A stretch of DNA of 56,286 bases from Burkholderiaceae bacterium (GTDB lineage: Bacteria > Pseudomonadota > Gammaproteobacteria > Burkholderiales > Burkholderiaceae_E): assembly GCA_024643785.1 (NCBI GenBank), contig JAHEMI010000004.1:1-56286 (forward strand), written 5' to 3'. The notes under the pieces are model-generated. The model was given only the letters and a program-made list of their open reading frames with translations, had not been told where the DNA came from and ran no database searches. Below, one piece after another: positions 1-56,286 of the stretch (within the stretch, counting starts at the first letter, position 1; every line of letters begins with the position of its first letter). The translations under genes and the position numbers were made by a program.

Positions 1-92
1 CAGCCAGTGACCATGGTTGCCACGGTCAGCACGGCCAACAACAGCCCTGCCGTCATGCCCCTGCTTCCCGCCGTGCTTGCGTCAAACCCCAT
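1..92 (-). CDS. Partial hypothetical protein (N-terminus MGFDASTAGSRGMTAGLLLAVLTVATMVTG, hydrophobic), continues past window edge
   Basis: Open frame on minus strand from ATG at 92 to the window edge; hydrophobic N-terminus. Too short to identify. Confidence 0.35.
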   Translation of the reverse strand, partial: MGFDASTAGSRGMTAGLLLAVLTVATMVTG

Positions 93-128
93 GCCACCCC
101 CGATAGTCTGAGTGCGATTCTAGCTGCA

Positions 129-1322
129 TCAGCGCCGCGACCCGCGGTCCTGCGCCCAGAGAATCGCGCCGCAGACCAGCGTCGGCACCGCGAGCAGGCC
201 AAATGCCAGCGCGTAGCTCCCGCCGCTTTCGACCACCAGCGCGAACAGCGGCGGCCCCACGAGCACGCCGAAGAAGGTGAAGAACAGGGTGCCGCCGGTG
301 GCCTCGACTGCCTGCCCGGCCGGCGCCTGGCGGGCCACTTCCGCCAGGTAGACGCCATTCCAGCCGATTGCGGTCGCGCCAAACAAGGCGCTGGCCAGGA
401 CCGTGATCAGCTGGGGCCAGGTCGGCGCGAGCAATGCCATCGCCAACGCGCCCAGCGCCATGCCGCCACCCAACCCTGCCAAGACCAGCAGCGGCCGGCC
501 GCAGCGATCGGCCAGCGCACCCCACACTATCCGCCCTACCACCCCCGCGCCCTGGGCTACGGCCAGCATCAGTCCGGCCTGCACCAGTGACATGCCCAGC
601 CCGCGGGTAAGGTAGGTGACCAGGAAGGTCACCAGACAGAGCTGCACCGCCGAAAACAGGAATGACGACGCGGCCAGGCGGCGCAGCGCCGGTACGCTGG
701 CCACGATCCTGAGCGACCTGCTCACCCCCCTGGCCCCGACCCGCCACTTCGGGTCGATGTCATCGTCAAACTGGCCGCGCACCGCTTGTGCCAGCGCGCA
801 GACGCCGATGCAGCCGGCACCCACCGCCAGCACCGCGAGGCGCCAGCCGCCCGCCAGGACCAGCAGCGGCGCCAACACTCCCGCTAGCGCCCCCCCCAAC
901 GGGACTCCGGTCTGCTTGACCGAGAACACCAGCGACATCAGATGCCGCGGCGTGGTCTTGACCAGCACGTGGGAACTCGCCGGCGTGATCGGGCCATAGC
1001 CCGCACCGAGCAAAATTGCCCCGGCGACGAAGAAAGGGATGTTGCCGACCGCGCTCAGGCCCAGGCCTGCGGCGCAAAGCAGCAGGCAGATCTGCGTGAC
1101 CCGAACCGCGCCGAGCTTTCTGATCAGATCCCCGCTGGCCACGCTCGAGGCCATGCTTGCGCCATAGACCAGCGCGATGAACAGGCCGACGTAGCTAGCA
1201 GGGATATTGGCGTCACTGGAAATCGCCGGGGCAATCGCCGGGATGGTGAGCGCCGCCATCGAAATCAGCGCCTGAAAGGACAGCGTAGCGCCCAGCGGCA
1301 ACCAGGAATTGCGCATCAGCAA
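129..1322 (-). CDS. MFS transporter
   Basis: 397 aa ORF, about 12 hydrophobic segments, MFS-like loop motif (GALADRCGRP). Confidence 0.85.
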   Translation of the reverse strand: MLMRNSWLPLGATLSFQALISMAALTIPAIAPAISSDANIPASYVGLFIALVYGASMASSVASGDLIRKLGAVRVTQICLLLCAAGLGLSAVGNIPFFVAGAILLGAGYGPITPASSHVLVKTTPRHLMSLVFSVKQTGVPLGGALAGVLAPLLVLAGGWRLAVLAVGAGCIGVCALAQAVRGQFDDDIDPKWRVGARGVSRSLRIVASVPALRRLAASSFLFSAVQLCLVTFLVTYLTRGLGMSLVQAGLMLAVAQGAGVVGRIVWGALADRCGRPLLVLAGLGGGMALGALAMALLAPTWPQLITVLASALFGATAIGWNGVYLAEVARQAPAGQAVEATGGTLFFTFFGVLVGPPLFALVVESGGSYALAFGLLAVPTLVCGAILWAQDRGSRR

Positions 1323-1390
1323 CGGCTCCGCGCCGCGGCCGGCAACCTTAGTGCAGGATCGGGCTGATCATCGCTCATCTGATAGGGGTC

Positions 1391-1464
1391 TGGAGGCGGA
1401 GGTCGGAATCGAACCGGCGTTGACGGCTTTGCAGGCCGCTGCATGACCACTCTGCCACCCCGCC
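1391..1464 (-). tRNA. tRNA-Cys (anticodon GCA)
   Basis: Minus strand GGCGGGGTGGCAGAGTGGTCATGCAGCGGCCTGCAAAGCCGTCAACGCCGGTTCGATTCCGACCTCCGCCTCCA: acceptor stem, GCA anticodon loop, GGTTCGATTCC T-arm, encoded CCA. Confidence 0.95.
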
Positions 1465-1505
1465 CAGGGCGCCCGCCGCCGATGACGACGGGCCAATGAC
1501 AAAAA

Positions 1506-1527
1506 AAGGGAAGCGCATGCTCCCCTT
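1506..1527 (-). terminator. Intrinsic terminator between tRNA-Gly and tRNA-Cys
   Basis: Minus strand AAGGGGAGC-ATGC-GCTTCCCTT (9 bp stem with one G-U) followed by a T run (complement of A7 at 1501-1507). Confidence 0.75.
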
Positions 1528-1535
1528 AGAAATTC

Positions 1536-1611
1536 TGGAGCGGGAAACGAGTCTCGAACTCGCGACCTCAACCTTGGCAAGGTTGCGCTCTACCAACTGA
1601 GCTATTCCCGC
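1536..1611 (-). tRNA. tRNA-Gly (anticodon GCC)
   Basis: Minus strand GCGGGAATAGCTCAGTTGGTAGAGCGCAACCTTGCCAAGGTTGAGGTCGCGAGTTCGAGACTCGTTTCCCGCTCCA: complete cloverleaf with CCA. Confidence 0.96.
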
Positions 1612-1628
1612 GCTGCGTGAAGCCAGAA

Positions 1629-1656
1629 ATTATAGCGCCACGCCAAATGCTGTCAA
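1629..1656 (-). promoter_or_regulatory. Sigma70 promoter of tRNA-Gly: TTGACA-N16-TATAAT
   Basis: Both hexamers match consensus exactly; -10 ends 17 nt before the tRNA 5' end. Confidence 0.85.
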
Positions 1657-1680
1657 CTTGAGCGTCCACCGGCGCCCCAA

Positions 1681-2238
1681 TCAGGACGATTTGATCGTCG
1701 GCCAGGCGCAGCGCAAGTAGTAGAGCATCGACCAGATCGTGAGCAGAGTCGCCACCCAGATCAGCCAGGTACCGAACAGCGCGCAATCGATCCCCAGCAG
1801 ACGATCGTTGTACAGCAGCATCGGGATCGCCACCAGTTGCGCCGCAGTCTTGAACTTGCCGAGCTTGTGAACCGCGACGCTGTTGGGGCGTCCCAACTGG
1901 GCCATCCACTCGCGCAGCGCCGAAATCGTGATTTCGCGGCCGACGATTACCAGTGCGATCAGCGCATCGGTGCGCCCGAGCTGCACCAGCATCACCAGTG
2001 CCGCCGCGACCAGCAGCTTGTCTGCGACCGGGTCCAGGAAGGCCCCAAAGGCGGTGCTCTCGCCGAGCCGTCGTGCCAGGTAGCCATCGAGCCAGTCAGT
2101 CAGGGCGGCGACGATGAAGATCGTCGTTGCCGCGACGTTCTGCACCGCCGGCGACAGCGGCAGGTAATAGACGGCAACCAGCAACGGAATCGCCACGATT
2201 CGCGCCACCGTCAGGACAGTGGGAAGATTGAGTCGCAT
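1681..2238 (-). CDS. pgsA: CDP-diacylglycerol--glycerol-3-phosphate 3-phosphatidyltransferase
   Basis: MRLNLPTVLTVARIVAIPLLV..., CDP-alcohol phosphatidyltransferase motif DWLDGYLARRLGESTAFGAFLDPVADK; start placed at MRLN. Confidence 0.95.
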   Translation of the reverse strand: MRLNLPTVLTVARIVAIPLLVAVYYLPLSPAVQNVAATTIFIVAALTDWLDGYLARRLGESTAFGAFLDPVADKLLVAAALVMLVQLGRTDALIALVIVGREITISALREWMAQLGRPNSVAVHKLGKFKTAAQLVAIPMLLYNDRLLGIDCALFGTWLIWVATLLTIWSMLYYLRCAWPTIKSS

Positions 2239-2281
2239 GGTTCGCCTGGAAATACCTCGCCCCAAAACCGGTTTGGCCTGC

Positions 2282-4219
2282 TCAATGCAAACGTCGATAA
2301 ATCTCCTGAGCCAGGGCCAGTGAAATCCCTTCCACGGCGGCCAGATCATCGACGCCCGCCGCCATGATGCCACGCATCCCGCCAAAGCGCGCGTACAAGC
2401 GCTGGCGCCGGCGCGGGCCGATGCCGTCGATATCCTCCAGTCGCGAGGTGTTGCGGGTCTTGGCGCGGCGAGCCCTCATCCCGGTAATGGCGAACCGGTG
2501 GGCCTCGTCGCGGATCTGGGCAATCAGCATCAGGGCGGCCGAATCGCGCCCCAGTGCCACCGCTTCGCGGCCGTCGGCGAAGATCAGCGTCTCCAGACCG
2601 ACCCGGCGCTCCGGCCCCTTCGCCACGCCGACGATGCGCGAGCAGTCGAGGCCGAATTCCTCGAAGACCTCGCGCGCAGTCGACACCTGACCGACGCCGC
2701 CGTCGATCAGCACGACATCCGGCAACCGGGCCGCCGTGCTGCCGGCAGCGCGTTCGTGGACGTCGCGGTAGCGCCGCTGCAGCGTCTGGCGCATGGCCGC
2801 ATAGTCGTCGCCGGGGGTGATCCCGGAGATGTTGAAGCGCCGGTACTGGCGGGGCTGGAGTTCATGATTCTCGTAGACCACACACGAGGCCTGAGTCGCT
2901 TCGCCAGCGGTATGGCTGACATCGAAGCATTCCAGCCGCAAGCCCGCCAACTCCCCGGCGCTCTCGTCGCTATCGAGCTCGAGCCCGAGAATCTCGGCCA
3001 GCGCCCGGGTCCGGGCCTGTTGCGAGCCCTCGTCGGCCAGCGCCCTGGCCAGTGCTACGGCAGCATTGTCGCGCGCCAGTTCCAGCCAGCGCCGCCTCGT
3101 GCCGTGGGGTTCAGCGACCCACTGCAGCGCGTGTCCGGCACGCTCCTGAAGGAACTGCAGCACCGCCTCGCCCGGGGCAGCCAGGTCGCTGACGATCAAC
3201 GGCGGCAAAGGGCTGCCCTCGTAGTGCTGCAACAGGAAGGCCTCGAGCAGCTCGGCGTAGGATTCGGCGGCGTCGCCCTCCCCCTCGAACCAGGCCCCGG
3301 CCGGAAAGAACGCCTTGTCGCCGAGGTGACGCCCGCCCCGGACCATCGCCAGGTTGACGCACGCCCGACCACCGTGCACTGCCAGCACGATGATGTCGGC
3401 TTCGGGATCGCCGGCGGCCTCCATGGTCTGCTGATGCATCACCTTGGCAATCGCGCTCAGGCGATCGCGCAGCTTGGCGGCCTCCTCGAAGCGCAACTCC
3501 GCGGCAGCGGAGTGCATCTGGGCCTCGATCTCGCGCATCAGCTCGAGGTGCCCGCCGCGCAGGAAACGGACCGCTGCGGCAACGTCCCGGGAATATTCGG
3601 CGGCGCTGATCAGGCCGACGCAGGGGGCGCTGCAGCGGCCGATCTGGTGCAGCAGGCACGGGCGCGAGCGGTTCGCGAACACCGAGTCGGCACAGGTGCG
3701 CAGCTGAAAGGTGCGCTCGATCAGCTGCACCGTCTCGCGCACCGCCCAGCCGCTCGGGTAAGGTCCGAAGTACTGGTTGCCGCGCTCCGGCGCACCGCGG
3801 TACGACGAGATCCGCGGCATCTGGTGTCCCGAGATCCTCAGAAACGGGTACGACTTGTCATCCCGAAACACGATGTTGTAGCGCGGATGACCGGTCTTGA
3901 TGAGATTGTTCTCGAGCAGCAGCGCCTCGGCCTCGGAACGGGTGATGCTGGTCTCGATGCTGCGGATCTGTGCCACCATCCGGGCGATCCGCGGACCCAG
4001 TCCGCTGGCGCGAAAGTACGACGACACCCGGCGCCTCAGGTCGGTTGCCTTGCCGACGTAGAGCAATTCGCCGCCGGCACCGATCATCCGGTAGATTCCC
4101 GGCAGGTGGGGCAGGCTCTTGAGGTAGGCCGGGATATCGAAATCGCCGGCTGCGGCCGGCGGCGCCGGCGCTGCCGAATCCGGAGCCGGCGGCGCAGCCT
4201 TCTTGCGCGCGGCGGCCAC
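2282..4219 (-). CDS. uvrC: Excinuclease ABC subunit C
   Basis: GIY-YIG domain ([34 protein letters not shown]), [15 protein letters not shown] motif, C-terminal HhH. Start probably GTG at 4217-4219; the longer ORF would overlap nagZ. Confidence 0.95.
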
Positions 4220-4233
4220 GATCCCGTTCCGGC

Positions 4234-5187
4234 TCAGCGCGCCCGCAACGCTTCCAGCCGGGCCGCAAAACCCCGTGGAGCGCGCCAGCGCAGACCGGCA
4301 AGCAGTTCGTCGGCGAGTTGCGGCTGGTTGCACACCAGCACCAGGTCGCAACCAGCTGCCAGAGCTGCCCGCGCCCGCGCCACGATGTCGCCGGTCGCAG
4401 CCGCGGCTTCCATCGTCAGGTCATCGGAACAGATCACGCCGCGGAATCCGAGCCGGTCGCGCAGGATCTGCTGCAGCCAGATCCGTGAAAAGCCCGCGGG
4501 AGCATCGTCTACCCGGGGATAGACCACGTGCGCCGGCATTACCGCGGCCAGGGCGCCGCCGAGCCAGCCATAGGGCGCAGCGTCGCGCGCCATGATTTCT
4601 TCGAGGTCGCGCTCATCGGTGGGCAGTTCGTGGTGCGAATCCGCGCGCGCGTAGCCATGTCCCGGGAAATGCTTCCCGCAGTTGGCCATGCCGCTCAGCA
4701 GCAGCCCGTGATTCAGGCAACGGGCGAGCAAGGCCACGACGCGCGGATCGTGATGGAATGCCCGATCACCGATCACGCCCGAGGCGCCATAGTCGAGATC
4801 CAGGACCGGCGTAAAGCTCAGGTCGACGCCGACCGCGCGCAATTCGCGCCCGATGGTCTGGCCGACCTCGGTGGCCGCACGACACGCCGCCAAAGGATCC
4901 TGGTCCCACTGCTCGCCCAGGCAACGCATCGGCTTGAGCGCGGTAAATCCCTTGCGGAAGCGCTGCACCCGCCCGCCTTCGTGATCGACGAAGATCAGCA
5001 GGCGCGGGTCGCGCAGCTGGCGGATCTCCTTGCACAGCGCGCTCACCTGGCGCCTGGAGGTGAAGTTGCGCGCGAACAGGATCACGCCCCCGACCAGCGG
5101 ATGCGCGAGCCGCCGGCGGTCGTCGTCCCCCAGCCTGGTTCCGGCGACGTCGACCACCACCGGGCCGAGTCCAGCTGCCTTGTTCAT
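4234..5187 (-). CDS. nagZ: Beta-N-acetylhexosaminidase (GH3)
   Basis: KHFPGHG motif, [22 protein letters not shown]. Confidence 0.94.
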
Positions 5188-5597
5188 GATCCTTCCTCGC
5201 TGGTTTCGAGCACCGCGAACGCCACCGCGCTGTCGACTTCGTCCGACAGTGATACATGCGCCCGCAGGCGATGCTCCTGGAGATAGGCGGCGAGCGCATT
5301 GCGCGCCACCGCGACCGGGCGTCCGCGCCGGTCGTTGAGCACCTGCAGCGAGAGCAGGCTCATCGGTGCCCGCAGCCCCAGTCCAAGAGCCTTGGAGAAG
5401 GCTTCCTTGGCCGCGAAACGCTTGGCGAGATAGCGGGCGGCGTAGGCCGGCCCGTGCTCACCGCGCTGGTGGCGGCGTTCGAATTCGCGCAATTCGTCGG
5501 GACCGAGGACGCGCCGCGCGAAGCGCTGCCCCCAGCGCGCGAGCAAGCTCTCGATCCGCTCGATGCGGACGATATCGGTCCCGATTCCGTGGATCAC
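5184..5597 (-). CDS. acpS: Holo-[acyl-carrier-protein] synthase
   Basis: [16 protein letters not shown] ... [20 protein letters not shown] signature. Confidence 0.96.
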
Positions 5598-6343
5598 CGG
5601 GCGCTGCCCTCGCGCATCAGCCGCTTCATCTCGCGCACCGCCTCGCGCAGTCCGACGAAGAGCGCGCGGGCAACGATCGCGTGACCGATGTGCAGTTCGC
5701 GTACTCCCGGGATCGCCGCCACCGGCTGGACGTTGAAGTAGTTCAGGGCGTGGCCGGCGTTGAAACGCATCCCCAGTTCTCCGATGGCCTTGCCCGCGGC
5801 CCGGATCCGCTCGAGTTCCGCGACTACCGCCGGGCTTTCGCTATCGCGCCCGAGTGCCCGGAACGCGTGGGCGTAGGGCCCGGTATGGATCTCGCAGACC
5901 CGGGCGCCGATCCGCGCCGCCGCCTCGACCTGCGCCAGGTCGGCGTCAATGAATACGCTGGTGACGATCCCGGCATCCGCGAGCCGGGCAATCGCCGTGC
6001 GCAATTCTGGCTCCTGCGCGACGACGTCGAGCCCCCCTTCGGTGGTCACTTCCTGGCGTCCCTCGGGGACCAGCATCGCCATTTCGGGACGCAGCCCGAT
6101 GGCGATCCCGATCATCTCGGCGGTTGCTGCCATCTCAAGGTTGAGCTTGATCTGGGTGAGGTCGCGCAGCCGCCGGACGTCCTCGTCCTGGATGTGGCGC
6201 CGGTCCTCGCGCAGGTGCACCGTGATGCCATCGGCACCGCCGAGGTGGGCTTCGACTGCCGCCCAGATCGGGTCCGGCTCGTAGGTTGCCCGCGCCTGCC
6301 TCACCGTGGCGACGTGGTCGATATTGACTCCTAGCTCGATCAT
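5594..6343 (-). CDS. pdxJ: Pyridoxine 5'-phosphate synthase
   Basis: [29 protein letters not shown]...; start at 6343. Confidence 0.96.
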
Positions 6344-6387
6344 TTCTTCACCGCTCGTCCAATCGGTGCCTTGCGGCACCAGGGAAA

Positions 6388-7107
6388 TCAGAGATTCTGC
6401 AGGTCGATCAGGATCTGGCGGCTCTTCAATACCCCGCCATCGAGGTGATGCCCGACGATCGAACGCATCAGGTATTTTGCCTCTTGCCGGCTGCGTTGCG
6501 CGCCATAGGAGCCCGCCGCAATGTCGCGCAGGGTGCTGCCATGCACCAAAGCGCTCGCCCCGGCGTCGGCGGCAACCGCCGCAAACCCGGCCCCGGGTTG
6601 CCAGGCGTAGCGTTGTGAATCCTCGATCGGCCGTTGGGCGGTGTCGCAGGTCAGATCGGGCGCGTAGCCGGTCTCGCGCAACAGCGTCCATTCGAAGCGC
6701 CGCAGCGTCTCGTCGAACGTCGTACCGCCCGCCATCTCCCCCAACGCCTGGGCGTAGGCGTCGAACAATCCCGGATGGGCGTCCTCGCGGGCCAGCAGCT
6801 TGATCAGCAATTCATTGAGGTAGAACGCGCACAACAGCCCTTCGCCGCGCGGCGTGTCCACCCCGCCGACCCACTCGATCCCGGTCAGGGTGCGCAGCTC
6901 GCCGCGTCCCGAGTACGACAGCGCCAGCGGCTGGAACTGCAGCAGCACCGAACGCAGGGCCGATCGCGGCCGGCGCGCACCCTTGGCCACAGCTGCCACC
7001 CGGCCATAGTCGCGGGTGAACAGGTCCACCACCAGGCTGCTCTCGCTATATGGGGTCGCGTGCAGCAGGTAACCGAGGGCACCGCTGATCCGTGAGGAGG
7101 CCGCCAT
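6388..7107 (-). CDS. recO: DNA repair protein RecO
   Basis: [38 protein letters not shown]; recO sits between era and pdxJ. Confidence 0.92.
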
Positions 7108-7115
7108 CGCCGCCG

Positions 7116-8039
7116 CTACTCGTAGCCGTAGGAGCGCAGACTCTGTTCGCTGGCCGCCCAGCCCGCCCTGACTTTGACGAACACCTCCAGGTAGACCCGC
7201 TTGCCGAGCATCTTCTCGAGATCGACCCGCGCCTCGCTGGCGATGCGCTTGATCCGGGTCCCGCCCTGGCCGAGGACGATCGCCTTCTGGCCCTCGCGGG
7301 CCACCAGGATCACCGCGAAAATCCGGCACAGGCCGGGGGTTTCCTCGAATTTCTCGATCGCCACCGTGCTTTCATAGGGCAATTCATCGCCCAGCAGCCG
7401 GAAGACCTTCTCGCGGATCAGCTCGGCCGCCAGGAAGCGTTCGCTGCGATCGGTGAATTCCTCCTCGGCATAGACCGGGGGCGCCAGCGGCAGCCGTGCG
7501 GCGCACTGCGCCAGCAGCACGTCCACCTGCTTGCCGGTCTTGGCGCTGATCGGCACGATCTCGGCATAGCGCCCGCTGGCCCCGAGCCGCTGTGCGATCT
7601 CGAAAAGCCTGGCGCGGTCGGAAATGGTGTCGATCTTGTTGATCGCCAGGATCAGTGGCGTCGACTCAGGCACCAGCTTCGCCACCCGCTCATCGGCCGC
7701 GGTCCAGCCGGCGGCGTCACAAACCATCACCACCACGTCGGCATCAATCGCGACCTGCGCGGCGGTGCGGTTCAGCACCCGGTTCATGGCCCCGCCGCTG
7801 CGGGTCTGGTAGCCCGGGCTATCGAGCAGCAACAGCTGCGCGCCGGGCGAGTTGACCACCCCGGTGATGCGATGGCGCGTGGTCTGCGGTCGCGACGAGG
7901 TGATCGAAAGCTTCTGCCCGACCAGGTAGTTGAGCAGAGTCGACTTGCCGACATTGGGACGGCCAATGATCGCCACGTAGCCACAGCGGAAATCGTCCGC
8001 CGCGCCAGCAGCGGCACGCCCAGGCGCTTCTTCGCTCAT
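7116..8039 (-). CDS. era: GTPase Era
   Basis: GRPNVGKSTLLNYLVGQKLSITSSRPQTTRHRITG, LDSPGYQ, NKID and C-terminal KH domain. Confidence 0.97.
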   Translation of the reverse strand: MSEEAPGRAAAGAADDFRCGYVAIIGRPNVGKSTLLNYLVGQKLSITSSRPQTTRHRITGVVNSPGAQLLLLDSPGYQTRSGGAMNRVLNRTAAQVAIDADVVVMVCDAAGWTAADERVAKLVPESTPLILAINKIDTISDRARLFEIAQRLGASGRYAEIVPISAKTGKQVDVLLAQCAARLPLAPPVYAEEEFTDRSERFLAAELIREKVFRLLGDELPYESTVAIEKFEETPGLCRIFAVILVAREGQKAIVLGQGGTRIKRIASEARVDLEKMLGKRVYLEVFVKVRAGWAASEQSLRSYGYE

Positions 8040-8836
8040 CAGTCCTTGCTCATTTCGTTGGCTGACGCGAGCGGTTCGGCCGCGCCCGCGGCAGTTCGCT
8101 CTACCGCCGGCGGCGGCGCAGCGCTGCTCACCCGGCGGCGGCTCCGGCGCACTGCCGGCGCCGCTTCCAGGAGCTTCAACGCCTCGAGCGCTCGTTTGGC
8201 GGCTTCCTGCTCGGCGGCGCGCCGCGAGCCACCACGGCCCTGGACCCTGATCTTCAGCTTCGGAATCGTGCACTCGAGCTCGAACAACTGGTCGTGGGCC
8301 GCGCCATGGGTAGCGACGACGGTGTAAACCGGCAGCGGCAGCTTCTTGCCCTGCAACGACTCCTGGAGCAGGGTCTTGGCGTCCTTGCCAAGCGTCTTCG
8401 GATCGAGATCGTGGAGCACCGGAGCGTAGAGCGCACCCAGGACTCGCCGTGCCGCATCGAATCCGCCGTCGAGGTAGATTGCGCCGACCAGCGCCTCGAA
8501 GGCGTCGGCCAGGATCGAAGGACGCCGGAAACCGCCGCTCTTGCGCTCACCGTCTCCCAGCAGCAGGTGTTGGCTCAGTTCCAGGCGCTGGGCAACCTCG
8601 AAGAGGGCTTGCTGGCGCACCAGATTGGCGCGCACCCGCGACAGGTCACCCTCGTCGAGATTGCCGAAATGCTCGTAGAGCAGTCCGGCGACAGCGCAGT
8701 TGAGCACCGAATCGCCGAGGAATTCGAGGCGCTCGTTGTTGGGTTGCCCGAAACTACGGTGGGTCACCGCCTGGCGCAACAGCGCCAGGTCAGCAAAACG
8801 GTAGCCGAGCCGCTCCTGCAACACTTCCAGGTTCAT
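8039..8836 (-). CDS. rnc: Ribonuclease III
   Basis: [21 protein letters not shown] RNase III signature, C-terminal dsRBD. Confidence 0.97.
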
Positions 8837-8877
8837 TGCGGGCCCGCCGCCGGATCCGGCATGCGGCACATCAACTC

Positions 8878-9255
8878 CTAGCGTCGACCGGAGTCGCCCG
8901 CGAAGTCGAACAACAGGTACATCGGGCCAACCATGTGGACCCGGCGCTCATAGCGGAACGCGATCTGGGGTTCATTCTGGGTCTTGGCGATGATCAGGTC
9001 GCGTCCCGAGATCGTCTCGATGTCGTCGATTGCCGCGTAGCGATCGAAGGCCCGCTGGATTTCCCGGGCACCTTCGGTGCCCTCGGTCGCGATCTGGTTG
9101 ATCGCGCGCTGGATCGCCATGTACTCGATCAACGCCGGCGCCGATTTCATCCCCGTACCGCCCAGGATGATCACCAGCGCCAGTATCACTAGGACGCTGA
9201 GGAAACCGAGTCCCCGTTGCGTCTTTGCGGTGAGATCAAATTTGTCAACGCTCAT
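8878..9255 (-). CDS. DUF4845-type membrane protein
   Basis: [45 protein letters not shown]; position between lepB and rnc. Confidence 0.8.
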
Positions 9256-10148
9256 CGAAACCTCCCAATCCGGCCTAGGTCGCCGAAATTCATCCACACG
9301 AAGAACGCCCTGCCGACCAGGTTCTGCTCCGGGACGAACCCCCAGAACCGGGAGTCGAGGCTGTTCTCGCGATTGTCACCCATCATGAAATAGTGCCCCG
9401 GAGGAACCGTGCAAACCACGCCGCCACTGCTGTAACGGCAATTTTCCATGAATCGGAACCTATCCATGGGAGCGATGAAAGACGGTTTTTCCAATTCTGT
9501 CAATATCTTATGTTCGATAGTTCCCAAAGTTTCTGAATATTGGGCAGAGTAACTGAGGCGGTCGGGATCGTAGAACTCACCCTCCGGCACGACCGGCACC
9601 TCGGTGCCGTTTATCGTCAGGTGCTTGTTGAGGTAGGACACGGTATCGCCCGGCAGGCCGACCACCCTCTTGATGTAGTCGACCGAGGGATCGCGCGGGA
9701 AACGGAACACCACCACATCGCCGCGCTGCGGCTCGCCGAGTTCGATCACCTTCTGGTTGATCACCGGCAGGCGCACCCCGTAGACGTACTTGTTGACCAG
9801 GATCAGGTCGCCGATCCGCAGGGTCGGGATCATCGATCCCGACGGGATCTTGAACGGCTCGAACAGGAACGAGCGCAGGAAGAAGACCACGAAGATCACC
9901 GGGAACAGCCCCGCGGTGTACTCGACCCAGGCCGGCTGGGTGAGGTATTTCTCGCGCAGCGCGCTCCGCTCCTGCGTGACCGCGGCTTCTCCCTGGGCCG
10001 AGCGCAATTGCGGCGCCGTGGTCCGGTCGAACTCGGCCACGGCCGCCGCGGCCGCGCGCCGGCGCTGGGGCCGCAGCCGGAAACGCTCGATCAGCCATGC
10101 CACGAAGGTGATGACCAGCAACACAAACAGGATCAGCGCAAAGTTCAT
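9252..10148 (-). CDS. lepB: Signal peptidase I
   Basis: [56 protein letters not shown]. Confidence 0.97.
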
Positions 10149-11938
10149 CTATCGTCCACCTGGAGGACCGCGAGGAATGCTTCCTGCGGGATTTCTACGG
10201 CACCGACCTGCTTCATCCGCCGTTTCCCGGCCTTCTGCTTCTCGAGCAGCTTCTTCTTGCGCGTGATATCGCCGCCGTAGCACTTGGCGAGCACATTCTT
10301 GCGCAACGCCTTGACGTCCTCGCGGGCGATGATGTTGCTGCCGATCGCTGCCTGGATCGCGACGTCGAACATCTGGCGCGGAATCAGCTTGCGCATCTTG
10401 GCGGCGACCTCGCGCCCGCGGCTCTGCGAGACCGAGCGATGGACGATCAGCGACAGGGCGTCGACCTTCTCGGCATTGACCAGGATGTCGAGCTTGATGA
10501 CGTCCGAAGCCCGGTATTCGAGGAATTCGTAGTCCATCGAGGCATAGCCGCGCGAAGCCGACTTGAGCTTGTCGAAGAAGTCGAACACGATCTCGTTGAG
10601 CGGCAGTTCGTACGAGACGTGAACCTGGCGGCCATGGTAGGCGAGATTGGTCTGCACGCCGCGCTTGCCGGTGCACAGCGTGATCACCGGTCCGACGTAT
10701 TCCTGGGGCACGAACACCGTGACCGCCACGATCGGCTCGCGGACCTCGGCGATCTTGGCCGGGTCCGGCATCTTGGAGGGATTCTCCACCCGCAACAGGG
10801 TGCCATCCTGGAGCAGCACCTCGTAGATCACAGTCGGCGCGGTCGTGATCAGTTCCATGCCGAACTCGCGCTCAAGCCGCTCCTGGACGATGTCCATGTG
10901 CAGCAAGCCGAGAAAACCGCAGCGGAAGCCAAAGCCCAGCGCCTGCGAGACCTCGGGCTCGAAATGCAGCGAGGCGTCGTTCAGCTGGAGTTTCTCGAGC
11001 GCATCGCGCATCGCCTCGAACTGGTTGGCCTCGACCGGATACAGTCCCGCGAACACCGACGGCTTGACCTCGCGAAAGCCCGGCAACGGTGCGCTGGCCG
11101 CCGGATTCACGTGGGTGATGGTGTCGCCGACCTTGGCACCCTTGAGTTCCTTGACGCCAGCGATGACGAAACCGACATCGCCCGCCGACAGGCAGTCGCG
11201 CGGCCGCGACTTGGGCGTGAACACCCCGACCTGGTCGCAGCCATAGGTCGCTCCGGTGGCCATCATCCTGATCCGGTCGCGCGGCTTGATGGTGCCGTTG
11301 ACGACCCGCACCAGCATCACCACCCCGACGTAGTTGTCGAACCAGGAATCGATGATCAGCGCCTGGAGCGGCGCGTCGACATTGCCCTTGGGCGGTGGAA
11401 TCCGCGCGATGATCGCCTCGAGAATCTCGTCGATCCCCTCGCCGGTCTTGGCGCTGCACAGGATCGCCGCCGAAGCATCGATGCCGATCACGTCCTCGAT
11501 TTCGGCCGCGGTCGATTTCGGGTCCGACTGCGGCAGGTCCATCTTGTTGAGGACCGGGACCACCTCGACCCCGAGTTCGATGGCGGTGTAGCAGTTGGCC
11601 ACCGTCTGGGCCTCGACGCCCTGCGAGGCGTCAACCACCAGCAGCGCGCCCTCGCAGGCCGACAGCGAGCGGCTGACCTCGTAGGCGAAGTCGACGTGTC
11701 CCGGCGTATCGATCAGGTGCAGCTGGTAGGTCTGGCCGTCTCGGGCGAGGTACTCGAGCGCCGCGGTCTGGGCCTTGATCGTGATCCCGCGTTCGCGCTC
11801 GAGCGCCATCGAATCGAGCACCTGCTCGTCCATCTCGCGTTCCGAGAGCCCGCCACAGCGCTGGATCAGCCGGTCGGCGAGCGTCGACTTGCCATGGTCG
11901 ATATGGGCGATGATCGAGAAATTGCGGATCTGCTGCAT
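10145..11938 (-). CDS. lepA: Elongation factor 4
   Basis: [37 protein letters not shown]-terminal [10 protein letters not shown]. Confidence 0.98.
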
Positions 11939-12001
11939 GCGGCCTGGGCCTCGGGGTTGCGGCGGCGCACTAGGCGGGACGCAACCGTTGTGAAATGCAA
12001 G

Positions 12002-12021
12002 CGCGCCGGAAGCCCGGCGCG
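12002..12021 (-). terminator. Candidate terminator/attenuator in the mucD-lepA gap
   Basis: Perfect 8-bp stem CGCGCCGG-N4-CCGGCGCG about 43 nt after the mucD stop; only a weak U-rich tail. Confidence 0.4.
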
Positions 12022-12063
12022 AGCCCGCATTCTACCGGATCGGCCCCCTTCCCGGGTTCCGAT

Positions 12064-13536
12064 CTACTTTGCCGGACGGATTGGCACGAAGGCTGCGCTG
12101 TCGCCCCGGCGTACCAGCGCCACGTGCGCCTTGCGCAGGTCGAGCTTCGCCACCAGGGCGTTGAATTGCCGCGCACTGGTCACGTCCTGGTTGTCGATCG
12201 CCATAATCACGTCGCCGCCCCGGATTCCGGCCTGGGCCGCCGGCCCCTCGACATTGTCGACCAGCACCCCGGAGCGGATCCGCAGTTCCTGACGGCGCTC
12301 ATCCGAGAGGTCGGAAACCACCAGGCCGAGCTTGTTGGCCACCGGTGCCTTGGGCTTCGCTCCCGGACTGGGCGTGCCCGCGCGACTGGCGCTCTTGTCC
12401 GACTCCATCTCGCCGATTGTGACGGTAAGGTCGCGCAACGCTCCCTTGCGCCACACCTGGATCGTCGACTTGGTTCCCGGCGCGGTGCTGCCGACCATGC
12501 GCGGCAGGTCGCTCGAGCGTTCGATGGTCTTGCCGGCAAAGCGCGTGATGATGTCCCCGACTTCCAGTCCGGCGCGCTCGGCCGGTCCCTCGGGATCGAC
12601 GCTGCGCACGACGGCTCCGGCCGCCTTGGGCAAGCCCAACGGTTCGGAAACATCCTTGGTCACTTCGGCGATTCCCACTCCGATCCGTCCCCTGACGACC
12701 CGGCCGCTGGCGCGCAACTGGTCAGCCACCCGCATCGCCTCGTCGATCGGAATCGCAAACGAAATCCCCATGAATCCACCCGTGCGGCTGTAGATCTGGG
12801 AATTGATCCCGACCGCCTCACCGGCCATGTTGAGCAGCGGCCCGCCGGAGTTCCCGGGGTTGACCGCGACGTCGGTCTGGATGAACGGGAGGTATTCGCC
12901 GGTATCGCGGCCCTTGGCCGAGACGATTCCTGCGGTCACCGTGCTCTCGAGGCCGAATGGCGAACCGATTGCCAGGACCCACTCGCCCACCCGCAGCTTG
13001 CCGGTGTCACCGATCGGCAGCCGCGGCAGGTTGGTGGCGTCGATCTTAACCAGCGCCACGTCGGTACGACGATCCGAGCCAACCAGCTTGCCCCGGAACT
13101 CGCGATTGTCGGTCAGCGTCACCAGGATCTCGTCGGCGCCGTCGACGACGTGATGGTTGGTGAGGACATAGCCGTCGGCGGAGATGATGAAGCCCGATGC
13201 CTGGCCGCGCGGGATCTCCTCGCCGCCGCCCGGTGAGGGACCGCGCGGAACCGGGGGATGGTTCGGCGGGAAGAAGCGCCTGAAGAAGTCGTACAGCGGG
13301 TCGTTCTCGTCCATTCCCTCGGGCATTGAAGGCCCGGCGCGGCCGGCACGGGCCTTCTCGGCGGTGCGGATATTGACGACCGCCGGAGCGGCACGTTCGA
13401 CCAGGTCCGCGAAATCGGGCAGGGTCCGAACGGCTGCTGGTGCAGCGGGTGCGGCGGCGGAAGCGGCCGTCAATCCCAGGGTTCCCCCCAGGGTTGCGAG
13501 CCCTCCAAGCAGTAGCGAGGCAATCAGACGTTTCAT
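12064..13536 (-). CDS. mucD: DegP/MucD-type periplasmic serine protease (trypsin-like plus two PDZ)
   Basis: Signal peptide MKRLIASLLLGGLATLGG; GFIISADGYVLTNHHVVDGADEI, TDVALVKID, NPGNSGGPLLN; two PDZ domains. Confidence 0.94.
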   Translation of the reverse strand: MKRLIASLLLGGLATLGGTLGLTAASAAAPAAPAAVRTLPDFADLVERAAPAVVNIRTAEKARAGRAGPSMPEGMDENDPLYDFFRRFFPPNHPPVPRGPSPGGGEEIPRGQASGFIISADGYVLTNHHVVDGADEILVTLTDNREFRGKLVGSDRRTDVALVKIDATNLPRLPIGDTGKLRVGEWVLAIGSPFGLESTVTAGIVSAKGRDTGEYLPFIQTDVAVNPGNSGGPLLNMAGEAVGINSQIYSRTGGFMGISFAIPIDEAMRVADQLRASGRVVRGRIGVGIAEVTKDVSEPLGLPKAAGAVVRSVDPEGPAERAGLEVGDIITRFAGKTIERSSDLPRMVGSTAPGTKSTIQVWRKGALRDLTVTIGEMESDKSASRAGTPSPGAKPKAPVANKLGLVVSDLSDERRQELRIRSGVLVDNVEGPAAQAGIRGGDVIMAIDNQDVTSARQFNALVAKLDLRKAHVALVRRGDSAAFVPIRPAK

Positions 13537-13603
13537 TTGGTCTCCATGTGACACAGACCGGGGTACGCAAAGAGAGACGAAGCGGTAAGCCGGACCAAGC
13601 CTA

Positions 13604-14089
13604 CTAGTTTAGGCGTTCTGCCCGATTTTCAAGTCTCGGGGGGCGCTGATCCCGTCCCACCCAGGTCAACCAGCGCCCCAGGGATGCCCATTGCCCGGCA
13701 CTGAAGGCCGCTCGCGCCAGCACCAGCCGGAGTGGCTTGCCGCCAGAGGTATGCAGTTCCAGCCAGGCAAATCGGGGGGCAAACTGCCAGCGTTGCAGCT
13801 GCGCCGCCTGTGTTGGCCCGGCAGCGCTCGCCGGCTGCCAGGATGACGCTCCGTCGGCGGTCACCCGCAGGATGCCGTGCTGGCTGCCCCAGTCCGGTGG
13901 GCGCGCCAGCAGCGCTGCCGCTGCGAACGTCGCCAGTGCCGCCAGCCAGGGCCAGGGCGCCTCCCGGCCGAGCAGTTCGGAGCCGGCCAGAGCGATGGCT
14001 CCCGCGCCGGTGGCGGCCAGCAGCAGCCGGGCGCCAGGCAAGCCCGGCCCCGTAGCGGGGCCAACCTGAAGTTCGAGCGCAAGCGACAT
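13604..14089 (-). CDS. Small membrane protein of unknown function (possibly YgfX-like)
   Basis: 161 aa, starts 28 nt after fabF; two N-terminal hydrophobic segments and a Trp-rich C-terminal half. Family assignment tentative. Confidence 0.65.
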   Translation of the reverse strand: MSLALELQVGPATGPGLPGARLLLAATGAGAIALAGSELLGREAPWPWLAALATFAAAALLARPPDWGSQHGILRVTADGASSWQPASAAGPTQAAQLQRWQFAPRFAWLELHTSGGKPLRLVLARAAFSAGQWASLGRWLTWVGRDQRPPRLENRAERLN

Positions 14090-14117
14090 GGCTGCGACCA
14101 GGCGCCGCAGTGGCGAC

Positions 14118-15350
14118 TCAGAAGCGGCGCAGGACCAGGGTTCCGTTGGTGCCGCCGAAACCGAAGGAATTCTTCAGCGCGACATCGATCTTGAGATCCC
14201 GCGCCGTGTTGGCGCAGTAATCCAGATCGCACTCTGGATCCTGGTTGAAGATGTTGATGGTCGGGGGCGAGATCTGGTGGTGGACCGCAAGGGCAGTCAG
14301 CACCGCCTCCAGGCCGCCGGCGCCACCCAGCAGGTGACCGGTCATCGACTTGGTGGAATTCACCACCAGCTTGTGGGCGTGGTCGCCGAAAGCCAGCTTG
14401 ATTGCCCCGGTCTCATTCTTGTCGCCCAGCGGGGTCGAGGTCCCGTGCGCGTTGATGTAGCTAACGTCTGCGCCATTGACTCCGGCGCTCTTCATCGCCG
14501 CCGCCATGCAACGTGCCGGTCCGTCCATGCTGGGCGTGGTGATGTGATGGGCATCGGCAGTCATCCCGAAACCGCTCAGTTCGGCGTAGATCCTGGCGCC
14601 GCGCGCGCGGGCGTGGTCGAGTTCCTCCAGAACCATCACTCCGGCGCCTTCGCCGAGCACGAAGCCGTCGCGGTCGCGGTCCCATGGCCGGCTGGCCGTT
14701 TCCGGATCGTCATTACGGGTGGAGAGCGCGCGGGCAGCGCAGAAACCGGCAACGCCGAGCGGCGAAACCGTCCCTTCGGAACCTCCGGCCACCATCAGGT
14801 CGGCGTCGCCGTATTCGATCAGGCGGGCCGCAATCCCGATGCTGTGCAGGCCAGTCGCGCAAGCCGTGGTTACCGACAGGTTCGGTCCGCGCAGGTTGCA
14901 CATGATCGAAAGTTCGCCGGAGATCAGGTTGATGATCGTGCCGGGCACGAAGAACGGCGACACGCGTCGCACTCCCCGCTCGCGCAGCTCGCTGTGGGTC
15001 TCCTCGATGAGCGGCAGGCCGCCGATGCCCGATCCGACCATCGTGCCGATGCGATCGGCGTTTTCATCGGTGACCTCGATGCCGCTGTCGCGCAGGGCCT
15101 GGATCCCGGCCGCAACGCCGTAGTGGATGAAGCGATCGAAGTGCCGCGCTTCCTTTGCCGGCATGTAGTCGCCGATATCGAAGTCGCGCACCTCGCCACC
15201 GATGCGGGTCGGGAAAGACGACGCGTCAAAACGCGTCAAAGCCCCGATGCCCGAACGGCCGGCGACGATGTTTTCCCAGGCACTCGCCACGTCGTTGCCG
15301 ACTGGCGAGACGATACCCAGCCCGGTGATGACTACCCTGCGGCGCGACAT
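14118..15350 (-). CDS. fabF: 3-oxoacyl-[acyl-carrier-protein] synthase II
   Basis: MSRRRVVITGLGIVSPVGNDV; TTACATGLHSIG active site; NAHGTSTPLGDKNE; KSMTGHLLGGAGG. Confidence 0.98.
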   Translation of the reverse strand: MSRRRVVITGLGIVSPVGNDVASAWENIVAGRSGIGALTRFDASSFPTRIGGEVRDFDIGDYMPAKEARHFDRFIHYGVAAGIQALRDSGIEVTDENADRIGTMVGSGIGGLPLIEETHSELRERGVRRVSPFFVPGTIINLISGELSIMCNLRGPNLSVTTACATGLHSIGIAARLIEYGDADLMVAGGSEGTVSPLGVAGFCAARALSTRNDDPETASRPWDRDRDGFVLGEGAGVMVLEELDHARARGARIYAELSGFGMTADAHHITTPSMDGPARCMAAAMKSAGVNGADVSYINAHGTSTPLGDKNETGAIKLAFGDHAHKLVVNSTKSMTGHLLGGAGGLEAVLTALAVHHQISPPTINIFNQDPECDLDYCANTARDLKIDVALKNSFGFGGTNGTLVLRRF

Positions 15351-15368
15351 CAGGACTCGCCCAGGAGG

Positions 15369-15608
15369 TCAGGACTTCGAGTGCGTGGTGACGTAGTCGA
15401 TGGCCTGCTGAACCGTCGTGATCTTCTCCGCATCTTCGTCGGGAATCTCGGTTTCGAATTCGTCTTCCAGAGCCATCACGAGCTCGACGGTGTCGAGCGA
15501 GTCGGCACCCAGATCGTCCACGAAAGCCGATTCGTTCTTGACGTCAGCCTCGTTCACCCCCAACTGCTCGGCAACAATTTTTTTGACCCGTTGCTCGATA
15601 TTTTCCAT
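15369..15608 (-). CDS. acpP: Acyl carrier protein
   Basis: [35 protein letters not shown]. Confidence 0.99.
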
Positions 15609-15679
15609 TTGTGAAAGCTCCTAGGATTCAAGGTCCGCGCTGTCACCCACAGGTGCTGGCAACAACTCGATGCGGGCGG

Positions 15680-15688
15680 ATTGTAACA
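15680..15688 (-). promoter_or_regulatory. Candidate extended -10 promoter of acpP (TGTTACAAT)
   Basis: Minus strand TGT-TACAAT, no good -35, about 70 nt upstream of acpP ATG. Confidence 0.5.
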
Positions 15689-15745
15689 GTTTGACCGAAG
15701 GCGACGTGGTCGCGCAAGCGCGGCGCACGGCGGTCCCGCGGGCAT

Positions 15746-16492
15746 TCATTGCAGGTACATCCCTCCGTTCACGTGCAGGCTCACGCCAGTGATGTACGAC
15801 GCACCGGGCGAGGCGAGAAACGCCACCGCACTGGCGATGTCCTGGGGTGAGCCGAATCTTCCGGCCGGAATCTGCTGCTGCAGCGCGCTCACCTGCTCCG
15901 CAGCCAGTTCACGCGTCATGTCGGTATCGATGAAACCCGGTGCAACGCAGTTCACGGTAATGTTGCGACTCGCCAGCTCGAGAGCGAGCGCACGGCTCAT
16001 TCCGGCCACGCCTGCCTTGGCCGCGGCATAGTTGGCCTGTCCAGCATTGCCGCTCGCGCCAACCACCGAGGTGATGTTGATGATGCGCCCGTTGCGCGCC
16101 TTCATCATCGCGCGCATCACCAGGCGGCTGAGCCGGAAGACGGCGCCGAGGTTGGTGTCGATCACCGCCTGCCAGTCGTCGTCCTTCATGCGGATCGCAA
16201 GGTTGTCGCGGGTGATGCCGGCGTTGTTGACCAGGATCGATACCGCGCCGTACTCGCTGGCGATCGCCGCGACCAGCGCCTCGCAACCGGCGGCATCGGT
16301 GACATCGAGCATGGCGCCCCGTCCGCCGATCCCGGCTTCCTTGAGTGCTTCGGTAATCGCGGTCGCCCCGGCCGCGCTGGTGGCCGTGCCGATCACCACC
16401 GCGCCCTGCGCCCCCAGCTCCAGCGCGATCGCCTGGCCGATGCCGCGCGAGGCACCGGTTACCAGCGCCACCTGCCCCGCAAGATTGCTCAT
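15746..16492 (-). CDS. fabG: 3-oxoacyl-[acyl-carrier-protein] reductase
   Basis: VALVTGASRGIGQAIALELGAQGA; NYAAAKAGVAGMSRALALELASRNITVNCVAPGFIDTDMT. Confidence 0.97.
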   Translation of the reverse strand: MSNLAGQVALVTGASRGIGQAIALELGAQGAVVIGTATSAAGATAITEALKEAGIGGRGAMLDVTDAAGCEALVAAIASEYGAVSILVNNAGITRDNLAIRMKDDDWQAVIDTNLGAVFRLSRLVMRAMMKARNGRIINITSVVGASGNAGQANYAAAKAGVAGMSRALALELASRNITVNCVAPGFIDTDMTRELAAEQVSALQQQIPAGRFGSPQDIASAVAFLASPGASYITGVSLHVNGGMYLQ

Positions 16493-17427
16493 GACTGCCC
16501 CCGCAGTGCCGCTTCCAGCGAAGCCGCGTCATAGACCGCGCTGACCGGCATTTCACGGTCAATCCGGCCGATCAGCCCGGCCAGCACCTTGCCGGGCCCG
16601 AATTCGATTACCCGCGTCGCGCCGAGTTCGCGCAAGCGCCGCACCACCTCGACCCAGCGCACCGGGCGATAGGCCTGGCGCACCAGTGCGTCGCGGATGC
16701 GCTGCGGGTCGGTTTCGACCGCCACGTCGACGTTGTTCACCAGCGCAACCTGCGGAGCGCGCACTTCGAGGGCGGCCAGCGCCACGGCGAGCCGGTCGCC
16801 GGCCGGACGCAGCAGGCTCGAATGGAACGGCGCCGATACCGCGAGCGGCAGCGCGCGCTTGGCGCCGAGTTCGCGCGCACGCACGCAGGCGCGCTCGACC
16901 GCCGCCTTGTGGCCGGCGATCACCACCTGCGCCGGAGCATTGAAATTGGCCGGTTCAACGACCTCGCCGGGATGATCGGCGAGCGCCTGGGCGCAGGCCA
17001 GCTCGACCGTCGCATCGTCCAGCCCGAGGATCGCGGCCATCGAACCGGTGCCGACCGGCACGGCTTCCTGCATTGCCTGCGCCCGCAGGCGCACCAGCGG
17101 GACGGCAGCGCGCACGTCGAGCGCGCCCGCCGCCACCAGCGCCGTGTACTCGCCGAGGCTGTGCCCGGCGACCATCGCGGCCGCGGCCCCACCGGCCTCG
17201 CGCCATGCCAGATAACAGGCGTAACCGGCCATCAGCATCGCCGGCTGGGTATTGACCGTGAGTGCCAGGTCCTCGGCCGGGCCGCTGTGGATGCGCTCCG
17301 ACAGTGGCTCACCGAGGGCCGCATCGGCGCCGGCGATCATCGCGCGCACGCCGGGAATCTGCGCGAACGCGTCGAGCATCCCGACCGACTGCGAACCCTG
17401 CCCTGGAAAAACGCATGCCAAGCTCAT
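16489..17427 (-). CDS. fabD: Malonyl CoA-acyl carrier protein transacylase
   Basis: MSLACVFPGQGSQSVGML; AGHSLGEYTALVAAGAL. Confidence 0.97.
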   Translation of the reverse strand: MSLACVFPGQGSQSVGMLDAFAQIPGVRAMIAGADAALGEPLSERIHSGPAEDLALTVNTQPAMLMAGYACYLAWREAGGAAAAMVAGHSLGEYTALVAAGALDVRAAVPLVRLRAQAMQEAVPVGTGSMAAILGLDDATVELACAQALADHPGEVVEPANFNAPAQVVIAGHKAAVERACVRARELGAKRALPLAVSAPFHSSLLRPAGDRLAVALAALEVRAPQVALVNNVDVAVETDPQRIRDALVRQAYRPVRWVEVVRRLRELGATRVIEFGPGKVLAGLIGRIDREMPVSAVYDAASLEAALRGQS

Positions 17428-17447
17428 CCGTCAACGCTCCTATCGCA

Positions 17448-18425
17448 TCAGACCTGAATCAGTGCCGCGCCCCAGGTAAAGCCTCCGCCCACGCCCTCCA
17501 GCAGCACGTGCTGACCGGGCTTGATCCGGCCGTCGCGCGTGGCCCGGTCAAGCGCCAGTGGCACCGAAGCCGCCGAAGTGTTGGCGTGCTGGTCGACGGT
17601 GACAACCACCCGTTCGCTGGCGATGCCCATCCGCCTCGCGCTGGCTTCAAGGATACGCACGTTGGCCTGATGCGGAATCAGCCAGTCGACCTGGTCGAGA
17701 GACATGCCCGCTACGGCCATCGTCTCGCGGGCCACGGCGTCAAGCACCGATACCGCGAGCTTGAACACGGCCTGCCCGTTCATGGTCAGGAACGGATGCC
17801 CGATGACCTCGCCGCCGCTGATCGAACCGGTGGCGCAGAGCACGTTGCCCTGGCGACCGTCGGCGTGCAACCGCGCCGCCATGACCCCGGGGCGCGTATC
17901 GGCACTGAGCACGACGGCGCCGGCACCGTCGCCGAAGAGTACGCAGGTGGAGCGATCGTTCCAATCGAGAATCCGCGAAAAGACCTCGGCGCCGATAACC
18001 AGGGCGCGATTGGCGATGCCGGTGCGAATCATCGCATCGGCCGTGGCCAGGGCATAGACGAAGCCGCTGCAGACGGCCGAGACGTCGAAGGCTGCGCCGC
18101 CGGGGGCGTCGAGTTCCTTCTGGACCAGGCAGGCAGTGCTCGGAAAGACATGGTCCGGGGTCGAGGTAGCGACCACGATCAGGTCGATTTCGCTGGCCTC
18201 CATGCCGGCTGCCGCCAGGGCTTTGCGCGCCGCCTCGGCGCCGAGCTGGCTGCTGGTGACCCCGGGAGCGGCAAAGTAACGCTGGCGAATTCCGGTCCGG
18301 GTAACGATCCAGTCGTCCGAAGTCTCCACGCCGATCCTGGCCAGCCTGATCACCAACTCTTCGTTGCTGACCGGTTCGCCGGGCAAGGCGCTGCCGGTGC
18401 CTACGATGCGCGAAAAACGATTCAT
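17448..18425 (-). CDS. fabH: 3-oxoacyl-[acyl-carrier-protein] synthase III
   Basis: [49 protein letters not shown]. Confidence 0.97.
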
Positions 18426-19501
18426 GCGGTCGGACCCGGCTGGGGGGCGTCGGCCCCGGTGTCGTCGCTGGCTGGTGCCGGCGGGACGGCATCGGCCTCG
18501 TGCCGTGGCATCGCCTGCTCGATGCGCGCCAGCAAACCGTTGCGGGCGGCATCGTAGGCGCGGCGCAGCGCGAATTCAAAGGCAAAGGCATCGGCCGAGC
18601 CGTGGCTCTTGACCACTACCCCGCGCAGGCCGACCAGGGCTGCCCCGTTGTAGCGCCGGTGGTCGAGCCTGGCCTTGAAGCGGCGCAACACCGGATAAGA
18701 GATCACCGCCATCAGGCGGGTGAAGATATGGCGCTCGTACTCTTCGCGAATGAATCCGCCGAGCAGTTGGGCCAGCCCTTCGGATGCCTTGAGCGCGACA
18801 TTGCCGACAAAACCGTCGCAGACCACGACATCGACCGTACCCTTGTAGATGTCGTTGCCTTCGACGTTGCCGCGGAAGTTCAGCCCGCTGCTGCGCAGCA
18901 GCGCCGCCGCCAGGCGGGCGCTCTCGTTGCCCTTGATGAGTTCCTCGCCGACGTTGAGCAGCCCGACGCTCGGTTGCTCGCGCCCTTCGAGGGCGGTGAC
19001 CAGGGCGGCGCCCATGATCGCGAACTGCAGCAGGTGTTCGGGTTCGCAATCGACGTTGGCCCCGAGATCGAGCATGGTGGTCGTGCGGCCCAGCTGGTTC
19101 GGCAGCTGGCTGGCGATGGCCGGCCGGTCGATGCCGGGGAGCATCCGCAGGACATAGCGGGCAATCGCCATCAGCGCCCCGGTATTGCCGGCGCTGACAC
19201 AGGCGTCTGCCTGGCCCGACTTGACGGCCTCGATCGCCAGGCGCATCGACGACCCCTTGCGGCCGCGCAGCGCAGTCGCCGGCGACTCGCCCATGGCGAT
19301 GACGTCGGTCGCGTGCACGATCTCCACGCGCGCGCCGTCATGCGCCCCCTGCCCCGCCAGCGCGTCCCTGATTTCAGGCTCGCGACCAACAAGTATCAGG
19401 TGGACATCGGGGACATGGGCGAGGAATCTCAGAGCCGCCGGTACCGTGACCGTCAGCCCGTGGTCTCCACCCATGCAATCAATGGCAATGCGGACGGTCA
19501 T
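18422..19501 (-). CDS. plsX: Phosphate acyltransferase PlsX
   Basis: [52 protein letters not shown]. Confidence 0.97.
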
Positions 19502-19613
19502 AGTGGTCGCAGGCGTCCTCTGCGCGGACATCGCAACGGGGCGGCAGCCCGGAGCCGCCCACCCGCTTCAATTCCCAACCGCGGCGCTCCTGGCAGGAAT
19601 CGCCGGGCTGCGC

Positions 19614-19796
19614 CTATTCGTCGCTCTTGGTGGCGACGACTTTCTTGCCGCGATAGAAACCGTTCGGGCTGACGTTGTGACGAAGATGCGCCTCGCCGCT
19701 CGTCGGCTCGGTGGTGAGCGCCGGGTTGGCGAGAAAGTCGTGGGCGCGGCGCTGGCCGCGTCTGGACGCAGATTTCTTGTTTTGCTGGACGGCCAT
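19614..19796 (-). CDS. rpmF: 50S ribosomal protein L32
   Basis: [27 protein letters not shown]...[15 protein letters not shown]; 60 aa. Confidence 0.97.
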
Positions 19797-19829
19797 GGAA
19801 TGGTCTCCGTAAAAAAATGGCAACTTTTA

Positions 19830-19838
19830 ATTCTAGCA
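19830..19838 (-). promoter_or_regulatory. Candidate extended -10 promoter of rpmF-plsX-fab (TGCTAGAAT)
   Basis: Minus strand TGC-TAGAAT about 34 nt upstream of rpmF ATG. Confidence 0.5.
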
Positions 19839-19911
19839 GGCTCAGGACTTCTTCGCACGGCGCAGACAAACAATTGCGCTGCGCACCGACGGTCAAGGGC
19901 ACCGGCGGCAC

Positions 19912-20445
19912 CTACTGCACCCCGCCCGGCCCGCCCTTCCTGAGGCTTGCCAGCGCTGCCAACGAGCCGCTCGGCCCGTTCGCGACGTCATCATCGGCGT
20001 CGTCCCATTGGCCCGGCGCGGCGCACTGGGCGTGGCGTGCCAGCGGCGGCAGAGCCAGGATGGCCTCGTCCTCAATCAGCTCGAGCAGGTCGAAGCGCCG
20101 GCTGCCCGCGATGACATCGATCTCCGGCTCCTGCTCGTCGAGCCGGGCGGCGCTGGCCTCGTCGGCCACGATGCGCAAGGTTCGGTCGACGACCAGATCA
20201 GCGGCTACCGGTTCGAGGCAGTTGCTGCAGCTGAGCATTGGGCGCGCGCTCGCGCGCACCTGCAACATCAACGCCGCGTCGCCACCGTGGCCCTGCTCGA
20301 GCCAGCCGCGCGCCTCCCAGGCGAGCGTGCCCGTGTCCGCCGCAAGCAGCGACGCCAGCCGCGGCATCGCCGCCAGTTGCAGATCGCCGCGCGCCGCGCT
20401 GCCCGCCCGGATCCAGCCGAAGATGTCGATTGCCCGATGGTCCAT
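19912..20445 (-). CDS. YceD/DUF177 family protein
   Basis: 177 aa from MDHRAIDIFGWIRAG; CSNCLEPVAADLVVDRTLRIV; adjacent to rpmF. Confidence 0.88.
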   Translation of the reverse strand: MDHRAIDIFGWIRAGSAARGDLQLAAMPRLASLLAADTGTLAWEARGWLEQGHGGDAALMLQVRASARPMLSCSNCLEPVAADLVVDRTLRIVADEASAARLDEQEPEIDVIAGSRRFDLLELIEDEAILALPPLARHAQCAAPGQWDDADDDVANGPSGSLAALASLRKGGPGGVQ

Positions 20446-20517
20446 CACTGCCTCCCAGCCGCTATCATAGCCACCCACCCCCCGCCGTCCACCATTTACC
20501 ACTCCAGGGTAAACGCC

Positions 20518-21147
20518 TTGAGCAATTCCTTCCCCGCCCCGCACCAGAGCAGCCGCGACCTGATCCTCGCTTCGGGCTCGCGCTACCGCCAGGAGCTGCT
20601 GGCCCGACTGCAGCTGAATTTCTCGGTCATCGTCCCGGCGATTGACGAGTCGCCGGCCGTGGGCGAGGCACCGCGGACGCTCGCCGAGCGGCTGGCCCTG
20701 GCCAAGGCCGCTGCCGTCGCGGCCCGCCATCCCGAGGCCGTCGTCATCGGCTCGGACCAGGCGGCGACCGTCGACGGCCGGGACATCGTCGGCAAGCCTG
20801 GTTCCCATGAGCGCGCCGTAGCGCAACTGCAGGCCGCCTCGGGGCGGGCGATGGAATTCCACACCGCGGTGGCCGTGGTCTGCGCCGCCACCGGTTTTCG
20901 CGAGGTCGTTACGGTGCCCACGACGGTACGTTTCCGATCCCTCTCGGACGAGCTCATCGAGTCCTACCTGCGGGCCGAGACCCCCTACGACTGCGCCGGC
21001 GCGGCCAAATGCGAAGGGCTCGGCGCGGTCCTGCTGGAGGCTATCGATGGCCCCGACCCCAGCGCCCTGATCGGGCTGCCGCTGATCGCCCTGTGCCAGA
21101 TGCTCGTCAGAGCCGGGATCGACGTTCTGCCAGGAATCGCGCCATGA
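20518..21147 (+). CDS. maf: Maf family nucleotide pyrophosphatase
   Basis: LILASGSRYRQELLARLQLNFSVIVPAIDES; VIGSDQAA; ETPYDCAGAAKCEGLG; probable TTG start. Confidence 0.92.
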   Translation: MSNSFPAPHQSSRDLILASGSRYRQELLARLQLNFSVIVPAIDESPAVGEAPRTLAERLALAKAAAVAARHPEAVVIGSDQAATVDGRDIVGKPGSHERAVAQLQAASGRAMEFHTAVAVVCAATGFREVVTVPTTVRFRSLSDELIESYLRAETPYDCAGAAKCEGLGAVLLEAIDGPDPSALIGLPLIALCQMLVRAGIDVLPGIAP

Positions 21148-21947
21148 CCCAGGCACCCGGGCGCCTGTGGCTGGTTCCGGCCCCGATCGGGGATCCCGCC
21201 GAGGCCCGGACGATCCTGCCGGCAGCAACGCTGGCCGCAATCACCGCTCTCGAAGTCTTCATAGTCGAGAACGCCAAGAGCGCGCGGGCCTTCCTGAGGA
21301 CGCTGGAACTGTCCCGGCCGCTCCAGGAACTCGAAATGCTGGAATGGAACGAACACAGCCGCGCCGAAGATCTGCCGCGGACACTGGCGCCGCTGCTGGC
21401 CGGCCGTGACGTCGGTCTGGTATCGGAAGCCGGCTGCCCGGCCGTGGCGGACCCCGGCGCCGACCTGGTGGCGGCGGCGCACGCCCATGGCATCGAGGTC
21501 CGCCCCCTGGTCGGCCCGAGTTCGCTGCTGCTGGCGCTGATGGCCTCCGGACTCAATGGCCAGCGCTTCAGCTTTGCCGGCTACCTGCCGGTCGACGCCG
21601 GCCAGCGCGCCGCGGCGATCGTGGCCTGCGAGCGGCGTTCGGCGCTCGGTGACGAAACCGTGCTGCTGATCGAGACGCCCTATCGCAACGGCCAGATCCT
21701 GGCGGCACTGCTCGCGAACCTGCGCCCCGACACCAGGGTGCTGGTCGCCAGCGGACTGACCCAGCCGGAACAGTTGATCATCATGCGCAGCGTCGGCGAA
21801 CTGCGTGCCGCCCCGCCCGAGTTGCCGCGCACACCGACAGTCTTCGGCCTGCTGGCCAAAGCGGCCGGCACCAAGGCCCCGGCTGGCCCCCCGGAGCGTC
21901 CCCGGCGCCCGCGCAGCCCGCGCGCGCCCCGGCCGCGCCGCGGCTAG
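21144..21947 (+). CDS. SAM-dependent methyltransferase (tetrapyrrole methylase/RsmI-like fold)
   Basis: LWLVPAPIGDPAEA...; VGLVSEAGCPAVADPGADLVAAAH; RPLVGPSSLLLALMASGLNGQRFSFAGYLP. Confidence 0.88.
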   Translation: MTQAPGRLWLVPAPIGDPAEARTILPAATLAAITALEVFIVENAKSARAFLRTLELSRPLQELEMLEWNEHSRAEDLPRTLAPLLAGRDVGLVSEAGCPAVADPGADLVAAAHAHGIEVRPLVGPSSLLLALMASGLNGQRFSFAGYLPVDAGQRAAAIVACERRSALGDETVLLIETPYRNGQILAALLANLRPDTRVLVASGLTQPEQLIIMRSVGELRAAPPELPRTPTVFGLLAKAAGTKAPAGPPERPRRPRSPRAPRPRRG

Positions 21948-21975
21948 TGCCGGTGCGTCAGCGCCAGGACGCTCC

Positions 21976-22947
21976 CTAGCGCAGCCGCCAGCTTCCGGAG
22001 TTCGTGCCGAGCAGCGCCGGCAGCGCGTTGCCGATACTCGCGCCGACCGTCTTGGCGAAGCGATCGAGCAAACCTTCGTGGTGGGAGAAATCGACCACAT
22101 ACTCGGCCTTGATCACATCGCGGGCCACTGACTCGAGGCTGCCGAGCCCATCGGCGAGCCCCAGTTCAATCGAGCTGGCGCCGCTCCACACCAGGCCGTT
22201 GAACACGTCGGCCTCGGGCTTGAGGCGCGCGCCCCGCCCCTGACGCACCGCGGCGATGAACTGGGCGTGGATCTCGGAGAGCATGCCCTTGGCGTGGGCG
22301 AGTTCCTGCGGACTGACCGGCTTGAAGCTGTCGAGGAAACCCTTGTGGCTCCCGGCAGTGATCAGCCGCCGTTCCACCCCGAGCTTGTCGATCGTGCCGA
22401 CGAAGCCGAAGCCGTCAATCAGCACCCCGATCGAGCCCACCAGACTCGCCTTGTCGACGTAGATCTGGTCGGCGGCCGCGGCCACGTAGTAGGCGCCAGA
22501 AGCGCCGAGGTCCTCGACCACCGCGTAGAGCGGAATCTTGGGATGGAGCTGGCGCTGGCGCAGGATTTCGTCGTAGACAATTCCCGCCTGCACCGGACTG
22601 CCGCCCGGGCTGTTGACTCGCAGGATCACTCCGGCAGTGCGCTTGTCCTTGAACGCGTCCTGCAACGCACCCACCAGGCCCTCGGCTGAAACCGGCCCGT
22701 CGGAACTGATCACGCCGTTGAAATCGATCAGCGCCGTATGCCGGTCCGGACGCACTGGCAGGTCGCTCCACTCCCACACTCCGGCCACGACCAGCAGGGC
22801 GGAGACGGCGACAGCCAGGAACGCCAGCTTGAAAAAGATTCCCCAGCGCCGGTTCCGCCGCCGCTCGCGCAGCACATCGCGGGCAAAACGTTCGATCAGG
22901 CTGCGCTCCCAGCCCTCGCCACGCGCTCGGCCTTCCGGGTCTTCCAT
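21976..22947 (-). CDS. sppA: S49 family signal peptide peptidase (SppA-like)
   Basis: VNSPGGSPVQAG; Lys-containing YYVAAAADQIYVDKASLVGSIGVLID. Confidence 0.9.
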   Translation of the reverse strand: MEDPEGRARGEGWERSLIERFARDVLRERRRNRRWGIFFKLAFLAVAVSALLVVAGVWEWSDLPVRPDRHTALIDFNGVISSDGPVSAEGLVGALQDAFKDKRTAGVILRVNSPGGSPVQAGIVYDEILRQRQLHPKIPLYAVVEDLGASGAYYVAAAADQIYVDKASLVGSIGVLIDGFGFVGTIDKLGVERRLITAGSHKGFLDSFKPVSPQELAHAKGMLSEIHAQFIAAVRQGRGARLKPEADVFNGLVWSGASSIELGLADGLGSLESVARDVIKAEYVVDFSHHEGLLDRFAKTVGASIGNALPALLGTNSGSWRLR

Positions 22948-22993
22948 CTGCTCACCTCGTTGCGTTGCAGCTGCCCCAGGGATGCGGCGCGCT

Positions 22994-23653
22994 TCAGACC
23001 CGGGCCAGCAGTTCGACCCGCAACTGTGCCACTGTATCGACCAGCACCAATGCCGGTTCGCCGCCAAGCGCGCTGCGGGGGTGTGCTCCGTAGCTTACCC
23101 CGATTGCGGCCGATCCGGCGCGTCTCGCCATGCCGAGGTCGTGGGTGGTGTCGCCAATCATCAGCGCCTCGGATGTCGCTACCCCGAGCTCGGCGCAAAT
23201 ATCCTGCAGCATCCACGGTGCCGGCTTGGGTGAGCCCTCGTCGGCACAGCGGCTGGTGATGAAGCGCTCCTTCCAGCCGGTCTGCTGCAGGGCGCGGTCG
23301 AGCCCGACCCGCGACTTGCCGGTGGCGATCGCCAGCCAGGATGTGGTCCGGGCGAGCGCGTCGAGCACCTCGACGATGCCATCGAACGGCTGCAGGTAGG
23401 GGTCGCGCTGGAAGAAATGGACCTTGTAGCGCTCGATAAAGGCGCTCTCCTGGTCAGCGCGAATCGTCGGCACCGCGGTTCGGATCGCATCGCGCAGGCC
23501 CAGGCCGATGACGTGCGAGGCCTGTTCGCGGGACGGCACTTCGAGACCAAGGTCGGCTGCCGCGCCGCGAATCGCCGCGACGATCGCTGCGGTCGAGTCG
23601 ATCAGCGTGCCGTCCCAGTCGAACACCACGACCTTGTAGCCTGCTTCAGTCAT
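22994..23653 (-). CDS. HAD family hydrolase (phosphoglycolate phosphatase-like)
   Basis: VVVFDWDGTLIDSTAAIV; ATGKSRVGLDRAL; MIGDTTHDLGMARRAG. Confidence 0.9.
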   Translation of the reverse strand: MTEAGYKVVVFDWDGTLIDSTAAIVAAIRGAAADLGLEVPSREQASHVIGLGLRDAIRTAVPTIRADQESAFIERYKVHFFQRDPYLQPFDGIVEVLDALARTTSWLAIATGKSRVGLDRALQQTGWKERFITSRCADEGSPKPAPWMLQDICAELGVATSEALMIGDTTHDLGMARRAGSAAIGVSYGAHPRSALGGEPALVLVDTVAQLRVELLARV

Positions 23654-24602
23654 TGCTTGCTCCTGCGCCCGGAACGAGCGCTGCGAAAGTCGCGGGCAGC
23701 GGTGCCTCGATCGTCATTTTCTGCCCCGACTGGGGGTGCCTGAAGCTGATCCGGGCCGCGTGCAGGAACATCCGCCGATGCCCCTGCCGGGCCAGCAGCC
23801 GGTTGGTCTCGAAATTGCCATACTTGTCGTCGCCCGCGATCGGGAACCCGGCGTCGGCCAGGTGGACCCGGATCTGATGGGTCCGGCCGGTCAGCAACTC
23901 GGCCTCGACCAGGCTGAATTCGCCCAGACCAGGCAGCACCACCGAGGCCAGCCCGGTGACCCGGGTGCGGGCCTCCTGGCCCTCGGGAGCGACCGCGACC
24001 CGCCGCTCCCCCTCCCCGGTCAGGTAACGCTGCAGCGGCGCTGTCATGGTCTTGGTGCGCTTCGGGAAGCGTCCGCTGACGATTGCCAGGTAGCGCTTGT
24101 CGGTGCTGCGTTCGCGCAACTGACGATGGAGGTCAAGCAGCCAGGGACGCTTGCGGGCGAACAGCAACACCCCCGAAGTCTCGCGGTCGAGCCGGTGAAC
24201 CAGCTCCAGGTAGCGCTCAGCGGGGCGCGCGGCGCGCAACTGCTCGATGGCACCGCTGGCCACGCCGCTGCCGCCGTGCACTGCCAGCCCGGCGGGCTTG
24301 TCGATCGCTACTATGCCCTCGTCCTCGTAGATGATCGGCAGCCGCCCGCCCGCCGCCGCCGCCAGCTGCGAGGGCACTGCGCCCCGGGGCACTTCGGCCT
24401 GGGCCACCCGGATCGGCGGGATGCGCACCTGCTCGCCCAGTTCCAGCCGATGATCAGCCTTGACGCGGCGCCCGTCGATGCGCAGCTGCCCGCTGCGGAT
24501 CAGCTGGTAGAGATGGCTGCGGGGAACCCCCTTGCAGGTCCGGATCAGGAAATTGTCGAGCCGCTGGCCAGCGCTGTTTTCGTCGATACTGACCAGTACC
24601 AC
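23646..24602 (-). CDS. rluC: 23S rRNA pseudouridine synthase RluC-like
   Basis: S4 domain plus LVHRLDRETSGVLLFARKR and RTHQIRVHLADAGFPIAGDDKYG. Start uncertain: GTG at 24602 chosen; ATG at 24722 possible but would overlap the rne promoter. Confidence 0.88.
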   Translation of the reverse strand: MVLVSIDENSAGQRLDNFLIRTCKGVPRSHLYQLIRSGQLRIDGRRVKADHRLELGEQVRIPPIRVAQAEVPRGAVPSQLAAAAGGRLPIIYEDEGIVAIDKPAGLAVHGGSGVASGAIEQLRAARPAERYLELVHRLDRETSGVLLFARKRPWLLDLHRQLRERSTDKRYLAIVSGRFPKRTKTMTAPLQRYLTGEGERRVAVAPEGQEARTRVTGLASVVLPGLGEFSLVEAELLTGRTHQIRVHLADAGFPIAGDDKYGNFETNRLLARQGHRRMFLHAARISFRHPQSGQKMTIEAPLPATFAALVPGAGASND

Positions 24603-24700
24603 CGCTCCGCTGCCCCTGCCCGCCCCCTGGCCGGGGGAACCAGAAGGGCCCTCGCCGGCCGGAGATTGCGGTTGAACTTGTATACCTAAGGTCTTCAAAT

Positions 24701-24709
24701 TGCTATACT
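24701..24709 (+). promoter_or_regulatory. Candidate extended -10 promoter of rne (TGCTATACT)
   Basis: TGC-TATACT with weak -35, about 490 nt upstream of the rne ATG. Confidence 0.6.
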
Positions 24710-24714
24710 CGCGG

Positions 24715-25196
24715 GGCCGCATAAGTGATGGCAGGCGTTGTGTAGTCGTGCAGTGAGGATTTGCAGCAGCTGGTGCAGGGGTCGAAAACGACCCGGCACC
24801 CGAGCCAAGTCCGGACATACCACGGCTCTGAACGTCGTGCCGAGGGTTCAGATTCTACCGGTACCCAGAGAATCACAGACGGCAGGAAGAATACTTGGAA
24901 CCGCGGCTCCGAGCCTTAAGGACGGAGCGCGGGACGATGCGAATTCATCGAGAACAATACGAGCGGTCTGCGTAACGTCGCAGCCCTGTCCAACCTGTGC
25001 AGATCCCATTGAGCAACTCGCAGAAACCTCGAACCGGAGTGCCGACAAGAGCACCTCTGGGCGATCGCCTGCGCGGGACACACTCTCAGGCCCTACGCTA
25101 GCGGCAACACCGCTGCGCACTCGTCTCTCGCTGTTCCATTCGCATCTCCCGCTGGTCTTCGCGTCGGCCACGCCTCTGACGCCGGGAGTAGTCTGA
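24715..25196 (+). promoter_or_regulatory. Long 5' leader of rne (candidate autoregulatory RNA)
   Basis: About 480 nt between a good promoter and the rne start with no convincing ORF; strong hairpin at 24901-24932. Confidence 0.6.
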
Positions 25197-28142
25197 ATGA
25201 AACGTATGCTGTTCAACGCAACCCACGCCGAGGAGTTGCGCGTCGCAATTGTCGAGGGGCAGAAGCTCATCGACATCGACATCGAGTCGGCCGGCCGTGA
25301 ATCACGCAAAAGCAACATCTACAAAGGGGTTATCACCCGGGTAGAGCCCAGCCTCGAAGCCTGCTTCATCAACTATGGTGAGGAGCGCCACGGTTTCCTG
25401 CCCTTCAAGGAAATCTCCCGGATCTATTTCAAGGGCGGCGCCGATGTCTCACGGGCCCGCATCCAGGATGTGGTCAGCGAAGGCCAGGAACTCATTGTCC
25501 AGGTCGACAAGGAAGAGCGCGGCAACAAGGGCGCTGCCCTGACGACCTTCATTTCGCTGGCTGGCCGCTACCTGGTCCTGATGCCCAACAATCCCCGCGG
25601 CGGCGGCGTTTCGCGCCGTGTCGAGGGCGAGGAGCGCCAGGAACTGCGCGAAGTGATGGACTCGCTCGAGTATCCCTCGGGCATGAGCCTGATCGCGCGC
25701 ACCGCCGGGCTGGGCCGCGCCGGTGAAGAACTGCAGTGGGACCTCAACTACCTGCTCAAGCTCTGGCAGGCCATCGACGGCGCCGCCAAGTCCGCCCCCG
25801 GCGCATTCCTGATCTACCAGGAATCGAGCCTGGTGATCCGCGCGATTCGCGACTATTTCACGGTCGACGTCGGCGAACTGCTGATCGACACTCCCGAGAT
25901 CTACGAACAGGCCCGCCAGTTCATGGGCCACGTGATGCCGGACCTGGTCAGCCGCGTCAAGCGCTACAGCGACGACGTGCCGCTGTTCTCGCGCTTCCAG
26001 ATCGAACACCAGATCGAGACCGCCTACGCGCGCATCGTGCCGCTGCCCTCGGGCGGCGCGATCGTGATCGACCACAGCGAAGCGCTGGTGGCCATCGACG
26101 TCAACTCGGCCCGCGCCACCAAGGGTTCGGACATCGAGGAGACGGCGCTGCGCACCAACCTCGAGGCCGCCGACGAAGTCGCCCGGCAGATGCGCCTGCG
26201 CGACCTCGGCGGGCTGATCGTGATCGATTTCATCGACATGGAGAACGCCAAGAACCAGCGCGAGGTCGAGGCCCGGATCAAGGACGCCCTGCACTACGAC
26301 CGGGCGCGCCTGCAAATGGGCAAGATCTCCCGCTTCGGCCTGATGGAACTGTCGCGCCAGCGCCTGCGTCCGGCGCTCAACGAAGGCACCCACATCACCT
26401 GCCCGCGCTGCAATGGCACCGGCGTGATCCGCGACATCGAGTCTTCGGCACTGCATGTCCTGCGGGTCATCCAGGAAGACGCGATGAAGGAAAACACCGC
26501 CGCGATCTACACCCAGGTCCCGGTCGAGGTCGCCACCTATCTGCTCAACGAGAAACGCGCGGAAATCGCCAAGCTCGAAGCCCGGCTCAAGGTCGAGATC
26601 GTGCTGATCCCGAACAAGTACATCGAGACGCCGCACTACAAGATCGAGCGCATGCGCCACGATGACGAGCGGCTGGCCAACTACCGCTCGAGCTTCTCGG
26701 TCGCCGACGGCCCGAGCGAGGAAGATTCCTACCTCGAAACGAAACTGGCCGCCCCGGCCAAACGCCAGGAAGCGCTCGTCAAGGGTGTCCTGCGCGACCC
26801 CAACATGCCGGCACCGACGCCGCGTCCGGCAGTCGCGCCGGAAGCCAAGCCGGCGAAACCGCTGGCCGCCGGGACTGCCGGTGCCGGAGGGTTTGCCAAG
26901 GCGATCGGCTGGCTGCGCGGTATTTTCCAGTCCGAGCCGGGCACGCCGGCGAGCACGCCGCGCACCGCGGCGAGCACGGGCGAGACCAAGAAGGCAGGCG
27001 CTGGCGCCAGCGGTCGTAGCGATGGCCGGCGCTCACGCCGTGACGACGCCCGTCCTGACGGCCGCAGCGGACGCGGTAGCCGCGGTGGACGCGGTTCGCG
27101 CGGCGCCGCCCAGCAGGACCGCGAAGGGCGCGACAACGCCGAGTCACGGCCTGCAGCCGCACCGGCTGGCACTGCCAAAGAAGGCGCGGTCGCCGAGACC
27201 GGCACCAGACGCGGTGGTCGCCGCGGCGGTCGCCGTGACGGCGCCCAGCGCGACCGTACGGAAGGTGCTGCCGCGAGTAGCGCAGCAGGCGCCGGCGTAG
27301 CTGAAGCGGCAGCGGCACATGACACAGCGGCAGCTCCGAGCGGCAACGACATCGTGGTCAGAAAGGACCTGCTGCCGATCGAAGTCGGCACCCTGCCCGA
27401 AGCTGTCGGCGCAGCACCAGAGGCTGAAGCCGCCGGCGACGGTGACGACGGCACCACCCGGCGGCGCAGCCGTCGGCGCCGCGGTCGTCGCGGTCGCGGT
27501 GGCGATGCTGGCGCAGCGACGCCGGAAGATGGCGCGACTGCAGAAGCACAAACCGCTGCGGTAGCGCACGACGAAGCTGAAGTGGCGCCGGAGACCGACG
27601 TGGCCGCGGAGGTTGCGGAAACGCAGCCGGCAAGCGCGGCGGTTGCGCCAGTTGCCGAAGTGACTGAGGCGGCTCCGGTTGCGGCCCTCGAGGAGGAGTC
27701 CGCTGAGGCAGTAGCAGCGGCTGCGCCAGTCGAGCCCAAAGCCGAGGAGGCAGCGGCGCCCGCCGCGGCCCAACCCGAGGAGGCCGTGGCGGACAGCGCG
27801 GCCCAGTCCGAGGAGACTCCGGCTGGCGTTGCCGAGCAGGTGCCGGAACCCGTCGCCGCGAAACCAGTGGCAGCGGAGCCGGTTGCGCTCGAGAGCAGCC
27901 CGGTCGTGGTCCAGGTAGTTGCGGACAGCGCGCCGGAACCGGCCCAGATCCAGGGCGACCTGCTGGAGATCGTCGCGCAAGCCGGACTGGAACTGGTCGA
28001 GACCGCGCCCAGCGCCGCCCCGGCCGAGACTCCGGCAGCGCCGGTGGCACGGACGCCGCGGCCGCGGCGCAAGCGCAAGACGGCTCCGGTGATAGCCGAT
28101 GAACCTTTGGCCCAGGTCGAAACCGGCAAGTCGCCCGACTGA
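25197..28142 (+). CDS. rne: Ribonuclease E
   Basis: [32 protein letters not shown]1 domain; [19 protein letters not shown] Zn-link; long Arg-rich and Ala/Glu/Pro-rich C-terminus. Confidence 0.97.
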
Positions 28143-28153
28143 ACGCCGGTGGA

Positions 28154-28183
28154 GGCGCGGTTCCCGTCCGCGGGAACTGCGCC
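28154..28183 (+). terminator. Strong 3' hairpin after rne (UCCG tetraloop), no U-tract
   Basis: GGCGCGGTTCCCG-TCCG-CGGGAACTGCGCC, 13 bp stem (one G-U), 12 nt after the rne stop. Confidence 0.5.
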
Positions 28184-28250
28184 ACCATGGACAAGCCCTG
28201 AACGGTTGAAACGGTAGGCTATCATCCGGGAGCAGCACCGAGCCACTCCC

Positions 28251-29354
28251 ATGACCGAACGAATCATCCCCATCGCTGACGCCCGCTACAACGCGGGCAC
28301 CCCAAGCGTCCCGGAGAACCCGGCGCCGGCCACCGGCAGGCTCGCCGACGCACACGGGCGGATGCTCCGCGACCTGCGGATATCGGTTACCGATCGGTGC
28401 AATTTCCGCTGCTCGTACTGCATGCCACCAGCGGTCTTCGACAGCAATTTCCAGTTCCTGCCCCACTCCTCGCTGCTGACCTTCGAGGAGATCGAACGGA
28501 TGGCGAGGATCTTTGCCGCGCACGGGGTCGAGAAGATCAGGATTACCGGCGGCGAACCGCTGCTGCGGCGGAATATCGAGGCCTTGATCGGCATGCTGGC
28601 GCAGATCCGCACCACCGCCGACCGGCCACTCGAGATCACGCTGACCACCAACGCCTCGCTGCTCGAGCGCAAGGCTGCGGCTCTGGCTGATGCCGGCCTG
28701 CGCCGCGTCACGGTCAGCCTCGACGCCCTCGATGATGCGGTTTTTCGCGCCATGAACAGCGCCGACTTTCCGGTTGCCGACGTCCTCGCCGGCATCGATG
28801 CCGCCGCGGCAGCCGGTTTGCGCTCGATCAAGGTCAACATGGTCGTCAAGCGCGGCGTCAACGATGGCCAGATCGTGCCGATGGCGCGCCATTTCCGCGG
28901 CTCCGGGCACATCGTGCGCTTCATCGAATTCATGGACGTGGGCGCCTCCAATGGCTGGCGACTCGACGACGTGGTGCCGAGCGCCGAGGTGATCGCGCGG
29001 ATCAGCGAGCATTTCCCGCTCGAACCGGTGGCCGCCCAGTACCACGGGGAAGTTGCCACCCGTTGGCGTTACACCGACGGGAGCGGCGAAATCGGCGTGA
29101 TTTCATCGGTTACCCAGCCGTTCTGCGCGTCGTGCAACCGGGCGCGGCTGTCGACCGAAGGCAAGCTCTTCACCTGCCTGTTCGCGACGGCAGGACATGA
29201 TTTGCGCTCGCTGTTGCGCGCCGGCTATAGCGACGAGCAGATCTCGGGCGCGATTGCCGCGCTCTGGGCCGGGCGCATGGACCGCTATTCCGAGATCAGG
29301 TCAGAGGCCACGAGCGGCCTGCGGCGGATTGAAATGTCCTACATCGGTGGCTGA
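28251..29354 (+). CDS. moaA: GTP 3',8-cyclase MoaA
   Basis: [13 protein letters not shown] radical SAM motif; [32 protein letters not shown]. Confidence 0.97.
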
Positions 29355-29388
29355 CCAGCGTCGTGCCGAACCCGCAGCGATCGCGGCG

Positions 29389-30273
29389 ATGAGCGTTCCG
29401 CCAATCGAAATCACCGCCAATGCGCGCCCCGCCACCTTCGAGGTGGAGGCGATCAATGAGCATGGTGCGATCGTGCCCACGGTCATTGCCGGTGAACACC
29501 CGCTGACGATCTACCTCGACAAGCGCGAACTGGTCACGCTGATGACGCTGGGAGCGGCTCCCGAGCATCTCGCCCTGGGATACCTGCGCAACCAGCGGCT
29601 GGTGGCCGATCTCGCGGAACTGGCCGCGGTCCAGGTCGACTGGGCGACCGACTCGGTGGCGATAACCTCGCGTACCCTGCGCGCCAGCGGGGTCACGATG
29701 TGGGAGTCATCGCCAGGAGCCGCCGAGCTCGATTCCCGGCTCGCGCGGCGCACGATCACCACCGGTTGCGCTCAGGGATCGGTGTTTGGCGACCTCATGG
29801 AAGCGCTCGACCAGGTGGCGCTCCCCGCGGCGGCGCGACTCAGCGAGGAAGTGCTGCTCACGGTGATGGAGCGGATCCGCAGCCATGAATCGATCTACCG
29901 CCTGGCGGGTGCCGTGCACGGCTGCGCGCTGTGTTCGAACGCCGGCGACAATCGCGGCGACATCCTCCGCTTCGTCGAGGACGTCGGGCGCCACAACGCG
30001 GTCGACGCGATTGCTGGCTGGATGTGGCTGGAACAGGTCACTGGCGCCGACAAGATCTTCTACACCACCGGGCGCCTGACTTCCGAGATGGTGATCAAGG
30101 CCGCACAGATGGGAATTCCGTTCCTGGTATCGCGCTCCGGCCTGACCCAGATGGGCTACGAAATCGCCCGCAGGGTCGGGATGACGATGATCGGCCGCTG
30201 CCAGGGTCGCCACTACCTGTTGTTCACTGGCCGGGAACGCTTCGTCACGCCGTCCGCGGGCGCCGTGGCATGA
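29389..30273 (+). CDS. fdhD: Formate dehydrogenase accessory sulfurtransferase FdhD
   Basis: TTGCAQGS, AGAVHGCALCSNAG, EDVGRHNAVDAIAG, GRLTSEMVIKAAQMGIPFLVSRSG. Confidence 0.94.
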   Translation: MSVPPIEITANARPATFEVEAINEHGAIVPTVIAGEHPLTIYLDKRELVTLMTLGAAPEHLALGYLRNQRLVADLAELAAVQVDWATDSVAITSRTLRASGVTMWESSPGAAELDSRLARRTITTGCAQGSVFGDLMEALDQVALPAAARLSEEVLLTVMERIRSHESIYRLAGAVHGCALCSNAGDNRGDILRFVEDVGRHNAVDAIAGWMWLEQVTGADKIFYTTGRLTSEMVIKAAQMGIPFLVSRSGLTQMGYEIARRVGMTMIGRCQGRHYLLFTGRERFVTPSAGAVA

Positions 30274-30881
30274 GCGCCTCCGGGCCCTCGACCGCGGTCA
30301 CCGGGATCGTCCTGGCCGGTGGTCTTGGCCGGCGGATGAGCGCTGACGGCAGCGGCATCGACAAGGGCCTGCAGCCGCTGGCCGGGCGCCCGATGGTGGC
30401 CCACGTCATCGAGCGGCTCGCGCCCCAGGTCGACGCGATCCTGGTCAACGCCAACCGCAATGTCGCGGCCTACCGGCAGTTCGGCTATCCGGTCCTGTCC
30501 GACGTGATCCCCGGATTTGCCGGGCCGCTTGCCGGACTGCACGCGGGGATGCTGGCCGCCACCACCGCCTGGGTGGTCACCGCGCCCTGCGACTCCCCCT
30601 ACCTGCCCCACGACCTGGTGGCGCGGCTGGCGGCCGCGGCGGCCGCTGCCAGCGCCCCGATTGCGGTGGTGCGCGCCGGCGATCGCCTCCAGCCGGTATT
30701 CGCGCTGGTCGAGTGCAGCCTGAGCGCGAGCCTCGCGGGCTACCTGGCCGACGGCAACCGCAAGATCGACCTCTGGTACCGGCAACACGCCGCAGTCGAA
30801 GTCGAATTTCCCGATCCGGCTGCATTTCGCAATATCAATACCCGCGACGAACTGGCGCGCTACGAACAGGGACTAAGGTGA
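30270..30881 (+). CDS. mobA: Molybdenum cofactor guanylyltransferase
   Basis: VTGIVLAGGLGRRMSADGSGIDKGLQPLAGRPM; APCDSPYLP. Confidence 0.95.
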   Translation: MSASGPSTAVTGIVLAGGLGRRMSADGSGIDKGLQPLAGRPMVAHVIERLAPQVDAILVNANRNVAAYRQFGYPVLSDVIPGFAGPLAGLHAGMLAATTAWVVTAPCDSPYLPHDLVARLAAAAAAASAPIAVVRAGDRLQPVFALVECSLSASLAGYLADGNRKIDLWYRQHAAVEVEFPDPAAFRNINTRDELARYEQGLR

Positions 30882-32170
30882 TGAGCGGCAACAATCCCCC
30901 AGCAAATCGGCCAACCCTCGCCGAACTGACCAGAGGCGAGTCGGACTACGATTCCGCGGCGCTGCCAGTTGCCCGGGCGCAGGCCATCATCGCCGCATTC
31001 GTGGCACCCTGTTGCGGAGGTGAGGAAGTTGCGATCCGCGCTGCCCTGGCGCGGGTGCTGGCCGGCGACGTGATCTCGCCGATCGACGTGCCGGCCAGCG
31101 ACAATTCAGCGATGGACGGCTACGCCGTGCGCGGTGCCGACCTCGCTGCCAGCGGGCGCACCAGGCTGCGGGTCGTGGCCAGGGCACTCGCCGGCCAAGC
31201 CGCCACCGTCGCGCTCGGCGCCGGCGAAGCGGTCCGCATAATGACCGGCGCGCTGATCCCGGCGGGCGCCGACACAGTGGTGGTTCAGGAAGTCACCGAG
31301 CCCGACGGCGACTTCGTCTGGGTGCCGGCGGGTCAGCGCACCGGGCAGAACCTGCGCCGGCGCGGCGAAGACCTGTGCGCGGCGGGCGTTGCCCTGCCGG
31401 CGGGGAAGATGCTGACCCCGGCCGACATCGGGCTGCTGGCGTCACTGGGCATTGCCACGGTGACGGTTCGCCAGCGCCTGCGAGTCGCCTTCTTCTCGAC
31501 CGGGAACGAGGTTCGCTCGCTCGGCGAGCCGCTCGCCGCGGGCCAGCTCTACGACAGCAATCGCTACACCATCGAGGCCATGCTGCGCCGCATCGGCGCC
31601 GAGCCGATCGACATGGGCGTGGTGCCCGACGATCGCCAGGCGCTGGAAGACGCGATGCTGGAAGCGAGCCGCCGCGCCGATGCGATTATCTCGTCTGGCG
31701 GCGTGTCGGTAGGGGAAGCAGACTATACCCGGCCAGTGCTGAAGGGCCTGGGCGAAGTCGACTTCTGGAAACTTGCGATCCGCCCGGGCCGTCCGATGGC
31801 CTTCGGCCGGATCGGCGGTGCCTGCTACTTTGGCCTGCCGGGCAACCCGGTGGCGGTGATGATCAGTTTCTACTTCTTTGTGCGCGACGCCCTATTGCAA
31901 ATGATGGGCGCGACGCCCCAGGAACTGCCGCTGGTGCGGGCGCGCACGCTCACGGCGCTGCGCAAGATTCCCGGACGCACCGAGTATCAGCGCGGGATTC
32001 TGAGGCGTGGTGCCGACGGTGCGATGGAGGTCGAGCGCAGCGCCAGCCAGGGGGCCGGAGTGCTGCGCTCGATGTCCGAGGCCAACTGCGTCATAGTGCT
32101 AGGCGAAGGCCAGGCCAACGTCGCCGCCGGCGAACCAGTCGACTGCATCGCCTTTCACGGACTCGCCTGA
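30881..32170 (+). CDS. moeA: Molybdopterin molybdenumtransferase MoeA
   Basis: SPIDVPASDNSAMDGYAVRGADL; MTGALIPAGADTVV; SSGGVSVGEADY; GRPMAFGRIGGACYFGLPGNPVAVM. Confidence 0.96.
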   Translation: MSGNNPPANRPTLAELTRGESDYDSAALPVARAQAIIAAFVAPCCGGEEVAIRAALARVLAGDVISPIDVPASDNSAMDGYAVRGADLAASGRTRLRVVARALAGQAATVALGAGEAVRIMTGALIPAGADTVVVQEVTEPDGDFVWVPAGQRTGQNLRRRGEDLCAAGVALPAGKMLTPADIGLLASLGIATVTVRQRLRVAFFSTGNEVRSLGEPLAAGQLYDSNRYTIEAMLRRIGAEPIDMGVVPDDRQALEDAMLEASRRADAIISSGGVSVGEADYTRPVLKGLGEVDFWKLAIRPGRPMAFGRIGGACYFGLPGNPVAVMISFYFFVRDALLQMMGATPQELPLVRARTLTALRKIPGRTEYQRGILRRGADGAMEVERSASQGAGVLRSMSEANCVIVLGEGQANVAAGEPVDCIAFHGLA

Positions 32171-32185
32171 GCCCGCTGCAGCGCC

Positions 32186-32509
32186 TCACCCGAGTCGGCG
32201 CAGCAGGGTCCCGACGTCCTTGAAGGTGCGCTCAATGCGCTCATCGTCGAGCGTGGTCTCGCCAATTTCCTGCTCCAGAAAGCAGACAATCATCTTGGCA
32301 TAGACGCTATCGAGAGCGCGGCGGGCGGCAGTCATCTGTTGCGCCACCTCGAGGCAGTTGTCGCCCTCTTCGATCATCCGGATCACGCCGCGCAGCTGAC
32401 CTTCGACCCGGCGCAGGCGCTTGACGACCTCGCTTCGCGCCTTGCTATTGCTCAGACTCGCCATCGCCTCGCAGCTCCGTTGCAGTGATTGAAGAGGGTT
32501 GGTTCCCAT
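32186..32509 (-). CDS. CsoR/RcnR/FrmR-family (DUF156) transcriptional repressor, non-canonical sensor residues
   Basis: KRLRRVEGQLRGVIRMIEEGDNCLEVAQQMTAARRALDSVYAKMIVCFLEQEI. Confidence 0.9.
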   Translation of the reverse strand: MGTNPLQSLQRSCEAMASLSNSKARSEVVKRLRRVEGQLRGVIRMIEEGDNCLEVAQQMTAARRALDSVYAKMIVCFLEQEIGETTLDDERIERTFKDVGTLLRRLG

Positions 32510-32512
32510 TGG

Positions 32513-32740
32513 TTATTTTGCCCCAGCCAGCTCGACTGCGGTTTTTGCCCCAAGTTTACGCAGGATATTTTCCATCAGGCACCAGCGCGTAATGCCGCTC
32601 TGGAACAGGTTGGCGCCCACGAACACCGTGAACCACAGGAAATTGGAACTGTAGAACAAGGGGCTCCCCTCGACCCCGAGGGCGAGGGAGAGCAGCACGA
32701 AGGCGCCGGCGATAATCCGGATGAGACGTTCAGTAGACAT
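32513..32740 (-). CDS. DUF2892 (YgaP-type transmembrane domain) protein
   Basis: MSTERLIRIIAGAFVLLSLALG...WFTVFVGANLFQSGITRWCLMENILRKLG. Confidence 0.85.
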   Translation of the reverse strand: MSTERLIRIIAGAFVLLSLALGVEGSPLFYSSNFLWFTVFVGANLFQSGITRWCLMENILRKLGAKTAVELAGAK

Positions 32741-32750
32741 GGCAAAGTCC

Positions 32751-35700
32751 TCAGGTTGTGGAAACGGAAGTAGGCGAAGAGGGCACGGCGCACTCGTGCG
32801 CACCGCGGTAGGTTATGAAGTAGAGAACCGGTATTACTACCAGGGTGAGCAGCGTCGAGATCATGATCCCGAAGATCAGCGATACGGCCAGACCGTTGAA
32901 GATCGGGTCGTCGAGGATGAAGAATGCGCCGAGCATGGCCGCCAGCGCGGTCAGCAGGATCGGCTGGGCACGCACCTGCGCCGAGCGCACGACCGCCATC
33001 GCAAAGGGCACGCCACAGCGGGTCTCGAGCTCGATGAAGTCGACCAGCAGGATCGAGTTGCGCACGATGATCCCCGCCAGCGCGATCATCCCGATCATCG
33101 AGGTCGCGGTGAACTGGGCTCCCAGCAGCGCGTGCCCCGGCATCACGCCGATGATGGTGAGCGGGATCGGCGCCATGATGATCAGCGGCGTAAGGTACGA
33201 GCGGAACTGCGCCACAACCAGCAGGTAGATCAGCGCCAGCCCGACCGCGTAGGCGATGCCCATGTCACGGAAGGTCTCGTAGGTGATCTGCCATTCGCCA
33301 TCCCACTTGATGGCGTACTGGGCATAGGGGTCAGAGGGCTGGGCGATGAAATATTCACCGAGCGCGCCGGTTCCCGGCAGACTCAGTTCGCTGAGCCGCT
33401 TGCGGAAATCCAGCATGCCGTAGAGCGGACTGTCGATCTTGTTGCCATCGACCAGGCCCATGTCGCCAACCACGTAGGTCACCGGCAGCAGGTTCTTGTG
33501 ATAGACCGGGGTGTCGCGCTGGTCGGTTTCGATGCGCACCAGTTCGCCGATCCTGATCGGCTTGCCCCCGGCGCCCATGACCGGGACGTCAAGCACCGCG
33601 TCAAGCTTGCCCTTGACCGACTCGGGTAGCGACAACCTCACCGCGACTGCGAATTTCGAGCGTTCGTCGCGCAGGTAGGTCACCTCCATGCCTGCCAGCG
33701 CGGCCCGCGCCGCCTGGGCGATCGCCGCGTCGCTCACGCCCAGCGCCTGGGCCTTGGGCTTGTCAACGACCAGCCGCACCCTTGGTGCCGGAGCTTCCAG
33801 TGTGGTGTCCAGCGCCACCATCCCGGGCAACTCGGCCATCGCTGCTTCCAGGCGCCTGGCCAGCGCCGCCCGCCCGGCCGCATCCGGGCCGTAGACCTCG
33901 GCGACCAGCGGCGAGAGCACCGGCGGTCCCGGCGGGACTTCGACGACCTTCAGGCGCGCGCCGTGGCGCAAAGCGATCTCACGCAGCGCCGGCAACAGGC
34001 GCTGGGCGATGGCGTGGCTCTGCTCGGAGCGGGCGTGCTTGTCCACCAGGTTGACCTGCAGGTCGCCCTGCTCCGGATTGCGCCGGAAGTCGTACTGGCG
34101 CACCAGCCCGTTGAAATTGATCGGTGCCGCAGTTCCCGCGTAACCCTGGACATTGGTCACCTCGGGGACCGCCGCGAGGGCCTGCGACAGTTCCAGCAAG
34201 GTGGCGTTGGTGCCTTCGACCGGTGTCCCCGGGGGCATGTCGACGATGACCTGGAACTCCGACTTGTTGTCGAACGGCAGCATCTTGAGGATCACTGCTT
34301 CCACGATCACCAGCGAGACCGCGCCGGCGAGCAGCACCACGACTCCGCCGAGCAGCGCCCGGCGGCGCCAGGCGTAGCCCCGGCCCGAGCCGGCGGCTGC
34401 CCCGTTGCCGCCTTCAGCTTCCTGGTGGTCGATGAACGGCTTGAGCAATCCACCGAAGGTCCCGTAGAGCATCCGTGCCACCGGGTTGGCGGCATGCCCG
34501 CCGGCCCCATGGACCGGCGCCTTCATCAGCCGCAGCGCCAGCCAGGGCGTAACCATGAAGGCGATCGCCAGCGAGAGCAGCATCCCCATCGACGAGTTGA
34601 TCGGGATCGGGCTCATGTAGGGGCCCATGAGCCCGCTGACGAAGGCCATCGGCAACAGCGCTGCGATCACGGTCAGCGTCGCCAGAATCGTCGGGCCGCC
34701 GACCTCGTCGACCGCCTGGGGGATGATCTCGGCGAGCGGCCGCCCGGGTTCGAGCTCGCGATGGCGGTGGATGTTCTCCACCACCACGATCGCGTCGTCG
34801 ACCAGGATGCCGATCGAGAATATCAACGCGAACAGCGATACGCGATTGAGCGTGAAGCCCCAGGCCCACGAGGCGAACAGTGTCGCCGTCAGGGTGAGGA
34901 TCACCGCCCCGCCCACGATCACCGCTTCGCGCCGGCCCAGCGCAATTCCCACCAGGACAATTACCGACAGGGTGGCGAAGGCCAGCTTCTGGATCAGCTT
35001 TGCCGCCTTGTCGCTGGCGGTCACGCCATAATTGCGGCTGACCGTGGCCTCGACGTCGCCCGGAATGATCGAGCCGTGCAATTCGTCGAGCCGCCTCTCG
35101 AGGGCGGTGGTGACGTCGATGGCATTCTCGCCCGGTTTCTTGGTGATCGCGATGGTGACCGCCGGGAAGATCTGCCCGGCCGCCGGCGGCGCCTCCGCAG
35201 ACCCGGTCCCGGCGCCTTCCGCGGCAGGTGCCTGGGCCGCGCCATGGCCCGCGCCACCCGCGGCTCCGGGCATGTGCCAGACGTAGCGCTGGGCTGGAAT
35301 GGCACCGTATTCGATGCGGGCCACGTCGCGCAGATAGACCGGGCGGCCGGCATTGACGCCGACGACCAGCTCGCCGACGTCAGCGACCGAACGCAGGAAC
35401 GAACCGGTTTCGACCCGGATCGCGGCGCCATTGTGAATCAGGTCCCCCGATGGCAGGGACAGGTTTGCCGCCTGCAACGCCCCGATCAGCGGCTCCACCG
35501 ACAATCCGGCAGCACGCAACCGTCCCGCGTCGAATTCGACGTTCACTGCGCGACCCGGACCTCCGATGGTCCACACCTCGCGGGTACCGGGAACGCGCTT
35601 GAGTTCATGCTCGATCGAGGCCGATACCCGCTCGAGCGCGTCGGCCGAACGGGCGTCGCGCGCCCACAGCGTCACCGCCAGCACCGGCACGTCGTCGATG

Positions 35701-36194
35701 CCCTTGGGCTTGACGATCGGCTCTCCGACCCCAAGGCCCGCCGGCAGCCAGTCGCGGTTGGCGTTGAGTGTGTCGTGCAGGCGCACCAGCGCCTCGGTGC
35801 GCGATACCCCGACCTTGTACTGCAGCGTTACCAGCGCCATTCCGGGCTGGGACACCGAATAGATGTGCTCGATCCCGGCAATCTGCGACAGCACCTGCTC
35901 GGCGGGCGCCGCGACCAGTTTCTCGACGCTGGCCACCGAGGCCCCGGGGAACGGGATCAGCACATTGGCCATGGTCACGTTGATCTGCGGCTCTTCCTCG
36001 CGCGGTGTCACCAGGGCGGCGAACAGCCCCATCAGCAACAACACCAGCGCGAGCAGCGGAGTCAGCGCGTGATTCTGGAAGCGCGCAGCGATCCAGCCCG
36101 AAATGCCCAGGCGCTGCGCGGAAACCACGTCCCGAGCAGCCGTCGCCGGTTCTGCTGCCCCGGGCGCGTTCTGTCCTGTTGAGCCCTCGCTCAT
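32751..36194 (-). CDS. RND efflux transporter permease (HAE-like)
   Basis: About 1147 aa; TM4 motif FSIGILVDDAIVVVENIHRHRE; GPTILATLTVIAALLPMAFV; large periplasmic loops. Confidence 0.93.
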   Translation of the reverse strand: MSEGSTGQNAPGAAEPATAARDVVSAQRLGISGWIAARFQNHALTPLLALVLLLMGLFAALVTPREEEPQINVTMANVLIPFPGASVASVEKLVAAPAEQVLSQIAGIEHIYSVSQPGMALVTLQYKVGVSRTEALVRLHDTLNANRDWLPAGLGVGEPIVKPKGIDDVPVLAVTLWARDARSADALERVSASIEHELKRVPGTREVWTIGGPGRAVNVEFDAGRLRAAGLSVEPLIGALQAANLSLPSGDLIHNGAAIRVETGSFLRSVADVGELVVGVNAGRPVYLRDVARIEYGAIPAQRYVWHMPGAAGGAGHGAAQAPAAEGAGTGSAEAPPAAGQIFPAVTIAITKKPGENAIDVTTALERRLDELHGSIIPGDVEATVSRNYGVTASDKAAKLIQKLAFATLSVIVLVGIALGRREAVIVGGAVILTLTATLFASWAWGFTLNRVSLFALIFSIGILVDDAIVVVENIHRHRELEPGRPLAEIIPQAVDEVGGPTILATLTVIAALLPMAFVSGLMGPYMSPIPINSSMGMLLSLAIAFMVTPWLALRLMKAPVHGAGGHAANPVARMLYGTFGGLLKPFIDHQEAEGGNGAAAGSGRGYAWRRRALLGGVVVLLAGAVSLVIVEAVILKMLPFDNKSEFQVIVDMPPGTPVEGTNATLLELSQALAAVPEVTNVQGYAGTAAPINFNGLVRQYDFRRNPEQGDLQVNLVDKHARSEQSHAIAQRLLPALREIALRHGARLKVVEVPPGPPVLSPLVAEVYGPDAAGRAALARRLEAAMAELPGMVALDTTLEAPAPRVRLVVDKPKAQALGVSDAAIAQAARAALAGMEVTYLRDERSKFAVAVRLSLPESVKGKLDAVLDVPVMGAGGKPIRIGELVRIETDQRDTPVYHKNLLPVTYVVGDMGLVDGNKIDSPLYGMLDFRKRLSELSLPGTGALGEYFIAQPSDPYAQYAIKWDGEWQITYETFRDMGIAYAVGLALIYLLVVAQFRSYLTPLIIMAPIPLTIIGVMPGHALLGAQFTATSMIGMIALAGIIVRNSILLVDFIELETRCGVPFAMAVVRSAQVRAQPILLTALAAMLGAFFILDDPIFNGLAVSLIFGIMISTLLTLVVIPVLYFITYRGAHECAVPSSPTSVSTT

Positions 36195-36227
36195 TGGCCT
36201 GCCCTCACCTTCTCGCGGGTCCATCTG

Positions 36228-37346
36228 CTATTTCGCCGCTTGACCGTTGGCCGGACGCGCGTGGCTGAGGCCGGCACGCACCGGGTCGATGGCAATCTTC
36301 TCGCCTTCGCGCAGTCCGGCGAGGACTTCGACGCGCTCGCCGAGGTCGCGGCCGAGCCGCACCGCCCGCAGCACGAAGCGCTCCGGCGCCGCGACGTAGA
36401 CCGCCTGCAGCTCGCCGCGCACCAGCAAGGCTGCCCGCGGGATGACCAGCATTGCCTCGGCGACCCCGCTGGTCTGGACCTTGATGCGCTGGCCGGGGAG
36501 GAATTGGCGCGACTCGGCGGCGGGCAGGTCGACCCGCAGTTCCACCGTCGCGCTCGACGGATCGGCCGAAGGCACGACCGTCGCCGCGGCGCCTTCGAGG
36601 CGGCGCGCAACCGTGCCGACGGCGGCCGGGAGCAGCACCGCCACCTGTGGCTGCGGGCCCAGCGCGAGCGCGACGCTCGCCGGGACGTAGACGACGGCGC
36701 GCAGGCGCTCGCTGCCGTGAAGTTCAACCAAGGGCCGGCCCGGGGCTGCCAGGTCCCCCTGCTCGACCATCACCGCGGTCACCACCCCGTCATAGGGAGC
36801 GACCAGGGTCGAGTAGCTGCTGGCCAGCTGGCGCAGGGTCGAACCGGCCCCCGCCTGGGTCCGCTGGGCCTCGGCCTGGCGCAATTGCGCATCGGCCGCG
36901 TCCATCGCTGCCTGGCTGATGAAACCTTGCTGCAACAGGCGCTTGCTGCGCGCGTTGGCGGCCCGCGCCTCGTCGAGCGCGGCCTGCACCTGTGCCTCCT
37001 GGGCGTTCGCCTGGTTGACCCCGGCGGCCGCTTCGCGATTGTCGAGCGATACCAGTACCTGCCCGGCGCGGACGCGATCACCGGCGCGAATCTTGACCGC
37101 AAGCACCCTGGCCTGGGTCTGCGCGGCCAGGGTCGACTGACGAACCGGCTGGAGCGTACCGTCCCAATCGAGGCCTTGCCCGATCCTGAGCAGTTGCGCC
37201 ACCGTGACCGGTACTTCCGGTCCCTGGGCGGCCTGGGCCACCGCGTTGCGGCTCGCCCCCCACAGGAGCGCGCCCGCCAGGAGCACGATTGTGGAGCGCC
37301 AAGCTAGCATGGCCAGAGGGGGCATTGATTTTGTTTTATCGTTCAT
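36228..37346 (-). CDS. RND efflux periplasmic adaptor (HlyD/MFP family)
   Basis: Lipoyl-like barrel halves QARVLAVKIRAGDRVRAGQVLVSLD and APYDGVVTAVMVEQGDLAAPGRPLVEL; N-terminal signal/anchor. Confidence 0.92.
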   Translation of the reverse strand: MNDKTKSMPPLAMLAWRSTIVLLAGALLWGASRNAVAQAAQGPEVPVTVAQLLRIGQGLDWDGTLQPVRQSTLAAQTQARVLAVKIRAGDRVRAGQVLVSLDNREAAAGVNQANAQEAQVQAALDEARAANARSKRLLQQGFISQAAMDAADAQLRQAEAQRTQAGAGSTLRQLASSYSTLVAPYDGVVTAVMVEQGDLAAPGRPLVELHGSERLRAVVYVPASVALALGPQPQVAVLLPAAVGTVARRLEGAAATVVPSADPSSATVELRVDLPAAESRQFLPGQRIKVQTSGVAEAMLVIPRAALLVRGELQAVYVAAPERFVLRAVRLGRDLGERVEVLAGLREGEKIAIDPVRAGLSHARPANGQAAK

Positions 37347-37380
37347 GGTCGGTTGGATGATTCGTTCCAGTTAGCGGCTG

Positions 37381-37409
37381 ATTGTATACCCCTGGGGGTA
37401 TCCGGTCAA
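37381..37409 (-). promoter_or_regulatory. Sigma70 promoter TTGACC-N17-TACAAT of the hlyD-RND operon with CsoR-type operator in its spacer
   Basis: -35 complement at 37404-37409, -10 complement at 37381-37386, palindrome ATACCCC-TG-GGGGTAT at 37386-37401; hlyD ATG 35 nt downstream. Confidence 0.85.
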
Positions 37410-37417
37410 GCCCCTCG

Positions 37418-37445
37418 TTGTCCCAAAGTCGGGCGCCGGTATACT
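37418..37445 (+). promoter_or_regulatory. Candidate promoter of moxR: TTGTCC-N16-TATACT
   Basis: Good hexamers, 16-bp spacer, about 60 nt upstream of moxR ATG. Confidence 0.6.
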
Positions 37446-37505
37446 TGGCTCCACGCTTCCTGGCGCCGGCAAATCCGGCGCCCCAATCCCATCCAGGTGT
37501 CCCAG

Positions 37506-38348
37506 ATGCGCTTCGAAGGTTCCAGCACGTACGTCACTACCGACGATCTCCGCCTGGCGGTCAACGCCGCCATCACGCTGCAACGACCGTTGCTCATCAA
37601 GGGCGAGCCCGGCACCGGCAAGACAATGTTGGCTGAAGAAGTTGCCCGTGCCGTGGGCATGCCGCTGCTGCAGTGGCATATCAAGTCGACCACCAAGGCC
37701 CAGCAGGGCCTCTACGAATACGACGCGGTGTCGCGCTTGCGCGACTCTCAACTGGGTGACGCGCGGGTCCAGGACATCGCCAACTACATTGTCAAAGGAG
37801 TGCTTTGGCAGGCTTTCGAGTCACCTGACCCGATGGTGCTACTAATCGACGAGATCGACAAGGCGGATATCGAGTTCCCCAACGACCTGCTGCGCGAACT
37901 CGACCGGATGGAGTTCTACGTCTACGAGACCCACGAACTGATCCGTGCCCGCCATCGCCCGCTGGTGGTGATCACTTCCAACAACGAGAAGGAGTTGCCC
38001 GACGCGTTCCTGCGGCGTTGCTTCTTCCACTACATCAAGTTCCCCGACCGCGACACGATGAGCCAGATCGTCGACGTCCACTACCCGCAGCTCAAGCGCG
38101 ATCTGCTCAAGGAGGCGCTTGATTCCTTCTACCAGGTGCGCGACTTGCCGGGACTCAAGAAGAAACCGTCAACCTCCGAGCTGCTCGACTGGCTCAAGCT
38201 GCTGCTCGCCGAGGACATATCCCCAGAGGCGCTGCGCAGCACCGACCACAAGGCGGTCATTCCGCCGCTGCACGGCGCGCTGCTCAAGAACGAGCAGGAC
38301 GTGCACCTGTTCGAGCGCCTCGCCTACATGGCGCGGCACAACCGCTGA
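37506..38348 (+). CDS. MoxR-family AAA+ ATPase
   Basis: LIKGEPGTGKTMLAEEVARAVG; VLLIDEIDKADIEFPNDLL; TSNNEKELPDAFLRRC. Confidence 0.93.
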   Translation: MRFEGSSTYVTTDDLRLAVNAAITLQRPLLIKGEPGTGKTMLAEEVARAVGMPLLQWHIKSTTKAQQGLYEYDAVSRLRDSQLGDARVQDIANYIVKGVLWQAFESPDPMVLLIDEIDKADIEFPNDLLRELDRMEFYVYETHELIRARHRPLVVITSNNEKELPDAFLRRCFFHYIKFPDRDTMSQIVDVHYPQLKRDLLKEALDSFYQVRDLPGLKKKPSTSELLDWLKLLLAEDISPEALRSTDHKAVIPPLHGALLKNEQDVHLFERLAYMARHNR

Positions 38349-38378
38349 GCGCACTATCACCGGCTTCGGGATAGGCAA

Positions 38379-39554
38379 ATGCTGATCGACTTCTTCCTGC
38401 ACTTGCGCAAGGCCAAGTTGCCGGTCTCGATCAACGAGCACCTGCTGCTTCTGGAGGCCATGGCCGCGCGGGTCATCGAACCCTCGATCGACCAGTTCTA
38501 CTTCCTCGCGCGGGCGACCTTCGTCAAGGACGAACGCAACTTCGACAAGTTCGACCGGGCCTTCGCCGTCTACTTCAAGGGCGTGGAGGCAATTCCGGGC
38601 ATGGACGCCGAACTGCCGCTCGAGTGGCTGCGGCGCGAAATGCAGCGCCAGTTCACCGCCGAGGAGAAGGCCGCGATCGAAGCCATGGGCGGTCTCGACA
38701 AGCTTCTCGAGCGGCTCAGCAAGCTCCTCGACGAGCAGAAGGAACGCCACCAGGGAGGCAGCCGCTGGATCGGCACCAACGGCACCTCCCCGTTCGGCAA
38801 CGGCGGCTACAACCCGGAGGGAATCCGCATCGGCGGGCCGTCGGCGGGCAACCGCACCGCGATCAAGGTCTGGGAGCAGCGCGCCTATCGCGACTATGAC
38901 GACAGCGTCGAACTGGGAACGCGCAATATCAAGGTGGCCTTGCGGCGCCTGCGCCGCTTCGCCCGCGAGGGTGCCCAGGAAGAGCTCGACCTCGACGACA
39001 CCATTGCATCGACCGCGCGCAACGCGGGCTGGCTCGACCTGCGCATGGTTCCCGAGCGCCACAACACCATCAAGGTGCTGATGTTGCTCGACGTCGGCGG
39101 CACCATGGATGACCACATTCGCCAGACCGAGGAACTGTTCTCGGCCGCCAAGTCCGAGTTCAAGCACCTCGAGTTCTACTACTTCCACAATTGCGTCTAC
39201 GACTACGTCTGGAAGAACAATAATCGCCGCCACGCCGAACGCAGCGATACCTGGGACATCATCCGCAAGTACAACTCGGACTACCGCCTGATCTTCGTCG
39301 GCGATGCCACCATGAGCCCCTACGAGGTGTTGCAGCCCGGCGGCTCGGTGGAGTACATGAACGAGGAAGCCGGCGCCGTCTGGTTGCGGCGGCTGGTCGA
39401 GCGCTTCCCCAAGTTCGCCTGGCTCAATCCCGAGCCCGAAGGGGTCTGGGAGTATCGCCAGTCGATCGCGGTGATCCGCCAGTTGCTGGCGGAAAGGATG
39501 TACCCGGTGACGCTCCAGGGGCTCGAGCGCGCGATGCGCGAATTGTCCAAGTAG
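38379..39554 (+). CDS. VWA domain-containing (CoxE-like) protein
   Basis: MLIDFFLHLRKAKLPVSINEHLLLLEAM; VLMLLDVGGTMDDHIRQTEELF; paired with the MoxR gene. Confidence 0.88.
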   Translation: MLIDFFLHLRKAKLPVSINEHLLLLEAMAARVIEPSIDQFYFLARATFVKDERNFDKFDRAFAVYFKGVEAIPGMDAELPLEWLRREMQRQFTAEEKAAIEAMGGLDKLLERLSKLLDEQKERHQGGSRWIGTNGTSPFGNGGYNPEGIRIGGPSAGNRTAIKVWEQRAYRDYDDSVELGTRNIKVALRRLRRFAREGAQEELDLDDTIASTARNAGWLDLRMVPERHNTIKVLMLLDVGGTMDDHIRQTEELFSAAKSEFKHLEFYYFHNCVYDYVWKNNNRRHAERSDTWDIIRKYNSDYRLIFVGDATMSPYEVLQPGGSVEYMNEEAGAVWLRRLVERFPKFAWLNPEPEGVWEYRQSIAVIRQLLAERMYPVTLQGLERAMRELSK

Positions 39555-39593
39555 CCAGCTTCGGCTAGTCCCGCGCACTGCGCCCGGCGGGGC

Positions 39594-41387
39594 TCAGCCG
39601 GTCATCGGCGGCGCGCTGCGCAAGACCTCTTCGACGGTAGTCAGCCCGGCCGCCACCTTCTGGGCGCCCGCCAGGCGCAGCGGCCGCAGCCCCGCGCGCA
39701 GCGCCACCCGACGGATTTCCTGGAGCTCGGCGTGGCGGCTGACCAGCGCCCGCAGTTCGTCGTCGATCACCAGCAGCTCGTAGATCCCGCTGCGCCCCTG
39801 ATAGCCGGTCATGCGGCATTCCAGGCAACCGACCGCGCGCCAGCTGCGGGCTGGCTTGGCAGCCCTGAACGGGGCGACCAGCTCGTGCCACTGTTCATCG
39901 CTGATCGGGCCGCCTTCCTGCTTGCAATGCGGGCACAGCGTGCGCACCAGACGCTGCGCGACGACCCCGATCAGGGTCGCATTGAGCAGGTACTCGGGAG
40001 CCCCGAGGTCGAGCAACCGGGTCACCGCTCCGGCAGCGTCCTGGGTATGGAGCGTGGAGAGCACCAGGTGGCCGGTCAGCGCCGCCTGGATCGCCATTTC
40101 GGCGGTCTCGAGATCGCGGATTTCACCGACCATGATGATGTCGGGATCCTGGCGCATCAGCGCGCGCACCCCTTCGGCAAAATTGAGTTCGATCGCCGGC
40201 TGCACCTGCATCTGGTTGAACGCCGGCTCGATCATCTCGATCGGGTCCTCGACGGTGCAGACGTTGACTTCGTCGGTGGCCAGGTGCTTGAGGGTGGTGT
40301 AGAGGGTGGTCGTCTTGCCCGATCCGGTCGGGCCGGTGACCAGGATAATGCCGTTGGGCCGACCGGTCATTTCCTGCCAGCGCGCGATATCGTCGAGCGG
40401 AAAACCGAGCTCGTGGAAGCCGCGCATCAGCACTTCGGGGTCGAAGATGCGCATCACCAGCTTTTCGCCAAACGCGGTCGGCAGAGTCGAGAGCCGCAGT
40501 TCGATTTCCTTGCCTTCGCTGGTGCGGGTCTTGATCCGGCCATCCTGCGGCCGGCGCTTCTCGACCACGTCCATCCGCCCCAGCAGCTTGATCCGGCTGG
40601 TCATCGCGCTGAGCACCGCAGAGGGCACCTGGTAGACCTGGTGCAGGACCCCGTCGATCCGGAACCTGATGTTGCCGAGGTCGCGGCGCGGCTCGACGTG
40701 GATGTCGCTGGCCCTCTGCTCGAAGGCGTACTGCCAGAGCCAGTCGACGATGGTGACGATGTGCGCATCGTTGGCGTCGAAGCTGCGCCCCGAGCGGCCG
40801 AGGTCGACCAGCTGCTCGAAATTGTTGCGTTCGTGCTCGAAGCCCTTGCGGGTCGCCTGCCGGACCGATTTGGCCAGGCTGTAGAACTCGACCGAGTAGC
40901 GCTTGAGTTCGAGCGGGTTGACCAGCACCCGGTTGATGCTCTTGTGCAGCAACGCGCCCAGCTCGTCGACCCAGTCGACCACGAACGGCTCGGCGGTGGC
41001 GATCGTCACCTCGGCGCCACGGACCTCGAGCGGCAGGATCGCAAAGCGCTCCGCGTATTGGCTCGACATGACGTCGGCGACCCGGGCGAGGTCGACCTTG
41101 AGCGGATCGATATGCCGGTACGACAGGCCCACCCGGGCGGCCAGCCAGATGCACAGCACGTCGAGTTCCAGCGGCTTGCCGGTGAGCGCGGAAATCAGCT
41201 TGCGCTGGGCCAGCGCGACCAGGGCGTGCTGGCCGGAGGTCGAAAGACTGGCGTAGCGCAGCACCTGGCGGGCGTCGTCGGCAGCCAGCAGCCCGTCCTC
41301 GAGCAAGGCCGGCACCAGGTCGGCAAGTTCGAGTCGCTTCCCGGGCTGTCCGATCGGGCGCACGGCCGCTGCAATGGGCGAATTCAT
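39594..41387 (-). CDS. GspE/PulE/PilB-family secretion ATPase
   Basis: Walker A GPTGSGKTTTLYTTL; Asp box VEDPIEMIE; VGEIRDLETAEMAIQAALTGHLVLSTLHTQDA; tetracysteine CPHCKQ...CLECR. Confidence 0.92.
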   Translation of the reverse strand: MNSPIAAAVRPIGQPGKRLELADLVPALLEDGLLAADDARQVLRYASLSTSGQHALVALAQRKLISALTGKPLELDVLCIWLAARVGLSYRHIDPLKVDLARVADVMSSQYAERFAILPLEVRGAEVTIATAEPFVVDWVDELGALLHKSINRVLVNPLELKRYSVEFYSLAKSVRQATRKGFEHERNNFEQLVDLGRSGRSFDANDAHIVTIVDWLWQYAFEQRASDIHVEPRRDLGNIRFRIDGVLHQVYQVPSAVLSAMTSRIKLLGRMDVVEKRRPQDGRIKTRTSEGKEIELRLSTLPTAFGEKLVMRIFDPEVLMRGFHELGFPLDDIARWQEMTGRPNGIILVTGPTGSGKTTTLYTTLKHLATDEVNVCTVEDPIEMIEPAFNQMQVQPAIELNFAEGVRALMRQDPDIIMVGEIRDLETAEMAIQAALTGHLVLSTLHTQDAAGAVTRLLDLGAPEYLLNATLIGVVAQRLVRTLCPHCKQEGGPISDEQWHELVAPFRAAKPARSWRAVGCLECRMTGYQGRSGIYELLVIDDELRALVSRHAELQEIRRVALRAGLRPLRLAGAQKVAAGLTTVEEVLRSAPPMTG

Positions 41388-41468
41388 CGGCCGCAGGCTA
41401 GCACATGACGGGCCCGGGAACGAGGGGGCGGACGAAAGGGCCGGCGGCGGCGCCCCTTGCCGGCCGAT

Positions 41469-42251
41469 TCAGACGGTGAACCCGGGGCTGTCGGAGCCAC
41501 CCAGCGCCGCGAGCGCCTTCACCCACGGCCTGGCCGGCAGGCCGTAGTCGCGCGCCAGCACCGCGGCGCGGCGGCGCAGCGCGCGCCAGCTGATCTCCAG
41601 CGGCGGACCGGAAAATGCCAGCGCGATCACGTTGGGACGACCCGGAGCTGCCAGCTCGATCATCCGGCCGTCGAACGCGGCCTTGATGCGCGCGCGGTTG
41701 CGCGCCAGCGAGCGCTCCTCGCCAAAGAGGTTGACGACCAGGATCCCGGTCGCGGACAGCGCCTGCCGACAGTCCGCGTAGAAGGCCTTGGTGTCGAGAA
41801 TCGGACCGCGCGCCGCGGCGTCAAAGGCGTCGACCGCGATCACGCCATAGCGGCCGCGATTGGCCGCCCGCGCCACCCAGCCGGCACCGTCATCGATCGC
41901 CAGCTTCAGCCGCTCGCTCTCGGGCGGCAAGCCGAAGGACTGCGCGGCGACGGCCAGAACCCGGGCCGAGATCTCCACCGCGGTGATGCTGGTCGCCGGC
42001 AGGCGCCGATGGCAAAAACGGATCAGCGACCCCGCGCCGATGCCCACCTGCAGCATCTGCGCCGGCTCCTCGACAAACAGCAGCCACGCCATCATCCGCT
42101 GCAGGTACTCGAGCTCGAGCCGGTCGGGAGAGCGGATGCGCATTGCCCCCTGGATCCACTGGCTGCCGAAGTGCAGGTAGCGCACCCCGCCCTCTTCCGA
42201 GATCGCGATCGGGGGATCCGCCGGCCGCCGGAGGCGCTCAGTGCGTTTCAT
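41469..42251 (-). CDS. Spermidine synthase-like / SAM-dependent methyltransferase-fold protein
   Basis: 260 aa; MLQVGIGAGSLIRFCHRRLPATSITAVEIS; VIAVDAFDA; catalytic motifs diverged. Confidence 0.75.
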   Translation of the reverse strand: MKRTERLRRPADPPIAISEEGGVRYLHFGSQWIQGAMRIRSPDRLELEYLQRMMAWLLFVEEPAQMLQVGIGAGSLIRFCHRRLPATSITAVEISARVLAVAAQSFGLPPESERLKLAIDDGAGWVARAANRGRYGVIAVDAFDAAARGPILDTKAFYADCRQALSATGILVVNLFGEERSLARNRARIKAAFDGRMIELAAPGRPNVIALAFSGPPLEISWRALRRRAAVLARDYGLPARPWVKALAALGGSDSPGFTV

Positions 42252-42741
42252 CGAGACGCAAGGCTGGTGCCCAGAGCGCGAGCTTCTGGGCCAGGGTACG
42301 CGTGGCATGCGCCGGACTGGTCGATGGCAGCACCATCACCTCGTAGCCCAGGCGCTCGAGTTCCCGGGCATGGCGGGCCGCGGTCGCGCCGTTGAAGAGC
42401 ACCCGCCGCAACCGCGGTGCCCGGCGCGCCAGTTCGCTGAAGTCGTTGGCGCTGGGGTCACGGATCGCGGCATCGAGGCTGCCGGCACGGCGGCACGCCC
42501 CGAGCACGTCCCAGATGCCGAGCCGCGCAAGCTTCAGCGTGCGATAGCGCCGGGCAAACGGCAACGCCGTCAGGTCGACTCCGAGCACGGCGGAAACGAT
42601 CGGCCAGAACTGGTTGCGGGGGTGGGCGTAATAATGGCCGGCGGCCAGCGAGGCGGCGCTGGGGAAACTGCCCAGCACCAGCACCCGGCAGTCGCGCCCG
42701 ATAACGGGCGGGAGGCCAACCAGCGTGCCGCTTGCACCCAT
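42238..42741 (-). CDS. DNA-deoxyinosine glycosylase (HDG/Mug-type UDG superfamily)
   Basis: VLGSFPSAASLAAGHYYAHPRNQFWPIV; LPSTSPAHA. Confidence 0.85.
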   Translation of the reverse strand: MGASGTLVGLPPVIGRDCRVLVLGSFPSAASLAAGHYYAHPRNQFWPIVSAVLGVDLTALPFARRYRTLKLARLGIWDVLGACRRAGSLDAAIRDPSANDFSELARRAPRLRRVLFNGATAARHARELERLGYEVMVLPSTSPAHATRTLAQKLALWAPALRLDETH

Positions 42742-42748
42742 GCCCGCG

Positions 42749-44668
42749 TCAGGCGCCCGGAACTATCGTGACCAGCATGGCATTGAGTCGGCGCACGAAC
42801 CCGGCCGGATCCTCGAGGTGTCCGCCCTCGGCCAGCAAGGCCTGGTCGAGCAGCAATTGCGACCAGTCCGCGACCCGGCTGCGATCATCGAGCAGGCGCC
42901 GGACCAGGGTGTGGGCCGGATTGATCTCGAGAATCGGCTTGCGCTCAGGCACCTTCTGCCCGGCCTGGCGCAGCAAGCGCTCGAGATTGCCGCTCATGTC
43001 GCCTTCCTCAGATACCAGGCAGGAGGCGGAATCGGTCAACCGGTTGGTGATGCGCACGTCCTTGACCTGCTCGCCGAGCGCGTCGCGCACCGCCGCCAAC
43101 ACGTCCTTGAACTCCTCGGCCGCCTCGACCTGGGCCACCTTCTCCTGCTCGTCGGCGAGCTTGCCGAGGTCGACTCCACCACGACTCACCGAGACCAGTT
43201 CCTTGCCCTCGAACTCCTGCAGATGCGAGAGCATCCATTCGTCGATCCGGTCCGAGAGCAGCAACACCTCGATGCCCTTGCGCTCGAAGACCTCGAGGTG
43301 CGGACTGTTGGCCGCTGCGGCATAGCTGTCAGCGGTGACGTAGTAGACCTTCTCCTGGCCCTCGGCCATGCGCCCGACATATTCCGCCAAGCCGATTTTC
43401 TGCTCCGGACCGTCGCCCTTGGTGCTGGCAAAGCGCACCAGCTTGGCCAGGCGTTCGCGATTGCCGAAATCCTCGCCCAGGCCCTCCTTGAGAACCTGGC
43501 CGAATTCCTTCCAGAAACGCTGGTACTTCTCGGCATCGTTCTCGGCGATATCCTCGAGCAGCGCCAGCACCCGCTTGGTGCAACCCTCGCGAATCGACTT
43601 GACGTCGCGCGACTCCTGGAGAATTTCGCGCGACACGTTGAGCGGCAGGTCGCTGGAGTCCACCACCCCGCGCACGAAGCGCAGGTAGGCCGGCAGCAGT
43701 TGCTCGGCGTCGTCCATGATGAAGACCCGGCGCACGTAGAGCCGGATGCCGTGACGGTGCTCACGGTCCCAGATGTCAAATGGCGCCGTGCCCGGCACGA
43801 ACAGCAACTGGGTGTATTCGCTGCGGCCCTCGACCCGGTTGTGGGTGTAGCCCAGCGGATCGGCTTCATCGTGGGTCAGGTGGCGGTAGAAGGCGTGGTA
43901 CTCGTCGGCGCTGATCTCATTCTTGGGCCGCGCCCACAGGGCGCTTGCCTGGTTTACGGTGTCGAGCTCGTCGCGGATGAGGTATTTCCCCTGGTCCTTG
44001 TCCCACTCGCGCTTGTGCATCCTGATCGGCAGCGAGATATGGTCCGAGTACTTGCGCACGATCGAGCGCAGCCGCCAGTCGTCGAGCAGCCCGTCCTCCC
44101 CGGCCGCGTCGGTCTCGCCCTCGGCCGGCGCGCGCAAGTGCAGGGTCACCTCGGTGCCGCGGGCCTCGCGGCGGACGTTCTCGACGCTGAATTCACCGGT
44201 GCCATCCGACTCCCAGCGCACGCCCTCGTCGGGCCCGGCACCGGCGCGACGCGTCACCACCGTGACCTTGTCGGCCACGATGAACGCGGAATAGAAGCCG
44301 ACGCCGAACTGGCCGATCAGCTGCGCGTCGTGCTGCTTGTCACCGGAGATCTGGCCGAGAAATTCCTGGGTGCCGGAACGGGCGATCGTGCCGAGGTTGT
44401 CGACGGCCTCCTGGCGCGACATTCCGATGCCGTTGTCGCTGACCGTGATGGTGCGTGCCTCGGGATCGAAGTCGACCCTGATCTCGAGATCGGGGTCACC
44501 GCCGTAGAGTTCGGGCTGGTCGAGTGCCTCGAAACGCAGTTTGTCGCAGGCGTCCGAGGCGTTGGAGATCAATTCGCGCAGGAAGATTTCGCGATTGCCG
44601 TAAAGGGAGTGAATCATCAGCTTGAGGAGCTGCTTGACCTCAGCCTGGAATCCGAGCGTTTCTTTCAT
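42749..44668 (-). CDS. htpG: Chaperone protein HtpG (Hsp90)
   Basis: [63 protein letters not shown]. Confidence 0.97.
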
Positions 44669-44719
44669 TGCGATCAGTACCCTGGAATAGTTGAGCGAAG
44701 ATGGCGTTTGACCCGGGAC

Positions 44720-44747
44720 AGATGGTGTCCCGCCGGCGAATTTCAAG
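44720..44747 (-). promoter_or_regulatory. Sigma32-type heat-shock promoter of htpG: CTTGAAA-N13-CACCATCT
   Basis: Exact CTTGAAA -35; -10 matches CCCCATNT at all but one position; about 50 nt upstream of htpG ATG. Confidence 0.75.
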
Positions 44748-44803
44748 GGGGGCGGCGATAGGCTACTATCTGACCCCACCCCGCCATCCGGCCTGCCCAT
44801 CCG

Positions 44804-45409
44804 ATGCCTCACATCGACCTGCCGTTACTCGCCGCCTTCTCGTGGTTCGCGTGGGTCGGGTCCATAACGCCCGGACCGAACACCGCCCTGGCACTGGTGA
44901 CGGCGGCGAATTTTGGCGCCCGCACGATCGGCCCGCACATGCTGGGCGTCGCAATCGGCTTCGCGGCAATGCTGGGACTGACGCTTGCCGGCGCCCACGG
45001 TTTGTTGGCCGCCAGCCCGGCCGCCGGCCTGGCGTTGCGCTGGCTGGGGATCGCCTACCTCGTCTGGCTCGGCCTGCAGATCGCCCGCGCGCGCGGCTTC
45101 ACCGAGCGCCGCGCCGCGCGCCCGCCGCGCGTTCATGAAAGCGTGTTGCTGCAATTCGCCAACGGCAAGGCCTGGATGCTGATCGCCGGCACCGTTGGCG
45201 CCTACCAGGAACTGGCGACCCCGCGCTGGGTCGGTTCGCTGCTGATCGTAACCATCTTCGTGAGCTGCTGCATGATCGCGCTGCTCATCTGGGCCTGGCT
45301 CGGTTCGACCCTGCGCCACTGGCTGGCTGTCGGGCACCGCCTGGCGTGGTTCAATGGCTTCCTGGGTGCCTCGCTGGTCGCGACCGCAGCCTGGATCGCA
45401 CTGAATTGA
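44804..45409 (+). CDS. LysE family translocator
   Basis: [32 protein letters not shown]; 201 aa membrane protein. Confidence 0.9.
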
Positions 45410-45419
45410 GCCGCCGCCG

Positions 45420-46358
45420 ATGAGCCCACCCAAACCTGTGCCCGCTCCCGAAGTGCTGGCCGCCGAGGACCATGACCAGCGCCGGGCGTCACGCGGCATG
45501 GTGCTGGGATTCCTCGGGGTCCTGGCCTTCTCGCTGACCTTGCCGATGACGCGCATGGCGGTGGCCGAGATCGATCCGGTCTGGCTGGCGTTCGCCCGGG
45601 CCGAGGTGGCCGCGGCCCTGGCCGCGCTCGCGCTCTTCGCGCGGGGCGTGCCGTTGCCGGCGCGGCGCCACTGGGGCGCGTTGTTCGGCGCGGCGCTGGG
45701 CGTCGTGCTCGGCTTTCCGCTGCTCTCTTCCCTGGCGATGCGCACCACCGAGGCTGCCCACGGCTCGATCATCGTGGCGCTCTTGCCACTGGCCACCGTG
45801 ATCGCTGCCGCCCGGCTGGCGCACGAGCGCCCGACGCGGGCTTTCTGGGGCGCGGCACTGGCCGGCAGCGCCGTGGTGCTGGGCTTCGCGCTCGCGCGCG
45901 GCAGTGGCTCGCTCAGCGCCGGCGACCTCGCCCTGCTCGGGGCGGTAGCGGCCGGTGCCGTCGGCTACGCCTACGGCGGCATGCTGTCGCGCCACCTCGG
46001 CGGCTGGCAGACGATCTGCTGGATCCTGGTCTTCAGCGCCCCGCTGCTGCTGATCCCGACTGCCTGGCTGACCGTGGTCAAGCCCTTCGCGCAGGTCTCC
46101 TGGCAAGCGTGGGCCGGATTTGCCTACGTGTCGGTGTTCAGCCAGCTGGTGGGCTTCTTCTTCTGGTACGGCGGCATGGCCCTGGGCGGAGTGGCGCGGG
46201 TCTCGCAGGTGCAGTTGCTGCAGCTGTTCCTGACGCTGATCTTCGCCGGTCTCATCAACGGCGAGTTGGTCGGGGCCTCGACCTGGCTGGTGGCAGCGCT
46301 GGTGGTGCTGATCGTCGCACTGGGCCGCGGCGCCGCGGTGGTGCGGCCCAAACTCTGA
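45420..46358 (+). CDS. EamA/DMT family transporter
   Basis: 10-TM DMT pattern; LAFSLTLPMTRMAVAEIDPVWLAFARAEVAA. Confidence 0.9.
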   Translation: MSPPKPVPAPEVLAAEDHDQRRASRGMVLGFLGVLAFSLTLPMTRMAVAEIDPVWLAFARAEVAAALAALALFARGVPLPARRHWGALFGAALGVVLGFPLLSSLAMRTTEAAHGSIIVALLPLATVIAAARLAHERPTRAFWGAALAGSAVVLGFALARGSGSLSAGDLALLGAVAAGAVGYAYGGMLSRHLGGWQTICWILVFSAPLLLIPTAWLTVVKPFAQVSWQAWAGFAYVSVFSQLVGFFFWYGGMALGGVARVSQVQLLQLFLTLIFAGLINGELVGASTWLVAALVVLIVALGRGAAVVRPKL

Positions 46359-46364
46359 AAGGGG

Positions 46365-47477
46365 TCAGTCCCCGCTTCCCGCGGCGGGCGTGAAATGCCA
46401 CTCGACACTGGCCGGATCGACTTCGTCGAAATTGGCCGGAGACCAGCGCGGCGCACGGTCCTTGTCAATGAGCAGCGCGCGTACGCCCTCGATGAAATCC
46501 TGGCCGCGCATGAACCTGGTGGCGAGCACCAGATCGAGCGCCAGGACCTCGGCGAGCGAGAGGCGGCGGGAGCGGCGCAGGTATTCGAAGCTGACCCGGG
46601 CAGCGGTCGGCGAACCATTGGCAAGGTTGTCGGCCGGGACCCGGAAGTAGTCGTCCTCGTCGGCCGCGGCCAGCAGCGCATCGCGCACCCCGGCGACATC
46701 GGGCTGGGAGGCGATGAAGCGGATTGCATCGTAGTACTGGCGCAGATTCGACTCCGGCAGCCCGGCCCGGTAACGGCGATGATGCGCCAGGCACAGGCGG
46801 GTCAGCTGCGCACGATCCGCGGCTGCCGCGCCCCGCCACGGCAACTCGAGCAAAGCGGCGATGAATTCGGCCCGGCATTCGTCGGGGACGAAGAAGTCGG
46901 CCAGGCCGGCGAACAGGGCGTCGGCCTCGTTGATGTGCATCCCGGTGAGCGCCATCACCAGCCCTGCGCCGCCCGGAACGCGGTTCAGGAAGAAGCCGCC
47001 GCCGACGTCCGGAAACAGTCCGATGTGGATCTCGGGCATCGCGATGCGCGCCCGGTCGCCGACGATCCGGTGGCTTGCCCCGACGCTCAGGCCGACCCCG
47101 CCGCCCATGCACACCCCATGGGCGAAAGACACCAGCGGCTTGGGATAGCTGTGGATCAGGTAATCGAGCCGGTACTCGGTCTCGAAGAAGGCATCGCCGT
47201 AGACATAGCGCTGCGGCCCGCCGGCGCGCACCGCCTCGACCACCGCGGCGACGTCACCGCCGGCGCAGAAGCCGCGCTCACCTGCACCCTCGAGCACCAC
47301 GGCCGCGACTGCGGCGTCGGAGGCCCAGGTTCGCAACTGCGCGAACAGCAATTCGCACATCTCCAGCGTGATGGCGTTGAGTTGCCGCGGCCGATTGAGG
47401 CGTGCGAAACCGACCGTCAGCCCCCCGCCCGCCGCCCTGGTTTCGAACACTACCGGTGCTGCGGCGGTATCAGGCAT
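46365..47477 (-). CDS. Enoyl-CoA hydratase/isomerase family (3-hydroxyisobutyryl-CoA hydrolase-like)
   Basis: [68 protein letters not shown]. Confidence 0.9.
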
Positions 47478-49959
47478 CGCCCCCTCCATCGATCAGTCTT
47501 ACGCGTCCATCACGAATCCGCGGCTCGAGCAGGCGCCCCTTGCGCGCGCGCACTCCGGCGTAGGCGTCGAGCACCGCGGCGCTGAAGCTGCGCGCGATCT
47601 CCTTGCCGCCGCGGCCAAGGCCGTCGATCTCGACGCCCGCGCCGCCATAGACTATCGCCTGCGCCATGCCATCGCCCGGCGCCGCCCCCATCAGGATGAC
47701 GCCGCGCCCGCCGTTGCGCAGCACCTTGACGTCGGCCAGCGCGAAGGTGAGTGCCCGGCCTCCCGCCGACACGCACAGCACCCGGTCGAGATCGGCGCCG
47801 AACAGTGCCGGCCGCAATACCTCGTCGCCCGCTTCAAGGGTGACGAACGCCTTGCCCTGCCGGTTGCGTCCCACCAGATCAGCGACGCGACAAACGAAAC
47901 CATTGCCGCCGCGCAACGCGATCAGCAGTCCGCTGTCGACGGATGCGGCGAACACCCGCGCCAGCCGCGTGCCCGGCTCGAGTTCGATCAGGCTGGTCAC
48001 CGGCACGCCGTCGCCGCGCGCCGATGGCAACTGCGAGACGGGCACCGAAAAGACCCGTCCCGAACTCGAGATCGCGAACAACTGGTCGGTGGTCATCACC
48101 TCGTAGGCGCCGTCAAAGGCGTCGCCGGACTTGAACGTGAACTGCGTGGTGTCGTGACCATGCCCCTGGCGGGCGCGGACCCAGCCAGTCTCCGACACCA
48201 CCACCGTGACCGGTTCCTCCGGCACCCGCACTTCGGTACTGGTGCGCTGCGCCTCCTCGATCAGCGTGCGGCGCGCGTCTCCGTAGAGCTTCACGTCGGC
48301 TTCGATCTCGCGGATGACCTGGCGACGCATCACCGCCGCACTGGCGAGCAAAGCCTCGTATTCCTGCTGGCGGGAGCGCAATTCGGCCAGTTCGCGCTCG
48401 ATGCGCAGGGCCTCGAGGCGGGCCAGTTGCCGCAGCCGTATTTCCAGGATGTCGTCGGCCTGGCGATCGCTCAAGCCAAAGCGCGCGATCAGCGCCGGAC
48501 CCGGTTCATCCGACTGGCGGATGATCGCGATCACTTCGTCGATGTTCAGCAGCACCAGTTGCCGACCTTCGAGCACGTGGATCCGGTCGCTGGTCTTGGC
48601 CAGGCGGTGCCGGGTGCGCCGGGTCACGGTATCGATGCGGAACTCGCCCCACTCGCGGAGCATCTCGACGACACCCTTCTGGCCGGGGCGGCCATCGCGG
48701 CCGACGCTGACCAGGTTGACCGAGACGTTGCTCTCCAGGCCGGTATGGGCCAACAAGGCGTCGCGCAGTTCGTCGACCGCGATCCGCGATGTCTTGGGCT
48801 CGAAAACAAGTCGCACCCGGGCGTCCTTGCCCGATTCGTCACGCACGGCATCGAGCACTGCCAGCATCACCTGGCGCAGCTGCTGCTGTTCCGGAGTCAG
48901 GGATTTCTTGCCGGCGCGCAGCTTGGGATTGGTGAGTTCCTCGATCTCCTCGAGAACCTTCTGGGCCGAGACACCATGGGGCAACTCGGTCACCACCAGC
49001 TGCCACTGGCCGCGCGCCAGTTCCTCGATCGAATAGCGCGCCCGCACCTTGATGCTGCCGCGGCCACCGTCATAGATCTCGCGCAACTCGCCCGCCGGAC
49101 TGATGATCTGCCCGCCGCCCGGGAAATCGGGGCCCGGCAAATGGGCCATCACTTCGTCGAGTCCGGCCTTGGGGTCACGCAGCAGCGTGACCGCCGCGGC
49201 GGCGACTTCGCCCAGGTTGTGCGGCGGAATCTCGGTCGCCAGCCCGACGGCAATCCCCGAGGCGCCGTTGAGCAGCACCATCGGCAGGCGCGCCGGCAGC
49301 TGCGTTGGCTCGCGGGTCGAACCGTCGTAGTTGGCCACCAGGTCCACGGTGCCCTCGTCGATCTCGTCGAGCAGCAACTGGGCGTAGCGGGTCAGTCGCG
49401 CCTCGGTGTAACGCATCGCGGCCGGACCGTCGCCATCGCGCGAACCGAAGTTGCCGTGACCATCTACCAGCGGGTAGCGCAGCGTGAAATCCTGGGCCAT
49501 CCGCACCAGCGCCTCGTAGGCCGCGACGTCGCCGTGGGGGTGGAACTTGCCCAGCACATCGCCCACCACGCGCGCGGCCTTGACCGGTTTGGCACTTGCC
49601 CCGAGTCCCATCTCGTTCATCGCGTAGAGAATCCGGCGCTGCACCGGTTTCTGGCCGTCGCAGACGTCGGGCAGCGCACGCCCCTTGACCACCGAGATCG
49701 CGTAATCGAGATAGGCGCGCTCGGCGAACACGGCCAGCGCGATCGAGTCATCGTCGCCACCACTGCTGCCGCCGCCAGCGGGCACCGGCGGTGGCGCATC
49801 AGGCGGCGCGGAAGCGCTCGCCGCCAATGGCGGCTTGGCGTCGGTCAGCGCCGGTTCGGGTATTGCCGGAGTCTGTTCCGGGGCGGGAGCGTCATCGAGC
49901 GTCTCGAACAGATCGCGCTCGGGGAGGATCGGGCGCCGGCGCCGCAATCTCGGGCTCAT
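47470..49959 (-). CDS. parC: DNA topoisomerase IV subunit A
   Basis: [51 protein letters not shown] (catalytic Tyr); next to parE. Confidence 0.94.
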
Positions 49960-51935
49960 ACGTCCACCTCGGCCTCGTTGCCGCGCCGCTCGAGCCATGC
50001 GCGCCGGGCCGCGGCCTCGTTGCGGCCCATCAGCATCGTGAAGCACTGCTCGGTCGCGCTGCGCTCGAGCGTTCCGAATTCAACCGGCAACATCCGCCTG
50101 GTGTCCGGATTCATCGTCGTTTCCCATAACTGCTCGGCGTTCATTTCTCCCAGGCCCTTGAACCGCGACAGTGTCCAGCTGCCTTCACGCACCCCTTCCT
50201 GGCGCAACTTGTCCTCGACGTGGCGCAACTCGCCGTCGTCGAGGCAGTAGATCTTGCGCAGCGGCCGCTTGCCCTGTGCCGGCAGATCGACCCGGTAGAG
50301 CGGCGGCCGCGCGATGTACAGGTGCCCCTGCTCGATGAGACGCGGAAAGTGGCGCAGGAAGAGCGTCAGCAACAGCACCTGGATATGGGAGCCATCGACG
50401 TCGGCGTCCGAAAGGATGCAGATCCGGCCGTAGCGCAGGCCGGAAAGATCGGGGTGGTCGTCGCGGCCGTGCGGATCGACCCCGATCGCCACCGCGATGT
50501 TGTGGATCTCGTTGTTCGCGAACAGCCGGTCGGGATCGACCTCCCAGCTGTTGAGCACCTTGCCGCGCAGCGGCAGGATCGCCTGGAACTCCTTGTCCCG
50601 GCCCAGCTTGGCCGACCCGCCGGCCGAGTCCCCTTCGACCAGGAACAGTTCGTTGCGGGCGGTATCCGTAGATTCACAGTCGGTGAGCTTGCCGGGCAGC
50701 ACCGCCACCCCCGAGCTCTTGCGCTTCTCGACTTTCTGGGTGGCGCGGCTGCGTGCCTGCGCCTGGCGGATGACCAGTTCGGCGAGCCGTTTGCCGTGGT
50801 CGACGTTCTGGCTGAGCCAAAGCTCGAGCGGTGCGCGCGCCAGCGACGAGACCAGTCGCACCGCGTCGCGCGAATTCAGCCGCTCCTTGATCTGCCCCTG
50901 GAACTGCGGGTCGAGCACCCGCGTCGAGAGCACAAAGCTGGCGCGCGCGAAAACGTCCTCGGGCAGGAGCTTGACCCCCTTGGGTTGCAGGCCGTGCAAT
51001 TCGATGAACCCCTTGACCGCCACGAACAGGCCATCGCGCAGTCCCGACTCATGCGTGCCGCCCGCCCTGGTCGGGATCAGATTGACGTACGACTCGCGCA
51101 CCGGCGTGCCGTTCTCGGTCCAGCCCACCACCCACGCCGCGCCCTCGCCTTCGGCGAAGGTGTCGTGCCCTGGGCCGATCTCGTGCGCGCCCTCGAAGAA
51201 CGGGATCAGCGGTTCGTCGGATCCCTGCTGGGCCAGGCTCTCGGCCAGGTAACCGCGCAGTCCCTCATCGTATTTCCATTCCTGGGTGCGATCGTTCTTC
51301 TCGTCGCGGAATGTCACCCGCAGGCCCGGCAGCAGCACCGCCTTTGAACGCAGCAGATGGAGCAGTTCGCCCATCGGCAGTGCCGGCGCGTCGAAGTACT
51401 TCGGGTCGGGCAGGAAACACACCCTGGTCCCGCTGCGACGCTCGCCGCGAGCAAGCGGCCGCGAGGATAGCTGCGCGACCACGTCGCCGCCGGCGAAGGC
51501 GATCTCGTGGGCCGCGCCGTCGCGCCAGACCGTCACTTCGAAGCGTTTCGAGAGTGCGTTGGTCACCGAGACCCCGACGCCGTGCAGGCCGCCGGAAAAG
51601 CTGTAGGCACCGCCCGCGGTCTTGTCGAACTTGCCGCCGGCGTGGAGTCGCGTGAACACGATCTCGACCACCGGCAGTTTCTCTTCCGGGTGCGGCCCGA
51701 CCGGGATTCCGCGCCCGTCGTCCTCGACCGCGACGCTGCCATCGGCGTGCAGGGTCACCGCGATCAGCGAGCAATACCCGGCCAGCCCTTCGTCGGCCGC
51801 ATTGTCGAGTACTTCCTGGAACACGTGCAGCGGGTTCTCGGTGCGGGTGTACATCCCCGGGCGCTGGCGTACCGGCTCCAGCCCCTTGAGCACCCTGATC
51901 GATGACTCGGTGTATTCGCTTCTCTTGGTTGCCAT
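49956..51935 (-). CDS. parE: DNA topoisomerase IV subunit B
   Basis: [69 protein letters not shown]. Confidence 0.96.
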
Positions 51936-52011
51936 GGTTCCTTCGGGCAATGGCTGCGCACCCCGGCGCCGCAGGTCACCGGGGCTCTTCAGGCCAATAT
52001 TCTACGGGGGC

Positions 52012-53880
52012 TCAGATGCCGATCTGGGCGCCGAGTTCGACGACCCTGTTTGGCGGCAGGCCAAGGTAACGGGCAAGACTGGTATTGGAGCGCAACATCC
52101 AGCCGAACAGCGAGCGCCGCCACCCGAACAGGCCGCGCCGCGAGACCGACACGATGGTCGGCTTGCTGGCGAAGAACGATGTTTCCTCGGGGTCGAAATG
52201 CACTCCGCGGCGCGCCACCAGCCGCAGCGCCTGCACCAGGTCCGGCTCCTCGCGAAAGCCGTAATGCAGGATGATCTCGACGATCCCGTTGGGATTCTTC
52301 GAAAGTTCGACGCGTTCGTCATCGGGCACCACCGGGGTGTCATCGAACGACACCGTGACGAAGGCCGTCAGTTCGTGCACCACCCGGTTGTGCTTCAGGT
52401 TGTGCAGGAAGGCGCTCGGGCAGCGCTTGGGGTTGGCGCCGAAGAAGATCGCCGATCCCGGCACCTTGGTTATCCCCGAGAGGTCCATCTCGCCGGTATC
52501 GACCCGGGAGGCCGGCGAAGCGGTCTTGCGGGCGCGCAGGATCTCGGTGCCGCGGCGCCAGGTCGAGAGCACGGTGAAGACGATCAGCGCCAGCGTGATC
52601 GGGAACCAGCCGCCATTGAAGAACTTCGAGGCGTTGGCGCTGAAGTAGAGGGCTTCGACAGTCGCCGTGACCGCAAATAGCGGCAAGAGCCAGCGCAGGA
52701 CGTGTTGGCGCGCCAGCGGCAGCACGATCAACATGATCACGCTGCTGATCAGCAGGTCGCCGGCGACCGCGATGCCGTAGGCGCCCGCCAGGCCTTCCGA
52801 ACTGCGGAAGCTCAGCACCAGCACCACCACGCCGACCATCAGGATCCAGTTGACCAGCGGAATGTAGATCTGCCCGCGCGCGGTATCCGAGGTGTGCAGG
52901 ACGCGCAGGCGCGGCAGGAAGTCCAGGCGCGAAGCCTGCTGGGTGACCGAAAACGCGCCCGAGATGGTGGCCTGCGACGCAATGATCGTCGCGCAGGTCG
53001 CGAGCACGATCAGCGGCAGCAACATGCTCTCCGGAGCCAGGAGATAGAAGGGATTGCGCGCGGCGGCGGGATCGCGCAGCAGCAACGCGCCCTGGCCCAG
53101 GTAATTGATGATCAGTGCCGGGAAAACGATCGCGAACCAGGCGGTGCGCACCGGTCCGGCGCCAAAATGGCCCATGTCGGCATACAGTGCCTCGGCGCCG
53201 GTCACGCACAGGAACACCGCTCCGGCTGCCGCGAAGGCCCAGCCCGGGTGCCAGATGATGAACGAGACCGCATGGGTCGGGCTCAAGGCTGCCAGGACCT
53301 CGGGGGTCTGGACGATGCTCGCCGCGCCCATGCCCGCGAGCCCGGCGAACCAGAGCATCATCACCGGCGCGAACAGGACCCCGACCTTGCCGGTGCCGTG
53401 ACGTTGCACCAGGAACAGGCCTACCAGGATTACCAGCGCGATCGGGACGGTGTAATGGTCGAGCGCATGGGAGGCGACGCCGATCCCCTCGACCGCCGAC
53501 AAGACCGAAATCGCCGGCGTGATCACGGCATCACCATAGAACAGCGAAGCGGCGAACGCCCCCATCACGGTGATCAGCCAGCGCAGGCGCGGGCGCGTGC
53601 GCACGGCGCCGAGCGCGAAGGACAGCAGCGCCAGCACCCCGCCCTCGCCGCGATGGTCGAAGCGCAGCATGACCACCACGTACTTGACCGCGACGATGAT
53701 CATGATCGACCAGAAGATCATCGACAAAGCTGCCAGGATGTTCTCCTCGTTCACGGGAATCGCGAACGAACCGTCGAAAACCGAGCGGAAGGCATACAGT
53801 GGGCTGGTCCCGATGTCCCCGTAAACAACCCCGAGGGCAGCGATAGTCAGTGCCGAGCGTGAAGAATTCGAGGCGGACAT
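52012..53880 (-). CDS. kup: KUP-family potassium transporter
   Basis: LTIAALGVVYGDIGTSPLYAFRSVF; FYGDAVITPAISVLSAVEG; ADMGHFG. Start assumed at MSASNSS. Confidence 0.95.
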   Translation of the reverse strand: MSASNSSRSALTIAALGVVYGDIGTSPLYAFRSVFDGSFAIPVNEENILAALSMIFWSIMIIVAVKYVVVMLRFDHRGEGGVLALLSFALGAVRTRPRLRWLITVMGAFAASLFYGDAVITPAISVLSAVEGIGVASHALDHYTVPIALVILVGLFLVQRHGTGKVGVLFAPVMMLWFAGLAGMGAASIVQTPEVLAALSPTHAVSFIIWHPGWAFAAAGAVFLCVTGAEALYADMGHFGAGPVRTAWFAIVFPALIINYLGQGALLLRDPAAARNPFYLLAPESMLLPLIVLATCATIIASQATISGAFSVTQQASRLDFLPRLRVLHTSDTARGQIYIPLVNWILMVGVVVLVLSFRSSEGLAGAYGIAVAGDLLISSVIMLIVLPLARQHVLRWLLPLFAVTATVEALYFSANASKFFNGGWFPITLALIVFTVLSTWRRGTEILRARKTASPASRVDTGEMDLSGITKVPGSAIFFGANPKRCPSAFLHNLKHNRVVHELTAFVTVSFDDTPVVPDDERVELSKNPNGIVEIILHYGFREEPDLVQALRLVARRGVHFDPEETSFFASKPTIVSVSRRGLFGWRRSLFGWMLRSNTSLARYLGLPPNRVVELGAQIGI

Positions 53881-53920
53881 GGCGCGCAAGTGTAGCAAGA
53901 TGCGCGACAATGCGCGCACT

Positions 53921-54298
53921 ATGAACGCATACAGCTTTGGCCTCGTCCTCACCGGCGTGGTGCTCAACGCCTTGGCACAGTCCCTGCTGAAGCTTGGCAC
54001 CAACCGGGTCGGGGAACTTGATTTCTCACTCTCCGGCGCCCTCGATACCGCGACGCGCATCCTGACCCAATGGCCCTTCCTGCTGGGTTTCGCCGCCTAC
54101 GGCATAAGCCTGGTGGTCTGGATCGCGGCCCTCACCCGGGTTCCGGTCACGGTGGCCTACCCGATGCTCTCGATCGGCTACGTCATAAACGCGCTGATCG
54201 CCCGTTACTGGCTGGGAGAAACCCTGTCGCTGGGCGGATGGAGCGGCATCGCCCTGATCGGGCTCGGGGTGTGGCTGATCGCCCGCCAGACCGGGTAG
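53921..54298 (+). CDS. SMR/EamA-type small membrane transporter (4 TM)
   Basis: 125 aa: VLNALAQSLLKLGTNR; VPVTVAYPMLSIGYVINALIARYWLGETLSLGGWSGIALIGLGVWLI. Confidence 0.85.
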   Translation: MNAYSFGLVLTGVVLNALAQSLLKLGTNRVGELDFSLSGALDTATRILTQWPFLLGFAAYGISLVVWIAALTRVPVTVAYPMLSIGYVINALIARYWLGETLSLGGWSGIALIGLGVWLIARQTG

Positions 54299-54349
54299 CC
54301 GGCCGGAGCGGGCCAAAAATCCGCCGCACCCTAGGGGTAATCCGCATAA

Positions 54350-54389
54350 CTTAGTAGTTCCTTATTGCCAGCGGACTGCTACACTTAAG
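54350..54389 (+). promoter_or_regulatory. Candidate response-regulator direct repeats (PmrA/QseB-box-like)
   Basis: CTTAGT-N5-CTTATT (11-bp period) plus CTTAAG 23 bp after the second repeat, about 70-110 nt upstream of the response-regulator ATG. Confidence 0.5.
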
Positions 54390-54458
54390 GATAACCATGA
54401 CAGGCCAGAGGTATTTGGCAGTCATGTTCCCTAATGAGGCGACTACCCGGAAACGAAC

Positions 54459-55118
54459 ATGCGCATCCTCCTGGTCGAAGACGATTCGATGATTGGCAAG
54501 GCAGTTCAGCAGGGACTTAAGGCAGCGGGCTTCACGGTTGACTGGACCCGCAGCGGACAGACCGTCCTGGCATCGTTGGCGGAAACCTCATACAACCTCT
54601 TGCTGCTCGATCTCGGACTGCCCGCCGTGAATGGCCTGGACCTGCTCAAGAACCTGCGCGCCAGCGGCAATCACATCCCGGTAATGATCGTTACCGCCCG
54701 CGACGCCGTCCCGGACCGCATTGCCGGCCTGGACGCCGGGGCCGATGACTATGTCCTTAAGCCGTTCGATCTCGATGAACTGATCGCCCGCATCCGCTCG
54801 CTGTTGCGCCGCCATGCAGGCAGCGGCGCGCCGATCCTCGAATGCGGCGCCCTGACGCTGGACCCGGCCGGGCACATCGTGAAGCTGCGCGGCGAGCCGG
54901 TCGATCTTTCGGCGCGCGAATTCATGATCCTTGAAGCCCTGATGCGCAAGCCCGGTGCGGTGCTGTCGCGCATGGACCTCGAGGCAGCGGTCTACAGCGG
55001 CTCGACCAAGATCGAAAGCAACGTGATCGAAGTCCACCTGCACAACCTGCGGCGCAAGATCGGTGCCGACCTGGTACGCAACATCCGCGGTGTCGGCTAT
55101 CGCATAGCCGAAGGCTGA
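54459..55118 (+). CDS. OmpR-family response regulator, QseB/PmrA-like
   Basis: MRILLVEDDSMIGKAVQQGLKAAG; LLLLDLGLPAVNGLDLL; TARDAVPDRIAGLDAGADDYVLKPFDLDEL; C-terminal winged helix. Confidence 0.95.
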   Translation: MRILLVEDDSMIGKAVQQGLKAAGFTVDWTRSGQTVLASLAETSYNLLLLDLGLPAVNGLDLLKNLRASGNHIPVMIVTARDAVPDRIAGLDAGADDYVLKPFDLDELIARIRSLLRRHAGSGAPILECGALTLDPAGHIVKLRGEPVDLSAREFMILEALMRKPGAVLSRMDLEAAVYSGSTKIESNVIEVHLHNLRRKIGADLVRNIRGVGYRIAEG

Positions 55119-55119
55119 A

Positions 55120-56286
55120 ATGCGCTCGATTCGGATCAGCCTGCTGGTCTGGCTGATCGCGTGGCAGATGCTGGCGGCCCTGCTGCTGGCGATGTCGACC
55201 TACGCCCACACGCTCGCGCGCCTGAACGAACTCTACGACGCCGAGTTGCGCCAGGTCGCGCTCGCCTCCATGTTGCACTACGGCATCCACCCCGACGGCA
55301 AGGTGGCCGAGGGTTCGCCACTGCTGCCCCCGGCTGGCCTGACGCTGATGCTCCAGGTCTGGACCAAGGATGGCCGCCTGCTCCATGGTTCCGGTGGGAG
55401 CGTCGACCCCAGTTCATGGTTCACCCCCCGGACCGGATATGCCACCCGTGCGCTCGGTGACCAGAACTGGCGCGTCTACACCTACCAAAATGATGACGGA
55501 TTGCTGTTTCAGACTGCCCAGAACCTGGAGCAGCGCGAGGAAATCGCCTTTGATATTGCGCTCAAGATGCTCGTTCCAAGTGTTGCGATCGTACTGTTGA
55601 TATCGGCGGTGCTAACCTACGCCCTCAATCACAACCTGCGGCCGCTGGCGGCGACTTCGCAGGAGATCGAGCGGCGCAGCGCCACTTCGCTGGAGGCGAT
55701 CGACGTTGCCCACCTGCCAGTGGAGATCCTGCCGCTGGTCGAATCGATCAATGCCCTGATGCAGCGTCTCGACAGGGCCCTGGCCGTGCAGCGCCAGTTC
55801 ACTGCCGATGCCGCCCACGAGCTGCGCACCCCGTTGACCGCGTTGCGGCTGCAGTTGCGCCTGCTCGGTAGCGCTCACGACCCTGAAGAACGCGAGGCGG
55901 CGATGGCCGACATGCGCGGCGGACTCGAGCGCGCAACGCGCCAGGTCGAGCAACTGCTGGCGCTCTCGCGCCTCGAGCCTGAGGCCGCGATGAGCGCTGA
56001 GACTGACGTTGACCTGACCGAGTTGGTGCGTTCGGTGGTCGCCGATTTCAACCTGCGCGCGCAAACCGAAGGGATCGATCTCGGCGCCGATCTGGGCGAC
56101 GTGGCCCAGCATGTCCACGGCAGTCCGGACCAGTTGCAGGTGCTGCTCAACAACCTCGTCGACAATGCCCTGCGCTATACCCGCCGCGGCGGCCATGTCG
56201 ACGTGCTGCTCGCCGCCGAACCTGGTGCAACAAGCAAGGTAGTTCTCGAAGTCATCGACAACGGCCCCGGCATTTCACCGGACGAG
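55120..56286 (+). CDS. Sensor histidine kinase, QseC/PmrB-like (truncated by window end)
   Basis: Not in the supplied ORF track because no stop in window. Open frame MRSIRISLLVWLIAWQMLAALL...; H-box QRQFTADAAHELRTPLTALRLQL; N-box LLNNLVDNALRYT; VIDNGPGI. Confidence 0.94.
   Translation, partial: MRSIRISLLVWLIAWQMLAALLLAMSTYAHTLARLNELYDAELRQVALASMLHYGIHPDGKVAEGSPLLPPAGLTLMLQVWTKDGRLLHGSGGSVDPSSWFTPRTGYATRALGDQNWRVYTYQNDDGLLFQTAQNLEQREEIAFDIALKMLVPSVAIVLLISAVLTYALNHNLRPLAATSQEIERRSATSLEAIDVAHLPVEILPLVESINALMQRLDRALAVQRQFTADAAHELRTPLTALRLQLRLLGSAHDPEEREAAMADMRGGLERATRQVEQLLALSRLEPEAAMSAETDVDLTELVRSVVADFNLRAQTEGIDLGADLGDVAQHVHGSPDQLQVLLNNLVDNALRYTRRGGHVDVLLAAEPGATSKVVLEVIDNGPGISPDE

Follow-up and report, generated by a model that had tools for sequence, protein, structure and literature searches.

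A conserved palindrome in the promoter of an RND-pump operon as the candidate operator of its terminal CsoR-family repressor

The stretch of DNA analysed here, 56,286 nucleotides of a Burkholderiaceae bacterium and referred to in full as the window, carries a minus-strand operon that encodes an RND pump and ends in a gene for a CsoR-family regulator, with a palindrome embedded in the promoter of its first gene. This arrangement raises two questions: is the palindrome the site through which the distal regulator controls its own operon, and if so, to what does the regulator respond? The features concerned are the following.

37404-37409, minus strand: -35 hexamer TTGACC (sequence; position kept in three genus relatives)
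37386-37401, no strand: predicted operator palindrome ATACCCC-TG-GGGGTAT, of the class RTACCC-N4-GGGTAT, TAC-N8-GTA (sequence, conservation)
37381-37386, minus strand: -10 hexamer TACAAT, one base of which also belongs to the palindrome
36228-37346, minus strand: HlyD/RND_mfp periplasmic adaptor, first gene of the operon (PF16576/PF13437, TIGR01730 above cut-off)
32751-36224, minus strand: RND transporter (ACR_tran; PF00873, 449 bits)
32513-32740, minus strand: YgaP-like transmembrane protein (DUF2892; PF11127, 56 bits)
32186-32509, minus strand: CsoR-family (DUF156) repressor with Cys52 and Cys76 (PF02583, 71 bits, cut-off 22.8)

The palindrome and its promoter

Upstream of hlyD the minus strand reads TTGACC GGATACCCCCAGGGGTA TACAAT. 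As described in the initial annotation, the two hexamers are separated by exactly 17 bp and the spacer holds a perfect 7+2+7 palindrome that reaches one base into the -10; the interval it had given, 37381-37409, is correct as the span of the promoter, the palindrome proper being narrower. The central dinucleotide is TG on the plus strand and CA on the minus strand (ATACCCC-CA-GGGGTAT). With 10 of 12 positions matched, this promoter is the top sigma-70-like site of the region, where shuffled sequences average 0.1 sites, and the -35 has the counterparts TTGATC, TTGATC and TTGCGT in three genus relatives; as a -10, at 17 bp, relatives have TATAAT/TATACT. The four genes follow one another with gaps of 3, 10 and 3 bp, and no promoter ahead of the distal genes was found in 32100-32900. 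The claim that a CsoR-family gene closes this co-directional run (32509-32186) also held, and it is the sole PF02583 gene of the genome.

The palindrome stands upstream of two divergent genes. On the plus strand a promoter-like sequence, TTGTCC-16-TATACT (window 37418-37445), precedes a gene for a MoxR-like AAA ATPase and adjoins the putative operator. The ATPase gene, which is not adjacent in distant relatives, might thus come under the influence of the repressor as well.

Scanning the 2.66-Mb genome for the exact pattern ATACCCCNNGGGGTAT, as had been proposed, returned this single copy, with no match for the reversed control pattern, and among 4,000 dinucleotide shuffles of the 156-bp intergenic region none reached 14/14 and one reached 13/14. 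There is no support for a wide regulon in this genome, where the strict palindrome occurs once and its relaxed form adds one copy. That copy, ATACCCGCATGGGTAT (G000:C162:31051-31066; L172 3052-3067), lies about 100 bp upstream of a gene for an ABC-transporter ATPase, which by eye we take to be MlaF-like, within a short stretch between genes. Three of the four genus members retain this copy, and it is missing from G002 and from 26 further relatives; it is a possible second target of the regulator. Separately, the relative genome G013 (L156-L169), whose CsoR homologue is 44% identical, contains 14 exact ATACCCNNNNGGGTAT sites and none of the reversed control pattern. These at first resembled a regulon, but most apparently fall inside reading frames and not at promoters; ATACCCNNNNGGGTAT is an over-represented palindrome in that genome.

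The site across related operons

About 100 homologues of the regulator were collected from related genomes and from a scan of 85,488 species genomes. Those with titled records belong to Burkholderiales or are named merely as beta-/Proteobacteria/Pseudomonadota, and for most of the homologues the gene closes an HlyD-RND-DUF2892 operon. From these we obtained 65 distinct, de-duplicated operons with enough upstream sequence, phylogenetic kinship among them being ignored in all counts. Absence of the palindrome upstream of orthologous operons had been named beforehand as an outcome that would refute the proposed circuit; instead, a match of at least 11/14 within 400 bp upstream of hlyD was present in 53/65 regulator-carrying operons, as against 1.3% of equally long windows placed at random in the same loci. 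Seven of the 65 had just 7-8/14 near hlyD. Among the low scorers a good site lies farther upstream in L130 and L122, the rest have weak sites and L069 has none. Five contigs on which no RND operon adjoins the regulator gene also yielded no good site. The genes that neighbour the operon upstream vary between lineages, so the site is not merely carried along by a conserved flank.

Homologous RND operons without the regulator provided a natural control. Nearly all of the 20 that were read have the HlyD-RND-DUF2892 order, some with an added SQR gene (L180 lacks DUF2892), and the site occurs in 0/20 of them, the best scores of 8-9/14 being at background level (with versus without regulator, Fisher p ~1.6e-11, relatedness ignored). 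The site thus tracks the regulator and not the pump. These HlyD-RND-DUF2892(-SQR) operons (L173-L192) must be controlled otherwise.

When TAC and GTA ends were counted at spacings from N2 to N15, with no assumption of C/G tracts, TAC-N8-GTA occurred 100 times upstream in 58/65 operons, versus 1.4 occurrences expected; N8 was the only strongly enriched spacing, and N9 was seen once. An alignment of 54 operons, built on an N8 template (the spacing count being template-free), gave the consensus RTACCC-N4-GGGTAT. In 50 of these 54 the site and the best sigma-70 promoter overlap (random placement: 37%), and in 35 another copy of the site lies 16-25 bp away; the window has a single copy.

The regulator and its likely inducer

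The domain, the all-helical fold and the DNA-binding residues place the regulator in the CsoR/RcnR (DUF156, PF02583) family. R31, L32, R34 and Q58, which form the RLxR motif and the helix-2 Gln needed for DNA binding by Streptomyces lividans CsoR (PMC3902906), are conserved in at least 100 of 101 homologues, and Foldseek placed FrmR, CsoR, InrS and CstR at the top of its matches (probability 1.00; E-values of 0.0025 and above, none below 0.001). The palindrome in turn has the two short C/G tracts inside TAC/GTA inverted repeats that define a type 2 operator. Cys52 and Cys76, 24 residues apart, are present in 98/101 homologues. In the subfamily alignment, position +25 from the first Cys is Phe or Tyr and +29 is mainly Glu, so the copper-ligand pattern Cys-His-Cys (His +25, Cys +29) is missing, as are the His that FrmR carries at +25 after its sensor Cys and the 29-residue separation of the CstR pair (C31/C60); nor does the operator have the TAC-N9-GTA spacing of copper-sensing CsoR. 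With RLxR and fold kept and the +25/+29 ligands replaced, the protein is a CsoR-family member that is neither a copper CsoR nor a standard CstR, and its cysteine spacing marks it as a distinct variant. The label of CsoR-type operator in the initial annotation is therefore right for the operator class of the family and is not to be taken as copper sensing: the cysteines, the N8 spacing and the gene context all indicate a thiol or sulfur response.

Taken together, the conservation of the site, its absence from regulator-less operons and the retention of RLxR and Gln support, by sequence comparison, the proposal that the distal regulator represses its own operon here. We consider it probable that the palindrome serves the operon-terminal CsoR-family repressor as its operator, that the circuit is autoregulated and that its inducer is most likely of a sulfur type. 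We infer the following sequence of events. The reduced repressor tetramer would occupy TAC-N8-GTA in the spacer of the promoter and block RNA polymerase, keeping hlyD-RND-DUF2892-csoR expression low by negative autoregulation. The inducer, most likely a thiol-reactive sulfur species (persulfide or polysulfide derived from sulfide), would join two subunits through a Cys52-Cys76 link and so lift the repressor off the DNA, whereupon the RND pump and the DUF2892 protein would be made, together in relatives with SQR, OsmC and SLAC1/TehA-type proteins. The structure model, a monomer built from 10 sequences with a pLDDT of 79.7, does not extend to a meeting of Cys52 and Cys76 across subunits, and at a 24-residue spacing the CstR route of cross-linking need not operate.

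The sulfur assignment draws on operator spacing and gene context. Our comparison set comprised 23 other CsoR-family plasmid loci, 11 with sulfur-type neighbours, 11 with copper-type neighbours and one unclassified; the labels are our own, made from annotation, and two of the 11 sulfur labels are uncertain. N8 sites were found at 11/11 sulfur-linked loci and 0/11 copper-linked loci, and N9 at 8/11 copper-linked loci, all 11 of which keep C-H-C. The idea arose from the first seven loci, and in the sixteen later ones N8 was present in 7/7 sulfur-linked versus 0/8 copper-linked cases. As to context, SQR, OsmC and SLAC1 genes are missing from the window operon and present in many related operons: an SQR gene (E=1e-174 to solved SQRs) stands between RND and DUF2892 in 15 of them, OsmC and SLAC1/TehA-type genes are frequent, and L102 and L116 each have an additional operator copy directly ahead of an SQR gene that itself follows csoR. 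The N8 class and these neighbours make a persulfide-type inducer our best guess, one that we favour by a little. In the window's genome and those of three genus relatives, a search that included no positive control gave no hit to SQR, and sulfur chemistry in them is thus deduced from relatives. In another phylum, actinobacterial plasmids (L229, L232, L234, L236, L238 and L239) combine a CsoR-family gene with MMPL/RND, mostly DUF2892, and N8 sites, and also have DUF302/TauE/MBL or DsbA genes, several of them TauE/MBL; the RND/DUF2892/sulfur association thus recurs there.

The missing SQR match also makes a serious rival of a different inducer acting on the same autoregulated operator, namely another thiol-reactive agent (formaldehyde, a quinone, a hydroperoxide or another oxidant); the RND pump would then clear an organic toxicant from the cell. 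A two-cysteine sensor does not reveal its ligand, the lowest E-value among the fold matches is that of FrmR, and the OsmC/Ohr-type genes of related operons would suit peroxide stress as well. We nevertheless rate this reading as the less likely one, since SQR, SLAC1/TehA and DUF2892 recur in the operons, N8 spacing is common to loci linked to rhodanese, TauE and MBL, and Phe or Tyr takes the place of the FrmR His.

Much less probable is a sensor of copper or nickel/cobalt that controls a metal-efflux RND pump, as the family name and the adaptor's scores with CzcB/CusB-type models, which are below cut-off, might suggest. The best-matching RND models are of the multidrug type, copper genes were not seen in the operons among the selected gene types searched, and a copper regulator specifically was rejected on the ligand replacements and N8 spacing. 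The transporter motif 'GILVDDAIVVVEN' looks HAE-like and not metal-type. Sites of MerR-type activators also occupy promoter spacers, those of MerR promoters being 19-20 bp long, but the spacer here has a normal 17 bp and the site accompanies the csoR gene and is missing without it. The C/G-tract sequence with TAC/GTA ends is moreover a known CsoR-family type 2 operator (PMC3902906), and assignment of the palindrome to another regulator of this kind is highly improbable. Finally, although 7+2+7 palindromes are common in the G+C-rich window (12 in all), a chance palindrome or a transcription terminator is ruled out for practical purposes by fixed-spacing conservation across many operons, by the shuffles, by the position upstream of two divergent genes and by a scan of the region that found no terminator-like site or T-run.

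Implications and comparison with known systems

A single palindrome has thus led to a testable circuit that is present in many Burkholderiales. Beyond the operator itself, we tentatively suggest that this is a large, apparently undescribed Burkholderiales branch of the CsoR family, which may sense reactive sulfur through cysteines in a new register, 24 residues apart, and control an RND pump, possibly exporting a sulfur compound, together with a DUF2892 protein, and that N8 and N9 may separate sulfur from copper members of the family. No description of the CsoR-RND-DUF2892 combination was found in the open-access literature; the N8/N9 difference may already be known. If it holds, it offers a simple DNA rule, TAC-N8-GTA for sulfur-linked and TAC-N9-GTA for copper-linked regulators, in a family whose members are mostly labelled 'metal-sensitive' in databases. 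The circuit would also connect sulfide or thiol stress with an RND pump and DUF2892, and the noncanonical cysteine spacing would be a good case of ligand change in the CsoR fold.

For the operon, one of the closest known systems is Dsui_3440-3443 of Azospira suillum, an operon of MFP, SQR, RND and a small unknown gene that was highly expressed during H2S oxidation (PMC5358917). The likeness, drawn by gene order, is to homologous operons of our set (matched in L187, L189 and L191), the regulator-less members of which have no site.

For the regulator, the formaldehyde sensor FrmR is the best structural match by E-value, and in most members a Glu five residues past the second Cys falls near FrmR Glu64 in the alignment. 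Unlike in FrmR, the second sensor position is a Cys, one residue ahead of the FrmR His, and a formaldehyde dehydrogenase gene was not seen in the window operon.

S. lividans CsoR shares the fold, RLxR with Gln, and a C/G-tract pseudopalindrome with TAC/GTA ends. Its type 2 copper operator, ATATACCCCTNAGGGGTATAT, is TAC-N9-GTA (PMC3902906), whereas the window operator is 1 bp shorter, its regulator lacks the C-H-C ligands and the target is RND-DUF2892.

The persulfide sensors CstR of S. aureus and YrkD of B. licheniformis (PMC5480029, PMC9918477) differ in having cysteines 29 and not 24 residues apart, and the window operon, with its RND pump and DUF2892 target, has neither rhodanese nor persulfide dioxygenase. 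Like them, however, our regulator has two conserved cysteines and relatives of its operon are sulfur-linked and carry SQR, and the YrkD-like locus L223 has N8 sites.
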